64,000 nucleotides of DNA from NCBI GenBank assembly GCA_018394295.1, contig CP074573.1, positions 1,743,156 to 1,807,155 of the forward strand. The letters run 5' to 3'. The DNA is from Mycoplasmatota bacterium. Lineage in GTDB: Bacteria > Bacillota_I > Bacilli_A > Haloplasmatales > Haloplasmataceae. The translations under genes were made by a program, and so were the position numbers. Shown piece after piece: positions 1-64,000 of this stretch. The stretch's first letter is position 1; each line of letters begins with the position of its first letter. The notes under the pieces are model-generated. The model was not told the DNA's origin. It saw only the letters and a program-made list of their open reading frames with translations, and made no database searches.

Positions 1-568
1 CCACATCCATCGGATCACCATGTATCACACCAAGTGAAACTTGACCGCCAACCATAGCCATTAAAAATGCACCTGCAGCATTAAATGGTATTAGCCAGGC
101 TATGGGTGCAGAAGTAGAATCTGTTATATAAGCAAGCTTTTTTCTCGATACGTTAAAACGATCAAATAAATGTCTTGACGAAACGCCTGAAATCACAATA
201 GAGCTTGTACCATCAATAAATAATAAAATTCCTAGAATGTATGCTAAAAGTTGAGCACTCATTTTGTTTTTTACCACTTTTCTTTTTACAGTCAAATACT
301 CTACCATACCATGTACCCCACCTGAGACTTCAATCACATAAACAAAGGCACCTATCATTAAGCAAAATAGGATAGATTTTACTGCCCAATCGTCTTGAAA
401 CACCATGTAAATACTATTTAGTCCTGTAAAAATTGTTCCTGACTTGATATCTATAATAATACCAGATGTAATAATCCCTGATAAAAGTGCAATAAATACA
501 TTTCTTGTTAAAAAAGCTAAAATAATGGCTAAAACAACAGGAATAATTGATAACCAACTTATTTCCAT
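1..568 (-). CDS. NhaC-type Na+/H+ antiporter, C-terminus cut by window edge
   Basis: An open frame runs from an ATG preceded by GAGGTGATT off the left edge (189 codons visible). The translation is almost wholly hydrophobic with at least five membrane segments. The stretch SSRHLFDRFNVSRKKLAYI followed by DSTSAPIAWLIPFNAAGA resembles the conserved core of the NhaC/ArsB-superfamily antiporters, where the DSTSAP segment lies in the transport pathway. It would exchange Na+ for H+ or carry an organic anion across the cytoplasmic membrane; substrate cannot be told from this fragment. It lies just downstream of the AraC regulator on the same strand, so regulation by that protein is possible but unproven. 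Confidence 0.72.
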   Translation of the reverse strand, partial: MEISWLSIIPVVLAIILAFLTRNVFIALLSGIITSGIIIDIKSGTIFTGLNSIYMVFQDDWAVKSILFCLMIGAFVYVIEVSGGVHGMVEYLTVKRKVVKNKMSAQLLAYILGILLFIDGTSSIVISGVSSRHLFDRFNVSRKKLAYITDSTSAPIAWLIPFNAAGAFLMAMVGGQVSLGVIHGDPMDV

Positions 569-679
569 AATAATCACCTCATTATTTCTTAGTATATGTA
601 ATACTGTAGTTAAAACATACTCCTATTATAAAGACTAAATGAATCTAAAAGAATGTAATTATTCCATTTAAAACTGTAA

Positions 680-707
680 AAACGATACCTTTCTTTAGGT
701 ATCGTTT
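680..707 (-). terminator. Rho-independent terminator of the AraC regulator gene
   Basis: A perfect 10-bp stem (aaacgatacc / ggtatcgttt) with an 8-nt loop overlaps the regulator stop codon and is followed on the minus strand by a T-run. Confidence 0.8.
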
Positions 708-1578
708 AATTATTAAAATGATGCAATTTAAATTCCTTTGGAGAAATTCCTTCATAACGTTTAAAAAATTTTGTCAAGTTTGAAGGCTCATCAAATCCCA
801 TCAAATCAGAGATTTCATTAATTGTGAATGTTCCCAGTCCTAAATATCGTTTAATTTCTAACATAATCCTATCAATAATAAACTGCTTAGCAGACAAATC
901 TACAGCGATTCTAGTGACTTGATTAATTGTTTTTTGAGAGACAAACATGATTTTTGCATACTCTTGAACTGTTTTCTTTTCCTTAAAATGAAACTCTACC
1001 AGATTTTTAAACTGAATAAATCGTTTATAATTATTAGATATTTCTCTTTGATTATGTAATTTATTAACCCTACTGATTGTTAACATAAAACTTCTAAAGT
1101 GAGATTTTAATAATTGCATTTTTGCTAAACTGTCATCACTATGATACTCTTTGTACAACAAATCAATAATAATACGATTAGATGAATTTTTGGAAATATC
1201 AATATCTATTACTGGATTATATAAAGGGATATTGAAATGGTCTAAAAAGTTATGAATATTAGTTTCTGAGTTCGTATACAAATAGTCTTCAGTGAATAAA
1301 ACAATATATCCAGTTGCATTTATATCTGATAAAAAACGGTGCACTTGATTCTTTGCAATTAGTATCATATTTCCAGCACTAAAATCATAGACTTTAAAAT
1401 CAATTTCATGTTTACCACTACCTGATATTATATACAATATCATATAGAAGTTTAATCGATGTATTTTTGAAAGAAGTTTAGCTGGACGTGTTTTTAGAAA
1501 CTCTTGTAAGTCCACAATTTCAAAATCAATGAAATCCTGTTCTGTTTTTTTAAAATTAATTCTTTTTATGGTATCCAT
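706..1578 (-). CDS. AraC/XylS family transcriptional regulator
   Basis: A 290-residue one-component regulator. The N-terminal part (about 20-170) has the beta-rich pattern of an AraC-type cupin sensing domain (GSGKHEIDF, then ILIAKNQVHRFLSD). The last 100 residues form the paired helix-turn-helix AraC DNA-binding domain: TVQEYAKIMFVSQKTINQVTR is HTH1 and TINEISDLMGFDEPSNLTKFF is HTH2, ending in the typical GISPKEFK. The start chosen is the ATG eight bases after GGAGTG; an in-frame GTG three codons earlier lies inside that ribosome site. Effector unknown; the neighbouring antiporter is a candidate target. Confidence 0.88.
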   Translation of the reverse strand: MDTIKRINFKKTEQDFIDFEIVDLQEFLKTRPAKLLSKIHRLNFYMILYIISGSGKHEIDFKVYDFSAGNMILIAKNQVHRFLSDINATGYIVLFTEDYLYTNSETNIHNFLDHFNIPLYNPVIDIDISKNSSNRIIIDLLYKEYHSDDSLAKMQLLKSHFRSFMLTISRVNKLHNQREISNNYKRFIQFKNLVEFHFKEKKTVQEYAKIMFVSQKTINQVTRIAVDLSAKQFIIDRIMLEIKRYLGLGTFTINEISDLMGFDEPSNLTKFFKRYEGISPKEFKLHHFNN

Positions 1579-1910
1579 TAATAACACTCCAAAAGGTAAA
1601 TCATTTCTTAATATACTTATTATAACATAGGTTAATTATACTTACATGTTATTTTCCATCTATTACTCTTAATCATTCACTCTATTTTTCATCTGAGTTT
1701 TTAATCCTAATTTCACTATGATAATGTATCTAATGTATTCTTAAAAATTAAATACACTGATAAAATAACTAAATTCATCTTTAACTAGTATCTATATTAT
1801 TACACTATCACATTCTTCATTTTAGAAACGATCACCTTTTAAAATAACTCCTATATTTATTAGTATGAAAATAACTAAATATGGTAAATACTATTAACGA
1901 GGTGAAAAAT
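1579..1910. other. Divergent intergenic region
   Basis: About 330 very AT-rich bases between the AraC gene and a small secreted-protein gene. It must contain both promoters (TATAAT-like hexamers occur on the minus strand near the AraC start), but no convincing -35/-10 pair or other structure stands out. Confidence 0.4.
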
Positions 1911-2249
1911 ATGTATAAAAAATTAAGTTTATTTATAGTATCTAGTTTAACATTAATTTGTTTTTATAAACAACCTGCAATAGCTAATATATTAAAGAAA
2001 GAGCCAAAAATTTATAATACTGATATTCCAAAGTTAACGGACGAACAAAAAGAACTCTTAAAAGAAAAAAAAGATACTTTAAAGAAAAAATATCTAGAAA
2101 ATTGGAAAGACAAATCCCCAACTGAAAAACAAAAAGCTTTACAACAATATAAACAAGAATTAGATCAATTTTGCATGGAACACTTTGGCTTATCTTATCG
2201 TGATTTAAAGACAAAATATCATCAGTACTTCAAACGCTATTTGACATAA
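1911..2249 (+). CDS. Small secreted helical protein, unknown function
   Basis: The 112-residue product begins with a clear signal peptide (MYKKLSLFIVSSLTLICF, cleavage probably after PAIA). The mature part is very rich in Lys, Glu and Gln, predicted all-helical (LTDEQKELLKEKKDTLKKKY ...), with one Cys and an aromatic tail. The ATG follows GAGGTGAAAAAT; an upstream ATG gives a poorer ribosome site. It resembles many short uncharacterised exported Firmicutes proteins, and I do not recognise a family. It stands alone between a divergent regulator and a convergent pgsA. Confidence 0.65.
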   Translation: MYKKLSLFIVSSLTLICFYKQPAIANILKKEPKIYNTDIPKLTDEQKELLKEKKDTLKKKYLENWKDKSPTEKQKALQQYKQELDQFCMEHFGLSYRDLKTKYHQYFKRYLT

Positions 2250-2250
2250 T

Positions 2251-2276
2251 AAAAAGGTATCTTGTGATACCTTTTT
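2251..2276. terminator. Bidirectional terminator between convergent genes
   Basis: An 11-bp stem (aaaaaggtatc / gatacctttt t) with a TTGT loop lies between the convergent secreted-protein gene and pgsA and has A/T runs on both sides, so it can serve either strand. Confidence 0.85.
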
Positions 2277-2284
2277 ATTATGTA

Positions 2285-2821
2285 CTAACTTTTATCATTT
2301 TTTAATTGTTTTAATCTATTAGATCCGATAACTGAATACTTAATAAACGCTAAAATCGCAAATGAGATGGCAACCATAAAAACATATTTACTATAGTTAT
2401 AGTCTAAGACTAAGGATAAAACGGCTAAATAAAAAGTGAGTGTTGATACTTTTCCAAAAAAGTTAGCTGGAATAACAATCTTTTCTTTTTTAGTATAAAG
2501 AAATATTCCCCCAAAAATCATTGTAAATTCTTTAATTCCATAAACAATAACGATCCAAATTGGAATATAACCCTCAATTGTTAAACAAGTCAATACAGTT
2601 AACTGCATCAATTTATCTGCTAGCGGGTCCATAACTTGCCCCCATTTGGTGACAAGATTGTATTTCCTTGCTATATACCCATCTAATACATCAGTAGTAC
2701 CTGCTAAAATAAAGATAAAAACTGCCCAAACTAAATGATTTTCTAAAGTTGAAAAAAAGACAAGGATAAAAATTGGAATTAAAAACAAACGTATAACTGT
2801 TAATAGATTTGGAACATTCAT
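2285..2821 (-). CDS. pgsA: CDP-diacylglycerol--glycerol-3-phosphate 3-phosphatidyltransferase
   Basis: A 178-residue integral membrane enzyme of the CDP-alcohol phosphatidyltransferase family, which makes phosphatidylglycerophosphate from CDP-diacylglycerol and glycerol-3-phosphate. The signature D-G-x2-A-R-x8-G-x3-D-x3-D is intact (DGYIARKYNLVTKWGQVMDPLAD, the aspartates binding metal and CDP). Four to six membrane helices and the N-terminal MNVPNLLTVIRL are typical of PgsA, and the length is normal. A GGTGATATT site precedes the ATG. It is monocistronic here. Confidence 0.93.
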   Translation of the reverse strand: MNVPNLLTVIRLFLIPIFILVFFSTLENHLVWAVFIFILAGTTDVLDGYIARKYNLVTKWGQVMDPLADKLMQLTVLTCLTIEGYIPIWIVIVYGIKEFTMIFGGIFLYTKKEKIVIPANFFGKVSTLTFYLAVLSLVLDYNYSKYVFMVAISFAILAFIKYSVIGSNRLKQLKNDKS

Positions 2822-3029
2822 AATATCACCACTTCTCCCACATTACTAATATTCAAAAACTGTATCAATTATTATATATAGGCTATATTTTTAAAATTTT
2901 TATTGCTAATTCGTTATTAACTATTGTAGATTCTTTAAAATTTTATAATTTTTTTCAAATTTAGTCAAGTAAATGTCCTAACTACTGTCGTTTAATGGAA
3001 AATGAGGTAAAATAATCATCCTTCCTCAA

Positions 3030-3111
3030 TCGAGTAGGAAGAAATAAATAGTTTTCTATTCATTTCAGACCTCTCACACCACCGTACGTACCGTTCGGTA
3101 TACGGCGGTTC
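3030..3111 (-). ncRNA. Group II intron catalytic domains V and VI
   Basis: Domain V (bases 3070-3111) shows the paired arms GAACCGCCGTATACC and GGTACGTACGGTGGTGTGAG, with catalytic triad position AAC/AGC-like near the base. Domain VI (3030-3069) is the hairpin aaatgaatag-AAAA-ctatttattt that should carry the branch-point adenosine. Confidence 0.85.
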
Positions 3112-3117
3112 AATATG

Positions 3118-4389
3118 TTATCTAACAGATAAATAATATTCGGTCATTGATATTAGACCACGACGTTCTAATCTTTTATTTGTAATCGTAGTTGTTAAGA
3201 TAAAGCTATGTGCGATTCGCGCATAGCTTTTTCTACTGTTTGCGTATTCCCAAGCCTTTTGACGACTTGCGCCTAGTTTCCTTAGGGATTTAAATCGTTT
3301 CCCAATCTTTTTCCATGCTTTCCAAATACACATTCTTACACGAAATCTTATTTGTTCATCTAATTTCATCAATAACCATTTCATATCGGCTACTTTATAT
3401 TAATTAACCCAACCTGTTATAAGTTGTTTTATTTTGAGTAACCGATAATCTAAACTGATACTCCATCTTCTAGATGTTAATTTCTTAATCTTTTCTTTTA
3501 TTCTTTTAATTGATTTTGGATGTACTTTGATTCTAACTTGTCTGTGCCTGGGATTGTAGTAAAAGCCAAAGCCTAAAAATTTGATTCCTTTATTACAGTA
3601 ATCTACTTTGCTTTTACTCTGATTAACTTTGAGTTTTAACTTCTTTTCAATAAAGTTAGTTATACTCTCCATTACTCTTTGTCCTGCACGTATACTTTTT
3701 ACATATATATTACAGTCATCGGCATATCGTACAAATCTTAATCCTCTTTTAGTTAACTCTTTATCTAGTTCATTAAGCATGATATTTGATAATAATGGAC
3801 TTAATGGTCCTCCTTGTGGTGTTCCTTCCTCACTATCTATTACGACTCCATTTATCATGATACCACTAACTAGATATTTCCTTATCAAACTCATTAAATC
3901 ACTATCTTTAATTGTTAAAGATAATATTTGCATGAGTTTATCATGGTTAACCTTATCAAAGAATTTCTCTAAATCCGTATCAACTATTACTTTGTAACCA
4001 TCATTTAAATACATTAAACTTCTCTCAATTGCCATATGACAACCTCGATTTGGTCTAAATCCAAAACTAGAGTCACTAAATTGTTTCTCAAATATTGGTG
4101 ATAGCACTTGATTAATGGCTTGTTGAATGATTCTATCTATAACCGTTGGTATTCCTAGTAGTCTTACCCCACCATCAGGTTTTGGTATTTCTACTCTCCT
4201 AACGGGGTTAGGTTTATACTTTCTATTTCTTATGGCTCTTTTAATTTCATCACCATGTTTCATAAAATGTAATCTTCCTTGTTCAACATTCATCCCATCA
4301 ATTCCAGCAGCACCTTTATTCTTCACTACTCTAGCGATGGCTTCATTTAAATTGTAGTTACTTAAGATTAATTCTAGAAGATTTTCCAT
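3118..4389 (-). pseudogene. ltrA: Group II intron reverse transcriptase/maturase, one in-frame stop
   Basis: The reading frame encodes a class C intron protein of 423 codons with no endonuclease domain. RT motifs are intact: GIPTVIDRIIQQAI, FGFRPNRGCH, TPQGGPLSPLLSNI, and the catalytic YADD at residues 222-225 within the class C-typical RYADDCNIYVKS. Codon 330 is TAA at 3400-3402, in the maturase (X) domain after ITGWVN, where relatives have Tyr (ITGWxNYF). Reading resumes in the same frame (YKVADMKWLL ... MTEYYLSVR), so one base change explains the break. AAAGGAG precedes the start. Truncation should abolish RNA splicing assistance unless the stop is read through. Confidence 0.88.
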
Positions 4390-4897
4390 TAGTAATTGCT
4401 CCTTTCATTGTTAAGACCATACTGCTTGTCCTAAAGGCTCCTAGGTTCCTTACGATACCATCGAAGTTAGGCAGGTAATCCTGATTTTCTACTGTTCATA
4501 TAGTCTTATAATTTACATTTACAATTAAACATACTGTTTCGCCCTTCGGTTTGGACCCTACTATGGCTCTGCTGACTTCTCACGATAAATCTTTTTCAAC
4601 CACGCTCGTGACGTGTCCATGAGATCTCCCAGGGTAAGTCTATTCACTTTCATTTCATATACTCGCCACATTTACGTGTATTATTGCTTTGATGACTACG
4701 GACTTTGTTTTGTTAAGCAAACTCATCCATAATACCCGCCTGATGTGATTCGTGTTCCTCGAGCCAAAATTTTGCCTCCTACTTCCTTCAGACCCTACTT
4801 CGCAATAGGCGCCCTTGTACTTGGCTAACACTTTAGTCATCTTCCCGTGTAGTGGACTTTCACCACCTAGTTAATAGACATGCCTGGCACACTTAGA

Positions 4898-4926
4898 TAA
4901 AAACCTAGATAGAAACCTATCTAGGT
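4898..4926 (-). terminator. kbl terminator, doubling as the intron insertion site
   Basis: A perfect 10-bp stem (acctagatag / ctatctaggt) with a GTTT loop is followed by TTTTTATC on the minus strand. The intron begins two to three bases beyond the T-run. Confidence 0.9.
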
Positions 4927-4933
4927 CTTAAAC

Positions 4934-6121
4934 TTAAATTATATGTAAATCTAACCCTACTCTTTCGATTATTGTAATTGCTTTATCTAACTGATCTTTT
5001 GTATGATTAGCAGTTATCATACATCTAATACGTCCTGTTCCTCTTGGAACAGTTGGGAATACAATACCTGAAACAAAGACACCATTTTCTAATAAGGTAG
5101 CTGAAAATTCCATAGTTTTCTTTTCATCACCTATAATAATTGGGGTAATAGGTGTTTCGCTTTTCCCAATATTAAACCCTAATTTGGATAGTTTTTCTTT
5201 AAAATAACGTGCATTATCCCAAAGTTTATCCGTGTATTCACTTGATTCCATAAGCATTTTCACAGATTCTTTAATCCCACCAACTGCTGCAGGTGGAAGT
5301 GAAGTAGAGAATAAGATAGGACGACCACGATGGAGCAACCATTCTTTCATAATTTTGCTTCCAGCGACATATCCACCAACGACACCTATTGCTTTAGATA
5401 ATGTACCAATCGAAAAATCAACTTTTCCATGTAAACCAAAATGATCGACAGTTCCACGTCCATTTTCTCCTAAAACACCAGAACCATGTGCATCATCAAC
5501 ATATGTTAAACACTGATACTTTTCTGCAAGTTCAACGATTTCAGGTAGTTTTGCGATATCTCCATCCATTGAGAAAACACCATCAGTTATAATTAAAACA
5601 TTCTTGTAAGAATCTCTTTTCTCTTTTAAGACTCTTTCTAAATCCTCCATATCACTATGTTTAAATACTGCTCTATCTGCTTTAGATAGACGAACACCAT
5701 CTATAATTGAAGCATGATTTAATTCATCTGATATAATTAAATCTCCTTTAGCTGTAATTGCTTGAATAGCACCTGCATTACAAGCAAATCCAGATTGAAA
5801 AACAACGACTGCTTCTTCCCGTTTAAATTCAGCTAAAATCTCTTCTAATTCTTCATGTATATCCATATTTCCTACGATGGTACGAACAGCTCCAGCACCT
5901 GCGCCATATTTCTTAACAGCTTCAATTGCAGCTTCTTTTACTCGTTTGTGATTAGCTAGACCTAAGTAATTATTAGATGATAAGTTAATGACTTCCTTAC
6001 CATTTAACTCAATAACGGCATCGCAAGGACCCGCATTCACCGGTAATTTGCGATAAACACCTGTGTCTTTTAACTCTTGAATTTTTTCCTTTAGAAATGT
6101 TAATTCATGTACATTACTCAA
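4934..6121 (-). CDS. kbl: Glycine C-acetyltransferase (2-amino-3-ketobutyrate CoA ligase)
   Basis: A 395-residue PLP enzyme of the alpha-oxoamine synthase family. It cleaves 2-amino-3-ketobutyrate with CoA to glycine and acetyl-CoA, the second step of threonine breakdown. Seen: [10 protein letters not shown] near the N-terminus, [13 protein letters not shown], the cofactor aspartate in YVDDAHGSG (209-212) and the PLP lysine in [12 protein letters not shown] (K243). The start is TTG after GGAGAG; no early in-frame ATG exists. The gene follows tdh by 27 bases, so the product of Tdh is handed directly to this enzyme. BioF-type synthases are close paralogues, but the tdh linkage settles the assignment. 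Confidence 0.95.
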
Positions 6122-6148
6122 TTATCTCTCTCTCCTTTTTCATAAAAT

Positions 6149-7195
6149 TTATGGTATTAATGCAATTTTACCACTATTTCCACTTTTCATGATTTCCATC
6201 GCTTTTTCTACTTCTTCAAGTTTAAAGGTATGGGTCACAATTTTATCTAAATCTAAATGTTTAATTAATCCTTTTACTTGATGCCAAGTATCATACATAA
6301 TACGTCCTGTTACACCATATATTGTAATCCCTCTAAAGACAATATCATTTGAAATATCAATTTCAATCGGTTTACTTGGAATTCCTAACATACTTATCTT
6401 CCCACCAAGTTTGACATATTTAAAGGCTTGCTCAATGGCCGTTTTATTCCCTGAAAATTCACCAACCACGTCAACGCCTAATCCCTCTGTTTCTTCTAAT
6501 ACACGTTTAATGACGTCCTCTTCTAATGGATTAATGACAACATCAGCACCAAGTTCTTTCGCAAGATTCTGTCTATATTTATTAATCTCAATTGCGATAA
6601 TTTTTCCAGCACCTACTGCCTTGGCTACATTGACAGCCATTAGTCCTATCGGACCACATCCTACGATAGCAACACTTTTCCCAATTATGTCAAAATGAAG
6701 CATGGTATGTACTGCGTTTCCCAAAGGTTCTTGTATCGATAAAAAGCGCGGGTCCACATCCTTATCATTAATTAACAAATTCTTAGCAGGAATCTTTACA
6801 TATTCTGCGAAGCTTCCATCTGTGTCTACGCCTATTATTTTTGTATTTTGACATATATGTCCTTTACCAGAACGGCAAAATTCACATTCATCACAAACAA
6901 TATGCGTTTCAGCAGACACAATATCTCCCACTTTAACACGATTGACTCGACTTCCTACTTTGATAACCTCACCTGCAAACTCATGTCCCATTGTAATCGG
7001 TGGTTTAATCCGCTTTTGACTCCACTCATCCCAACTATAAATATGATAATCTGTTCCACAAATTGCTGTGGCTAATACTTTAATAAGTACTTCATCATCG
7101 TTTAATTGTTGAGGAATTTCTTTAGTTGTCACCTTAATCCCTTGTCCAGGTTCTGCTTTAATCGCAACAACCATTTCATCTATATTAGCTCTCAA
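6149..7195 (-). CDS. tdh: L-threonine 3-dehydrogenase, zinc-dependent
   Basis: A 348-residue medium-chain dehydrogenase that oxidises L-threonine to 2-amino-3-ketobutyrate with NAD+. Catalytic zinc ligands C46 and H71-E72 (ICGTDYHIY, GHEFAGEV) and the structural zinc cysteines C101, C104, C107 and C115 are present, as is the nucleotide motif VGCGPIGLMA. The best start is TTG, eight bases after AGGGGG; the only nearby ATG (codon 8) lacks a ribosome site. First gene of tdh-kbl, driven by a promoter that overlaps an inverted repeat. It supplies glycine to the neighbouring cleavage system. Confidence 0.95.
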   Translation of the reverse strand: MRANIDEMVVAIKAEPGQGIKVTTKEIPQQLNDDEVLIKVLATAICGTDYHIYSWDEWSQKRIKPPITMGHEFAGEVIKVGSRVNRVKVGDIVSAETHIVCDECEFCRSGKGHICQNTKIIGVDTDGSFAEYVKIPAKNLLINDKDVDPRFLSIQEPLGNAVHTMLHFDIIGKSVAIVGCGPIGLMAVNVAKAVGAGKIIAIEINKYRQNLAKELGADVVINPLEEDVIKRVLEETEGLGVDVVGEFSGNKTAIEQAFKYVKLGGKISMLGIPSKPIEIDISNDIVFRGITIYGVTGRIMYDTWHQVKGLIKHLDLDKIVTHTFKLEEVEKAMEIMKSGNSGKIALIP

Positions 7196-7235
7196 TTTTT
7201 TGCCCCCTTTTAAAAATGTAAGCATTATCATTTTT

Positions 7236-7347
7236 ATTATAACATATATCCTATTATTTGGTATAAAAAGTGATAAATATTTTTATTTTCATCACCTTCA
7301 TTAAATATACCAAATATCATTGATTTTTTTAGTTGTTGTTTTATAAT
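7236..7347. promoter_or_regulatory. Divergent promoters and a TATACCAAATA inverted repeat between tdh and the methyltransferase-family gene
   Basis: The tdh promoter has TATAAT at 7236-7241 (minus). The rightward gene has TTGATT-16-TATAAT at 7320-7347. Two copies of TATACCAAAT lie in opposite orientation (7256-7265 and 7306-7315), one over the tdh -35 region and one just upstream of the other -35. The arrangement fits a repressor or activator binding at both promoters. Confidence 0.5.
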
Positions 7348-7365
7348 ACAAAGTGAGGCGATTGT

Positions 7366-7890
7366 ATGGAATATCTCTATTTAAATGGTTTTTTATTACT
7401 TTTACCAATTTTATTTATTCGTTATGGAATTTTAGGAATAATTAGTAAAGAAGCGTTAACACGTGCCCATTTTGAACCGAATATAAAAAGAAAATATATC
7501 CAACGACTCTACAACCTATCCATGAATTTAATGTTTATAACATTATTCTTTTATAAAATAAGATATACACATTTAATCAATCATATTGGCTTTGTAATTT
7601 TTATACTCGGTTTCATATTTTATCTTATCTCAACGATTAATTTTTCAAACCCTCATAATAAAATTAATACAAATGGGTTATACAAAATTTCTCGCAACCC
7701 AATGTATGTTGGTTTTTTCATTTATTTTTTAGGTGTTTCCTTAATTCTTGAATCAATCATTTCTTTCATCCTTCTACTCATCTACCAATTTTCATGTCAT
7801 ACTATCATTAAATCAGAGGAAAACTGGTGTATAAAAACTTTTGGAGAAAAATATCTTGAATATATGAAGAAAGTGAGACGCTATTTATAA
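7366..7890 (+). CDS. Isoprenylcysteine/phospholipid methyltransferase-like membrane protein
   Basis: A 174-residue protein with about five membrane helices. The C-terminal half matches the ICMT/PEMT methyltransferase family: GLYKISRNPMYVGFFIYFLG followed by KSEENWCIKTFGEKYLEYMKKVRRYL, the paired Arg/Asn and EE/FGExY elements that bind S-adenosylmethionine and the lipid headgroup. Known members methylate phospholipids or prenylated substrates at the membrane; the substrate here cannot be told. GAGGCG precedes the ATG. Transcribed away from tdh and ending in a strong shared terminator. Confidence 0.72.
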   Translation: MEYLYLNGFLLLLPILFIRYGILGIISKEALTRAHFEPNIKRKYIQRLYNLSMNLMFITLFFYKIRYTHLINHIGFVIFILGFIFYLISTINFSNPHNKINTNGLYKISRNPMYVGFFIYFLGVSLILESIISFILLLIYQFSCHTIIKSEENWCIKTFGEKYLEYMKKVRRYL

Positions 7891-7900
7891 TCAGAAAACA

Positions 7901-7937
7901 AAAAAATAGTGATATTCGTATAATATCACTATTTTTT
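7901..7937. terminator. Bidirectional terminator between convergent genes
   Basis: A 16-bp near-perfect stem (aaaaaatagtgatatt / aatatcactatttttt) with a short loop; it serves both the methyltransferase-like gene and the glycine-cleavage operon. Confidence 0.9.
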
Positions 7938-7944
7938 ATACTCT

Positions 7945-9309
7945 TTATTCGTTTAATCCTCTGATTGCTTCTAATAATGCTTCTGTTAGTGTTGGATGGG
8001 CATGTATTATTTCGGATGCAACTTTCACTGATATTTTTTGTTCAACTAAAACAACTGCTTCTTGGATTAATGAGGATGCTTGTGGCCCAATGATATGGAC
8101 ACCGACTAAACAGTTATTTGCAGCTATTACTTTCACAAAACCATCTGTTTCACCCATCGATAAAGCTTTCCCATTGGCTCTAAACATAAACTTATTAGTT
8201 TTAACTGTTTCATATTGGGCTTTAGCTTCTTCTTCAGTTAAACCAACTGTTGCGATTTCTGGAAATGTGAAAACACAAGCAGGAACAATCTTAAAATTAG
8301 TATTATTTTCTTTATTAAAGATATGGTCTAGTGCTTTATAACTTTGATAAGTTGCAACATGTGCTAACATATTCCCACCAGTAACATCTCCAACCGCATA
8401 AATATGTGGAATAGATGTTTGCAGATATTCATTAACCACAATGCCCTTTTTATCGTACAACACATTAATTTCATCTAAATTTAATCGGTCATAAAAGGCT
8501 TGTCGGCCTGTTGCCATCAAAACATATTCTGTTTCCTCAGAAAATGGTTTACCTTTCTTTGTTTGACCTGATACCTTTAATCCCTCATCAGTTTCTTCAA
8601 TTTTCTCCACAAGTGCATCTAATGTAATGTTAATACCTAATTTCTTAAGATAGACTTTTAATCTCGAAGAAATATCTTTATCAATCATTGGTGTTAATCG
8701 ATCAAAATATTCATAGATTGCAACTTCTGACCCTAATTCATTAAAGATGGTTGCCATTTCAACACCTATGACACCACCACCGATAATGACTAATTTTTTC
8801 GGAACCTCATTAATATCAAGCATTTCTTTACTCGTCACCACATGACTTAACTGATATCCCTCTATTGGGATGATTTTTTCAGTTGAACCTGTAGCGATAA
8901 TAAAATGGTCAGCTATTATCTCTATTTCTTTATCTTCACAATAAACTTGAATCGTATATTCATCTTTAAATGTAGCAACCCCTTTAATAACTTCAACATT
9001 TGCCTTTTTCAACATTATATTAATATTATTTTTTAATTGTTTTACTACATTATCTTTTCTAGTTTGTACTGTGTTAAAATCAAATGAATATTTTATATCC
9101 TGAAAACCAAATTCATCAGAATGTTTTAACGTATGCATCACTTCTGCATTCTTATATAATGCCTTAGTTGGGATACAACCATGATTAAGACAAGTACCAC
9201 CAATTTCATCTTTTTCAATTAATGCAACATTTAATCCTAATGAAGCTGCTTTTAAAGCAACCTCATAGCCCCCTGGTCCTGCACCAATGATGACTAAATC
9301 TTTATTCAT
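7945..9309 (-). CDS. lpdA: Dihydrolipoyl dehydrogenase (L-protein)
   Basis: A 454-residue FAD-dependent disulfide oxidoreductase that reoxidises dihydrolipoyl GcvH with NAD+. Seen: FAD motif [12 protein letters not shown] at the N-terminus, redox pair C40/C45 in [18 protein letters not shown] motif [12 protein letters not shown], and the catalytic His-Glu pair in [13 protein letters not shown] (about 438/443). There is no N-terminal lipoyl domain, unlike some pyruvate dehydrogenase E3 proteins. It overlaps gcvPB by 8 bases and closes the gcv operon, so its main partner is probably the glycine cleavage complex. Confidence 0.95.
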
Positions 9310-10765
9310 TGGCTTTATTTCCTTGGTATCTTAAAATAGGATTTCTCGCGGCTGTGACTTCATCTAACCGACGAACAGGGGTATTATATGGGGCATGTTT
9401 TAAGTATTCTGGATCTTCTTTTGCTAATTTAGCGATTTTTTTCATAATTTGAACAAATTCATTAAGCGTTTCAATACTTTCGGTTTCTGTTGGTTCAATC
9501 ATAATCGCCTGTTCAACAATAAGTGGGAAATAGATGGTTGGTGCATGATAACCAAATTCTAATAATGCTTTGGCAATATCTAATGTGGTAACACCAGTTG
9601 ATTTATCCTTTAATCCACTTAAAACAAACTCATGTTTACAAATCTCATCAATTGGTAATAAATAATCGTCTTTCAACATGTTTTGAAGATAATTCGCATT
9701 TAAAACTGCCATCTGACAAGCATGTCTTAGCCCTGCTGTTCCCATTGACAAAATATAACTATAGGCTTTTACCATTACCCCAAAATTACCATAGAAATTA
9801 CCGACTTTTCCAACAGAATTCTCTAAATCATAATTTAAAGAATATTGATTATTTTGATAAACAATTTCTGGTTTTGGTAAAAACTCAACTAATTTTTCAA
9901 CAACACCTACTGGTCCACACCCAGGACCTCCTCCACCGTGTGGAGTTGAAAAGGTTTTATGTATATTCACATGAATAATGTCAAATCCCATATCACCAGG
10001 TCTAGCAACACCCATAATTCCATTAAGATTAGCACCATCATAGTACAATAATCCACCTGCACCATGGACAAGTTCTGTGATTTTCTTAATATCTTTTTCA
10101 AAAATACCTAGTGTATTAGGATTGGTTAACATAATCCCTGCTATTTCATCATTTAGCGCTTCTTCTAAAGCTTTTAGATTAACAGTTCCATCTTCATTGG
10201 ATTTAATTTCAACAATTTCAAATCCTGCAAATGATGCACTTGCTGGGTTAGTCCCATGTGCTGAATCTGGTACTATGATTTTAGTTCGCTTAAAGTCATT
10301 ATTTTTTTCATGATAGGCTTTAATAATCATTATTCCAGCTAACTCACCATGAGCACCTGCAAATGGAGCTAATGAAACTTTTTCCATACCAGTTATATCA
10401 GCTAAACTTTCTCCTAGATTATACATCAATTTTAGAGCACCTTGTGTTGTTTCTTCAGATTGATATGGATGTAGCGAGTTGAAAAGTGGTACCATATCTT
10501 CATTAATTTTAGGGTTATATTTCATTGTACAAGATCCTAATGGATAAAATCCTGTATCAACACCATAATTTTTATTTGAAATATTAACATAATGACGCAT
10601 GATATCATTTTCACTTACTTCAGGTAAATCTGTTTCGGTTTGACGTAAAAATTCTTGTGGGATAGTTTGTTTAATATCAATAGGGTCTACATCAAGTGGA
10701 GGAAGTGAATAACCTTTACGATTCTTCTTTGATAATTCAAATATTAATTTATCATAATTTTTCAT
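9302..10765 (-). CDS. gcvPB: Glycine dehydrogenase (decarboxylating) subunit 2
   Basis: The 487-residue PLP-binding half of split P-protein. With GcvPA it decarboxylates glycine and transfers the aminomethyl group to lipoyl-GcvH. The PLP lysine is K270 in [21 protein letters not shown], the Gly-rich loop diagnostic of P-protein; [12 protein letters not shown] and [10 protein letters not shown] are also conserved. ATG overlaps the gcvPA stop by one base (TAATG), with GGAGG upstream, implying translational coupling of the two subunits in equal amounts. Confidence 0.96.
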
Positions 10766-12105
10766 TATTTTAACCCTCCTAACACTTGAACTAATTGATC
10801 AATTTCTGCTTTTGTACGTTTTTCTGTCACACAGAATACAATATGATTATTATATTGACTATCGAATTCACCTAAATGAATCCCAGCAATCATATTTTCT
10901 TTTAATAAAGCTTCTTTAATAATTTTATAATCAATTGTTGATTTAACCAGAAATTCATTAAAGAATGGTGTATCAAATACTTTTTCAAATGTTTTTAATG
11001 ATGTAATTTGTTCATAAGCATAATGAGCTTTTTGTACATTTTGTTCGCAAACATCAACCAAACCTTGTTTACCCATCACTGACATATAAACCGTTGCTGC
11101 TAAGGCATTCAACGATTGATTTGAACAAATATTAGAACTTGCTCTTTGACGTCTGATATGTTGTTCGCGTGCTTGTAAGGTTAAAACAAATGCACGTTTA
11201 CCATCTTCGTCAGTTGTTTGCCCTACAATACGTCCTGGTATATTTCGTATATATTTTTTTGTCGTACAAATATATCCAATATAAGGTCCTCCATAACATA
11301 AAGCAATTCCTAAAGGTTGTGCTTCACCACAAACAATATCAGCACCTATTTCACCAGGTGTTTTTAATAGTCCTAAACTTAATGGATTGACATACATAAT
11401 TAGTAAACTTTTATTATCATGGATTTTCTCTACATAATTTGAGGGATTTTCTATTAAGCCATAAAAATTGGGATTACTTACAACAACACATGCAATTTCT
11501 TTATTTAATTTATTCTCTAAATCTTTTTCATCTAATAAACCAGCTTCGTTTTCTAACATAATTATTTCATAACCATTAAAATGACCATAAGTCTTAATAG
11601 TCTCAATTGTATATGGATGTAATGCTTTAGAAACTAAAACTTTCTTTCTTCTTGTTTTACTTACTGCCATCATAATAGATTCAGCACAACTAGTTGCCCC
11701 ATCATACATTGATGCATTACATACTTCCATATTGGTTAAGTCAGTCATCATCGTTTGAAACTCAAAGATATACTGTAATGTCCCCTGTGAAACTTCAGGT
11801 TGATAAGGTGTGTACGCTGTATAAAATTCGGAACGACTTGTAATGTGTTTAATTATCGAAGGAATATAGTGATCATAACTCCCTGCTCCGATAAAACAAA
11901 CTAAATCTTTATTATTCATATTACTTAAGTCATTTAATTTATTTTCTACTTCAATTTCGCTTAAACCAGCGCTAAGATGATAATCTTTATTTATTTTAAC
12001 TTCTTCTGGAACCTCTTTAAATAGACCATCGATACTTGACACTTTAACTTTTTCAAGCATTTCTTTAATATCACTATCTGTATGTGGAATATATTTATGG
12101 TTCAT
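10765..12105 (-). CDS. gcvPA: Glycine dehydrogenase (decarboxylating) subunit 1
   Basis: The 446-residue N-terminal half of split P-protein, beginning [17 protein letters not shown] as in other Firmicutes. It lacks the PLP lysine and shapes the active site with GcvPB. Conserved stretches include [28 protein letters not shown] and [20 protein letters not shown]. The chosen ATG follows AAGGTGAT; an ATG five codons earlier overlaps that ribosome site. It starts 18 bases after gcvH. Confidence 0.96.
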
Positions 12106-12123
12106 GTTTATCACCTTCATCCT

Positions 12124-12504
12124 TTATTTTTCTTCACAAAAACGAGTGTACTCTTCACTATTCATTAATTCTTCAAGTTCACTTTCATCCTTTAATTCTA
12201 TTACCGCAATATGATTTTCAAATGGGTTTGAATTTAATAATTGTGGTTCATCTTCTAAATTCTCATTAACTTCGATAACAGTTCCTGATATAGGAGTAAA
12301 CATGTCAGAAGCAGCTTTAACTGATTCAATAACACCTATAACCTCATCTTTATTAAAATCTGCATCAACTTCAGGTAATTCTACAAATACGATATCTCCT
12401 AAAGCATGTGCTGCAAACTCAGTTATCCCGATATATGCTTTCCCATCTACAACTTTTATCCATTCATGTTCTTTTGAATAATATAATCCTTCAATAACTT
12501 TCAT
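12124..12504 (-). CDS. gcvH: Glycine cleavage system H protein
   Basis: A 126-residue lipoyl carrier that shuttles the aminomethyl group between P, T and L proteins. The lipoylated lysine is K63 in GVIESVKAASDMF. N-terminal KVIEGLYYSKEHEWIKV and the GDIVFVELPEVG-like strand are typical, and the length is normal. The ATG after GGTGGAGG is preferred over a GTG five codons upstream. LplA, encoded divergently next to the operon, is the probable lipoylating enzyme. Confidence 0.96.
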   Translation of the reverse strand: MKVIEGLYYSKEHEWIKVVDGKAYIGITEFAAHALGDIVFVELPEVDADFNKDEVIGVIESVKAASDMFTPISGTVIEVNENLEDEPQLLNSNPFENHIAVIELKDESELEELMNSEEYTRFCEEK

Positions 12505-12519
12505 TTTCTTAACCTCCAC

Positions 12520-13614
12520 CTATTTTTTATATTTTTTATTCATAAATTTTTTAGAAGTCACTTTAGCTTCATAAAATTTATTTCTAATTTTAATAAATAA
12601 TTTCTCTTCTAAATTTGCATGATTAATATCAACTAGCGCAAATGCAATTGAATAATCACGTTCTGGTAATAAATAACCAGTTGTTATAACACCAATTTCC
12701 TTTTCATTTAAATCACAAACAGGATACCCATGTCGACAAATACCTTTTTTCAACAATTGAATCCCTACTAATTTACGTTTTAATCCTTCTTCTTTTTGTT
12801 TTACTAAAGTATCTTTCCCAATAAAATCAGTATCTAATTTCACAAAGAAACCAAGTCCTGCCTCTAAAGGGGTAATATCTTGACTGATTTCATTACCATA
12901 CAATGGTAAACCAGCTTCAAAGCGAAGTGTATCTCTTGCACCCAAACCAATTGGAGACACTTCTTCAAAATTGATTAATGTTTTCCATATAGTTACAATA
13001 TCTGCTTTATCTGCATAAATTTCAAATCCATCTTCTCCAGTGTAGCCTGTTCTTGAAACAATGCAATCAATTCCTTGTACTTGTATTTCTTCAAAATAAA
13101 AGAATTTAATATCATCCAAATTAAATTCAGTTAATTTTTGTAGAAGTTTTTGGGCATTTGGTCCTTGAAGAGCTACTTGTCCATATGATGCTGACATATT
13201 TTCAATTAGAATGTTATCATTTTTTTTCTGACTTAACATCCAAGCAAAATCCTTATCAATGTTTGATGCATTGACTACTAACAAATATTTTTCATTACTA
13301 AACTTATAGACTAGTAAATCGTCTACGATTGTCCCTTTTTCATAACACATCATCGTGTAAACCACTTGATTCTGTTTTAATTTAGTAATGTCAGCAGTTA
13401 CCAATCTTTGAACATAACTTTCTGCTTCTACTCCAGAAATGAAGACCTCTCCCATATGAGATACATCAAATAATCCCACGTTTGTTCTAACGGCAATATG
13501 TTCTTGTTTAATTCCACTATATTCAATTGGCATTTCCCAACCAGCAAAATCAACTATTTTACCACTTAGTTTAACATGTTCTTCATATAATGGCGTTCTT
13601 TTTAATTGACTCAT
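12520..13614 (-). CDS. gcvT: Aminomethyltransferase (glycine cleavage T protein)
   Basis: A 364-residue enzyme that releases ammonia from aminomethyl-GcvH and passes the methylene group to tetrahydrofolate, forming 5,10-methylene-THF. Conserved: RTPLYEEHVKLSGKIVDFAGWEMPIEY, the catalytic aspartate region LFDVSHMGEV, RTGYTGEDGFEIY and GLGARDTLRFEAGLPLYG. The ATG follows GAGGGGG; the longer frame upstream has no site. First gene of the gcv operon, with a near-consensus promoter. No glycine riboswitch fits in the short leader. Confidence 0.96.
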   Translation of the reverse strand: MSQLKRTPLYEEHVKLSGKIVDFAGWEMPIEYSGIKQEHIAVRTNVGLFDVSHMGEVFISGVEAESYVQRLVTADITKLKQNQVVYTMMCYEKGTIVDDLLVYKFSNEKYLLVVNASNIDKDFAWMLSQKKNDNILIENMSASYGQVALQGPNAQKLLQKLTEFNLDDIKFFYFEEIQVQGIDCIVSRTGYTGEDGFEIYADKADIVTIWKTLINFEEVSPIGLGARDTLRFEAGLPLYGNEISQDITPLEAGLGFFVKLDTDFIGKDTLVKQKEEGLKRKLVGIQLLKKGICRHGYPVCDLNEKEIGVITTGYLLPERDYSIAFALVDINHANLEEKLFIKIRNKFYEAKVTSKKFMNKKYKK

Positions 13615-13649
13615 TTTATTCCCCCTCAATAAAAGATTTTTACAATTAA

Positions 13650-13678
13650 ATAATACTACAAATTCTCCCATTTAACAA
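13650..13678 (-). promoter_or_regulatory. gcv operon promoter
   Basis: Minus-strand TTGTTA-17-TATTAT sits about 35 bases before the gcvT start. It overlaps the region expected to hold the lplA -35, so the two divergent units may be co-regulated. Confidence 0.65.
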
Positions 13679-13730
13679 TTTAAAAATAGGTAAAATTATG
13701 ATAAAATGAAAAAAAAGGAGGTAAAAATGT

Positions 13731-14708
13731 ATGCGCTTACTAAAAAGTCACTCAACGAATGCTTTTTTCAATTTAACCAGTGAAAAATATTTCCTTGATA
13801 ACTACAAAGAACCCATATTTTTACTTTACATTCATACACCAAGTATTATCGTTGGAAAGAATCAAAATACTTTGGAAGAAATTAATTATGAATATGTCAA
13901 AACACACAAAATTCGTGTAGCCAGACGTCTATCTGGTGGTGGTGCTGTTTTTCATGATAAAAACAATTTAAACTTTTCTTTTATCACAAAAAAAGATGAG
14001 GGGAATATAGAAGAACAATTTATAAAATTTACGAAGCCAATTATAGAATTTTTGAAATGTTTAGGAGCGAATGCAACTTTTTCTGGAAGAAATGATATCT
14101 TAATCGATGGAAAAAAATGTTCAGGTAACGCTCAAGCGTATCAAAAAGACATCATGCTTCATCATGGTACACTTTTATTTGATTCTGATATGAGTTTACT
14201 TACTGAATCACTAAAACCAAATAAATTTAAAATGAAAAGTAAAGGAATTGATTCAGTAAGAAGTCGTGTCACTAATATTAAGCTCCATCTTAATAAGGAT
14301 TTAACAATTGAACAGTTTCGTGATGAATTAATCTCTTTTATGAAACAAAATTTTACTGATTATTATGAATTAGATTTTACAAAAGATGAAATTGAAGCAA
14401 TTGAAAAAATGAGTCAAGAGAAATATGGAACTTGGGACTATGTATTTGGTAAGTCTCCAAAATTTCAATTCAAAAATATCAATAAATTTAAAGGTGGCAT
14501 TGTAGAATGTCAATTTGATGTATCAAAAGGAATCATTCAAAATATGCATATCTATGGCGACTTCTTTGGATTAAAAGATATTAATGAATTAACCAATCAA
14601 TTAAATGGTACTAAATATGAAGAATCAGCTATAAAAGAAAAACTAATAGACTTAAATGACTATATTAATAATATCACTGTTGAAGAATTTATCAGTTTAT
14701 TGTTTTAA
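13731..14708 (+). CDS. lplA: Lipoate--protein ligase A
   Basis: A 325-residue ligase that activates lipoate with ATP and attaches it to lysines of carrier proteins such as GcvH. The lipoate/ATP loop RRLSGGGAVFHDKNNLNFSFI and the later GRNDILIDGKKCSGNAQ with HHGTLLFDSDM are intact, and the small C-terminal domain (about 245-325) is present, so both ligase halves are fused in one chain. The ATG lies nine bases after GGAGG; an overlapping ATG four bases earlier is out of frame. Divergent from gcvT, which encodes the pathway whose H protein needs lipoate. Confidence 0.94.
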   Translation: MRLLKSHSTNAFFNLTSEKYFLDNYKEPIFLLYIHTPSIIVGKNQNTLEEINYEYVKTHKIRVARRLSGGGAVFHDKNNLNFSFITKKDEGNIEEQFIKFTKPIIEFLKCLGANATFSGRNDILIDGKKCSGNAQAYQKDIMLHHGTLLFDSDMSLLTESLKPNKFKMKSKGIDSVRSRVTNIKLHLNKDLTIEQFRDELISFMKQNFTDYYELDFTKDEIEAIEKMSQEKYGTWDYVFGKSPKFQFKNINKFKGGIVECQFDVSKGIIQNMHIYGDFFGLKDINELTNQLNGTKYEESAIKEKLIDLNDYINNITVEEFISLLF

Positions 14709-14720
14709 ATAGACATTTTA

Positions 14721-14748
14721 AAAAGAACTCAAAATGCCGAGTTCTTTT
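14721..14748 (+). terminator. lplA terminator
   Basis: A perfect 10-bp stem (aaaagaactc / gagttctttt) with an 8-nt loop and a short T-rich tail, 12 bases after the stop. Confidence 0.8.
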
Positions 14749-14803
14749 CATCTATTAGTATTTATAAGATCCTACTTATCAAAATGAAGTAAAAAAACTA
14801 ATC

Positions 14804-14832
14804 TAGTCAAGTTAATTGACAAATGTTATAAT
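14804..14832 (+). promoter_or_regulatory. Promoter of the small PH-like membrane protein gene
   Basis: TAGTCA-17-TATAAT, followed 30 bases later by the GAGGGG-ATG start. Confidence 0.55.
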
Positions 14833-14862
14833 TAATTTAATTAAATAAAGCGAGGGGATATT

Positions 14863-15303
14863 ATGGATATTTATAAACCAAAATTAAGTCATCTTTTTAG
14901 TATTATTCTAATGGATATATTAGGTTCTATAATTTTTTGTGTTGTTATAGGATTTAATTATTTAATTTTATTGATACTATTAATTGTGATTTCTTTATCT
15001 TTAATACCAGTATTCTTAATTGTTTATACTCAAAAATTATATATTGATTCAGAAGGAATTCGTATTAAAGGAAAGTTTATTAAAACACATTATGGTTTTA
15101 AATGGCAAGAAATCAAACGAGTAGATTATTATACAAACAAAATGGTGTTTTTAACTAATTTTGAAGGCAAAAAAATAAAGTTCACAAATATATGGAAAAA
15201 TCATAAACAATTAGTGTTACGAGTATATAATGAAATAACTAATAGAAATAGTGAATGTGTTTTTAGTGAATCATTTCTTAATCTAATTGAAAATAAAAAA
15301 TAA
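14863..15303 (+). CDS. Small membrane protein with PH-like C-terminal domain, unknown function
   Basis: The 146-residue product has two adjacent membrane helices (about 12-62) and a beta-rich cytosolic tail (LYIDSEGIRIKGKF ... FKWQEIKRVDYYTNKMVFLTN) that reads like the bacterial PH/YdbS-type fold: strand, W-x-E-I motif, then a last helix. I do not recognise a named family. GAGGGG precedes the ATG. It is monocistronic with its own promoter and terminator. Confidence 0.6.
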   Translation: MDIYKPKLSHLFSIILMDILGSIIFCVVIGFNYLILLILLIVISLSLIPVFLIVYTQKLYIDSEGIRIKGKFIKTHYGFKWQEIKRVDYYTNKMVFLTNFEGKKIKFTNIWKNHKQLVLRVYNEITNRNSECVFSESFLNLIENKK

Positions 15304-15311
15304 AACTTTAT

Positions 15312-15347
15312 AAAAGCAATAATAGAAAAATATCTATTATTGCTTTT
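15312..15347 (+). terminator. Terminator of the PH-like membrane protein gene
   Basis: A 14-bp perfect stem (aaaagcaataatag / ctattattgctttt) with an 8-nt loop and T-rich tail. Confidence 0.9.
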
Positions 15348-15435
15348 ATTATTTTACCTTCATATGGTAAATTGATTATAAATATGTTATTTATATAATG
15401 AATTTCAATTAATCTAATATCTATATTTAAATAAA

Positions 15436-15459
15436 AATAGGGCAGCCACTTTAGCTGCC
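15436..15459 (-). terminator. Terminator of the DUF4236/TPR gene
   Basis: Minus-strand ggcagc-taaagtg-gctgcc hairpin followed by TATTTTTAT. Confidence 0.75.
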
Positions 15460-15486
15460 TTACTTTTTTGATAAATAATCTTTATT

Positions 15487-16548
15487 TTAGATTTCATCCA
15501 TTAATGCTTTTACATCTTTATAATCAACTCGATAATCATACACTTTCGATAAATATGAAAATGCTCGCTTTTTATGTCCTTTTAAGAATAAGGCTTTCCC
15601 TAAAGCATATTTGTATTCTAATTGATCTTCATCCATCTCTTCTTTATTTACTGGCAATTCTTTATACCAACTGATTGCTTTATCATAATCATTAAGTCCT
15701 AAGTAACAATCTCCTAGCACTTTATATTTAGAAAATCTAATGTCATCATCTTCAGAATAGATTTTTTCAATTGCAGCTATTCCTTCTTGATATTTACCTA
15801 ATTCAGTAGATGCGCATCCTTCAATAAAATACATTACTTCAAGTGGACTATTTTCTTCTTTATAGGCTTCAACATAATATAATGCTTCTTCATATTTTTC
15901 TAGTCTAAAGGCAGTAAACATCATCATAATTAATGCTTTATCACTTTTTGGTTTTATTGCCAAACACTTTTTTAACAATTTATAGGCTTTATTTAAACGA
16001 TTCTTTTGAAATAATGTAATAGAATGATTCAAACTATATACATAAGAATGAAGTTTTGATTTTAATAAATAAAGCAAAAGCAAACAAATATTAAACGCAA
16101 TTAAAATATAACTTAGAAAAGATCTTTGAATGACTCCAAAAATTCCTAAACCTAAAAGGGTTATTAATAATAAATACAAAAGATAATTTCGTTCACGACT
16201 TCCTAAATATAGTAATAATGCCTGTTCATCTTCTGTTGGAATTCTTTCAAAATCTGTTTCAGGATTAATTATTCTTTCTTCTTTCTCAATCTCTTCAAGT
16301 TTATCTTTTTCTAATTTATTCAAGTTTTTATCAATTTTTTTTCTATCTGATTTTTTAGTTTTTTTCTTTTTAGTAAACCATTTCGTATAATGTATTCCAT
16401 TTCCCCCTAAAGTAAATCTAACTCCGGAATTATTTTTACTTACACGAAATCCTTTAACTCCAGTACTAATTCCAATTCCACCATTTTTACTAAAGTTAAT
16501 TCTTGTATTCTTCCCAATTCGAAAACTTTTTCGAAAACTAATTCCCAT
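15487..16548 (-). CDS. DUF4236 domain membrane protein with C-terminal TPR repeats
   Basis: A 353-residue protein. Residues 1-60 (MGISFRKSFRIGKNTRIN, NGGIGISTGVKGFRVS, GVRFTLGGNGIHY) match DUF4236, a short glycine-rich beta unit found in many bacterial surface or stress proteins. A charged linker (60-110) and two membrane helices (about 118-160) follow. The rest is helical repeats with the TPR pattern (KAYKLLKKCLAIKPKSDKAL, EEALYYVEAYKEEN, DYDKAISWYKELP), suggesting a protein-interaction role. GAGGTGAG precedes the ATG. Function unknown. Confidence 0.75.
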   Translation of the reverse strand: MGISFRKSFRIGKNTRINFSKNGGIGISTGVKGFRVSKNNSGVRFTLGGNGIHYTKWFTKKKKTKKSDRKKIDKNLNKLEKDKLEEIEKEERIINPETDFERIPTEDEQALLLYLGSRERNYLLYLLLITLLGLGIFGVIQRSFLSYILIAFNICLLLLYLLKSKLHSYVYSLNHSITLFQKNRLNKAYKLLKKCLAIKPKSDKALIMMMFTAFRLEKYEEALYYVEAYKEENSPLEVMYFIEGCASTELGKYQEGIAAIEKIYSEDDDIRFSKYKVLGDCYLGLNDYDKAISWYKELPVNKEEMDEDQLEYKYALGKALFLKGHKKRAFSYLSKVYDYRVDYKDVKALMDEI

Positions 16549-16746
16549 ATTTACTCACCTCTATTCTATTATAAATTTATTATACAATATTATCATTTAA
16601 TGTCAACAAATGGATAATAGGACATCGTGATTCTACTGAATATTAACCTATTAAACAGGTAATATTACCCTTTCTAGGTATAGACTTAATACCCTTCATA
16701 ACAAGATAAACTTAAAATGTTTGTTTACCTACTTTCATTATCTATA

Positions 16747-16775
16747 TTGACTAATAAATACTTTGAATATATAAT
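16747..16775 (+). promoter_or_regulatory. Promoter of the degV-family gene
   Basis: TTGACT-17-TATAAT, about 50 bases before the start codon. The transcript would begin within an AT-rich hairpin (gaatata ... tatattc). Confidence 0.7.
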
Positions 16776-16825
16776 ATTTCTATATTCAAATATTTTTAAT
16801 ATCAAAGTATATAAGGGAGGATTAC

Positions 16826-17680
16826 ATGAAAAAAATAGGAATTGTCACCTGTAGCACCAGTGGTTTAGATTACATAAAGGGTTATGAAGACATAAAAAAA
16901 GCACGAACTACCATTATTATAAATAATAAAGAGTATTTAGATGGCTTAGAAATTCATCCAAAACAGTTTTATGATCAATTAAATTCATTAACAGAGGTAC
17001 CTAAAACTGCTCAACCTTCTATGGGGCACCTGTTAGATTTATATCAGCAATTGAAAGATGATGGTTGTACAGATATTATTTATATTTCCATTTCGGAACA
17101 TTTAAGTGGTACTTATCAAAGTGTTTGCTTATCAAAAGATTTTGTTGAAGATATTAATATCCATCCTTTTAATAGTCAAACAGCATCATTTCTAACTGGA
17201 TTTATGGCCATGGAAGCACATCGCCTTGCAAAAGAAGGTAAATCTGTGGAAGAAATATTAGATTATCTTGCCTTTTTAAGAGATCATGACAGAATATATT
17301 TAATGGTGGATGACTTAAAATATTTAGTACGAAATGGACGTCTATCAAATGCGGCAGGATTTATTGCCTCAGCACTTAGAATTAAACCCTTACTAGAAAT
17401 CGGTGATGACGGTAAAATAGTTGCCAAAGAAAAAATCCGTACAACAAAAAAAGCATTAGACCGTGTCATTGATAGCTTTTTAGAAGATACCAATAATGGA
17501 AAAGATGCTAAATTTATATTTTTATTTAATACAGATGCTTTAAAAAATTTAGAATATACGAAAAATAGATTAAGTAAAGCAGGAATAGATACCTCACAAT
17601 TAATCGATGCAGCAGTATCACCAGCAATTGGTTGTCATGTTGGTAAAGGTGTAATAGGAATAGGATATGTAAAGAATTAA
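16826..17680 (+). CDS. DegV family fatty acid-binding protein
   Basis: A 284-residue protein of the DegV/FakB family, which holds a single fatty acid and in characterised cases presents it to fatty acid kinase (FakA). Features: N-terminal strand IGIVTCSTSGL (the usual DST loop is altered to CSTS), TAQPSMGHLLDLYQ matching the T-S/A-Q-P motif, and ISISEHLSGTYQS. C-terminal RNGRLSNAAGFIASALRIKPLLEI is highly typical. GGGAGG precedes the ATG. No fakA gene is in the window. Confidence 0.88.
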   Translation: MKKIGIVTCSTSGLDYIKGYEDIKKARTTIIINNKEYLDGLEIHPKQFYDQLNSLTEVPKTAQPSMGHLLDLYQQLKDDGCTDIIYISISEHLSGTYQSVCLSKDFVEDINIHPFNSQTASFLTGFMAMEAHRLAKEGKSVEEILDYLAFLRDHDRIYLMVDDLKYLVRNGRLSNAAGFIASALRIKPLLEIGDDGKIVAKEKIRTTKKALDRVIDSFLEDTNNGKDAKFIFLFNTDALKNLEYTKNRLSKAGIDTSQLIDAAVSPAIGCHVGKGVIGIGYVKN

Positions 17681-17684
17681 TACA

Positions 17685-18065
17685 TTACTTTTTATCATCA
17701 AGTTTTTTATATCCATATTCTTTTAACCAAGTTTCATTATCAGTAAATAGATAAATAAAAGCATCACAAATACTAAAAAACATAATTATTTGATAACGTG
17801 AAAAGATTAAATAAACGAAACCTAAAGCAGGTTTTCCTAAATAAAATTTATGCATACCGTATCTACCTAAAAAAAGTGCTAGTAAAATCGCAATCACTTT
17901 ATTTTTTCCAATCACAAATTCATCTTTTTTAGCTTTTTTGCTTTTTTTACTATTATTTTTTGTTTTCTCATCATTTGTTTCTTCTTTTTTCTTTGGTTCA
18001 GATGAAATGTTTATTATATTGTTGTAAAAATTAAATGCATTTTTATCGATTATATCAGACACCAT
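17685..18065 (-). CDS. TM2 domain protein
   Basis: A protein of about 126 residues with a charged, Lys-rich N-terminal half (KKKEETNDEKTKNNSKKSKK) and a C-terminal TM2 domain: KNKVIAILLALFLGRYGMHKFYLGKPALGFVYLIF, then a second helix, with the G-x-x-G-x-H-x-F-Y-L-G turn. TM2 proteins are small membrane anchors of unknown precise function. The ATG after AGGTGATT is closer than ideal; a GTG two codons upstream is possible. Convergent with the degV gene, four bases apart. Confidence 0.78.
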   Translation of the reverse strand: MVSDIIDKNAFNFYNNIINISSEPKKKEETNDEKTKNNSKKSKKAKKDEFVIGKNKVIAILLALFLGRYGMHKFYLGKPALGFVYLIFSRYQIIMFFSICDAFIYLFTDNETWLKEYGYKKLDDKK

Positions 18066-18164
18066 AATCACCTAAAAATCATATTTTCCCCTATAATTTA
18101 ATATACAATTAAAATATCAATATTATGACAAACTAACATTTAATATGTATCATATTACAAAATA

Positions 18165-18202
18165 AAAAAGTGATTTTACCTTTATGAGTAAAATCACTTT
18201 TT
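18165..18202. terminator. htpG terminator
   Basis: A 15-bp perfect stem (aaaaagtgattttac / gtaaaatcacttttt), A/T runs on both sides; directly after the htpG stop on the minus strand. Confidence 0.92.
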
Positions 18203-18205
18203 CAC

Positions 18206-20113
18206 TTACTTAGTTGATTTAATCATTAATTCACACATTTTATTAGAAAACTCAATTGGGTCATCTAATTTAAAACCTTCAACTAATAATGCTTGTGAAT
18301 ATAATAAAGTTGCATAATCATTAATATCTTCTTTATCTTTTTCATAAACAGTTTCAAGTGCTTTAAACAATTGATGATTTGGGTTTATTTCTAATACTCT
18401 TTGTGCTTTAACACCATTATTTCCTCCTGGCATCACAGCTAGGACTTTTTCCATTTCAAATGAAATATCATCTTTACTAACTAAACAAACAGCACTATCT
18501 TTTAATCTTGATGATAATTTAACTTCGCTTACTTTATCTGTTAAACAGTCTTTAATATGACTTAATAAATCCTTATATGTTTTTTCTTTTTCTTCTAAGG
18601 CTTCTTTCTCTTCATTACTTTCAAGATTTAAATCACCTTGTGATATATTTTTAAACTTTTTGTTATCATATTCCATCAAAATTTTAATCGCGAATTCATC
18701 AATGTCATCTGTGAAATATAACACTTCATAATCTTTTTCTTTTAATAATTCCATTTGTGGTAATTTATCTAATTGATCAATACTTTGACCGGATGCATAA
18801 TAAATGAATTCTTGCTCTTCTTTCATTCTTTCAACGTATTCTTTTAAAGTGGTATATTCTTTATCTTTAGAAGAATTAAAGATAATTAAGTCTTTTAATA
18901 AATCTTTTTTAGCACCAAATTGGTCATATACACCATATTTTATATTAACACCATAAGTTTTATAAAACTCAATGTATTGTTCACGGTCATTTTTAAGCAT
19001 TCTTTCTAATTCATTTTTAATCTTTTTCTCTAAATTTGAAGCAATCTTTGATAACTGTTTATCATGTTGCAACATTTCCCTTGATATATTCAATGATAAA
19101 TCAGGTGAATCAACTAAACCTTTGATAAAACGTAAATAATCAGGAATTAATTCTTTACACTTATCCATGATGAATACACCTTTTGAATATAACTGTAGTC
19201 CTTTTTCATATTTTTCAGAATACAAATCATAAGGTGCTTTTTTAGGTATAAAGATTAAAGCATTATAATTTAAAGCACCTTCAACATTCATATGAATAGA
19301 TTTAATAGGTACTTCATAATCATGAAATTGATACTTATAAAATTCATTTAAATCTTCTTCAGAAATTTCTGATTTACTTTTTTTCCAAAGAGGAATCATT
19401 GAATTTAAATTTTCCATTTCAGTCATATTTTCAAACTCATCTTTATTGTCTTCTTTAGGAACTTGTTTAGTGACTTCCATAACAATTGGATATCTGACAT
19501 AATCTGAATATTTTTTAACTAATTCCTTAATTTTAAATTCTTCTAGATATACATCATAAGATTCATCTTCTTCATTATTATCACGTAAAAAAAGTGTGAT
19601 TTCAGTTCCATGATCTTCTTTCGCTGATTTTTCGATTTCATAAGTATCTTCACCAGTAGATTCCCAGCTTAAACCAGATTCTGAATAAGGCGACTTAGTC
19701 TTAACCGCTACCTTAGAAGCAACCATAAAAGCTGAATAAAAACCAACACCAAATTGCCCTATCATATCTAAGTTAATATTCTCAGCGTTAGTTTGTAATT
19801 TCTCTAAAAAAGATTTTGAACCAGATTTCGCAATAGTTCCTAAGTTTTCAACTAATTCTTCTTCTGTCATTCCAATTCCATTATCTTTAATGGTAATCGT
19901 TTTGTCTTCTTTTGAAACTTCAATTTCGATTTTATACTCTTCATTTGATTTTAATGTATCATCTTGCAATGATAAGAAATTATATTTATCGATAGCATCG
20001 CTAGCATTTGATATAAGTTCTCTTAAAAAGATTTCTTTGTGAGTATAAATCGAATTAATCATTAAATTAAGTAGTTGTTTAGACTCCGTTTTAAATTCTC
20101 TAACATTACTCAT
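18206..20113 (-). CDS. htpG: Chaperone protein HtpG (Hsp90)
   Basis: A 635-residue cytosolic ATP-dependent chaperone. The N-terminal GHKL ATPase is intact: LRELISNASDAIDKYNF, KDNGIGMTEEELVENLGTIAKSGS and GQFGVGFYSAFMVA. The middle domain carries LPDYLRFIKGLVDSPDLSLNISREMLQ, and the C-terminal dimerisation domain is complete (LLYSQALLVEGFKLDDP). It lacks the eukaryotic MEEVD tail, as expected. AGGAGG precedes the ATG. The promoter is sigma-A type and I see no CIRCE element. Confidence 0.97.
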   Translation of the reverse strand: MSNVREFKTESKQLLNLMINSIYTHKEIFLRELISNASDAIDKYNFLSLQDDTLKSNEEYKIEIEVSKEDKTITIKDNGIGMTEEELVENLGTIAKSGSKSFLEKLQTNAENINLDMIGQFGVGFYSAFMVASKVAVKTKSPYSESGLSWESTGEDTYEIEKSAKEDHGTEITLFLRDNNEEDESYDVYLEEFKIKELVKKYSDYVRYPIVMEVTKQVPKEDNKDEFENMTEMENLNSMIPLWKKSKSEISEEDLNEFYKYQFHDYEVPIKSIHMNVEGALNYNALIFIPKKAPYDLYSEKYEKGLQLYSKGVFIMDKCKELIPDYLRFIKGLVDSPDLSLNISREMLQHDKQLSKIASNLEKKIKNELERMLKNDREQYIEFYKTYGVNIKYGVYDQFGAKKDLLKDLIIFNSSKDKEYTTLKEYVERMKEEQEFIYYASGQSIDQLDKLPQMELLKEKDYEVLYFTDDIDEFAIKILMEYDNKKFKNISQGDLNLESNEEKEALEEKEKTYKDLLSHIKDCLTDKVSEVKLSSRLKDSAVCLVSKDDISFEMEKVLAVMPGGNNGVKAQRVLEINPNHQLFKALETVYEKDKEDINDYATLLYSQALLVEGFKLDDPIEFSNKMCELMIKSTK

Positions 20114-20143
20114 TTATATAACCTCCTTATTATTACAAAAATT

Positions 20144-20172
20144 ATAATAAATAATAATAACCAATTTGTCAA
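20144..20172 (-). promoter_or_regulatory. htpG promoter
   Basis: Minus-strand TTGACA-17-TATTAT, 30 bases before the start codon; an overlapping TATAAT three bases on is an alternative -10. Confidence 0.8.
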
Positions 20173-20249
20173 GTCTGAAGTATTTTAGAAAATTAAAAAA
20201 TATTTTTTATTTTATCCTAAAACTGTTAAAAATATAATTGGGGTGATCA

Positions 20250-20894
20250 ATGAATATGATTGGATTAATCTGTTCTTATATTCTACTTCTATTCCTGTTT
20301 ATAATCGCTACCCTTTTACCTAAATTTCATATTTCAAAGGAAATGACACGACAGATCATCCATATTTGTATTGCTAATTGGTGGATAATTGCGATGATTT
20401 TTTTTAAAGATGTCTATATCGCATTAATTCCTCCTATTTCCTTTGTGATTTTGAACTTTTTATCTTACCGTTATCACCTAGTTTCAGGAATAGAACGAGA
20501 CGATAAAAAGGAGTTAGGGACTCTCTATTATCCAATTTCTTTAGTTGTACTTGTCCTCTTTACTTTTGGGTACATAAATAAACCCTACATAGGTGCTATT
20601 GGTGTAATGATTATGGGATATGGTGATGGGATTGCTACAATTATAGGCTATAAGTTTGGAAAGAAAAAACTCTTTAAAAATAAAACTTACCTTGGAAGTA
20701 TGACAATGTTTATTATTTCCTTTTTAACTACTTTTATCCTTTTATGGATATTTAATCCACTTCATCTATTCATCTATAGTTTCATTATTGCCATAACAGC
20801 AACTATCGCAGAAGGATTATCCTGTAAAGGTTTAGATAATCTAACGGTTCCCCTTTTTACGACATTCATTTATTATTTATTAATTACTATATAA
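20250..20894 (+). CDS. CdsA / dolichol-phytol kinase family membrane protein
   Basis: A 214-residue protein with about six membrane helices. Conserved features of the CTP-dependent polyprenol/phytol kinase and phosphatidate cytidylyltransferase superfamily are seen: EMTRQIIHI, ELGTLYYPIS, GYGDGIATIIGYKFGKK, KTYLGSMTMF and the C-terminal GLSCKGLDNLTVPL. It probably transfers a phosphate or CMP moiety from CTP to a lipid alcohol at the membrane. Short length favours the VTE5/SEC59-like kinase branch over true CdsA. GGGGTGATCA precedes the ATG. Confidence 0.75.
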   Translation: MNMIGLICSYILLLFLFIIATLLPKFHISKEMTRQIIHICIANWWIIAMIFFKDVYIALIPPISFVILNFLSYRYHLVSGIERDDKKELGTLYYPISLVVLVLFTFGYINKPYIGAIGVMIMGYGDGIATIIGYKFGKKKLFKNKTYLGSMTMFIISFLTTFILLWIFNPLHLFIYSFIIAITATIAEGLSCKGLDNLTVPLFTTFIYYLLITI

Positions 20895-20902
20895 AAAGAA
20901 AA

Positions 20903-20922
20903 AAAACGCATCATTGCGTTTT
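20903..20922 (+). terminator. Terminator of the lipid kinase-like gene
   Basis: aaaacgca-TCAT-tgcgtttt hairpin with A and T runs on both sides. Confidence 0.8.
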
Positions 20923-20961
20923 TAGTTTTTCAACGATTAAAAGAAATCTTCACTTATAATA

Positions 20962-21456
20962 TTAAAAACAATTTCCTAAAGTCATTAATAAATTATATAA
21001 TCCACTATGTCTTAGTTCATCAGTAATAATTTCAGTTAACATATTAATATGAACTCGATTTTCCATCGCAAATAGGATTTGACGATATTTTTGAACGGCA
21101 GATAATTCACCCATTAATGCTTGTTTTAATCCCTCACAATATGATTTGGGTTTATCGAATGGTTCGTCTAATCCATGAGGTAAGACTTGACCTGTTAATT
21201 GATAGTAAATCGTTCTAAACATTTTATTGTGTCTAATTTCATCATCACGAATACTAGAAACAATTTGATTTGCTTCTTCTGTAGGAGCAACACTTACTAG
21301 ATAATTATAAAATAATTCATCCTTTCTTTCTCCACCTAAAGTATTTCGAATCAATTCCAATCCTTTTTGATAATTTTTGGGATGCGTATAAGATGATAAA
21401 TCTGTCATCATGTCATTTATCCCATCAAGATAATCATTATTCGGATTATAATACAT
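20962..21456 (-). CDS. Ferritin-like di-iron protein
   Basis: A 164-residue four-helix-bundle protein. The ligand pattern of a di-iron centre is visible: an acidic residue in GGERKDELFYN (E43 or E47), E73-x-x-H76 (DDEIRH), E117 (GELSAVQKYR) and E147-x-x-H150 (DELRH). It belongs to the ferritin-like/rubrerythrin-type family seen in Bacillus (YhjR-like) without a rubredoxin domain. Probably cytosolic, with an oxidative-stress or iron role by analogy. The ATG after TGGAGG is preferred over an in-frame ATG six codons upstream that includes the ribosome site. Confidence 0.78.
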   Translation of the reverse strand: MYYNPNNDYLDGINDMMTDLSSYTHPKNYQKGLELIRNTLGGERKDELFYNYLVSVAPTEEANQIVSSIRDDEIRHNKMFRTIYYQLTGQVLPHGLDEPFDKPKSYCEGLKQALMGELSAVQKYRQILFAMENRVHINMLTEIITDELRHSGLYNLLMTLGNCF

Positions 21457-21494
21457 ACAAAACCTCCATAACATTTTATTCTATGGTTAGGTTA

Positions 21495-22631
21495 TTAGAA
21501 TACATTAAGTTCTTCACATATTTGTATGTATAATTCTACACCTCGATATAATATTTTATCATCAAAATTAAAATGACAACTATGTAATGGGTAAGTATAA
21601 CCTAATTCCTCATTTCTTGAGCCTAGCATTAAAAAATAACCAGGTACTGTTTGTAAATAATATGAAAAATCTTCTGATATCATGATTGGTTTTAATTTAA
21701 TAATTTCCTCTTCTTTTAAGATTTTTTTCATTAATAAATAAAAATGATGATCATTAACTAATGGGGGATATAAATCTCTAAACACCATTTCCACTTGAAT
21801 ATTAAACATATTTTCGATTCCTTTATTAATTACTTCCATACGTTTTTTAATTAGATCATAAATTTCTCCATTAAATGCACGTACCGTACCATTTAAGTGA
21901 ATCTTACTAGCGATAACATTTCTTGCTTCTCCACCTCGAATTTTTCCAATTGTTACTACACCACTTTCGATTGGATTTACATTACGGCTAATAATACTTT
22001 GATAGGTTTGAATTAATTGAGAGGCTACATAAATCCCATCAACCCCATTTTGTGGCATTGCACCATGACAACTAATCGCATGAATGGTAATATCAAATTC
22101 ACCAGCCTGCCCCATTAACACACCATCCGTTAATCCTATTTTACCTTCTGGGATTTCTGGATAAACATGTAATCCAAATATTTTTTCAACATGATATTTT
22201 TGTAAATAGCCATCTTGGATAATGATTTTAGCCCCTCCTGGGCCTTCTTCAGCAGGTTGAAAGATAAGCACTATATCTTTTTTAAGTTGCAAATTAGAGA
22301 TATAAGAGGCAAATCCAAGCAAAATACTCATATGTCCATCATGACCACAAGCATGCATTCTTCCTTCATGTGTAGATATAAAATCAACATTTGTTTTTTC
22401 ATGAACCGCTAAGGCATCCATATCCGCCCTAAATGCAATCGCTTGATTTTCTTTTCCTCTTTTTAATGCGATAAGTCCTGTTTCAGCCACTTCTTCAACT
22501 TCAAAACTTAATTTTAATAATTCACTTTTTATAAAAGCTTGGGTTTTAATTTCTTGAAATCCTAATTCAGGAATTTGATGTAAATAATGTCTAAATCTTT
22601 TAATTTCATTTTTCAACGTTTGATTTAACAT
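21495..22631 (-). CDS. M20 family amidohydrolase
   Basis: A 378-residue zinc amidohydrolase of the HipO/N-acyl-amino-acid deacylase group. Metal-site features: MHACGHDGHMSILLGFA, the catalytic glutamate in FQPAEEGPGGAKIII, GLHVYPEIPEGKIG, and the late SEDFSYYLQTVPGYFLMLGS. It removes an acyl group from an amino acid or a peptide-like amide. N-acetyldiaminopimelate deacetylase is one possible role in Firmicutes, but no dap genes lie nearby. GGAGAAG precedes the ATG. Confidence 0.88.
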   Translation of the reverse strand: MLNQTLKNEIKRFRHYLHQIPELGFQEIKTQAFIKSELLKLSFEVEEVAETGLIALKRGKENQAIAFRADMDALAVHEKTNVDFISTHEGRMHACGHDGHMSILLGFASYISNLQLKKDIVLIFQPAEEGPGGAKIIIQDGYLQKYHVEKIFGLHVYPEIPEGKIGLTDGVLMGQAGEFDITIHAISCHGAMPQNGVDGIYVASQLIQTYQSIISRNVNPIESGVVTIGKIRGGEARNVIASKIHLNGTVRAFNGEIYDLIKKRMEVINKGIENMFNIQVEMVFRDLYPPLVNDHHFYLLMKKILKEEEIIKLKPIMISEDFSYYLQTVPGYFLMLGSRNEELGYTYPLHSCHFNFDDKILYRGVELYIQICEELNVF

Positions 22632-22703
22632 TTTTCTTCTCCTACCTACAATCTATTATGAATCTTGTAAGTTTAGTTTACGTAATAAATAGTTTGGATG
22701 GTC

Positions 22704-23099
22704 TTATAATACAAATATCGTAAACAAAATGAGAATTAATCCAAATAAACTTACAAATCCATCAATTATATATAATTGTTTTTCTTTTTTAAGTAAATTA
22801 GTTAACCATGAGTAAAACTTTTCATAATTAAATAATAACACAATTATTTTAATTAAAGTACATGAAAATAATAAACTGATCACAATTGATAGAGAAATCT
22901 GAGTGACTAATTCGATTATCCAGGTCACAATTAATAGAACTAGTCCTAAAATTGAGATGATATTAATCCAATAAGGTTTTTCTTCAGGATACATTTTTTG
23001 AATCCATTTTTTTTCATCAAAAGGTAGTATATGAAGATAGAATGGTTTTAAAAATGCCATAATACCAAACAATATTCCTAAACATTTAAAATATAACAT
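22704..23099 (-). CDS. Small four-helix membrane protein, unknown function
   Basis: The 131-residue product has four predicted membrane helices with short connecting loops (first at 3-22, then about 48-68, 72-92 and 112-130), and a charged loop FDEKKWIQKMYPEEKPYW. I recognise no family. GGTGATTGT precedes the ATG. It is on the same strand as the M20 hydrolase, 70 bases upstream of it, and may share its transcript. Confidence 0.55.
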   Translation of the reverse strand: MLYFKCLGILFGIMAFLKPFYLHILPFDEKKWIQKMYPEEKPYWINIISILGLVLLIVTWIIELVTQISLSIVISLLFSCTLIKIIVLLFNYEKFYSWLTNLLKKEKQLYIIDGFVSLFGLILILFTIFVL

Positions 23100-23680
23100 A
23101 CAATCACCAAAATATTATATTTAAATTAAATTAGCTTATACCTTAATTTAAATAAAAAAATTTGTATGAACAATAATCTTATACTTAAAGATGGTAAAGA
23201 AAAAACCATTTATAAACCTTTTCCTTCTTTATAAGTTACTTTATTATAAGTTATTTCATAATACATTTCAATATATAATTAAATTTAGTTTTCGTATATT
23301 GTATTTTTAATCAGCTGATTTTGAATAACATCAGCTACTTTTTCAAATTTATAATTTTAAAGATTATCATGTTTCTTCTTTCAGTTAATCCTAATACGAA
23401 ATCACTTTTACTATTTAACACCTTTTTTATGAGATTATTAAGTCAAGAACTAACTTAGTAAACACAGTTTAGAACTTTTTTTATATAAAGTTTGACACAT
23501 ATAATCCTCAAAATTAATTATCGTAAATTATGTATTGGTTAGGAAAACATATTATTAAGTAATTATAGAAATTAATAGAATTATTTTATAACTTGATAAT
23601 TGTTTGTCAATTATTTATTGCATCAAGTATTGCGTGACTTTTATAATTTAACCTATATAATTAGAGTAAGAGGTGATAAG
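23100..23680. other. Intergenic region upstream of the HTH-membrane regulator
   Basis: About 580 AT-rich bases without a credible reading frame. A 7-bp inverted repeat, ataattg-TTTGT-caattat (23596-23614), lies about 70 bases before the regulator start and could be an autoregulatory operator. Nothing else supported. Confidence 0.35.
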
Positions 23681-24985
23681 ATGAAGAATATTAACGAAAA
23701 TATAAAAAAATATCGATTAGAGAAGGGAATAACTCAACAAGAAATTGCTGATAAACTTTTTGTGACAAGGCAATGTATTTCACGATGGGAGCAAGGAAAA
23801 AGTGTTCCTGATATTGAAAGCCTTGAGAAATTAGCTAGTATTCTAGAAATTACAGTTAGTGAAATAATTGATGATGAATCAATTAAAACATTAACTATTA
23901 ATGAAGCTATTATAAACCGAAAATTTAAAAAATTTATTTGGACTTCTTTAATTATTAGTGCATTGGCTGTCTTATTAACTATTATTGGATATATTGTTAT
24001 TAATGAACAATATAACGCGAATAAAATTGGAAATATAAAAAATACCTTAGGTATTATTACAGAAATGGATACTATTACCGAACATGACCTTGAACATCAA
24101 ATAATCAAGTTTGAAAATGAAGAAAATATTTACATATTAAATATAAGTTATTTTGGTGAAGTTAAATTTTTTGATAACAAAGTAAAATCCATTAGTTATC
24201 ACGATTTAAAAGTTGGAGATACAATAGAATTAGAATACCGAAATGAGTTAAAATCAGAAAATGTCACTAAAATAAATGTAATTGATTCTAAAGTGGAAAA
24301 AAGTTTAATAGGTGTAATTCTTGTCGCTAATGGAGAAACATATGAGTCGATTGAAGATATTCAAAGAAATAATGATTCTGGTTTGCACTTTTATTTATTT
24401 GAAAAAGAAAATAATAGTAATCATACTATAACAAATATGGGGCTGGGAGAAACTAAATCTAATATTACATATAATGGAAATCATTTTCATTATGATTTTG
24501 AACTTAACATTTATTTTGATAGAGCAAAAATCATAAATGATGTGGTTATAGGTTTAGTATATTCTACTGGAATAGAGTATGTAGAAACAATAGATATAGC
24601 TTATTTAAACTCTCAAAATCGAATATATAACGGTGAAATGGATTATGAATCTCAAAACATCTATTCAGTACATAGTGCTGATGTAACCTATGAAGTGAAT
24701 TTTATTGAAACAAATACATTTAGTTCAATTGAAGTTTACGAATATGATATAAACCATAATCTAATTAAAACAACATCACTTAATTTTGATGATTATTTTA
24801 ATTTTAATGCAGATGAAAATGCTATCTATTCCTATATTAAGGTAACAAGTGAAAATGATGATTACTACTATAGAGAGGTTTATCACCTTATGGTTGGTGA
24901 AAAATTAGATATACCGAAAAGTGATGAATATGGATTAGTGATAAATACAACATTTTTCTATCATTCTTATTCACCTAAAAATTGA
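23681..24985 (+). CDS. XRE-type HTH protein with one membrane helix and large extracellular domain
   Basis: A 434-residue protein. Residues 1-60 are a Cro/C1-type HTH (MKNINENIKKYRLEKGITQQ, then IADKLFVTRQCISRWEQGKSVPDIESLEKLA). A single membrane helix follows (about 82-104, WTSLIISALAVLLTIIGYIVI), then some 320 residues of beta-rich, Asn/Tyr-rich sequence predicted outside. This layout suggests a membrane-bound transcription factor sensing an outside signal. I do not recognise the outer domain. The ATG after AGAGGTGATAAG is preferred over the longer frame. It ends in TGA. Confidence 0.75.
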   Translation: MKNINENIKKYRLEKGITQQEIADKLFVTRQCISRWEQGKSVPDIESLEKLASILEITVSEIIDDESIKTLTINEAIINRKFKKFIWTSLIISALAVLLTIIGYIVINEQYNANKIGNIKNTLGIITEMDTITEHDLEHQIIKFENEENIYILNISYFGEVKFFDNKVKSISYHDLKVGDTIELEYRNELKSENVTKINVIDSKVEKSLIGVILVANGETYESIEDIQRNNDSGLHFYLFEKENNSNHTITNMGLGETKSNITYNGNHFHYDFELNIYFDRAKIINDVVIGLVYSTGIEYVETIDIAYLNSQNRIYNGEMDYESQNIYSVHSADVTYEVNFIETNTFSSIEVYEYDINHNLIKTTSLNFDDYFNFNADENAIYSYIKVTSENDDYYYREVYHLMVGEKLDIPKSDEYGLVINTTFFYHSYSPKN

Positions 24986-25013
24986 AAACATTATACACAT
25001 ATAGTAAAACTAA

Positions 25014-25064
25014 AAGGTAAGCTAAAACCCAATCAAATATGTTATAAGGGTTACAGTTTACCTT
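25014..25064. terminator. Imperfect terminator hairpin after the HTH-membrane gene
   Basis: aaggtaagctaaaaccc pairs with gggttacagtttacctt (about 14 of 17 bases) across a 17-nt loop, with T-rich flanks. Confidence 0.55.
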
Positions 25065-25136
25065 AATTATTTATTCAACATATACTGGTGATTTTTTATT
25101 TTTCAAATTTTCAGGAAAACATAAAATAATCAAGAA

Positions 25137-26450
25137 TCACTGCTTCTTTAAATGTTGTAAATAGGATAAACGATCTTTAAATTTCTTTTCTAAGCCCTGT
25201 TCAGTAGGTTCATAATAACGTTGGTTTTTTAAATTATTCGGTAGGCATTGCATATTGGTTATTTTATTTTCAAAATCATGCGCGTAAGTATAATTTTTTC
25301 CATAACCTAAACTATCCATCAGTTTTGTTGGTGCATTTCTTAATTGGTATGGCACACCTTCAGATAATGTATTTAAAGCATCTTTTTTTGCTTTATCATA
25401 AGCCAAATATAACGCATTTGATTTAGGTGCTAGAGATAAATAAACCACTGCTTGGGTTAAATTAACGTTACACTCTGGCATTCCATTAAAATGGGAGGCT
25501 TGATAAGCTGATACTGTGATATCTAATGCACGAGGATCTGCTAACCCAATATCTTCAGATGCAAATCGAATTAACCTCCTAGCAATATACAAGGGATTTT
25601 CTCCACCTTCAAGCATTCGTGCTAGCCAATAAACAGCAGCATCAGGGTCACTATTTCGCATTGATTTATGCAAAGCAGAAATCAAATTATAATGTTCTTC
25701 TCCACTTTTATCATATAATAATATTTTATTCTGCATACATTCTTCAACGGTTTCTTTTTTGATATAAATGATTCCTTCATCTTCTGAACTACTCATTACT
25801 GTCATGTCTAAAATTTTTAATGCACTTCGTGCATCTCCGTTACTAAACGCAGCAATACTTGATAATAACTCATCATCGATTTTAATTTTTTTATTAGAAA
25901 AAGCCCGTGAATCTTTTAATATATGCTTCAATAATCTTGTTATATCTTTTTCATTTAATGGATTTAATACAAAAACATGGCAACGTGATAGTAAAGCTGA
26001 GTTTACTTCAAATGATGGATTTTCTGTGGTTGCACCAATTAAACTGATATTTCCTTTTTCTACATGTGGTAGAAAAGCATCTTGTTGTGCTTTATTAAAC
26101 CGATGGATTTCATCAATAAATAAAACAGTTTTAATTCCTAATAATCGATTTTGTTCAGCTTTTAACATGACTTCTTTAATTTCTTTAATCCCACTTGAAA
26201 CAGCACTAAAATTGATAAAATTCGCTTTCGTCATATTCGCAATAATCATCGCTAAAGTGGTTTTACCAACACCAGGAGGTCCCCATAATATCATAGATGT
26301 TACTTGATCAGACTCAATTATTTTTCTTAATACTTTACCTTCGCTAATTAAATGATCTTGACCAAAAATTTCACTTAAATTTCGTGGTCTAACACGATCA
26401 GGGAGTGGTGTTTGGTCATGATTATAAAACAATGATGTTTTTTGATACAT
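25137..26450 (-). CDS. rarA: Replication-associated recombination protein A
   Basis: A 437-residue AAA+ ATPase of the RarA/MgsA/WRNIP1 family that acts at stalled replication forks with single-strand binding protein. Walker A GPPGVGKTTLA, Walker B LFIDEIHRFNKAQQD, sensor 1 ATTENPSF, arginine finger LLSRCHVF, and the C-terminal tetramerisation domain (GEEHYNLISALHKSMRNSDPDAA, GMPECNVNLTQAVVYLS) are present. The ATG eight bases after GGAAG is used. It ends in TGA, which argues for the standard code. As in Bacillus it lies near tcdA and hisS-aspS. Confidence 0.95.
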   Translation of the reverse strand: MYQKTSLFYNHDQTPLPDRVRPRNLSEIFGQDHLISEGKVLRKIIESDQVTSMILWGPPGVGKTTLAMIIANMTKANFINFSAVSSGIKEIKEVMLKAEQNRLLGIKTVLFIDEIHRFNKAQQDAFLPHVEKGNISLIGATTENPSFEVNSALLSRCHVFVLNPLNEKDITRLLKHILKDSRAFSNKKIKIDDELLSSIAAFSNGDARSALKILDMTVMSSSEDEGIIYIKKETVEECMQNKILLYDKSGEEHYNLISALHKSMRNSDPDAAVYWLARMLEGGENPLYIARRLIRFASEDIGLADPRALDITVSAYQASHFNGMPECNVNLTQAVVYLSLAPKSNALYLAYDKAKKDALNTLSEGVPYQLRNAPTKLMDSLGYGKNYTYAHDFENKITNMQCLPNNLKNQRYYEPTEQGLEKKFKDRLSYLQHLKKQ

Positions 26451-26539
26451 TCTATTCACTTCCAATCTACAAAGAACATTTGTTCGTATTTTTATTATAC
26501 CACCTTAATTTATAAATAACAATTTCTTATATAAAAAAA

Positions 26540-26555
26540 AGCCATATGTATGACT
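26540..26555 (-). terminator. Terminator of tcdA
   Basis: Minus-strand agtcata/tatggct hairpin, with one wobble pair and a very tight loop, followed by eight T. Confidence 0.55.
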
Positions 26556-26587
26556 TCTTTCTTTGAAAAAATTATTTGTTGTCTAAA

Positions 26588-27343
26588 TTAAGATTCACCA
26601 TCTCTTTCAAATGATATCTCTTTAAGTAAATTTCTAATGACATAACTTGTTGCGATTAAACCAGCAACAGGAGGTACAAAACTATTTGAAGCAGGTGGAA
26701 ACTGTGATTTTCTAGTTATTTTCGAAACATCTCCATCATATTCATCATATCGTGAGGTAATTGGTTTTTCCTTAGAATAAACAACAGGTACCTTCCCTTT
26801 AATCCCTTCTTTTCTTAGTTTTGTTCGAATGACTTTAGCGATTGGATCATAGGATGTATTCTTGATATCTGAGATTTCAAATTGAGAAGGATCTAATTTA
26901 TTCGCTGTTCCCATGACAGATATAAAAGGAATATTACGTTCTAAACATTCTTTAATAAGTAAAATTTTAAATGTAATTGTATCACTTGCATCAATAAAAA
27001 AATCAATTTCTTCATTAAAAATTTCATCATATGTATCAAAATTAAAGAATTTCTCATGTTTAACTACATGACATTTTGGATTAATTGATTGAATCCTATC
27101 AACCATTAAAGCTACTTTTGATTGTCCTACTGTTTCTAAAGTTGCATGAAGTTGCCGGTTAATATTGGTAATATCAACTTTATCTTTATCAATGAGAATA
27201 ATCTTACCCACCCCACTACGAGCAATCGATTCACAGGAATAACTCCCAACTCCCCCTAATCCTAAGATAGCAACGCTTTTATGATATAATATGTTCTGTC
27301 CTTCTTTACCGTAAGATAATAAATTTCTACTAAATTGATACAT
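26588..27343 (-). CDS. tcdA: tRNA threonylcarbamoyladenosine dehydratase
   Basis: A 251-residue E1-like enzyme (TcdA/CsdL/YrvM) that cyclises t6A37 of tRNA to ct6A using ATP. Nucleotide-binding loop LGLGGVGSYSCESIARSGVGKIILIDKDKVDITNINRQLHA is typical, as are DASDTITFKILLI and SVMGTANKLDPSQF. The ATG after GGAGTGATTTT is chosen; the longer frame adds residues with no ribosome site. Position between 6S RNA/aspS and rarA matches Bacillus gene order. Confidence 0.92.
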   Translation of the reverse strand: MYQFSRNLLSYGKEGQNILYHKSVAILGLGGVGSYSCESIARSGVGKIILIDKDKVDITNINRQLHATLETVGQSKVALMVDRIQSINPKCHVVKHEKFFNFDTYDEIFNEEIDFFIDASDTITFKILLIKECLERNIPFISVMGTANKLDPSQFEISDIKNTSYDPIAKVIRTKLRKEGIKGKVPVVYSKEKPITSRYDEYDGDVSKITRKSQFPPASNSFVPPVAGLIATSYVIRNLLKEISFERDGES

Positions 27344-27360
27344 AAAATCACTCCATAAAT

Positions 27361-27391
27361 AAAAAGAGTCAGTGATACCCAACTCTATTTT
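27361..27391 (-). terminator. Weak terminator overlapping a membrane-protein stop codon
   Basis: aaaaatagagt / actcttttt pairing around a 12-nt loop on the minus strand, with a T-run into the tcdA leader. Confidence 0.4.
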
Positions 27392-27813
27392 TTATTTTTA
27401 ATACCAAAATATGGTTTAACAATTATTGAAATAATATAAAATACCACAAAACCTAAGCTCAAAGGAATTACAATATCAATAGCAGATTCGATAAATTGAG
27501 AAATTAGTGCAACAACAAGAAAAATATCTACTAATAATATTATTTCAAACCACAAATAATGTTCATTATAGCCTTCTTCACTCTTATTTTCATCTACTTT
27601 TTCATTATTTTTTTTCGCTTTTTTGTAAATCAAATTCACAATAATTTCATATATAACAACAGTAATAACCGTAAATGTTTTAATCCCTATCTTAATAATT
27701 TGAAAATCATAACTAATAAAATAATCAACAAATGCGATGAGGCAAACAAATGTAAAAGCAACTAACTGATGCATTATAAAATTAATTTGATACTTTGATA
27801 ATTTCTTCTTCAT
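27385..27813 (-). CDS. Four-helix membrane protein, unknown function
   Basis: The 142-residue product has a basic N-terminus (MKKKLSKYQINF), two membrane helices, a highly charged cytosolic loop (KKAKKNNEKVDENKSEEGYN) and two more helices with a basic tail. I do not recognise a family. It lies between the AI-2E-type permease gene (22 bases upstream) and tcdA, probably in the same transcript. Confidence 0.55.
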   Translation of the reverse strand: MKKKLSKYQINFIMHQLVAFTFVCLIAFVDYFISYDFQIIKIGIKTFTVITVVIYEIIVNLIYKKAKKNNEKVDENKSEEGYNEHYLWFEIILLVDIFLVVALISQFIESAIDIVIPLSLGFVVFYIISIIVKPYFGIKNKK

Positions 27814-27835
27814 ATAAGGTTCCTCCTAATAATTG

Positions 27836-28924
27836 TTAAACCTCATATCCCTCTACTTCATTCTTTTCCTTTACTTCACGATAATACAGAATACAAACTT
27901 TAATAAGTCCTGTAATCGGTACTGCAAATATAACACCTAAAACTCCAAATATACTACCAAATCCTAAAATAGCTGCTAAAATTAATAGCGGATGAATATC
28001 TAATTGTTTACTCATTATAACGGGTTGTAAAATATTTCCTTCAACAAATTGAAAACCAAAATTTAATAATAAGATAGAGTACCACGGAGTATTTCCTGTT
28101 AATAATGCATAAGTTACTGGAACAATCGCAGCAATTGTAGCACCTATATAAGGAATAATATTGGTTACTCCAACAATTAAACCAAATAAAATTGCATTGT
28201 CTAAGCCTATTAATGTATACCCTAGGGTTGAAATGACTGCAATAGCAACCATAATAATAATTTGTCCTCTGATATATAGACCTAATGTATCATTCGCACG
28301 TTTTGTAAGTGTAATAAAATGTTCTTTATATTTTACTGGAACAATTTTATAAAATCCTTCACCAATTTGATTATGATCTTTTAACATATAGAATAAAATA
28401 ATTGGTGATAAAACTAAAGTGAACATGAAGCTAATAAGACTTGGAACAGAAGACCCAGCATTAACTACAGCATTTGTTAAGTAGTCTTTAATCCCTGTTT
28501 GTATCTGATTATAAATATTTAATAATTCTGGACTATCTTCTAAATGTAGATTTTCGATAGTTTCATTTAATTCATCAAATATGGCAGGTATTTTCTGCAA
28601 GAATAAGTCTTTTATCTGTTCGATAACAAGTGGAATAACTTGCCATAATATTATTCCAATTAATCCAAATATTAATGCATATAATAGGGCTACAATTAAC
28701 CACCTTGGTCTAATCCCTTTATCTTCTGCATAAACAACGAGTGGATAAATTAAAAAATTGATAAAAAAAGCAATTAAAAATGGTGTTAATACAGCTTTTA
28801 ATGCTCCCATTACACTTGTTATAAATCCGTTAAATTGACTAAAGATATATAAACAACCTAAAATTAAAGCAATAATAACTAATATTTTTATTATTCTATT
28901 TAGTTTTTGATCAGAAAGTTTCAC
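27836..28924 (-). CDS. AI-2E family transporter (PerM/YtvI-like permease)
   Basis: A 362-residue protein with about eight membrane helices and the family pattern: paired N-terminal helices, a charged amphipathic segment (about 110-170), then FILFYMLKDH, LYIRGQIIIMVAIAVIS, GVTNIIPYIGATIAAIVPV and FVEGNILQPVIMSKQLDIHPL. Members include TqsA (autoinducer-2 export), Na+/H+ antiporters and many of unknown substrate, so the substrate is open. The start is GTG nine bases after GGAAG; a TTG two codons earlier sits too close to that site. Confidence 0.9.
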   Translation of the reverse strand: MKLSDQKLNRIIKILVIIALILGCLYIFSQFNGFITSVMGALKAVLTPFLIAFFINFLIYPLVVYAEDKGIRPRWLIVALLYALIFGLIGIILWQVIPLVIEQIKDLFLQKIPAIFDELNETIENLHLEDSPELLNIYNQIQTGIKDYLTNAVVNAGSSVPSLISFMFTLVLSPIILFYMLKDHNQIGEGFYKIVPVKYKEHFITLTKRANDTLGLYIRGQIIIMVAIAVISTLGYTLIGLDNAILFGLIVGVTNIIPYIGATIAAIVPVTYALLTGNTPWYSILLLNFGFQFVEGNILQPVIMSKQLDIHPLLILAAILGFGSIFGVLGVIFAVPITGLIKVCILYYREVKEKNEVEGYEV

Positions 28925-29023
28925 TAACAATCACTTCCTTGGTTAATAATTCAAATATAATTATATCATAAAAAAGATAGTCTCACTAAGAAAAATATTG
29001 AAAAAATTACAAGTTTTTTCTTG

Positions 29024-29052
29024 TTTACTTCTATTCAATCGAGTGATATAAT
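29024..29052 (+). promoter_or_regulatory. Promoter of 6S-like RNA copy 1
   Basis: TTTACT-17-TATAAT on the plus strand, seven to eight bases before the start of the first repeat unit. Confidence 0.75.
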
Positions 29053-29059
29053 GAAGGTA

Positions 29060-29243
29060 AAGTTAAGGGAAACCGAATTAACTCGATGGGTTATTTTTAA
29101 TCCGAACAGATTTTATATGGATGTTGGGTATACTTATTCGGTGTTGAATGCCTATTTAAAATAGGAATCCTAAAGAATAAGTCGAAACTTCCACTTGCAC
29201 CTATTTGCGAGTTTTTTCTAGCCTACGACTAATTGGGTTTCAA
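29060..29243 (+). ncRNA. ssrS: 6S RNA-like small RNA, copy 1
   Basis: First of three tandem, non-coding, about 185-base units with 6S RNA architecture. The closing stem pairs gaaaccgaatta with taattgggtttc. The 5' side of the central bubble contains TAATCCGAACAG, which would template a product RNA beginning GUUCGGAUUA, close to the reported Bacillus 6S-1 pRNA start GUUCGGUC. The 3' side folds a small hairpin, and an apical arm starts GGATGTT / AACTTCC. Its own promoter lies just upstream. Neighbouring aspS and tcdA match the Bacillus bsrA locus. It should bind sigma-A RNA polymerase. Confidence 0.75.
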
Positions 29244-29277
29244 ATTTATAATAATTTTAATTTGGTCTTAAAATATA

Positions 29278-29453
29278 CGGCCGAATTAACCCGTAAGGTT
29301 ACTATATAATCCGAACAGATTTTATATGGAGGTTGGGTATACTTAATTCTGTGTTGAAAGCTTACTTTAAGTAAGAATCCTGAAGGATTGGTCGAAACTT
29401 CCACCTGCAACTATTTGCGGGTTAACCTGTAACCTACGATTAATTGGGTTCTT
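29278..29453 (+). ncRNA. ssrS: 6S RNA-like small RNA, copy 2
   Basis: The same layout: closing stem ccgaattaa / ttaattggg, then GGTTAC / GTAACC; 5' bubble with TATAATCCGAACAG; apical arm GGAGGTT / AACTTCC enclosing AATTCT / GGATTG and a CTTAC-TTTAA-GTAAG hairpin; 3' bubble hairpin acctgcaa-CTAT-ttgcgggt. It is closest in sequence to copy 3 in the apical arm. I see only weak -10-like TAAAAT/TATACG before it, so it may be co-transcribed with copy 1 and processed. Confidence 0.72.
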
Positions 29454-29622
29454 AAATAACTATTTAATGTCTCGTCTAATAGTTTATCAAGTTATTGTAT
29501 TTTTATTTATAAAATATATATACTTAACTTTTAGTTTAAAACCTAATTTATTTCTACCTTAAAATGATATGATTCATTGATTTTTGTTAGATTATTCTGT
29601 AAAAAAAGGTAAAAATTGAGGA

Positions 29623-29651
29623 TTTACATTAATACAATAGAATGCTATAAT
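29623..29651 (+). promoter_or_regulatory. Promoter of 6S-like RNA copy 3
   Basis: TTTACA-17-TATAAT, one base from full consensus in the -35; transcription should start near 29658. Confidence 0.8.
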
Positions 29652-29657
29652 AAAACC

Positions 29658-29848
29658 ATAATGAGAGTCGAACTATTTCGAAGATTTATGATATTAATCC
29701 GAACACTTTTAATAAGGAAGTTGGGTATACTTAATTCTGTGTTGAAAGCTTACTTTAAGTAAGAATCCTAAAGAATTGGTCTAAACTTCCACCTATACAT
29801 ATTGCGGGTTAATTTGGAAAGTCTACGTTTAGTTGGACCTTTTTTTTA
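29658..29848 (+). ncRNA. ssrS: 6S RNA-like small RNA, copy 3
   Basis: The third unit, about 205 bases beyond copy 2. The apical arm is nearly identical to copy 2 (GGAAGTT / AACTTCC perfect; the loop hairpin CTTAC-TTTAA-GTAAG identical). The closing stem has changed sequence (gtcgaac ... gttggac) but keeps pairing. The pRNA template TTAATCCGAACA is retained. It ends in a run of nine T, giving clear termination on the plus strand and fixing the orientation of the family. Confidence 0.75.
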
Positions 29849-29896
29849 TAATAACTTATATTTATCACAACAAAAAAATTGATATCCATCATTAAT

Positions 29897-29936
29897 AAAA
29901 AAATAATGCATCCAAATAAAGATGCATTATTTTTTT
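29897..29936. terminator. Terminator of hisS-aspS
   Basis: A 16-bp perfect stem (aaaaaaataatgcatc / gatgcattattttttt) immediately after the aspS stop; can work on both strands. Confidence 0.92.
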
Positions 29937-29939
29937 ATT

Positions 29940-31691
29940 TTATTTAATTTTTATATTTAGTTCATCCAATTGTATATTATCAACTACAGATGGTGCATCA
30001 GTCATTAAGCATGATACTGAAAGTGTTTTAGGGAATGCGATTACATCGCGAATATTTTCTGTGTGAACAAGCAACATAATAATTCTATCTAACCCTAAAG
30101 CAATTCCGCCATGTGGTGGAGTTCCATATTTAAAAGCATCTAACAAGAATCCGAATTGTTCATATGCTTTTTCTTTCGTAAATCCTAATGTTTCAAACAT
30201 TTGATTTTGGAGTTCTCTTTGATGAATCCGTATTGACCCTCCACCAATTTCAAATCCATTTAAAACTATATCATAAGCTTGTGCTAAACATTTTCTTGGA
30301 TTTGTTTTTAAGAATTGAACAGAATCTTCTTTAGGTGCTGTGAATGGATGATGCGCAGCATAATAACGTTTATCATCTTCATCATATTCAAATAATGGCC
30401 AATCAACCACCCATAAGAAATTATATTCATTTTTATCAATTAAGTTCATTTCTTTTGCGATTAATTTTCTTAAAGCACCTAAGGCTTCACAACTTACATC
30501 AAAAGAATCAGCTACAAATAAAATTAAGTCATTGTCTTCAATCGCTAATTTCTCAATTAATCCTTGTTTTTCTTCATCACTTAAAAATTTATTGATAGGT
30601 CCTGTAAATTCATTATTATATTTTAAGAAAGCAAGTCCTTTAGCCTGATATCTCTTTACAAATTCAGTTAAACGATCAATCTCTTTACGAGAATACTTAC
30701 TTGCTCCATTTTTAACATTAATCGCTCGTATGAATCCATTATTTTTGATTGTTGATGAAAAGACAGAGAAACTTGTATTTTTAAAGACATCATTTAACTC
30801 AACAAGCTCCATTTGAAAACGTCTGTCTGGTTTATCACTACCATAACGTGTCATTGCATCATGGTAAGTGATTCTATCAAATGGAATTTTAATATCAATC
30901 CCTTTTATTTCTTTCATTAGTTTAACAAACAATTCTTCAATTATCGTTTGAATTTCAACATCTGTTAAAAATGAAGCTTCAATATCCACTTGTGTAAATT
31001 CAGGTTGTCTATCGGCACGTAAATCCTCATCTCTAAAACATCTTGCGATTTGATAATAACGTTCAAGACCAGAAACCATACAAAGTTGCTTAAAGATTTG
31101 TGGGGATTGTGGAAGTGCATAAAATTCGCCTTCATGAATACGTGAAGGAACTAAATAATCACGAGCACCTTCAGGTGTTGATTTTGTTAATATTGGTGTC
31201 TCTATTTCCAAAAAGTCTAACTCACTTAAGAAATTTCGCATGACTTTCATCACATTTGATCTAACAATTAAATTGTTCTGCATTTTAGGTCTTCGCAAAT
31301 CAAGATAACGATACTTCAAACGTGTGTCCTCTAAAGCATCCGTTTCATCATGAATGATCATAGGTGTTGTTTCAGCGGTTGATATCACTTCTAGAAATTC
31401 AACTTGAACTTCAATCTCACCTGTTGGTAAATTAGGATTTTTACTTTCACGTTCAACCACTTTACCTTTTACATATAACACATATTCATTACGAATTTTT
31501 TCTGCTGTTTCATAAATAGATGAAGCAACTTCTTGTGGATTAACCACAATTTGCGTAATCCCATAACGGTCCCTTAAATCAATAAAAATCAATCCACCTA
31601 AATTACGAGTTTTAGCTACCCAACCTTTTAATTCTACTATTTGATTCACATGATTTAATCGCAATTCTTGATTATTATGCGTTCTATTCAT
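29940..31691 (-). CDS. aspS: Aspartate--tRNA ligase
   Basis: A 583-residue class II synthetase of the bacterial type. N-terminal OB fold anticodon-binding domain ([24 protein letters not shown]), class II motif 2 [21 protein letters not shown], the bacterial GAD insertion (about 290-410), and motif 3 [17 protein letters not shown] are present. The start is the ATG after GGAGGAG, which overlaps the end of hisS by eight bases, so the two are translationally coupled. Expression is controlled by the T-box upstream of hisS. Confidence 0.97.
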
Positions 31692-32967
31692 GATACTCCT
31701 CCATTCTCTTTTCAATTTCTTTCAACACATCATCTAATTTAACTTCTTCTTGAATTTGTGTTTTCATATCTTTAATACTAATTCTGTTATCATTTAATTC
31801 TTCTTCACCAATAATAACAGTTAGTTTCGCTTTTAATTTATCAGCTTGTTTAAATTGTGCTTTTACTTTTCGGTGAAAATAGTCTTTTTCAGCTTTTATA
31901 TGCTTACTTCTTAACATCTCTTGTAGTGTAAAGGCATAAGAATCAGTAGCATCTGACGTCGTAACAATAAAAACATCTACCTCATCATGGGATGCTATGT
32001 CAATATTTTCAGCTTCTAATGCCAGGATTAAACGGTCCATTCCAAAAGCAAAACCAACACCAGGAATATCTGGTCCACCAATTTCTTCAACTAATCCATT
32101 ATAGCGTCCACCGCCACCAAGTGCTGTTTGTGCGCCAAAACCTTTAGCACTTGAGATAACTTCATAGACAGTATGATTATAATAATCTAATCCTCTGACT
32201 AAATTACTATCTAGTTCATAATCAATATTTAAGCGTTTTAAATCACTTAATACATGATCAAAGAATGTTTTTGAACTTTCATTTAAATAATCCATCATTT
32301 TAGGGGCTGAAGTCATTTTAGGATGGTTTTTATCCACTTTACAATCTAAAACACGAAGCGGATTTTGTTCAAGTCTTTTTTGACAATCAGCACATAATTC
32401 ATGTACAACCGGTTTAAAATGGTTAATTAGTGCCTGACGATAATTCATTCTGGTTTCTTTATCACCTAGTGTATTAATTAATACCTTCACTTCTTTTAAC
32501 CCTAATTTTCTAAAGATGTTAACGGATAAAGCAATCACTTCAGCATCAACCGATGGGTTAGAACTTCCTAAGGCTTCAACTCCGAATTGATAGAACTGAC
32601 GGGTTCGTCCTTTTTGCATCCTTTCATAGCGAAACATTGGTCCCATATAATACAACTTCGTCAGTTGATTCGCTTCAGCAAACAATTTATGCTGCACATA
32701 ACTTCTAACAACACCCGCTGTTCCTTCTGGGCGTAACGTAAGTGAACGTTTCCCTTTATCTAAGAAAGTGTACATTTCTTTTGTTACAATGTCTGTACTT
32801 TCACCAACACCACGCACATATAATTCTGTACTTTCAAACATTGGGGTTCTAATTTCTTTATAATTGTATAATTCACATGTCTTATGAATTATTGACTCCA
32901 AATAGTGCCATTTATGCATATCACTAGTTAAAATATCATAAGTTCCTTTAGCGGATTGAATCGCCAT
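31684..32967 (-). CDS. hisS: Histidine--tRNA ligase
   Basis: A 427-residue class II synthetase. Motif 1 and 2 regions ([41 protein letters not shown]), the HisRS-specific [15 protein letters not shown] and [17 protein letters not shown], and a C-terminal anticodon domain ([10 protein letters not shown] ... [13 protein letters not shown]) are intact. It is the first gene of hisS-aspS behind a T-box leader whose specifier reads as an aspartate codon, so histidyl-tRNA synthetase appears to be tied to aspartyl-tRNA charging. Confidence 0.97.
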
Positions 32968-32995
32968 AAAATCATCTCCTTTTTATAAATAAATA

Positions 32996-33185
32996 AAAAA
33001 GTCCTTAGAAATTTTCTAAGGACGCTATATTTGCGCGGTGCCACCCTAGTTGCTTAATTAAAGCCAACTCTAAAAAGTTATATCTCCAAAGTGTCTTCAC
33101 TAAAGATTTTGTAGGAGTTTGCAGCCTAAGACTCCTTTCTCTATAAACAAAATGGTTCTAGTTACTCTTCTTTTTCATCGATACT
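32996..33185 (-). promoter_or_regulatory. T-box riboswitch, Asp (GAC) specifier
   Basis: The leader of hisS-aspS. The T-box/antiterminator element AGGGTGGCACCGCG is at 33034-33047. The competing terminator gtccttagaaa / tttctaaggac with TTTTTT is at 32996-33023. Stem I has the distal AGGAGTCTTAGGCTGC ... ACTCCT and the specifier loop GTGAA-GAC-AC, giving GAC at 33093-33095. Uncharged tRNA-Asp should stabilise the antiterminator and turn on both synthetases. Confidence 0.9.
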
Positions 33186-33208
33186 CATATTATATGTAAT
33201 TATGGTTT

Positions 33209-33237
33209 ATTATAACCAAATTTTTGTCTTGATGCAA
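33209..33237 (-). promoter_or_regulatory. Probable hisS-aspS promoter
   Basis: Minus-strand TTGCAT-17-TATAAT upstream of the T-box; a second TATAAT lies about 19 bases further downstream, so the exact start is uncertain. Confidence 0.5.
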
Positions 33238-33271
33238 TACTTTATTAAAAAATAATAAATTTATCTCTATC

Positions 33272-36200
33272 TTATTTATTATCTTCAAGATTTTTAAACG
33301 CAACTGAAAGCATCAATTTAATCCGATTAATTTGATTAACTTCACTAGCACCAGGGTCATAATCGATTGCGACAATATTTGCTTTTTTATAGGTTGCTTT
33401 TAGGTCTTTTATCATTGCTTTACCTGTAATGTGATTAGGTAAGCAAGCAAAAGGTTGCATACAAATAATATTATTAACATCACTTTCAATTAATTCAATC
33501 ATCTCACCAGTTAAAAACCACCCCTCACCGGTTTGATTACATAAAGATACAAAACGCTCGGCTAAACTAGCGATTTCATGAATACATTTTGGTGCAGTGA
33601 AACGTGTACTTTTTGTTAATGCATCAACCATTGGTTTTCTTATCTTATTAATTAGGTAAATAGATCCTTTTGTGCTATATTTGGAAAATGGCTTATATAA
33701 TAACGAGTTCGCTTTCACTTCTACATTTTTAAAGGAATACATGAAGAAGTCTAGTAAATCAGGCATTACTGCTTCTCCGCCTTCTTTTTCAATAAAATCT
33801 ACAATATTATTATTAGCATCAGGATGAAACTTAACTAATATTTCCCCTACTAAACCAATTTTAGGTTTTTTAACATCTATAATTGGAAGTTGATCAAAAT
33901 CATTAACTATATCACATACTATCTTTTTAAACTTTTTAATTGATCCCTTTTTGATTAATTCTAGACAACAATCTTGCCAGTAATAATAGAGTTTCTCTGT
34001 TTCTCCTTTGACTTTTTCATAAGGTCTTATACGATATAATAATCGCATTAATAAATCTCCATATAAAACAGCTAAGAGCAATTTCTTAATTAATCGTAAA
34101 CTTAAGGTGAAACCAGGGTTTGATTCAAGTTTCGATGCATTTAATGAGATGACAGGAATTTGACTAAAACCAGCATCGACTAATGCTTTTCTAATGAACG
34201 CAATATAATTTGTAGCTCGACAACCCCCACCTGTTTGAGAGATGATAATAGAGGTGTTATCTAAATCATAACGACCACTTTTAAGTGCCGCAATCAGTTG
34301 ACCAACCACGATAATTGATGGATAGCAAGCATCGTTATTGACATACTTTAATCCTTCTTCTTTAGCTTCTTCATCAGCAGTTTTTAAAATTTCTAATTGA
34401 TAACCTTCTGATAAAAAAACTTCTTCAAGTAGATTAAAGTGAATTGGTGACATTTGTGGTGCGATAATCGTGTGTTTCTTCTTCATTTCTTTTGTAAATA
34501 TCTTTTTAGGTTCAATTTTATTAATAAGTTGAGGTTTCAATCCATTTTTGTCACGTTCAGTCATCGCTGCTTTTAGTGAACGAATTCTAATTCGTGCTGA
34601 TCCTAAATTACTCACTTCATCTATTTTTAATAAGGTATATATATTATTATGATTTTCTAGTATTTCTTTTACTTGATCACTTGTAACCGCGTCAAGTCCA
34701 CAACCAAAAGAAGTCAGTTGCACTAGTTCTAAATCTTTTTCTTGTGCTACAAAACTTGCAGCAGCATAAAGTCTCGAATGATACACCCATTGATCAACAA
34801 TCCGTAATGGTCTTTCAACATGTCCTAAATGAGCAATTGAATCCTCTGTAAAAACAGCCATTTGATAAGAAGCAATTAATTTATCAATTCCATGATTTAC
34901 TTCTTTATCAATATGATAAGGTCTACCAGCTAAAACAATCCCTTTCATATTATGTTCTTTGATATATTTTAGAGTTTCTTCGCCTTTTCCTCTTATATCC
35001 GCTTTAAAACTTGCATCTTCTTTAAATGCTTTATTTAACGCTTCTCTAATTTCATTTTTAGGTATTTCTTTAAATACTCTGACTAATTTTTTATAGGTTG
35101 CACTTGGGCTATGGAAGGAGATAAAAGGATGTAAGAATTTAGTACCTTTAATCAAATCAACATTATGGTCAATAACTTCTGAATAGGAAATCACAACTGG
35201 ACAATTAAATTGATTATTCGCTTCATTTTGTTCTTTCTTCTCATAGAAAACGCCAGGATAGAAAATCATATCGACCTTTTGTTCAATTAAACTCATGATA
35301 TGTCCATGAACTAATTTTGCTGGATAACAAACCGATTCAGAAGGAATCGTCTCCATTCCTTTTTCATATATTTGACGAGAACTATTTGGTGATAATTCTA
35401 CCCGATAACCTAAAGCAGTAAAAAAAGTAAACCAGAACGGATAATTTTCATACATATTTAAAACACGAGGGATCCCTACGGTTCCTCTTTTAGCATTTTC
35501 TTTATTAAGTGGTTGATATTCAAACATTTTTTGATATTTATATTGATATAGATTAGGTATAACATTTTCTGTTAATTTAATTCCTGCTCCTTTTTCGCAT
35601 TTATTACCAGTAACTAGTTTATTGTGATTAGAAAAATAATTAATCGTTAATTGACATTGATTCGTACACTGTCTACATCTAGTAACTTTTTGTGTAAAAG
35701 AAAATGATCTTAATTCCTCATATGAAATTAAGGAAGATTTCTTGTTCTTATAGCTTTTTTTCGCGATTAATGCACATCCAAAGGCCCCCATCAAACCTGA
35801 GATTTTAGGTCTGTATACATTACGTCCTGATATTAACTCAAACGCTCTTAAAACCGCATGATTATAGAATGTCCCACCTTGAACAATAATCTTTTCTCCT
35901 AAATCTTCTGGTTTTCTAATCTTAATAACTTTATATAGGGCATTTTTAATAACTGAATAAGATAAGCCACTCGCAATATCACCAACCGTAGCGCCTTCTT
36001 TTTGTGCTTGTTTAACTTTTGAGTTCATAAAAACGGTACATCTAGATCCTAAATCAACTGGTTTTTTGGCAGTCATTGCTTCTTGAACAAATTGGGAAAT
36101 TGGAATATTCAATGTTTGTGCAAAGTTTTGAATAAATGAACCACAACCAGCTGAACAAGCTTCGTTCAACACAACAGAATTTATAACCCCATTTTTAATT

Positions 36201-37489
36201 GTCAAACATTTCATATCTTGTCCACCGATATCAAGAATAAAGTCAACACCCGATACAAAATGGTCAGCAGCAACATAATGAGCGACTGTTTCTATTTCAC
36301 CTAAATCAACATTAAAGCCATTTTTAATTAAACTCTCTCCATACCCAGTCACACAAGAATTACATATTTTAACGCCTTTAGGTAACATTTCATACAATGT
36401 AATTAACCCTTGTCTTATTACTTCTAATGGATTGGCTTCATTATTTCGATATAATTCATACAATAATTCACCATTTTCACCGATTAAAACCATCTTTGAA
36501 GTCGTAGAACCACAATCTATTCCTAAATAAGTAGACCCTTGATAAGTGGTTAAATCACGTTTAATCACCTGATTATCTTCATGTCGTTTTAGAAATTGAT
36601 CTATTTCCTCTTGGTTATTAAATAATGGTTGTAATCTTTTGACATCTTGAATATTAAATTCATCAATGGTATCTAATTTATCAATTAATGTTTTAAAACT
36701 GATTTCTTCTCCTTTTATTGAAGCTAAGCTTGCTCCTAATGCGACAAACAATTGGGCATTTTGAGGAAATATCGCTTCCTCAGTTTTTAAATTAAGCGTT
36801 TCTACAAATCTTTTACGTAATTCACTTAAGAAATATAAGGGACCTCCTAAAAAGGCTACCTTACCACAAATTCTTCTTCCACAGGCTAACCCACTAATTG
36901 TTTGATTAACCACTGCTTGAAAAATAGAAACAGCAATATCAGACTTATTAACTCCCTCATTAATCAAGGGTTGGATATCGGATTTCGCAAACACACCACA
37001 TCTAGCCGCAATTGGATAAATTGTTTGGTAATTTTTCGCTAACTCATTTAATCCAAAAGCATCAGTATCAAGTAAACTTGCCATCTGATCAATAAAAGCA
37101 CCTGTCCCACCAGCACAAGTTCCATTCATCCTTTGATCAACACCATTATTAAAATAAGTTATTTTAGCATCTTCACCACCTAGTTCAACAACAACATCAC
37201 AACGATCTAATGTTTCTTCAACTGCTTTTGTACAAGCAATAACTTCTTGTACAAAATCAACATTAAACCATTTTGAAACCATTAATCCACCAGAACCTGT
37301 TACATTGATGGTTATTTGATATTCTTTATAGTCAGGCAATAAAGACAATAACATATTTCTAATCGTTTTTTTCAAATCAGAAAAATGTCTTTGATACTGA
37401 CTATGAATTATTTCTAATTTCTCATTTAATATAACGAATTTGACAGTAGTCGATCCTACGTCTAATCCTAAATGTATTAATTTTTTCAT
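33272..37489 (-). CDS. Giant 2-hydroxyacyl-CoA dehydratase activase-like protein (two activase domains)
   Basis: A 1405-residue protein with two ASKHA-fold activase domains in series: [14 protein letters not shown] near the N-terminus and [16 protein letters not shown] near residue 320. Each carries Fe-S cluster ligands ([10 protein letters not shown] with [20 protein letters not shown] with [10 protein letters not shown]). A Cys-rich segment follows ([22 protein letters not shown]), then a long DUF2229-type region ([40 protein letters not shown]). Activases reduce hydroxyacyl-CoA dehydratases with ATP. The giant fused form is widespread in anaerobes and its substrate is unknown. No dehydratase genes are nearby. 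Confidence 0.88.
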
Positions 37490-37689
37490 CTTTTATATCA
37501 CCTATTTATTTAATCTCACTTCTATAAGTGTACAAGTTTGATGAAAATTGTCAAGACTAACTAATTAAAAAAGTCTCAATAAAGTGAAACCTTACATATT
37601 ATCTACAATTTAAAGAAAAGGACCTTCATTTTAATTTCCATTTTAGCGTCAAACAAACTACTATTTATTTTTTAAGATAATAATAAAAA

Positions 37690-37719
37690 ACAAACGACTT
37701 AGTTTCTTTAGTCGTTTGT
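37690..37719 (-). terminator. Terminator after the large membrane protein gene
   Basis: acaaacgact / agtcgtttgt stem followed on the minus strand by TTTTTTATT; a second hairpin (actagcc / ggctagt) lies between it and the stop codon. Confidence 0.85.
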
Positions 37720-37754
37720 TAACAGTTTGAAACTAGCCATTTGGCTAGTTTATT

Positions 37755-39434
37755 TTATTCTCCTTCTAGATCAACATTTTTAAAGCTAATAACTGTATCC
37801 CCAAGTAACTTAAGAATGACCTCGTCACCAGATTCAGTAATTGACAAATAAGCACTAACTTTATATCTAGCTGTATATAATCCTTCATCTAAAAATATTT
37901 CATATTGTGATTCGCCATTAACAACTGACATGCTAATCCGCTTAACTATTCCTCTCACTTCAATTAAGTCATCTTCTGAAGGATCAATAACATTTTCAAT
38001 GTTTAGTTTTTCTCCATAGTCTGAGTACGCTTTATCAATTGTATCACCAATTCCTACCTTAGAAAAATCTGATACATTAACAAACGCGTATTGTTTAATT
38101 AATCCTTTATTATCTTTTAATGTGATAAAGAAAGTCGCATTATTGTAAACGTTCATTGGGATTGGGAAAGTTGCTTTATATCCAAAATTTTGAACAATTC
38201 CTTCTGCAGATTCCATTGCAGCCGTTTCTGTTGCACCACTCATCGAGTAGCGTGTAACTTGTTTTGTTCGTGTATTAATGAAAACAAATCCAACTGTTGC
38301 CTCATCTGCGCTCGCACTTGTTAATCCTGTATAGTAATACACATGACCATTATTAAATACCCTTCTTGATCCTTCTGTTGTTTGTAGAACATTCTTTTGA
38401 CCTATAAATGAGTTTAGGAATCCATCTCCATATGCTCCCCATTTATTCAATTGTTTCAATACAAAATCTTTAGGATAGATTGTATCCACCCAAGCTGGAG
38501 CATCTTGTGGTTTATAAAATGTAATGGCACCATCTTTTGGATTAACAACATAAACACCCATCACTTGCTTTCCGCCTGATAGTCCAATTGTTGGTTTTAA
38601 CGCTGTAATTACCCAATATGGATTCATTTCATCATCAAGTTCTAATGCAAAATCAATTAACTCATATTGTTTTGCATGATCACCTTTATAATAAACATGA
38701 CGGTGTAAATCAGTTCCAAAGTAAGCACTTGGCATATATTTTAAATTTAACCCAGTAACAATTTCTACATCTCCTGTAAATTTATCAACAATCACATAAC
38801 CTGGAGTACCAGCTTTATTGTTATTCCATTTAAAGAAACCATTGTATTCAAGTGGAGCAACTGCAACTAAATTACCAGCTACATTTAAATCATGGAATTC
38901 ACCAACATGAAACTCACTTCCAAGACTACCATGTTTTCCAAATTCTTTATCTCCTAATTTTGCAGCTAAATTAGTGTCGACGATTGGTAAATTATCTGAC
39001 GTATTTACCGCATCAAAATCATTTGTAAATTGAATAGGTTCATGAATTTCACCAATTAGTTTATGATATGCATTTGCGTTAAACATAGGTGTTCCAAACA
39101 GTGAAATTACTAAATAAATTACAATTAATGAAATAAAAGTTATAATCCCTGTTATGAATACAATGACTTTTTTTGAATATTTTCCTCTTTGATGGAATTT
39201 CTCATTATACTGATCATTTTTAGTAAACAATGACAAGATTGCAAATCCAAAAAATAATGATATAGCAGTTAAAAACCAAGTTCCAAAATATCTTAAACTT
39301 ATTTTAACTAAAAATAAATAATTTAAAGTAAAAAAGATAATTACTGCTATGACTAAGACGATAACGCATTGCACTAAAGACATTTGTGTAGATTTATTCT
39401 TTTTTATTATACTTTCTCTATTTTTTTTACTCAT
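37755..39434 (-). CDS. Membrane protein with large extracellular domain, unknown function
   Basis: A 559-residue protein. Three membrane helices lie in the first 130 residues (about 20-45, 50-70 and 88-112), the last ending near GTPMFNANAYHKLIG. The remaining 430 residues are beta-rich and probably outside the cell, with repeated strand motifs such as APLEYNGFFKWNNN and FVFINTRTKQVTRYSMSGATETAAMESAEG. The final 90 residues (DDLIEVRGIVKRISM ... YKVSAYLSITESGDEVILKLLG) look like an OB-fold. I cannot name the family. GGAGGAGAAC precedes the ATG; it is a single-gene unit. Confidence 0.65.
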   Translation of the reverse strand: MSKKNRESIIKKNKSTQMSLVQCVIVLVIAVIIFFTLNYLFLVKISLRYFGTWFLTAISLFFGFAILSLFTKNDQYNEKFHQRGKYSKKVIVFITGIITFISLIVIYLVISLFGTPMFNANAYHKLIGEIHEPIQFTNDFDAVNTSDNLPIVDTNLAAKLGDKEFGKHGSLGSEFHVGEFHDLNVAGNLVAVAPLEYNGFFKWNNNKAGTPGYVIVDKFTGDVEIVTGLNLKYMPSAYFGTDLHRHVYYKGDHAKQYELIDFALELDDEMNPYWVITALKPTIGLSGGKQVMGVYVVNPKDGAITFYKPQDAPAWVDTIYPKDFVLKQLNKWGAYGDGFLNSFIGQKNVLQTTEGSRRVFNNGHVYYYTGLTSASADEATVGFVFINTRTKQVTRYSMSGATETAAMESAEGIVQNFGYKATFPIPMNVYNNATFFITLKDNKGLIKQYAFVNVSDFSKVGIGDTIDKAYSDYGEKLNIENVIDPSEDDLIEVRGIVKRISMSVVNGESQYEIFLDEGLYTARYKVSAYLSITESGDEVILKLLGDTVISFKNVDLEGE

Positions 39435-39741
39435 GTTCTCCTCCTATTTATTATAATTAATTATACCATATATATATCTTACTTTTCATTAAATTATATG
39501 GTTTTTTACAAATGCATATTAAATATTAATCTTTATAAAATTAATACACATCAATATATAATTTATTTTCTTGTTGTCCTATTGGCTAAATACTTCTAAG
39601 CAGAATTCTCCATTAAAATATTCTTTTCTTACTAGTTTTTTATTTAATACAAAGCTTAATAATCCTTCTTTTCTAATCTTTTAGACTAAATTAAATTACA
39701 CTCATTCTATATCCAGCTTGTATGTTAAGTATTATTTAATG
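39435..39741. other. Intergenic region with a short coding-like relic
   Basis: About 300 AT-rich bases. On the minus strand near 39600-39690 a 35-codon open stretch (KKLVRKEYFNGEFCLEVFSQ then stop) has no start or ribosome site and looks like the tail of a lost gene. Nothing else supported. Confidence 0.3.
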
Positions 39742-39769
39742 AAAAAAAAGATGAATAAAACTATTCACC
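39742..39769 (-). terminator. Terminator of the HTH multi-pass membrane protein gene
   Basis: Minus-strand ggtgaata-GTTT-tattcatc hairpin followed by eight T, directly after the stop. Confidence 0.85.
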
Positions 39770-41202
39770 TACATTTTTGTTTTTGTTAATATTTTATTTA
39801 TTATAAACGTGATTAAGTATAATACTATTAAGATTGGTGGTACGAAAAACATCTCTCCGTCAGTCATATGATAATCATGATTAAAAACAAAGCGTACACA
39901 TAATACTGTAGTAAAGTATGTTACCCATACAGCCCATAAAACATACATAACTTGTGAAATTCGTTTTAATTTAGCAAGTCTAAACACGATTGCGACTAAT
40001 AATAATATAATGTTTAAATATATCATTGACCCAAACCCTAAATCCTCTAAAAATATATTAGTACCATACATTCCAACACTATAGAATAAATCGCCATGGT
40101 TAGTTAGTAAGTACAGATATACAGTTATAGATAATAGGTCTACAATTATGATACTAAGAGGTAATAAACTTTTGAAAGTAATCTTCTTTTTCTTGAATGG
40201 ATCTCTTAAATCATATCCTAAAATAATCACATAAATATATATAAATAATGACGGTATTAATAGTCCACTATTAAAAATGTATATTAATGTAGTAGATATT
40301 AGAACTAAAGATAATATTATAGATAGGATATTGATATACCGTTGTGGTATTTTTGTAGTATATTTCAGAAAGATTAAAATAGGTAATAATAAAGTAAAGA
40401 AATAAAGAACTTGATCTTGTATTTTAAAATAATTCCATCCATGACTGTGGTATAAAAACGGAAGTGGTAAAGCAACTGCAAATAACAGTGAAATCACAAT
40501 GATTTTTTCTGGTTTTAGTAATTTATAATTGATTACTGGGTTTTTGATTGGTACTATTATTAAGACTGAACTTAGTAGTAAGAATAAAATATATAAGATG
40601 AGAAATATTATTCCAAGTTGTGCATTTATAAACATTGGTGATGAAAGAATTGGCAATGTAAATGTAATTAGTGATATTCCTGCCACCATACTTATGATTA
40701 CATTTGATGTTTTCTTTTTATCGATTACATTAGTAACAGATAGAAATACTGGTAAAAATAAGAGTAGAGTAATTACCCACCAACTAGATAGTTTTAGTGC
40801 GATTGGTATTATCGGGAATATTTCTGGATTATAAAACCATCCATATTCAAGGTAACTTGAATCTACAATAATAAAATTAATAAATGGAATAGCAATCGCA
40901 AGCCCTAAAATCAATAAATATAGTCCCAAAACAATTATATTTTCTATACTAATTTTGTCATATTTTTCTTCCTGTTTGATTTCGCATTGAATGATTTCAT
41001 CGACTGATACTTTGTATAATTTACTTAATGATAATAACATATCTAAATTAGGTATACTTGTTCCAAGCTCCCATTTTGATACTGTTTGAGGAGTAATGAC
41101 TAAAATATCTGCAAGATCCTTTTGTGTTAGCTTATGTTTTATTCGTAATTCCTTTAAAAATAATCTGATTTGTTTGTTGTCCTTTTTTTTCGCCCCTTTC
41201 AA
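39769..41202 (-). CDS. XRE-type HTH protein with multi-pass membrane domain
   Basis: About 466-477 residues. The N-terminal Cro/C1 HTH is clear (LKELRIKHKLTQKDLADILV, then ITPQTVSKWELGTSIPNLDML), ending with the linker VDEIIQCE. About eleven membrane helices follow. The family of HTH-plus-membrane proteins is common in Firmicutes and little studied. The TTG taken as start lies only eight bases after a consensus TATAAT, so the mRNA would be leaderless. Alternatively translation starts at ATT (41169), nine to ten bases after AAGGA. Confidence 0.72.
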   Translation of the reverse strand: MKGAKKKDNKQIRLFLKELRIKHKLTQKDLADILVITPQTVSKWELGTSIPNLDMLLSLSKLYKVSVDEIIQCEIKQEEKYDKISIENIIVLGLYLLILGLAIAIPFINFIIVDSSYLEYGWFYNPEIFPIIPIALKLSSWWVITLLLFLPVFLSVTNVIDKKKTSNVIISMVAGISLITFTLPILSSPMFINAQLGIIFLILYILFLLLSSVLIIVPIKNPVINYKLLKPEKIIVISLLFAVALPLPFLYHSHGWNYFKIQDQVLYFFTLLLPILIFLKYTTKIPQRYINILSIILSLVLISTTLIYIFNSGLLIPSLFIYIYVIILGYDLRDPFKKKKITFKSLLPLSIIIVDLLSITVYLYLLTNHGDLFYSVGMYGTNIFLEDLGFGSMIYLNIILLLVAIVFRLAKLKRISQVMYVLWAVWVTYFTTVLCVRFVFNHDYHMTDGEMFFVPPILIVLYLITFIINKILTKTKM

Positions 41203-41210
41203 CAGTTTCC

Positions 41211-41238
41211 ATTATACTATAATGCAAAAGGGTGTCAA
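41211..41238 (-). promoter_or_regulatory. Consensus promoter of the HTH multi-pass gene
   Basis: Minus-strand TTGACA-16-TATAAT, full consensus hexamers, with transcription predicted about two bases before the TTG codon. Confidence 0.8.
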
Positions 41239-41385
41239 TAACTATATTGTTGCATAACTCAACGATTCATTGAGTTGGCTTAATATAAACCTAAAATAAT
41301 ATGATTAGTAAGTTATTGTTATTAAAGAAAAGAAGCTTAGTTAACCTTTTTATCATTAGTTACTATTAATAGAATTTGTATAACT

Positions 41386-41422
41386 AAAGACCCTAAGTGA
41401 ATTAATCTTAATTAGGGTCTTT
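41386..41422 (-). terminator. Methyltransferase gene terminator, copy of the lipoprotein gene terminator
   Basis: aaagaccctaa / ttagggtcttt stem. The same hairpin, with matching flanking bases (ATGGTACATCAGAT nearby), closes the large lipoprotein gene 2 kb away. Confidence 0.75.
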
Positions 41423-41498
41423 AATAATAATCATCTGATGTACCATTATATTTACATACCATTTAAATTATTTATAAGCAAGTTATTAACGCTGTTAC

Positions 41499-42275
41499 TT
41501 ATAACTTAACTGCTTTTGTCGCAATTGAAGTATTTATATATTTATCTAAAGGACTCCAACCACCATTATTATCCTCATAAAAACCTGCAATCATGAATCC
41601 TGCTAAGATTTGTCCCTGAATCTGATCTTCCAATGTATGACCGAACGCTATAGCTTCTCCTTGTTCCAATACAAGTTCCTTCAACTCTGATTCTGTAATA
41701 CTCGTTAAGTCCGAATAAGGTACACTGTGTCTTACAACCAAATTTCCTTCATTAAAAGCTTTTAAATCAAAGATATATTCAAGAGGATTTGCAAAACCCG
41801 CAATCATGGTACCTCCCTTTTTAAGAACCCTATTGGCTTCTTTCCAGACTGGTAACACAGAATCTACATAACAGTTCGACCATGGGTGAATAATGAAGTC
41901 AAATGAGTCATCTTCAAATATGGATAAATCCCTCATATCACCTTGTAGGGTTCTAATTTTTAAATTATCTCTTTCAGCGACTAATTTATCCTGCTCTAAT
42001 TGCTTTTGGCTATTATCAAAAACCGTCACTTCTGCTCCTGTTGCAGCAATAATTGGTCCTTGTTGCCCTCCTCCAGATGCAAGACATAGAATTTTCTTTC
42101 CAGCCATTGTCTTTGGAAACCAATCTCTTGGTACCGCCTTAACAGGAGTCAGTTTTATTTCCCATTCTCCTTTTCTTGCTTTATCTACTTCTTCTGAACT
42201 CACAGGTTTTGTCCAGCAATCCTTTTCATCTACTTTCTTGTCCCAAATATCTTTGTTTGTATCTATGTAATTCAT
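41499..42275 (-). CDS. Class I SAM-dependent methyltransferase
   Basis: A 258-residue cytosolic methyltransferase of the UbiE/Methyltransf_11 type. Motif I is ILCLASGGGQQGPIIAATGA, motif II VTVFDNSQKQLEQD, and the post-motif LQGDMRDLSIFEDDSFDFIIHPWSNCYV is clear. The N-terminal extension (IDTNKDIWDKKVDEKDCWTKPVS) and the unusual ASGGGQQG glycine loop are shared by a Firmicutes subgroup of unknown substrate. GGAGTAAAATAA precedes the ATG. It has a separate terminator and no evident operon partner. Confidence 0.82.
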   Translation of the reverse strand: MNYIDTNKDIWDKKVDEKDCWTKPVSSEEVDKARKGEWEIKLTPVKAVPRDWFPKTMAGKKILCLASGGGQQGPIIAATGAEVTVFDNSQKQLEQDKLVAERDNLKIRTLQGDMRDLSIFEDDSFDFIIHPWSNCYVDSVLPVWKEANRVLKKGGTMIAGFANPLEYIFDLKAFNEGNLVVRHSVPYSDLTSITESELKELVLEQGEAIAFGHTLEDQIQGQILAGFMIAGFYEDNNGGWSPLDKYINTSIATKAVKL

Positions 42276-42583
42276 TTTATTTTACTCCTTTATGTTATTA
42301 GTATCTATATTCATTATTAATATATCTATTTGTGATATATGATGCATATGATAGTTTATAATTATCACATATTGAATATAAAAATAAATCCCTGTCAATC
42401 TCTTCAAATCACCCATTTCAAATCATCATTATATTCTATAAATTCCATGAACTGCACAGGAAGGATGAGTATGAAATCAAGTAACAACCAAATATTCCAT
42501 AATATGTAGATATATGTTATAATTATTAAAAATTGTACCTGAAGTAAAGTAATAATGATTAGATTACTAGTGGGGGGATAGAT
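42276..42583. other. Divergent intergenic region
   Basis: Some 300 AT-rich bases between the methyltransferase and the DUF5131 gene; a TATAAT at about 42518 could serve the rightward gene. No other structure recognised. Confidence 0.35.
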
Positions 42584-43300
42584 ATGGCTGCATGGAACCC
42601 ATGGAGAGGATGCCATAAAAAGAGTGAAGGATGTAAAAACTGTTACATACATAGGGCAAACTCTAGAAAAGGGATTAATACAGACATCATATATAAAACA
42701 GAAGAATTTTATAAACCTATTGAAAAAAATAATAAGGGAAACTACAAAATAAAAAGTGGACAAACAGTGTTTTTATGTTTCAATAGTGACTTCTTGATTG
42801 AGGAAGCAGATGAATGGCGAAAAGAAGTATGGAATATGATAAGAATACGTAATGATTTAAATTTTATGTTTATCACAAAGCGTATCGAACGTTTCATGAT
42901 AGGATTACCAGATGATTTTGATTACGGATATGATAATATAACAGTTAGTATATCTGTAGAGAATCAACAAAGAGCTGATGAAAGAATTCCTATTTTGAAA
43001 GAATTACCAATCAAACATAAATTAATCATTATTCAACCTATGCTTGAAAAAATAGATATATCAGATTATTTAGATAATTCTATTGATGGTGTAGTCGTAG
43101 GTGGAGAGTCTGGAAGCAAAGTTAGACCTTTAAACTATGAATGGGTTCTAAATATAAGAGAACAGTGTATTAAAAAGAATGTTAATTTTACTTTCAGGCA
43201 ACTTGGTTCTACATTCATTAAAGATGGGATCACCTTTAAAGTTAAGAAACAACATTTATGTTCTCAGGCTAGAAAGGCAAATATAAATTTTAGTAAATGA
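42584..43300 (+). CDS. DUF5131 (phage Gp37/Gp68-like) protein
   Basis: A 238-residue protein matching DUF5131. The N-terminal WNPWRGCHKKSEGCKNCYIHR has cysteines C10, C17 and C20 in a spacing reminiscent of radical-SAM or iron-sulfur sites. LCFNSDFLIEEADEWR, FMFITKRIERF, VSISVENQQRADERI and VVVGGESGSKVRPLNYEWV then follow, as in phage Gp37 relatives. These are proposed TIM-barrel enzymes of unknown reaction, common in phages and mobile islands. GGGGGGATAGAT precedes the ATG. No phage genes surround it. Confidence 0.82.
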   Translation: MAAWNPWRGCHKKSEGCKNCYIHRANSRKGINTDIIYKTEEFYKPIEKNNKGNYKIKSGQTVFLCFNSDFLIEEADEWRKEVWNMIRIRNDLNFMFITKRIERFMIGLPDDFDYGYDNITVSISVENQQRADERIPILKELPIKHKLIIIQPMLEKIDISDYLDNSIDGVVVGGESGSKVRPLNYEWVLNIREQCIKKNVNFTFRQLGSTFIKDGITFKVKKQHLCSQARKANINFSK

Positions 43301-43416
43301 GTCTTGTTTACAAAACGATATTTATCAATTATAAGTTCTTTTATACATTGATGAATCAATTGTTTCACTTTAACAAATTAGATTATGACTAATAATTATA
43401 TGGAAATTAAACTACT

Positions 43417-43445
43417 AAAGACCCTAATTCTTAATTAGGGTCTTT
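43417..43445 (-). terminator. Terminator overlapping the large lipoprotein stop codon
   Basis: aaagaccctaatt / aattagggtcttt, a 13-bp perfect stem whose proximal arm encodes the last residues of the gene. Confidence 0.8.
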
Positions 43446-46400
43446 AGTTATATTTTTATAAAAACCTAAATTATAATCTGATGTACCATTAATTTTAGCT
43501 ACAATTATATAATACATACCTTTATTAATATGAGAAAAGTAGCTTGTAGGACAACTCATAATATCTCCATTAAGATTGTTACAATAAACGGACACATTAT
43601 AACCACTAAGAAAAAATCGATATTCTCCATCCTCTAAAACGTTGATAAGATAAACATCTCTATCACCTTGATAATCAATTTTTCCTGAAATTTCGTTCCC
43701 AATACCTATTTCTATAGTTCTATATTCTATTAATGGTAAATATAAACTATTCGGAGCTTCATCATTCAAATTTAATTCCTCAATTTTGAAAAAAAGTTCT
43801 TCAAATTTTGATTGTTTAAAATAATCATAATTTACCTCTATGATATATTCACCTTCACTAACAGTAAAAAATGCCTTTTTCCCCATAACACCTGGTACAT
43901 TATTAAAATCTAAACCAATTATATTCCCATTAGTATCTTCGAGCTTAATAGTTAACCATCTATTGATGTATATACTATATGTACTAGTTTCATTAACATT
44001 TAGTTTAAAGTAATCAATATCCTCTTGATATGTAATTGTTGTATAAGTATTTGAACCGATATTAGCAATACCCATATTTTCTTCAGTATTGTCATCAGGA
44101 TTTAACATTAAATTGATTTCTACAATTTCAGGATTTCTTCCTTCAAAACTAAAGAAATGTCTACCACTACTTAAAAACATTGGCTTCCCTGATTGTAATC
44201 TTACATATTCACCACTATTTGTTATATAAAAATAATCACTATATGGTATTTCATAAAATATTGAATACCAATCTTCATCGACTATATCAATATAATAAAT
44301 ATCCTTATCATACGTTAAATCAAATTCAATATTAGTTATACCTAAGTTTAATTCTCCATAATTACTTTCTCCTTCGACTATTTCATTTGAATAATCTATG
44401 TATGAGCTATTTTTATTTACATACAAAGTAATCTCTTTTTCAAAATATTTTCCCATTATCTTAACAGTATATGTACCTGGTGAAAAATAATAAGATAGTT
44501 TAGACATTTTACTACCCATTCTATCTGTAATTTCTTCTCCATTTTCATTATAGATTTTAAAATAACTATAACTTAATTCTAATTCAATAAGTGTACTTTT
44601 ATCAATCGTAAATACAAATGACTCCTCATCTCCAATATAATCAAAAGTAGTTTTAAATTCATTCAATCCTTCATTTAACTGCATTAGAATTGGGTCTGGA
44701 TTATCATCAATAATGTGATCGATTATGAATTCATATTTTCCTTCACAATATGTATCTACTTGAATATAATATTGTCCAGATTCAAAAAAATACATGCTTT
44801 CCCCAATATCTTCATTAAAATCTAACTTTTCTCCATTAGCATTATAAAGAGTAAATTTCATATCTCCTGTAATATAAGAAGTTCCATAATTATATTTAAA
44901 TCTGATACTATACAATCCTGAATCCTCAATTTTAAATTTAAAAACATCATCTTCATAGTTATTGTATGAATGTGCTTCGTAATATTCATTTAGAGGTATT
45001 TCTTTAACATTTTCTGAAATGTAATCTGGGTGATCATCATTATATTCATTATAGTATTCAATATTTAAAGTAAAGTCTCCTATATTATCATCTACTAAAT
45101 AAACAACAATATAATAAAACTTATTGTATTGAGAATCTGATAAAGTTTTAATTATAGGTTGTTGTACATGTTGATTAATATCATCAACATACAATGCTCT
45201 AATACTTCCATTATCAGTATTGAACGTGATATTGGTATACCCATAACTTTCATTAAACTTGTATATTTTATAATCACCTTTATAATCTAATGAATCTTCA
45301 ATAGTCATATGATCATTAATAGTTAAATCTACAGAATCATTTATTGAAATTAGCCTGTGATCCATTTTGAATCTAGCATTTTCAAAATTAGCATCACTAA
45401 TGACTGTATTATTTATATCATCTAGAGATAAAGTATATTTTAAATTTTCAATTTTTATTGAGTTTAAACTATTTATTGAAAACATATCTATTAAATCAGT
45501 AAAATCAAATTTAGCTGTTCTAAATATACCCGTTTCCTGTTCAAATACTAACTCAATTTTTATTTTGCTATCACTTATATTATCCTTCATTATTACATTT
45601 GCATTACCTAGTATATCATCAAAATATTTCTTTACATTAGCTAAACTTGACAAATTTATTAAGTATTCTAAAGAATACCCTTTTTTACTATCTTCTCCAT
45701 AATTACTTTCAGTAATTATAGGGTTAGAAGAATTTACTATTGATGTTATAATATCTCCATACTCATTATAACCATTTCCTTTTTCACCATAAATCTTTTC
45801 AAAACTAATAGGAGACTTATAGAGAGTATCTTTATCATAATTTTCACCGTAATAATAAGTATAGTAGTTTTCTCCCTCTAATGTATAAAACACCTTATTG
45901 TGATATTTATTACATTTAGTATTTATCTCAACAATTTTATCTATATTATCAAATTTTGAATTAACTTCGACACCTAATACTGATTTTTTTTCATTATATA
46001 CAGTTTCAATTAACATATTCTCTTTTAATGAAAAACTTTCTAATAAACTAAAGCTACTCATTGAGCTATTTAATGTTATAATATAGTTCTTATTATCACC
46101 ATTACCACATAAACCTTCAATTTTTATATAATAATTATCTGTCGGTGACAGTCCTTCAAATGTTAAACCAGTTATATCATCCTTCATAGATATTTTATCT
46201 TCAATTATACCATTTTTATATAAAACTGCCTCTAATGTATCTAAATTTATAACTTTATTATCATCTATTATATTAACATCAAATGTAACCTTAGAATCTT
46301 TAAAATACAAGTTATGAATAACTGCAATTGGATTTTTGCCTTCTGTTTTTGGTAATAAATCACTTTCTAATGAAGAAAACAGATCAGATTCACATCCAGA

Positions 46401-46451
46401 TATCATAAATACACTAGCAACAAAAATAAAAATATAAATAAATTTCTTCAT
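43431..46451 (-). CDS. Large surface lipoprotein with PPC-like beta-sandwich repeats
   Basis: A 1006-residue lipoprotein. Signal peptide and lipobox FMISGC place the lipidated cysteine at C20. Residues 40-370 are a unique beta-rich region. From about 375 on, five to six modules of 90-110 residues share the pattern D-x-D/E-x-Y/F-x-F-x-I/V, then G-x-Y-x-I-x-V (VFKFKIEDSGLYSIRFKYN, ESGQYYIQVDTYC, IYYIDIVDEDWYSIFY, VYLINVLEDGEYRFFLSG), as in bacterial pre-peptidase C-terminal domains. It is acidic, probably binds cell-surface or carbohydrate ligands, and has no protease domain. GAGGGGAG precedes the ATG. Confidence 0.72.
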   Translation of the reverse strand: MKKFIYIFIFVASVFMISGCESDLFSSLESDLLPKTEGKNPIAVIHNLYFKDSKVTFDVNIIDDNKVINLDTLEAVLYKNGIIEDKISMKDDITGLTFEGLSPTDNYYIKIEGLCGNGDNKNYIITLNSSMSSFSLLESFSLKENMLIETVYNEKKSVLGVEVNSKFDNIDKIVEINTKCNKYHNKVFYTLEGENYYTYYYGENYDKDTLYKSPISFEKIYGEKGNGYNEYGDIITSIVNSSNPIITESNYGEDSKKGYSLEYLINLSSLANVKKYFDDILGNANVIMKDNISDSKIKIELVFEQETGIFRTAKFDFTDLIDMFSINSLNSIKIENLKYTLSLDDINNTVISDANFENARFKMDHRLISINDSVDLTINDHMTIEDSLDYKGDYKIYKFNESYGYTNITFNTDNGSIRALYVDDINQHVQQPIIKTLSDSQYNKFYYIVVYLVDDNIGDFTLNIEYYNEYNDDHPDYISENVKEIPLNEYYEAHSYNNYEDDVFKFKIEDSGLYSIRFKYNYGTSYITGDMKFTLYNANGEKLDFNEDIGESMYFFESGQYYIQVDTYCEGKYEFIIDHIIDDNPDPILMQLNEGLNEFKTTFDYIGDEESFVFTIDKSTLIELELSYSYFKIYNENGEEITDRMGSKMSKLSYYFSPGTYTVKIMGKYFEKEITLYVNKNSSYIDYSNEIVEGESNYGELNLGITNIEFDLTYDKDIYYIDIVDEDWYSIFYEIPYSDYFYITNSGEYVRLQSGKPMFLSSGRHFFSFEGRNPEIVEINLMLNPDDNTEENMGIANIGSNTYTTITYQEDIDYFKLNVNETSTYSIYINRWLTIKLEDTNGNIIGLDFNNVPGVMGKKAFFTVSEGEYIIEVNYDYFKQSKFEELFFKIEELNLNDEAPNSLYLPLIEYRTIEIGIGNEISGKIDYQGDRDVYLINVLEDGEYRFFLSGYNVSVYCNNLNGDIMSCPTSYFSHINKGMYYIIVAKINGTSDYNLGFYKNITKDPN

Positions 46452-46881
46452 TTATTAAATGCTCCCCTCTATTTTCTAAAAATATATATACCTAACAGTA
46501 TATAACTAGTATTACTTAAAAGAATTTGTTTGTCAATATTGTTTTTGTGAAATATTTAAAATATAAAATGATATTGTCTCTAGTCAATAAATAGAAAGAA
46601 AAAAAAGGAGTTACACATTATCGTTATTTATAATGAATAACCCTAACTTTTTTAAGTATTCTTAACAACATCAGTATAATTTAACAAATAACACTTTTGA
46701 GACAAGCATGTAACTAAATCCATCAGTAGGGTAGTATTTCTATAAATTAATCATCAGATACTTACAGTTCTCTTTTAATACATTTTGTATCTGCATTATA
46801 CCCTTGGATTGAACATTTATTTCAAGTAATAATAATTTACATAATTTTTTTAATTAATGATTTATAATATTATTTGCTAAG
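46452..46881. other. Intergenic region, no intact gene
   Basis: About 430 bases with scattered coding-like scraps on the minus strand (near 46735-46800) broken by several stops. I cannot assign them. Confidence 0.3.
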
Positions 46882-47061
46882 TTATAATAACTTAATTGCA
46901 ACTAAAATTAAGTTATCTTTAGAACCAAAATAGTAACTAATCGCAGCAGAATTAATATTTGATAACCTACCTATTTCTCTAATACTATTATCGCAATTAC
47001 CATTTTCAGTTTCTAATACCACTTTTACAATTTTTTCTTTTTTCGATTTATTAACTCACAT
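46882..47061 (-). pseudogene. Relic of a TetR-family regulator (HTH only)
   Basis: Sixty codons in frame encode a typical TetR N-terminal helix-turn-helix: KIVKVVLETENGNCDNSIRE, then IGRLSNINSAAISYYFGSKDNLIL. The ligand-binding domain is missing because TAA follows residue 59, and codon 2 is TGA after an ATG six bases downstream of the preceding gene's stop. It probably once co-operated with the HXXEE gene just upstream. Confidence 0.75.
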
Positions 47062-47067
47062 TATTTT

Positions 47068-47588
47068 TTAACTTTCTTTAAAAAAGTTATTGAATTTTCC
47101 AGCTAATTTATGAGCGAAAACTAAGTTAATCCAGACAAAAATTATTCCTATAACACTCCACATTATTAGTAATAATATCTCCATATCACTGTTATTATAT
47201 ATAAAACTTATGGCATATAATGAATATATCATTGCAGGAACTGTGGTTGCAATAGCAGGTATATACTTCTTAAATATTATCCATTGGATGATATGTACTA
47301 CTAAATGAACAAAAAACCTATTAATACACCAAGCCATAAATAGTACCAATTAAATATAATTGATCCTAATGTAATTAAGAATAAAATAATAAATTCTTCA
47401 CTTACAGCTAATGCAAAAGCTTCTGTACTAAATTCATTATATACCTTAGAAATTTTAGAAAACTTTTTAAGCAATACCAATCTATTCCTCTGGATCCACC
47501 ATTTCATAAATATAATTTCTTCAAAATCATGTAACATAAAAACAATTGGAAACAACCAAATAACACTAACAAATTCTATATTTATCAT
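47068..47588 (-). pseudogene. HXXEE domain membrane protein, frameshifted
   Basis: The N-terminal frame (47301-47588) carries the HXXEE motif FMLHDFEEIIFMKWW and FALAVSEEFIILFL; the C-terminal frame (47068-47349) continues with FVHLVVHIIQWIIFKKYIPAIATTVPAMIYSLY. The two are joined at GGTTTTTTG near 47320: adding one T to the run of six restores a single frame of about 173 residues, the normal size of this membrane family. A real slip mutation, phase variation or a sequencing error in the homopolymer are all possible. Confidence 0.72.
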
Positions 47589-47921
47589 TCTCTTTCTCCC
47601 TTCTAATCTTTTTAATAATAATTTAGAGTTTTTTTCAAAAAGAAGTATACCATTATAGCAGATTGTATCTCCCTATCAATCACACTCTTAGTTATTTAAT
47701 CACTGATTAAATTGTATTTCTATTTTACTCATCTGTAAATAATTAGTTTAATTTTTTTCATCTAAACTTTGATGATTAATTAAAAAAGAATCCTCTACAG
47801 ATGAGAAATCTTAATAGGGTACAGTAATAACGTAAATATTTTAATAATGACTATAAATAAGGCTTACCCATATTGAGGTAAGCCATCTGATTCTTTATTC
47901 AAATTTGTCATTAAAAATATA
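47589..47921. other. Intergenic region with an 8-bp hairpin
   Basis: Mostly AT-rich with no frame. ggcttacc-catattga-ggtaagcc (47862-47885) is a perfect hairpin that could be an old terminator; it lies just before a truncated frame. Confidence 0.4.
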
Positions 47922-48128
47922 TTGGCTGTTGTTAATCTTCATGCTGTGTATGATTGGTTGTTGCTAGTATCAGGTATTTATCATACAGTAGCTGATTCAA
48001 CAGCAAGAGTTGATACTTCCGTTGTATCAGGTTTAATCATTGGTATGCTGTATATACCTTTTGCATTAGTTGGTTTTTTCTTAATTAGAAAAGAATGGAG
48101 CAAAGTTATATCTCAGTCTACAACATAA
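47922..48128 (+). pseudogene. C-terminal fragment of a membrane protein, possibly CPBP/CAAX protease family
   Basis: A 68-codon frame starting from TTG without a ribosome site. NILAVVNLHAVYDWLLLVSGI resembles the H-A-x-x-D motif in the last helices of CPBP intramembrane proteases; a second helix (SGLIIGMLYIPFALVGFFLI) and a basic tail follow. The catalytic EExxR segment is absent. Assignment is tentative. Confidence 0.35.
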
Positions 48129-48231
48129 AGTAAATATAATCGAATAAATGTTTTTTTACTTGTAATACCATTTATGATTATAACATACCTAAATAATTTA
48201 TTTCCATAAATATCTACTTTGCTTAGATTTT

Positions 48232-48462
48232 TTAAACCAATGTCCTAATTGTTTGCTCTTCATCAATTCCTAATTTTATTAAGGATTTGATTTGTTTACT
48301 TGGTACTTTCCATTGTTTCCAAATGATTACTCTTATACGTACACGAAGTTTTTAGTCTAATTTGGTCATGAAATATTTCATTTTACTTATTCTAAAGTAG
48401 TTTATCCATCCAGTAATTAGTTGTTTTATCTTTAATAGTCGATAGTCTAGGGTTATACTCCA
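48232..48462 (-). pseudogene. Relic of a second group II intron maturase (C-terminus)
   Basis: Seventy-seven codons encode WSITLDYRLLKIKQLITGW, INYFRISKMKYFMTKLD, a TAA stop, then KLRVRIRVIIWKQWKVPSK and IKSLIKLGIDEEQ. This aligns with the maturase X domain of the 3-4.4 kb intron protein but is a diverged copy. The ribozyme domains V/VI are not found beside it. Confidence 0.8.
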
Positions 48463-48488
48463 ACACTATTTGTGTGTTGTTTTAGTTA

Positions 48489-48648
48489 TCGTTAAACAAT
48501 GCCTTACGTCCTCTTTGTTTATACGTACTTAGTAACATAGTAAAATTTAAATCCTCCAAAACTTCTTTAAGTGTATAAACAGAATCGTTCTCAGGTAATC
48601 CAATTTCATATAATTTAAATTTAAAAAACTGTTGTCTTTTTTCTGAAA
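48489..48648 (-). pseudogene. N-terminal relic of an IS1182-like transposase
   Basis: About 52 codons: QFFKFKLYEIGLPENDSVYT, then LKEVLEDLNFTMLLSTYKQR and GRKALFNDN. This resembles the N-terminus of IS1182-family transposases (LPEDxxVYxL ... GRKGFNP). No terminal repeats or DDE core remain, and the frame shifts near the start. The intron maturase relic follows directly. Confidence 0.55.
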
Positions 48649-48692
48649 ATTAGTTATCATAGTTATATTTTAACAAATATAACGCAAAAAGA

Positions 48693-48710
48693 GCAACTCC
48701 TAGTAGTTGC
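48693..48710. terminator. Terminator after the AraC-VOC gene
   Basis: gcaact / agttgc stem flanked by aaaaag and ccttttttg, usable on both strands. Confidence 0.65.
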
Positions 48711-48779
48711 CTTTTTTGTTTTTGAAGAGCTTTAGTTATTAAATTTACCGATAGCCCCTTTGTATGAAATCTCTATTAT

Positions 48780-49574
48780 TTAGATTAACTCACAAAAAGT
48801 TATAATTGAACCATCGATAGTTGTAACATTACAGGTTCTGCCTCCCCATGGTTGCTCTTTTATTTCTGAAATTTTATTCCAACCATTTTCTTTCACAAAT
48901 GAATAAAGTTTATCAATTCCAGTAATATTTGTGAATAGTATTACTCTTTTATCAGGCTCTCCATAGAACATATGAAATCCATTGAAATCTGCTATTTTCA
49001 TATGCACTAGTTCTCCTGGAAAAGGCAATACACAACCATAAGTTCCAATCCCTTCATCATTTCTAGCTTCAACACCTGCATACCATCCTAAAACATCCTC
49101 AAACCACTTTGATGTTTTATCCATATCGTTAGTATAGTATACTGCACCATTATCTTGGACTGAATATCCTCTCTTGCTTAAATCTTTCATTCTACCTGAC
49201 TCTCCTTCTAACATTGATTGAATAGAAATTTTTGCAAATGAGTCCAAAGAACACTGTCTCCGTCGTGCTGCCAAAGGTGTGACTCCATAAAACCTATAAA
49301 ATGCACGAGTAAATCCTTCGGGTGTACTATAACCATATTTAAATGCAATGTCTATTATTTTCATGTCTGTAGATAATACATCTTCTCTTGAAAACGAAAG
49401 TCGTCTATTTCTAATATACTCACCCAGTGTATAGCCAATTATTAAAGAAAAAAGTTTTTGAAAGTGGAAACTTGACATATAAGCCTGCTTAGCTATGATA
49501 CTGTATTCAAGTTTCTCACAAATGTTATCTTCAATATAGTCAACAGCTTTTTGGATGTTAATAATAGAATCCAT
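48780..49574 (-). CDS. AraC-type HTH fused to a VOC (glyoxalase-like) domain
   Basis: A 264-residue two-domain protein. Residues 1-105 are an AraC DNA-binding domain at the N-terminus (SIIAKQAYMSSFHFQKLFSL, IDIAFKYGYSTPEGFTRAFY, RFYGVTPLAARR). Residues 135-264 form a VOC fold (GAVYYTNDMDKTSKWFEDVLGW ... VTTIDGSIITFCEL) of the kind that binds small ligands, antibiotics or metals. The ATG nine bases after GGAGG is chosen over one two codons earlier. It is probably a ligand-responsive activator; no obvious target is adjacent. Confidence 0.85.
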   Translation of the reverse strand: MDSIINIQKAVDYIEDNICEKLEYSIIAKQAYMSSFHFQKLFSLIIGYTLGEYIRNRRLSFSREDVLSTDMKIIDIAFKYGYSTPEGFTRAFYRFYGVTPLAARRRQCSLDSFAKISIQSMLEGESGRMKDLSKRGYSVQDNGAVYYTNDMDKTSKWFEDVLGWYAGVEARNDEGIGTYGCVLPFPGELVHMKIADFNGFHMFYGEPDKRVILFTNITGIDKLYSFVKENGWNKISEIKEQPWGGRTCNVTTIDGSIITFCELI

Positions 49575-49960
49575 TTGCATTCACCTCCTATTCACTTATA
49601 TTGTAAGGTATTAAAACATAATCATCTTGATAGTTTTTGCTTGAATTTGTCATAAGGATAATATCAAAAATAAAAATATACCTTGAATCATTATTCTGGT
49701 TCATCAGGTTGTATACAACGGTGGTTTATGTATAAATGTACTATTAAATATATTAAAATTATATCATCCTTACAATGACAACATTATGTCAGCTATCACT
49801 TGATAATATATATTTTAAGGAATAACTGATTTGTATATAAATAATTATTAGTTGTTTTAAACTAAAAAACTGAAACCTTGGTTACTTATGGTATGGCTCT
49901 CCTTACTAATTATATTCACGGTTTATTCTTATCTTGTTTAACTGTTATTTGTAAGCATAT
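49575..49960. other. Intergenic region
   Basis: About 385 AT-rich bases upstream of the AraC-VOC gene and downstream of a methyltransferase gene; no intact gene or strong hairpin seen. Confidence 0.3.
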
Positions 49961-50749
49961 CTACTTCTTTAAGAAGAAAAAGGTTATTGCAACTTCTTCT
50001 TCAAATATTCCTTTAGAATTAATGCTTAACAAAGTTTCCTTTAATTCATTTTCAAACGTATCAATATTTTCTCCTAGTAATCTTTTATTACAAAATGAAG
50101 TAGAGTATAAATAACCAATTAAGTTTTCAATATTCCACTCATAAATGAACTTATAATCTCCTTTTTTCATTAAATGAAACTTACTTTCTTGAATATACTC
50201 CTCATGTAATTTATTCTTTGTAGGATATTCTCCCTTTCCAGCTTTTCTTTTTTCTCCTAACCATTTCTTAATTATCTTCAGAGTTTCTTTTTGCCATAAC
50301 TTCTTACCAGTCCAAACACTGCCACCTGCTAAAATAACCATACCTCCAGAAGGCTTCAAAATATCGTATGATTTGTTTAGAACTAATTCTCTATCCATCC
50401 AGTGAAATGCATTACCACATAATATTAAATCAAATTGTCCTAATTTTGAATCAATTTTTTCTGATTCCATTGTTATAAAACGAATATTATGAGCATTTTT
50501 CTCTAATCTAATTCTTCTCGCTTCATTTACCATTTCTTCATTTATATCGATACCAATTACCTGTTCAAAGCATTTATGTAATGGAATTGATAATTGACCT
50601 GTACCACATCCTAAATCTAAAAGATTCTCTTTACAGTCAATTTGATAAAACTTTAGTATCATATCTAACAAATGTTTTGGATATTCTATTCTAAATTTAG
50701 AATAGTATTCAGCTGTACCTGTAAATAATTCTTTATTTGAAAAACTCAT
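49961..50749 (-). CDS. Class I SAM-dependent methyltransferase
   Basis: A 262-residue methyltransferase of the UbiE/Methyltransf_11 kind. Motif I LLDLGCGTGQLSIPLHK, acidic ribose-binding VIGIDINEEMVNEAR, motif III region FDLILCGNAFHWMDRELVLNKSYDILKPSGGMVIL and the N-terminal GTAEYYSKFRIEYPKHLLDMI are all typical. The substrate cannot be inferred. AGGAGTCAAGCT precedes the ATG. It is a stand-alone gene in a region of accessory enzymes. Confidence 0.88.
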   Translation of the reverse strand: MSFSNKELFTGTAEYYSKFRIEYPKHLLDMILKFYQIDCKENLLDLGCGTGQLSIPLHKCFEQVIGIDINEEMVNEARRIRLEKNAHNIRFITMESEKIDSKLGQFDLILCGNAFHWMDRELVLNKSYDILKPSGGMVILAGGSVWTGKKLWQKETLKIIKKWLGEKRKAGKGEYPTKNKLHEEYIQESKFHLMKKGDYKFIYEWNIENLIGYLYSTSFCNKRLLGENIDTFENELKETLLSINSKGIFEEEVAITFFFLKK

Positions 50750-50800
50750 AGCTTGACTCCTATCTAATTTTTATCATCTCTATCAATATGAACCGCACCT

Positions 50801-50823
50801 ATTTATGGTACGGTTCACCATAA
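50801..50823. repeat. Dispersed palindromic repeat, copy 1
   Basis: ATGGTACGGTTCACCATAA; a close match to two further copies within 1.8 kb, with an imperfect second arm (aaccgcacc) just upstream. Confidence 0.6.
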
Positions 50824-50883
50824 CTAAATTAATACAATATATATTCTACATAATTATGGTATAACAGCCTAGTTACAATATGA

Positions 50884-50913
50884 AACTTCCCTAGTAGGAT
50901 GGCTAGGGAAGTT
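50884..50913. repeat. Perfect 11-bp inverted repeat
   Basis: aacttccctag / ctagggaagtt around an 8-nt loop, without a strong T-run on either side. It is GC-richer than its surroundings and 215 bases past the nearest stop codon. Confidence 0.6.
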
Positions 50914-51127
50914 TTGGACATTTTATCCTCTTGGGCTATTGGTGAACTATTTCACTATAACTAGGGAGTGGTATTGAAAATGATTTTATTTCTAAAATAA
51001 TTATCAAGATTACATTTCAATTTAATAATCTTAATTTCAATTATAAATTGGAAATTGTTTTTCTATTAGTATTTAATTACGTATTAATTAGAAATAGTGG
51101 ATTTTTATTATACTTATAATTTCATAT

Positions 51128-51703
51128 TTATTCGTTCAAAGATTTTACGAAAGAACTAACGACATTCTTCCTATTATTTGAAGTTTCAAAATAAGGCAAG
51201 TCAAATTTTAAGCATTGTTCTTTTAACAATTTACTTACTTCCACAATTGAAATACAATTTTCCATGTTTTCTTTATCAGATAAATAATATGTGTAATCAT
51301 TTGGTGTATCGTATGCTTTCAATATTTCATATCTTTCTTGAACTGTAACCTCTGATGTTATAAAGTAATAAATATCACAAATAGAACCATCTATATACTT
51401 AACGAAATCTTGTGGCAAAAGTTGATAAATATCAATTACCATTCCATAATCAAGCTCATCATATTCACCACTGTCCATCATTGCACAGATAAACGGTGCC
51501 ATTCTTGCACTTATATTAACAAGGTTATCACATGGTTGGATATCAGCATCCGAATCAATTCCTGTTTCAGGAAAGGTTTTTTCAATTCCAGCAATAATTG
51601 AATCCATGCTAATATGTTGATACCCGAATTTTTTTGAAATCATCTGTGAAATTGTACTTTTACCAGCGCGCGGTACACCTGCAATAATTATATGCTTTTT
51701 CAT
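51128..51703 (-). CDS. P-loop NTPase, adenylate-kinase-like
   Basis: A 191-residue protein with a Walker A loop GVPRAGKS (residues 9-16) at the N-terminus and the small fold of nucleoside or shikimate kinase-like P-loop enzymes. HISMDSIIAGIEKTF follows the loop as the substrate-binding segment, and FITSEVTVQERYEILKAYDTPNDYTYYLSD is a likely lid. The acceptor is unknown; similar proteins are annotated as AAA or kinase-like. AGGAGGTAAC precedes the ATG. Confidence 0.72.
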   Translation of the reverse strand: MKKHIIIAGVPRAGKSTISQMISKKFGYQHISMDSIIAGIEKTFPETGIDSDADIQPCDNLVNISARMAPFICAMMDSGEYDELDYGMVIDIYQLLPQDFVKYIDGSICDIYYFITSEVTVQERYEILKAYDTPNDYTYYLSDKENMENCISIVEVSKLLKEQCLKFDLPYFETSNNRKNVVSSFVKSLNE

Positions 51704-51837
51704 GTTACCTCCTAAAAAAATATAGATTTTTTTATCTAAAATTCCGATTTACCTTATACTTGATTTCTTTCAATTATAACATATTTTGAATAAACCACTG
51801 CTTAACTTATTATATTATATTTTATTACTTATAAAAA

Positions 51838-51871
51838 AGCCTTAACCAAGTAAAAATCAATGGCTAAGGCT
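51838..51871 (-). terminator. Terminator of the GNAT acetyltransferase gene
   Basis: Minus-strand agccttagcc / ggttaaggct stem followed by TTTTTT. Confidence 0.75.
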
Positions 51872-51889
51872 ATAAAACTCACTTACTTG

Positions 51890-51908
51890 TAATACGGTTC
51901 ACCGTACT
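51890..51908. repeat. Dispersed palindromic repeat, copy 2
   Basis: AATACGGTTCACCGTACTT, containing the perfect palindrome arms tacggt / accgta. Confidence 0.6.
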
Positions 51909-51937
51909 TCACTAAACTGCGGTTTTTATGGATAGCT

Positions 51938-52483
51938 TTATTCATATTCTTGATTTAAGAATTCTGATTTATATAGCTTCATTAAGTATTCCTCTGTTCC
52001 ATAAGATGTATTTATTGTCTTATAGTATTTAAATCCTACCTTCTCATATGCCTTAATTGCAACAATATTACTAGGTTCTGGACCTATTATACAACATTCT
52101 GAATCATTTAAATCAAATGCATGATTAGATAAAAACTCCTTCAATATTTTAGATCCTATACCTTTATGGATATACTCCTCTTCACCTATAAATAAGTCCA
52201 TAGCAAATGACTTTTCTTTTGCATCAACATAAATACAATAATCTGGAAAATCATCAATCAGATATGTTTGAATATAGCCAACTCTCTTATCATTACATTT
52301 TATTATGAATGGATGTATTGGCTCTTCACCTGTAATTTTGGGAATGAAATCGCTATATACTTGTTCTAGAGTCATACCATCTTTCTCATACCACTCAATA
52401 ACAAAATCAGTGTTTAGCCATCTATGTAAAAAATGTAACTCTTCCTCTTTCAATCGCTCAAAAGTTATTATATGTTTCATCAT
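51938..52483 (-). CDS. GNAT acetyltransferase, AAC(6')-like
   Basis: A 181-residue acetyl-CoA-dependent N-acetyltransferase. The pattern LHRWLNTDFVIEWYEKDGMTLEQVYSDFIPKI, PFIIKCNDKRVGYIQTYLID, MDLFIGEEEYIHKGIGSKIL and NIVAIKAYEKVGFKY matches the Acetyltransf_8 branch that includes aminoglycoside 6'-N-acetyltransferases. Many such proteins are not resistance enzymes, so the substrate is open. The start is an ATG seven bases after AAAGG; a second ATG follows directly. Confidence 0.78.
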   Translation of the reverse strand: MMKHIITFERLKEEELHFLHRWLNTDFVIEWYEKDGMTLEQVYSDFIPKITGEEPIHPFIIKCNDKRVGYIQTYLIDDFPDYCIYVDAKEKSFAMDLFIGEEEYIHKGIGSKILKEFLSNHAFDLNDSECCIIGPEPSNIVAIKAYEKVGFKYYKTINTSYGTEEYLMKLYKSEFLNQEYE

Positions 52484-52554
52484 TCTCAAACCTTTCAGTA
52501 TATATTTTATCTATGAATTCAAAACGGTAAAGTTATTATCTAAAATTGCACTTG

Positions 52555-52577
52555 TTTATGGTACGGTTCACCGTAAC
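52555..52577. repeat. Dispersed palindromic repeat, copy 3
   Basis: TTTATGGTACGGTTCACCGT plus AAC, upstream of the GNAT gene; matches copy 1 over 17 bases. Confidence 0.6.
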
Positions 52578-52788
52578 TATTTAACACTAATAATGAATAT
52601 TGCTTATTAATAAACCAGTTATCTTTTAATGACAAGCTTCTTTAACCTCAATCTTTAAAAATTAATTTGTGAATACTTCTATATCTTTCATCAATTAATA
52701 TCCTAAATTATTTAACGAATTAATTTAGACTTGATTTTAACTTTTTTTATACCTTGATAATTATTTTGTGTATCTTTAAGTACCTTTT

Positions 52789-54894
52789 TCAAGGTGTTGA
52801 AACATATTTTAAGCCAATTGAAGCTTCTGGATTTGTTATAGGAGAGAATAATTGATCAGCTAATCCTTTTATTTTGATGTCTTCAGCAAGGATGTCTCTA
52901 ATATAAACACCTGTATCTGTATCACTACTACTTCTAACACTATCCAACTGATCCCAATAATAAACATAACTTATTATCGCTACTGTATATGTTTCTGAAT
53001 AATTTAGTACAACATCATCAGCCAAAGTATAGTAAACGGATGAACTATTGAGCAATTCTTCAATTTGGGTGTATGTTCCCTCAATTAACCAAATTGTGTT
53101 ATCAAAAGGACTAACTTCATACATTTGATTCAGAGTTACATTTTCACCTGCTGTGATTCCACCAGTTGAACGGATACCTCCTTTATTGCTAATAGCAATA
53201 TCTGCTCCTGTAGCCTCTAACATTACATTTCCAGTCCAATCAAATAATTGACTTTTACTGGTTATTGTTTCACCGGATATTGCCAATACCTCATTACCTA
53301 ATTCCTCACTGTAGTCATCAATGATTTCCTCAACCATTGAGTCATATTTAGTTCCTGCTAAGGAAACGTCTATTATATCTTCTGTATATTCAGTTACATC
53401 CATTGAACTTAAATCGATTGTTAAAGTGATTTTACCAAAATAGTTACCGGAACTTCCTGCTTGAATATATGGCATTTCCAATCCATTATCCCTGCTTATC
53501 GCTCCCATTTGATAAGAATGTGTATGTCCGTTAATCACAGCATCCACTAAATAGTCTCCATTTTCATCTTTTAAATATGCTAAAGCAGTATCATTAGACT
53601 TGCCGCCATGAATATTGACGACAATAACATCAACACTCGATTGTTTTAAAGCACCCGCTATTTCTCTTACAGAATCGGCAATATCCAAATCAAAATAGTA
53701 ATCATCTACCTTATCATAGGCAATTGAAGAATAGACATTTCCAACATAACTGATGATGCCTACCTCAACGCCTTCTCTTTCGACTACAACAGAATCTAAA
53801 ACATTTCCTCCAGATACTGTCAATAAAGAATCGTCAGATGTTAAATAAATATTGGCATTCAGTAGCGGAAAGTATGCTTCTCCATTTGATTCGTCTTTAT
53901 CAAAATAATCCAATATTGTGCCAATTTCCCAATCGAACTCATGATTGCCGATACCCATCGCATCGAATCCCATCTCATTCATACATTCCAAAACTGCTAA
54001 ACCATTTGTCATATTAGAAATAGAAGTTCCTTGAAACATATCACCATTCGCAATTAAAACAACATCATCCAAACTATTTGTATTTCTTATTTCATTAATC
54101 AAATATGACATATTAGACAATCCATCGGTTCCGTCCTCCTCTTGTTCTATATAGCCGTGAAGGTCATTGACCGTTAATATTGTCAAAGGAAAAGAGTCAT
54201 TAATCACAGTCTCCTCATTCACATCAGTAACTAATAGGTTCCAGTATTGTGTATTGCTGCCACTGACATTAAGCATATATCCTTCGACTGTAATCGTATC
54301 TCCTGACATTTCACTTAGACTTAGGCTTGTGTCATTCGTATATAACGATACTACAACACCCGTTCCTGGGATGAATAAATTCTGATAATCTCCACTGATT
54401 GTCAATGTTCCTGTTAGCCTAATATAGTCTCCAACTGAAAAAGCCTTTCCATATGTTGTTACTTCGTTGCCACTTAGCTCAGTGGCTTCAAATGTATAAC
54501 CTTCCTCTGTAGATATTTTTGAAATTGTTGAACCGGTGCCATATTGAACCACTCCACTATCCTCAGAGGTCACTCCGGTTACCTCCACATAATCATTTAC
54601 TGAAACCATTGGCATACTGTTTAAAAAAACATAAATAAAATCATTTCCGTCGTATATCAATACTCCTTTTGTGGTCGTACCAACGACTGTTGCTCTTGTG
54701 GTATATATATCTCCTACCATTCCACTCTTAATCTCAGTAATGGTATTTAATGTGGTTGTATCAGTGGTGGTAGTTTCTGTTTCCGTTGTAGAGGTTATAG
54801 TTGTTGTAGTTAAATTAATATTTAAATTTTCACAACCCAACAACAATATACTAACTAATAATAACAAATTCAGTATTAAAAACTTTTTCTTCAT
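52789..54894 (-). CDS. 5'-nucleotidase/UshA-like metallophosphatase lipoprotein
   Basis: A 701-residue surface lipoprotein (lipobox ILLLGC, C21) with a Thr-rich linker (residues 28-55). An OB-fold pair follows (GDIYTTRATVVGTTTKGVLIYD ... LTGTLTISGDYQNLFIP). A calcineurin-like phosphoesterase has metal motifs LTILTVNDLHG, IANGDMFQGT, GIGNHEFDWE and NGHTHSYQM. A C-terminal 5_nucleotid_C domain carries SNKGGIRSTGGITAGENVTL and ISPFDNT-like EVSPFDNTIWLI. It probably hydrolyses extracellular nucleotides for phosphate or nucleoside uptake. GGAGGAGAAG precedes the ATG. Confidence 0.9.
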   Translation of the reverse strand: MKKKFLILNLLLLVSILLLGCENLNINLTTTTITSTTETETTTTDTTTLNTITEIKSGMVGDIYTTRATVVGTTTKGVLIYDGNDFIYVFLNSMPMVSVNDYVEVTGVTSEDSGVVQYGTGSTISKISTEEGYTFEATELSGNEVTTYGKAFSVGDYIRLTGTLTISGDYQNLFIPGTGVVVSLYTNDTSLSLSEMSGDTITVEGYMLNVSGSNTQYWNLLVTDVNEETVINDSFPLTILTVNDLHGYIEQEEDGTDGLSNMSYLINEIRNTNSLDDVVLIANGDMFQGTSISNMTNGLAVLECMNEMGFDAMGIGNHEFDWEIGTILDYFDKDESNGEAYFPLLNANIYLTSDDSLLTVSGGNVLDSVVVEREGVEVGIISYVGNVYSSIAYDKVDDYYFDLDIADSVREIAGALKQSSVDVIVVNIHGGKSNDTALAYLKDENGDYLVDAVINGHTHSYQMGAISRDNGLEMPYIQAGSSGNYFGKITLTIDLSSMDVTEYTEDIIDVSLAGTKYDSMVEEIIDDYSEELGNEVLAISGETITSKSQLFDWTGNVMLEATGADIAISNKGGIRSTGGITAGENVTLNQMYEVSPFDNTIWLIEGTYTQIEELLNSSSVYYTLADDVVLNYSETYTVAIISYVYYWDQLDSVRSSSDTDTGVYIRDILAEDIKIKGLADQLFSPITNPEASIGLKYVSTP

Positions 54895-54949
54895 TTACTT
54901 CTCCTCCATAAAATTTATAAATATTGGTCCAGTTTCTTTCTAGTTTCCA

Positions 54950-55051
54950 TTGTAACACTTTCCTGTTCTTAGAATCAATTATTATTGTAACAGGAACATC
55001 ATTAACCAGTGAAACATCACTCATTGCATCAAAAATTTCTGTTTCAACTTC
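54950..55051 (-). pseudogene. dtd: Relic of D-aminoacyl-tRNA deacylase (C-terminal part)
   Basis: Thirty-odd codons encode EVETEIFDAMSDVSLVNDVP and VTIIIDSKNRK, matching the conserved Dtd end (VETGIFGAxMxVSLVNDGPVTIIIDSK). No start or N-terminal half is present. One of four such relics in this window, all on the minus strand. Confidence 0.7.
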
Positions 55052-55220
55052 AATGTATACTTACCTTATTGCGATTATAAATCATATCATATTATTTGTA
55101 ACATATAAATCCTATGCTGTAGTTCTAGTTAGGAGTGCATGTATATGACTCCCAAAAAATCTCAATATTGCTAGAAATTAAGCAAAATTATAATATTTAT
55201 TAATCTTTTATTTAAGGCTA

Positions 55221-55460
55221 TCAATAGTGAAACAGAGTACCAAAGTATATGCTAATCAGAGTCTCAACAGTATATTCATCAGTATATGCTATCCATAAAT
55301 CATTACCTTTTCTTAAATCTCTCTTAATATTAATCAATGATAAATCCAGTTCCTCATCAAAATTACCAGTTTCATCTTTAATGTTTTCACTTCTTATCTT
55401 CTCATTAAAATGATCATATAATTTTTTAGTATAATCTGGTTTTGATGCAGTTGAAAAACC
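55221..55460 (-). pseudogene. dtd: Diverged relic of a D-aminoacyl-tRNA deacylase-like gene
   Basis: Eighty open codons without a start: GFSTASKPDYTKKLYDHFNE, then KIRSENIKDETGNFDEELDL and SLINI. The spacing follows the Dtd pattern (SFTxAAKPDxAxELYxxF ... ENIKVETGIFGAxMxVSLVN) but most key residues are changed, then an unrelated tail ends in TGA. Tentative. Confidence 0.45.
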
Positions 55461-55566
55461 TGGTCAATTACCTTTGCAGGTGTCAGAAAAATGAGTGAAG
55501 TATGTTTCTTTTGGGGACAAGAATGCAACCAAATTTATAATATATAAATTATAAGTAATATATTTT

Positions 55567-57012
55567 TCATTCATTATTTGATTCTTTTGAGTAAACAATG
55601 ATTCCTTCCTTAATAACATACCTGACTTCTTTCACATTCAATATATCATCCAGTGGATTTCCATCTAATACAACAATATCACCATACTTGCCTATTTCAA
55701 TACTTCCTATTTTATTTTCTAAACCTAGAAGTTCAGCAGGTGTAAGTGTTGCAGTTTTAATTGCATTAAATTCACTCATACCATTTCTAACAAAGAGCTC
55801 TAGTTCTTTATATAATTGACCATGTGGAACATAACAGCTTCCACTAACACCAGCATCTACAGCTGCAACAATCTTAATTCCTTTAGTTAATGCATTTTTA
55901 AAGTTCTTTGGAAAATATTCATTATTAAGTTTTTCAATTTCTTTACACATGATAGAATAAAATTTATCATCTTTTTTTATACCATCTCTAATTTTTCCTA
56001 ATGTTTTTTCACCTAATGTGTAAAATGGTTCTGGTACATTTTTCATCACCGTTTTATATTCATTAGAATTTTTAAGTAAATTAATATAATTATAAGAACA
56101 GAATCCTGTAGGCACCCAATATGTTCCTTTATTTTTCATTATGTCAAAAGTCTCATCATCGATTATACCAAAAGGCGTGTGCTCTATACTGTCAACTCCA
56201 AATTCTGTAGCAATTTTAAAATCTTTAGGATAACAAACATTATGAGCGGCTACCTTAAGTCCTCTATTGTGAGCTTCATTGATAATAGTCGATAAGACTT
56301 CAGTTTTCATACTAGCTTCAATTATTTTTTCCTTTAATCCCCTTTTCAATAATTCATGTTTAAGAGATTCATCATTTTCGATAAAAGGAATAAACTTTCC
56401 TGTTGTTACTGTTTTTATAAAATCTACACCTCTTCTATCTAATTCCTTAACAGCTTTTTTAGCTTTTTCTTTAGAATCTACATCAATTGATAAACTTGTT
56501 ACCAGAAATAGTTTCTTAAATAAAAAACGCAATACCGCATTAAATGGAAAAAACATTTTCGTACTAAAATATCCATATGGTGGTGATAGTGCTGGACCTG
56601 AAGTAACAATTCTTGGTCCCTTTAATTTGTTTGCGTTTATTTTATCTCTAAATTTTAATACTGTATATCCCTTACCACCAGGCATATTTCTAACTGTAGT
56701 CACACCTGAATTTAAGGTTAGTAATGAGTTTCTCTTTAATTTCTTAAATACACTTTCAGCATACGGTTTTAAATAATCATCTACACCTGACTGCAAAAGA
56801 TGAGCATGTGCATCTATTAATCCTGGTATTACCGTTTTACCAGTCAGTATTAAAACTTTAGCTTCTTTTGGAGTTGTTAAATCACCATATTTACCAATTT
56901 CAGTGATGATGCCTTCCCTTACGATTAATGACATATTTTTTAGTAATTCATTTCTTTTCATATCAACTAAGTTAACATTCTCTAACACTAAAATATTATC
57001 ATTTTTAAACAT
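55567..57012 (-). CDS. Metal-dependent amidohydrolase (imidazolonepropionase/prolidase-like)
   Basis: A 481-residue member of the amidohydrolase superfamily with the N- and C-terminal beta-sandwich around a TIM barrel. Metal and catalytic residues: VIPGLIDAHAHLLQSG, a bridging lysine in VDFIKTVTTG, KVAAHNV and DSIEHTPFG histidines, and the aspartate in KIVAAVDAGVSG; the C-terminal KYGDIVVLDGNPLDDI is typical. It may hydrolyse dipeptides or cyclic amides such as imidazolonepropionate-like compounds. GAGGGGAATAAT precedes the ATG. A single-gene unit. Confidence 0.85.
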   Translation of the reverse strand: MFKNDNILVLENVNLVDMKRNELLKNMSLIVREGIITEIGKYGDLTTPKEAKVLILTGKTVIPGLIDAHAHLLQSGVDDYLKPYAESVFKKLKRNSLLTLNSGVTTVRNMPGGKGYTVLKFRDKINANKLKGPRIVTSGPALSPPYGYFSTKMFFPFNAVLRFLFKKLFLVTSLSIDVDSKEKAKKAVKELDRRGVDFIKTVTTGKFIPFIENDESLKHELLKRGLKEKIIEASMKTEVLSTIINEAHNRGLKVAAHNVCYPKDFKIATEFGVDSIEHTPFGIIDDETFDIMKNKGTYWVPTGFCSYNYINLLKNSNEYKTVMKNVPEPFYTLGEKTLGKIRDGIKKDDKFYSIMCKEIEKLNNEYFPKNFKNALTKGIKIVAAVDAGVSGSCYVPHGQLYKELELFVRNGMSEFNAIKTATLTPAELLGLENKIGSIEIGKYGDIVVLDGNPLDDILNVKEVRYVIKEGIIVYSKESNNE

Positions 57013-57538
57013 ATTATTCCCCTCTTTCCTTTATAATCTTAATCAATTTTCTATTGTACTACATTACTTAAAGGTGTTATAACATTCACCTTTCTTACCT
57101 CCTTGATAATTTCATATGTTAAATCATTATTAAGTGCTTTATTATTTACTCCTCTACTGATAATATAGATTTTCTTCTCAAATAGTTGTGTATATCGGGT
57201 TTTGTTCTTATTTCATTTTTATCTAATCCATTTTCAATAGATTTAATAACCGTCATCTAGTATAAATTCTATAACATTTAATCGCCAATACTTATCATCC
57301 TTTTAAAATTACGTTAATATCTTTATTTGAATTAATATCACCTCACATTCTTAATAAACCATATTTTAAAAATACTATTTATGAAATAAATATTTTGAAT
57401 CTAGATTTTATAAATATTTTTATACATTATGATTATTTCGCCTAATAACCTCTAATTTTAAATTCGATTCGAATCATTTATTATCCAAAAAGATCTATCT
57501 TAATAAATTATTTCTCATTTATTATTTGAATTATTATA
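57013..57538. other. Gene-poor region with decayed coding scraps
   Basis: About 530 AT-rich bases. On the minus strand near 57165-57255 a 37-codon scrap (MTVIKSIENGLDKNEIRTKP then DIHNYLRRKSILSVEE) is open but lacks a ribosome site and any recognisable homologue. No RNA or terminator seen. Confidence 0.35.
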
Positions 57539-57733
57539 TTATAACTTAAAACCTTTAATTTTTTCTAATAATTGACTTATAACATATTCAATTTGCTCTT
57601 CTTAATAACCCGTCATCGAAAATTGTATTCCATTCTCACTTATTACAGTACATTCATAAAATCCATAACTTATTTCATAAATGATAAATTTTCATCCTTT
57701 TAAATTGAGAAATTTAATTTCATTCAAAGACAT
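57539..57733 (-). pseudogene. Small cytosolic protein gene with two in-frame stops
   Basis: A strong AGGAGGAAATAAAT-ATG start leads into 64 codons: MSLNEIKFLNLKG, TGA, KFIIYEISYGFYECTVISEN, GIQFSMTGY, TAA, then EEQIEYVISQLLEKIKGFKL and a final stop. Both breaks fall between otherwise well-formed sequence, so this is a recently inactivated short gene of unknown family. Confidence 0.6.
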
Positions 57734-57943
57734 ATTTATTTCCTCCTATTAAGGTGAATCTTTTTCATGATTAGGTAACTTCTTTGAAGATTTCAAAAAC
57801 ATAAAATCTTTAAATATATTTATTTCCTCTAAAAAATTTATATTCTGAAAAAAAATTTTTTGATGTCAACTACTATACAATTACCATATTTAAATGTATT
57901 ACATATCATATTATTAGGACTATGAAAGGGAGGAAGAAGAAGA

Positions 57944-58504
57944 ATGAATAATAATTATAATTCATATCATAGCCCTTATTATGTTAATACATCAATCTAT
58001 AACACAAATAATATGTATAACGGATATAGAACCTATCCATATCCTTACTGGGTTAATACTCCAATGTATAACTCAAACTTTTGGAGACAATTTATTGAAT
58101 TAAAAGATTATGGACCAAATCCATTTGTAGTTAATATTGAAGAAGCTACAAAACAAAACAATAATTTCCGTACTACTTTATGGACAGGGGATCATTTACA
58201 ACTTACTTTAATGAACATCAACCCTGGAGAAGAAATAGGGTTAGAAATTCATCCTAATCTCGATCAATTTATACGTATTGAAGAGGGTCAAGGACTCATA
58301 AAAATGGGTGATAGAAAAGATAGATTAAATTTCCAACAAAATGTATATGATGATTTTGCTTTAATTATACCTGCTGGAAAATGGCATAATTTAATTAATA
58401 CTGGTAATAAACCTCTTAAACTATATTCTATTTATGCTCCAGTACAACATCCATATGATACAGTTCACAAAACAAAAGCAGATGCAGAAGCAGCAGAACA
58501 TTAA
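57944..58504 (+). CDS. Cupin-domain protein with Tyr/Asn-rich N-terminus
   Basis: A 186-residue protein. Residues 1-50 are a low-complexity Tyr/Asn/Pro-rich segment (MNNNYNSYHSPYYVNTSIYN ...). The rest is a single cupin: LEIHPNLDQFIRIEEGQGLIKMG (motif 1) and DFALIIPAGKWHNLINTGNKPLKLYSIYAP (motif 2). It ends HPYDTVHKTKADAEAAEH, matching a family of Firmicutes cupins often tied to spores or coats. Metal ligands H and E are visible, the reaction unknown. GGGAGGAAGAAGA precedes the ATG. Confidence 0.82.
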   Translation: MNNNYNSYHSPYYVNTSIYNTNNMYNGYRTYPYPYWVNTPMYNSNFWRQFIELKDYGPNPFVVNIEEATKQNNNFRTTLWTGDHLQLTLMNINPGEEIGLEIHPNLDQFIRIEEGQGLIKMGDRKDRLNFQQNVYDDFALIIPAGKWHNLINTGNKPLKLYSIYAPVQHPYDTVHKTKADAEAAEH

Positions 58505-59119
58505 GAAGAATTAATTCAATTATTTTACAGGCTACCAGTAAAACTTAGAAAGATCTAATCTAAAAAGTAAAAATAGGATCATACTGAAATTATATTTAAA
58601 AAATCTTGATAAATTCCACTCAGCGTTTCTAAAATCCTCTTATACTAATTGGATCAATAATAACATTTTTCTGCAACTTAACGAACTATAAATGAATTAT
58701 TATATAGTAAATAACCATTGTTTCATTTAAATATATGCAAATAAATTTTAATAGGACCTTGGATATATCTCTAAGGTCCATAATTTATTTTTGAATAAAA
58801 GTACTATTAAAATCAATAGTATTAATATTTGATTTAGATATTCTTTTCCTTACAGATATACCATTTATTTTATAATATAAGATTAACGTATAGATTTGAT
58901 TATGACCTAGATAAACACATGTAACTTTTAAGTCTTTCGATATTAACAATTTTAATTAACTTTTCCTAAACTCTTAATCTAGGGAATTTTTCATCTCATT
59001 ATACCTTTTATTTAGTGCAGTATTTCTAAGTTTTATTATATATAATACTTAAATATTAACATATAAGTGTTATAATGTTAATATATATCTAGTAAATTTA
59101 TAAAAAGGGAGGGATATCT
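58505..59119. other. Intergenic region after the cupin gene
   Basis: About 600 AT-rich bases, containing a terminator-like hairpin (listed separately) and the ribosome site gggaggg of a decayed lipoprotein gene. No intact gene. Confidence 0.4.
58754..58779 (+). terminator. Probable terminator distal to the cupin gene
   Basis: ggacctt / aaggtcc stem with a 12-nt loop and a T-rich tail, 250 bases after the stop. Confidence 0.5.
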
Positions 59120-59278
59120 AATAAAAAAATCATTAAGCTTTTTCTAATATTTATGATTTTGTTTGTAGTCACATTTTTATCTGCATGAGAACCTGATGGA
59201 CTTTTTGACAATTGCAACGTCTTAAGAAAAATTGATTCATGCGGTAAAAATGGTGGAACCAAATATGGGGATGATTAA
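59120..59278 (+). pseudogene. Relic of a small lipoprotein gene; UGA at the lipobox cysteine
   Basis: After gggaggg the frame reads NKKIIKLFLIFMILFVVTFL, SA, TGA, EPDGLFDNCNVLRKI ... DSCGKNGGTKYGDD and stop. The hydrophobic core followed by LSA-x-EPD is a perfect lipoprotein signal, except that TGA replaces the cysteine codon and no ATG is in frame. Confidence 0.6.
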
Positions 59279-59545
59279 ATTTTATTTGACATAATAGTAG
59301 ACTTTGTATAGAATTTGACTTTATTATGGCAATAATATTTTCTTAATTTGAAAAAGCTAGAATTTGGACTTGTGTAATATCAATATAAGTTGAAAAATTA
59401 TTGGGATTATAAGAAATAATTCTATTTAGTTTTTATGGAGAACTTTTTTTATAGTAATGTTAGTATAGAAGCATGGATATGATGATAGTATTATTATGTA
59501 TACCAGAGTTTTATAAATTAAATTAATAATAAGGAGGTAAGAACT

Positions 59546-61021
59546 ATTAAACTATTTAAAAATCTAGTAGTTGTATTTTTAATAATTATGGTAGGCATTA
59601 TTGTTAATGGATGTACATCTACTTATAACGTGGTTTATCATGGTAATAATAATACAGGGGGGGATCCTGTTGTAGATAATACTGACTATATGGATGGTGA
59701 AACAGTAATCATCATGGATAATGATGGAAATTTAGAGAAAACTGGATTTGTATTTTCGGGATGGAATTCACAAGCTGATGGTCAAGGAACAGATTATCCT
59801 GTAGGAAGTACTTTTACCATTCACTCTAATACTGTCTTATATGCTAAATGGATTGAAGAAGATCAACAAATATCACGATATGCATCTTTAAAACAAATTA
59901 ATGTAAAACCTGTCATATTAGAAATATATTCATCAAATCCATCCTATGATGTTGGTTATTGGCAAGATGTAAAGCTTGATGTATTGTCATTAACTTTTGG
60001 TGAAATAGGTTTTGAGGCACCTGCCTATGTTTTTGATGATTATTATGATTTAGAACAAGGTACTTATTATACAATTGATGATGTAGAATATGTAAACCTT
60101 CCTGTAGGTGAATACACTGAATTTGATATTGACAGTGATGCAAATTACTTTAAAAAAATGATATCAACCACAAATACATTGTCATTTAAGTCTTGTGTTT
60201 CCATTCATAACTTTGCTAAACCAACCTATGATGACCCTATTATACAAAGCCCATTTGCACGAACAGGTGGGTCAATACTAGAAGTTATTTCTCATGAAGA
60301 TATAGATGTACCAATGGATATTACTACATTAACAGTTGAATCCACAGGCTTAACGCTTTCTGCCGCAGGTTTTGCAGAATTCGATATTCAGTTTATTTTT
60401 GACATTACAATAGGTGAAATACCTGATGAAGAGCTATACACAGTAACATATGATGGGAACGGTACAAATGAAAATGTACCTACTGATAATACGAATTATT
60501 ATGGTGGAGCAACTGTAACAATAGAAGATCAAGGGAATATGATTTATGAAGATTATGTATTTAATGGTTGGAACACTGAACCTGATGGAAGTGGTACGGC
60601 TTATAATTCATTTGACCAATTTATGATTACTGAAGATACTATTTTTTATGCTCAATGGACAATGGTTACAGCACAAATATTTGCTAAAACTTTAAAACAC
60701 GCAGAGATTAGTGGTAGCAATTATGATTCCAATAATGTTACATATTTAAGTGAAAATTTAGAATATGGGATGATGCAATATCTTTATGTCAATTATGATG
60801 AACATCCTACCCTTTCGATTTCTGAAATTGTAAATGTAGTCATAGACCCTAGTGACACAGAAGCAATCATAATTTATAAAATGAATAACAATGAAATAGG
60901 TTATGAAGAAGTCTTTAATGTACCTAATACAACAAGTAATCAAGTTGCCATTTCCGTTGAAGTAATGGTTAATGATCAACTTATCACTGCATGCATGATT
61001 TATATTAGAATGTTACCATAG
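59546..61021 (+). CDS. Surface lipoprotein with two InlB B-repeat domains; AUU start
   Basis: A 491-residue lipoprotein. Starting at ATT, eight bases after AAGGAGG, gives a normal signal peptide (KLFKNLVVVFLIIMVGIIVNGC, cysteine 23). The first ATG leaves only eight residues before that cysteine, too few for export. Two Listeria-Bacteroides (Flg_new/InlB B) repeats flank a middle beta domain: YHGNNNTGG ... GFVFSGWNSQADGQGTDYPVG ... YAKW, and YDGNGTNENVP ... YVFNGWNTEPDGSGTAYNSF ... YAQW. Probably an adhesion or cell-surface interaction protein. Confidence 0.78.
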   Translation: MKLFKNLVVVFLIIMVGIIVNGCTSTYNVVYHGNNNTGGDPVVDNTDYMDGETVIIMDNDGNLEKTGFVFSGWNSQADGQGTDYPVGSTFTIHSNTVLYAKWIEEDQQISRYASLKQINVKPVILEIYSSNPSYDVGYWQDVKLDVLSLTFGEIGFEAPAYVFDDYYDLEQGTYYTIDDVEYVNLPVGEYTEFDIDSDANYFKKMISTTNTLSFKSCVSIHNFAKPTYDDPIIQSPFARTGGSILEVISHEDIDVPMDITTLTVESTGLTLSAAGFAEFDIQFIFDITIGEIPDEELYTVTYDGNGTNENVPTDNTNYYGGATVTIEDQGNMIYEDYVFNGWNTEPDGSGTAYNSFDQFMITEDTIFYAQWTMVTAQIFAKTLKHAEISGSNYDSNNVTYLSENLEYGMMQYLYVNYDEHPTLSISEIVNVVIDPSDTEAIIIYKMNNNEIGYEEVFNVPNTTSNQVAISVEVMVNDQLITACMIYIRMLP

Positions 61022-61073
61022 TAAATATTATTAAATTTAGTATAATTAAAACGGATATAATTTCTATTATCTC

Positions 61074-61114
61074 AGACTGTTGACAAATTGCCTTTTTGTC
61101 GACAGTCTTTTTTA
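61074..61114 (+). terminator. Terminator of the InlB-repeat lipoprotein gene
   Basis: agactgttgacaaa / tttgtcgacagtct, 14 bp with one wobble, followed by TTTTTT. Confidence 0.9.
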
Positions 61115-61309
61115 GTGGGAAATCTCCTGATAATTCACTTGAGCATGTTGCTCATAAATTAATATAAGTTACTTTCAACAAGTACATTGTTAATATCTTA
61201 ATATACATAGCTTTCGATTTTTTTCCATATTTCATATTTTTTATTGATAAATCCATAGAGAATTTTTTAGTTTTTAAACTCTTATCTTTTTTAATTCGTC
61301 CTATAATTA

Positions 61310-61432
61310 TTATCCTTTAAAAATTCCTGTTTCAACTTTAATACTTTCTTTTCTAAGTTTCTCAATAAAATCATCATCAAGACCTTTTGCATGTTCAAAT
61401 TTTGCAGATTCAATAAAGTTTGGACGGTTCCA
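61310..61432 (-). pseudogene. dtd: Relic of D-aminoacyl-tRNA deacylase (central part)
   Basis: Forty-one codons encode WNRPNFIESAKFEHAKGLDD, then DFIEKLRKESIKVETGIFKG and stop. This matches the Dtd core NRPSFxEAAxPExAxxLYxxFxEKLRxEGIKVETGIFG. It ends where the catalytic GxM / VSLVNDGPVT end should begin. About 110 bases before the next gene and on the opposite strand. Confidence 0.8.
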
Positions 61433-61542
61433 TATTGAATTTCTATTAAAATTTATCAATTATATTTAAAATACATTTATTAAAAAGAAAAAATTTGATA
61501 TAATATTTTTAATGTTTTTTATAAAATAATGTGGGAGGGTTT

Positions 61543-62400
61543 ATGAAAAAATCACTGAAGAATTATGCTGAAAAAAAAGGATGGACCATTAACAAATCAA
61601 TTGCTTATGGAGAAGAACGTGGATATTTATTCACTGTAATTCAAAGACAAAGATTTAAAAAATTTATTGTTCCACTAACACATATTACAGATGTAGAGCA
61701 AGAAAGTGTAAAAAACTTTTTGAATGATCAAAAAACTGAATTAAAATTACATGAATTTGGTTTTAATAATAGTGTTTTATTTATCAACGTAAAAGAAGTA
61801 TTTAGTTTAATGACAGAAGATGAAATTAATTCATTATTATCAAACTTGACTAACTTTCTCATAACTAACAACATTGGAACTCAAAAATATTGTGTGTTTT
61901 GTGGATTAGAAAATCCTGATGATCAATGTTCATTAAAAAAAATTCAATTCCATACACATAATTATTGCTACGAATATTACTTAAGAAGTAAAAAGAAAAA
62001 GAAAAAAGATTTTGCAAGAAGAAATTATTTCTTAGGAACCATAGGCGCTTTATTAGGTGGGTTAATTGGAACTATTCCTTGGTTTATTGTAAGTTATTTT
62101 GGCTTTTATGCATCTTTTCTTGGATATTTAATCGGTATTGCTTCATTAAAAGGTTACAAAACATTAGGTGGAAAATATGGTTTTAAAACCCGTTGGATTA
62201 TTCTAGTTTGTGTTTTATTCAGTGTTGTTTTTGCTGAATTGATGTCATACTTAATTTTATTAGCACCTGATTTTTCATTACTAAATTTATATAATATCAT
62301 TCTTAATAATTTATTCAATTTTTTACTTAATATAGGTTTAGGCTTTCTATTTGCATTTTTAGGAATATATCGTTTATTTAAAGATTTAGGTGAAATTTAA
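61543..62400 (+). CDS. Membrane protein with Cys/His zinc-like knuckle, unknown function
   Basis: A 285-residue protein. Residues 1-110 are a mixed cytosolic domain. A Cys/His cluster follows: C117, C120 (YCVFCG), C129, H137, H139 and C142 (HTHNYCYEYYL), looking like a treble-clef or B-box knuckle. A run of six Lys (150-155) precedes three to four membrane helices (about 165-190, 192-206, 218-245 and 258-280). I do not recognise the family. GGGAGGG precedes the ATG; a longer frame adds four residues without a site. Confidence 0.6.
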   Translation: MKKSLKNYAEKKGWTINKSIAYGEERGYLFTVIQRQRFKKFIVPLTHITDVEQESVKNFLNDQKTELKLHEFGFNNSVLFINVKEVFSLMTEDEINSLLSNLTNFLITNNIGTQKYCVFCGLENPDDQCSLKKIQFHTHNYCYEYYLRSKKKKKKDFARRNYFLGTIGALLGGLIGTIPWFIVSYFGFYASFLGYLIGIASLKGYKTLGGKYGFKTRWIILVCVLFSVVFAELMSYLILLAPDFSLLNLYNIILNNLFNFLLNIGLGFLFAFLGIYRLFKDLGEI

Positions 62401-62625
62401 TACTCTTTTAAAAAAGTCATGTAAATAAATTTACCCTAAAATACATTTAGAGCTCCTAAATTATGTATAAGTTCTTTCTAATCAGGAGGATATATAATAT
62501 TAGTAGGCAATTATAGATTGAAATTCATCTTCGATCAATCTGTTTTCTAATTACAACTCCTTGAGACTTTCAGACTGTTATTATTTCAAATGTATATATA
62601 AATTATATTTCAAAAATAAAAAAAT

Positions 62626-62661
62626 AAAAGAGGAAATGACATTTAACTGTGATTCCTCTTT
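62626..62661 (-). terminator. Terminator of the dtd relic
   Basis: aaagaggaa / ttcctcttt stem followed on the minus strand by TATTTTTTTATTT. Confidence 0.75.
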
Positions 62662-62663
62662 AT

Positions 62664-62862
62664 TTATCTATTTTGGAAATGGATTATAATTGTCACAGGT
62701 CCATCATTACTTAATGAAACATAGTTCCAAAAATACCTACTTCAACTTCAGTATTTTCTTTCTTAGTTTATCATTAAATTCACCATAAATTGCTTTTGCT
62801 TGTTCAGGTCTTGTTGATTCAATAAAATTTGGTCTATTTATTTTCTTGTATAAGCGAATAAA
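62664..62862 (-). pseudogene. dtd: Relic of D-aminoacyl-tRNA deacylase with two frameshifts
   Basis: Three reading frames in order spell a Dtd tail: FIRLYKKINRPNFIESTRPE and QAKAIYGEFNDKLRK, then TEVEVGIFGTM, then VSLSNDGPVTIIIHFQNR with a proper stop and terminator. The catalytic NDGPVT is kept, the N-terminal third is missing. It is the best preserved of four relics. Confidence 0.85.
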
Positions 62863-62979
62863 ATTTTAATATTGTTACAACCTTTTAAAAACCCAAAATA
62901 TTGTCTATCTAATTTTATAAGATGTTAATAAACTTAAATAATATATTAACTCATAATGTTGTATAAAAACACCATTTAT

Positions 62980-63282
62980 TTATAAAACAAACAGATATAT
63001 AAATGCAACTATCAATCCTAATAAAGATGGTACATGTGCTATTGTAATTCTCAATATTCCATGTTCTCTAGATAAATTATTCAATATATTTTTTCTAATA
63101 ATAAAATATGAAGATAAAATAGAAATCAATGCTGGTACACCCCATAAAGTTAAAGTCAAATATAGATCCTTATCTACCTCTATATAAACCGACAATAATA
63201 TTAGTATTATTAAATAATTGACATTAGTCATATATGCTGCTGAATAGAAAAGGATTTTTTTCTGTATTAATTCTGTATTCAT
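62980..63282 (-). CDS. Small three-helix membrane protein, unknown function
   Basis: A 100-residue product with three predicted membrane helices (about 15-33, 42-61 and 78-99) and short charged loops (EVDKDLYL, RKNILNNLSREHG). No family recognised. AAGGAGGAGAAC precedes the ATG, a strong site. It is 85 bases downstream of the SPFH-type gene on the same strand and may be co-transcribed with it. Confidence 0.6.
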   Translation of the reverse strand: MNTELIQKKILFYSAAYMTNVNYLIILILLSVYIEVDKDLYLTLTLWGVPALISILSSYFIIRKNILNNLSREHGILRITIAHVPSLLGLIVAFIYLFVL

Positions 63283-63367
63283 GTTCTCCTCCTTGGTTAT
63301 ATCATACTATATACTTGATCTTATCTACAGTCAAAATATTCAAAATTTATTGTACAAAATTATCTTA

Positions 63368-64000
63368 CTAATAATAGACCTCAAATGCTTTACAAGTAAT
63401 CTTCATTTCAACTCCGTTTAGTAATTTAATATGGATTTGCTGCCAATTTGAATCTGGATTATCAGACAATGCGTTATTATTTCCGTTTGATTTATCTACA
63501 TCATTGATTAATATTTCTGACACTGTAAAATTATCCCGCTTTCCCAACAATTCATAACCAATATAATCTATGCATTTAATTATAACATTTACATCTGGTT
63601 TTCTATTTAAATAGATAATTATCTTGTCGTTACCTAGTTCAATTTTATTAATTTTACTATCAGCCAAATTTTGACCGGTTATGTTCATTAGATCTTGTTT
63701 CTCTGTTCCCCCTCCAAATGTACTTATACAATCAAAGTTAATGCGAATCGGTTTTATACCTATTTTTTCAAGTTCATCAGTAGCATTGCTATAGACACCT
63801 GACATAAATTCATCGTTGTTCATGTTTAATTCTTTAGCATTCTTATTCTTTACCAGTGACCGCAAATTGCCAACTAGAATATCTTTTGTTATATCATGAA
63901 TCTCTTCATGGGAAAGTCCGAGCAGACATTCTACAGCATTTTCCCTAACTCCCTCTTCAGTTGATATACTAATGGTAAATTCGGCGTCTATTTCAACAAA
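63368..64000 (-). CDS. SPFH/flotillin-like protein with unusual C-terminus, start outside window
   Basis: An open frame enters from the right edge (210 residues visible). EIDAEFTISISTEEGVRENA, VECLLGLSHEEIHDITKDIL, VGNLRSLVKNKNAKELNMNND and EFMSGVYSNATDELEKIGIK follow the flotillin SPFH pattern closely (AxxxLGxSxEEIxxIxxxILxGxLR ... ELxxDxxxFxxxVxxxAxxxLxxxGI). Instead of the long coiled coil, a 110-residue segment follows with a Gly-rich link (TFGGGTEKQD) and a beta-rich domain ending GVEMKITCKAFEVYY. Membrane attachment would be at the unseen N-terminus. TTG codons inside the frame are not real starts. Confidence 0.75.
   Translation of the reverse strand, partial: FVEIDAEFTISISTEEGVRENAVECLLGLSHEEIHDITKDILVGNLRSLVKNKNAKELNMNNDEFMSGVYSNATDELEKIGIKPIRINFDCISTFGGGTEKQDLMNITGQNLADSKINKIELGNDKIIIYLNRKPDVNVIIKCIDYIGYELLGKRDNFTVSEILINDVDKSNGNNNALSDNPDSNWQQIHIKLLNGVEMKITCKAFEVYY

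Follow-up and report, generated by a model that had tools for sequence, protein, structure and literature searches.

The question that this locus raises is whether a surface lipoprotein gene is translated from an AUU codon, and what such a start would mean for a gene in these surroundings. The earlier note on this DNA named AUU as the likely start, and this agrees well with what we found in the window (the whole stretch of 64,000 nucleotides analysed). The frame is bounded by an in-frame stop at 59519-59521 and by the TAA at 61019-61021, and the gene and its immediate flanks contain the following:

59286 to 59314, plus strand: best sigma-70-like promoter match, TTGACA-17-TAGAAT, 11 of 12 matches; suggestive only
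59531 to 59538, plus strand: Shine-Dalgarno (SD) sequence AAGGAGGT; SD matches of at least 8 precede 9 of the 589 standard-start frames with a match of at least 4 in the genome sample
59546 to 59548, plus strand: ATT, the inferred start codon, 8 nt from the SD
59546 to 59614, plus strand: signal peptide and lipobox from the lipobox pattern scan, Cys codon at 59612-59614
59546 to 61021, plus strand: lipoprotein gene, 491 codons and TAA, open throughout
61074 to 61108, plus strand: intrinsic terminator-like stem of 14 pairs with a T run

ATT 59546 is well supported as the initiation site because a long SD, a common spacing and a textbook lipoprotein signal come together where no standard start is in reach. 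The AAGGAGG that had been pointed out eight bases before the ATT is present in AAGGAGGT, a sequence with a chance expectation of about 4.6e-6 per site under a first-order model of the window, and the gap of 8 nt from the end of AAGGAGG to the ATT is among the usual ones in a sample of 237 frames that have an SD match of at least 5 before a standard start (7 nt, n=69; 8 nt, n=48; 6 nt, n=43). A standard start upstream of the ATT is ruled out, as none occurs in frame after the stop at 59519-59521, and no ATG, GTG or TTG lies in frame between this stop and ATG 59588, which is 42 bases on and is the first standard start of the frame. We rejected ATG 59588 as the start, since it has no SD and stands just 8 residues ahead of the lipobox Cys, so that it leaves no usable signal, as the note had argued. 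Read from the ATT, the N-terminus is IKLFKNLVVVFLIIMVGIIVNGC, in which IKLFKNLVVVFLIIMVGIIVNG directly precedes Cys23 (59612); the expected signal peptide is thus in frame, with a positively charged n-region, a hydrophobic h-region and a lipobox with Cys in the pattern scan. The lipobox is VNGC, its Asn at -2 being a residue that the scan pattern permits by design. Overall, sigma-70-like sites in the region are no more frequent than by chance (27 found against 26.1 expected), and the fold of the leader (59500-59610) is not stronger than that of shuffled sequences (z 0.78). A 17-codon frame (59473-59526) ends right before the lipoprotein SD; translational coupling to it was considered and not adopted, no SD of its own being seen by eye.

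How unusual such a start is in this genome, with a GC content of about 28%, was estimated from 40 stretches of 20 kb together with the window (864 kb, or 844 kb readable, because stretch L099 reads N). The comparison took in 694 non-overlapping frames, each 100 codons or longer. A standard start preceded by an SD match of at least 4 heads 589 of them (504 ATG, 54 TTG and 31 GTG), and matches of at least 8 precede 9 of the 432 standard-start frames with a match of at least 5. Near-cognate codons with an SD match of at least 5 and no standard start upstream in frame number 33. In 28 of them a standard start, not always with an SD, follows within 18 nt, and these were dropped. Of the other five, ATT 59546 and the ATA of a DUF2804 gene were kept, and three were set aside by eye, as was also the way in which an earlier, wider list (464 kb) was read: a RarA-like frame at 26495 of the window (minus strand), in which an ATG 45 nt further along directly precedes the family match; L091:12799, a frame of 117 codons that resembles an RHS protein tail, with no Pfam match; and L096:14998, a chance-like frame of 102 codons, likewise with no Pfam match.

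Searches by other routes singled out the same site. The exact pattern AGGAGG-N4-9-ATTAAA occurs six times genome-wide, against 18 for a reversed control pattern; four of the six use an ATG start, one heads a frame of 74 codons that we judged to be chance, and only at 59546 does a long frame run from the ATT itself. Lipobox candidates in the 844 kb number 35, with a standard start and SD in 24 (22 ATG, 1 GTG and 1 TTG), a standard start with no SD by the scan rule in five, and no standard start in six; among these six a strong SD is found only at the 59546 gene, the other five being frames of 65-92 codons. The other genes of this genome with PF09479 repeats share the lipoprotein signal and the repeat domains with the 59546 gene, and in 8 of 10 the signal peptide is preceded by an in-frame ATG and, as judged by eye, SD-like stretches are present, whereas the 59546 gene has the ATT and an unmatched middle domain. 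One of the remaining two begins without a signal peptide. The other, L082:4248-4994 (minus strand; G000:C1 near 1658280, G000 being this genome), lacks an in-frame ATG ahead of the signal peptide, and its ATG after an SD-like stretch sits in another frame.

Two further genes of the sample carry candidate near-cognate starts. The infC gene (L062:2035-2049, minus strand) probably starts with AUC, judging from an ATC located 7 nt after the GGAGG of GGAGGTG; its frame upstream of the SD holds one TTG and two ATG, and a second TTG further up. The DUF2804 gene (L043:15509-16534, minus strand) appears to start with AUA, at an ATA at 16534 behind AGGGAGGG (SD match 5). Read from there, the protein enters the family profile at position 4 with its residue 5 and follows it to the end; starting at the next standard codon, a TTG without SD 30 nt downstream, would cut into the domain.

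The encoded protein consists of the lipoprotein signal, two PF09479 repeats and two stretches of unknown kind. The family match scores 72.8 bits in two stretches, compared to a curated cut-off of 27:

59624 to 59848, plus strand: Listeria-Bacteroides repeat 1 (PF09479), 42 bits
59867 to 60415, plus strand: middle domain, unmatched in 394 other genomes of the class and in the search of the genome contigs
60437 to 60655, plus strand: Listeria-Bacteroides repeat 2 (PF09479), 45.6 bits

An AlphaFold model made without an alignment was unusable (mean pLDDT 34.2). By sequence comparison the gene is accessory, found in this genome only among those searched: a whole-protein search of 59 relatives gave no ortholog, with matches in 13 that centred on the PF09479 repeats, and the genome contigs held no ortholog either. 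The C-terminal domain has one weak match among the 394 genomes (G389, E 3.4e-4). Comparison of the start codon in relatives found no ortholog, the same-genus genome G001 included, which keeps the neighbouring cupin gene (79%) with different genes after it. A weak match in genome G005 (L105) was dismissed, as was a DNA match of 30 bases (59387-59416 to C1:3078215) lying inside an rpoC-like coding stretch named by eye.

The surroundings of the gene bear signs of decay. The neighbouring relic that had been mentioned in the earlier note sits 0.4 kb upstream, as seen in the frame translation. In addition, an array of displaced 3' ends of dtd extends from 54966 through 64000 and onward to G000:C1:1812153, downstream of the intact dtd and on the same strand, and the lipoprotein gene lies between the third (61319-61417) and the fourth (55329-55475) of these ends, the marginal one apart (dtd fragment coordinates are in window numbering, carried past 64000):

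59104 to 59278, plus strand: small lipoprotein relic that has a signal peptide and an SD-like stretch but lacks a start codon, with TGA at the position of the lipobox Cys
G000:C1:1811725 to 1812153, minus strand: intact dtd (PF02580, D-aminoacyl-tRNA deacylase), just past the window, after a relA-like gene
65208 to 65246, minus strand: displaced dtd 3' end, marginal
64384 to 64562, minus strand: displaced dtd 3' end
62665 to 62839, minus strand: displaced dtd 3' end, decayed, 69% DNA identity
61319 to 61417, minus strand: displaced dtd 3' end, decayed, below the family cut-off
55329 to 55517, minus strand: displaced dtd 3' end (dtd part 55329-55475), preceded by an att-like right end
54966 to 55049, minus strand: displaced dtd 3' end, 84 bases

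Published systems indicate what an AUU behind such an SD could do. In the passages of PMC13009471 drawn on here, the AUU start of cvfC1 and the AUA starts of ccpN and infC in Staphylococcus aureus all have extended SDs, and non-canonical reporters reach about 10% of the AUG level in poor medium, with up to 30% for the ccpN reporter in rich medium. The cvfC1 and ccpN sites resemble the present one in the ATN codon, the extended SD, the suitable spacing and the low-GC Gram-positive host; in contrast, they are described there as conserved, mapped by Ribo-Ret and tested with reporters, while the 59546 lipoprotein is found in one genome and is known from sequence alone. As the extended-SD AUU and AUA sites of the cited passages work in S. 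aureus, weak translation is to be expected here as well if the gene is transcribed. PMC10158994 describes in vitro experiments in which raising IF3 brought the fraction of correct starts at AUU, decoded with the CAU anticodon, down to 31.1%. Excerpts of PMC5622118 give a single AUG to AUU change in 61,358 ancestral AUG starts of close genome groups, a count that may miss unannotated AUU starts. For infC, the relevant part of PMC5472188 describes an autoregulated near-cognate start, ATT in E. coli and ATC in Streptomyces; it has in common with the 59546 gene a near-cognate codon that is in principle subject to IF3 discrimination, but in infC the codon is part of the feedback on IF3 itself, and no such feedback is implied here. 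The GTC start of Streptomyces sigR, reported in the same part as IF3-repressed, is likewise a non-canonical start outside infC, differing from the present case in its codon and in belonging to an experimentally studied regulatory sigma factor.

Weak translation from the AUU is our best reading, and we lean, with modest confidence, towards ATT 59546 being a working but weak start of an accessory lipoprotein, likely a mutated standard start in the cargo of a decaying island at dtd. The near-complete SD AAGGAGGT would hold the 30S subunit and put the AUU in the P site with the initiator tRNA, where IF3 would reject most of the complexes, leaving lipidated protein at perhaps a tenth or less of the AUG level. 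In a decaying island inserted at dtd, cargo would lose expression at little cost, and the AUU most likely arose there when a standard start mutated. It is an AUU of a known kind, most likely weakly active. Against this reading speak the chance-level promoter match, the failure of the searches to turn up an ortholog that could show the ancestral codon, and the rarity of AUG to AUU switches. The earlier note had also offered that a single-base mutation has silenced the gene like its neighbour. Loss of the start is made likelier by the accessory location, with no ortholog, decayed insertion remnants and the relic 0.4 kb upstream, and this context tilts the meaning of the AUU towards a degraded start; the silencing itself is less convincing, as the full loss of translation is unlikely behind the strong SD if the gene is transcribed. 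The two are compatible, because a change of AUG to AUU behind a strong SD should lower translation and not abolish it.

A gene silenced, wholly or in effect, by the destruction of its start codon we regard as possible but somewhat unlikely. With the adjacent relic, which lacks a start and carries a stop at its lipobox Cys, and with the several decayed dtd ends and the absence of an ortholog in the searched genomes, a wholly dead gene is plausible, and the PF09479 lipoprotein at G000:C1:1658280 (minus strand), with its ATG in another frame, shows the same want of an in-frame ATG. The 491 codons without an in-frame stop argue in the other direction, limiting the neutral divergence since any silencing to less than about 4%, which does not exclude a recent loss, and so do an SD among the longest of the sample and the translation of AUU with an extended SD in S. 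aureus (from the cited passages of PMC13009471), which makes full silence unlikely in a transcribed gene. A start that selection maintains as a damper, coupled to IF3 together with infC (AUC) and DUF2804 (AUA), would account for the rarity of the 8-base SD match, for the extended SDs that mark functional AUU and AUA sites in those S. aureus passages, and for the two further near-cognate candidates of the genome; still, we think it unlikely, as conservation is not demonstrable for a gene found in one genome, the DUF2804 site has an SD match of only 5 bases, a strong SD would be equally natural in an AUG gene that was once well expressed, and it was the SD that first drew attention to the site. 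A sequence or assembly error, or a minority allele, with a standard start in the gene of the cell, is very improbable, since a single substitution outside a homopolymer is generally known as an uncommon assembly error.

Annotation that accepts only ATG, GTG and TTG easily overlooks AUU starts. If the AUU is weakly translated, as we favour, the surface protein would be set low by its start codon and would offer a natural test of SD compensation at about 28% GC; if the gene is dead, it would be a clean example of start loss early in the decay of cargo. Given the putative near-cognate starts of infC and DUF2804, a response of the lipoprotein to initiation-factor levels is possible. The wider idea that a few genes of the genome (infC with AUC, DUF2804 with AUA, the lipoprotein with AUU) are retained under near-cognate starts compensated by their SDs seems quite unlikely; were it true, scarcity of IF3 or a disturbance of initiation would raise the output of a surface lipoprotein, and the start codon of mobile cargo at dtd would keep the expression of this cargo down until it is selected.

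The dtd array is a more interesting by-product than the AUU start. It appears from the compared sequences that dtd is a repeated insertion target of elements bringing their own dtd 3' end, and a tRNA-proofreading gene that serves as such a target, with several genera showing arrays of its displaced 3' ends, would be of wider interest; no paper on dtd as an integration site was found in the literature searched. Genomes G003, G005 and G006 also have displaced dtd ends, and G004 weakly, while none were found in the same-genus G001 or in G002 and G007. DNA comparison gave eleven such ends on one contig of G005 and three on another (L129, L130 and L131). In the compared sequence, 7 of the 14 fragments have nt 227 as their first base, and 11 of 14 start within nt 224-229, in the codons of the SQFTL motif. 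As controls, recJ and apt had no extra copies in the same stretches, and relA gave a single match, about 40 bases long, in G005 and another in this genome, against 11 and 5 for dtd.

On the upstream side, 8 of the 10 G005 fragments shown have, by eye, a variant of TTxTCCCxTAA(n)AA before CACACTTCACC. The end pattern matched six places in four genomes; five coincide with displaced ends, and the sixth (G005, 13255) gave no dtd fragment. The sequence TGCATTCTTGTCCC is common to the site at 55517 of the window, G006 and G003, and an att-like end, TTGTCCCTTAA..AAACACACTTCACC, is common to displaced dtd ends across genera, three related genera having remnants of this sort with a shared end. In G006 (L132 and L133) a displaced end shares 99% identity with its intact counterpart, and the 7.4 kb between the intact dtd and the displaced end hold an AbiH gene, an RnlA-like gene and a large serine recombinase (L133:6966-8573, minus strand; 535 aa; PF00239, PF07508 and PF13408), which is a candidate for the enzyme of the dtd elements on account of its position beside dtd. 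Between dtd and the lipoprotein gene of this genome no recombinase was seen in the ORF lists, which were read by eye, part of the ORFs being Pfam-scanned. In G003 (L134 and L135) the order is different: the 5' part of dtd (nt 1-216; L134:6838-7053 and onward) is followed by a frame of 776 aa and then by an intact dtd, and the insertion seems here to have supplied a whole dtd.
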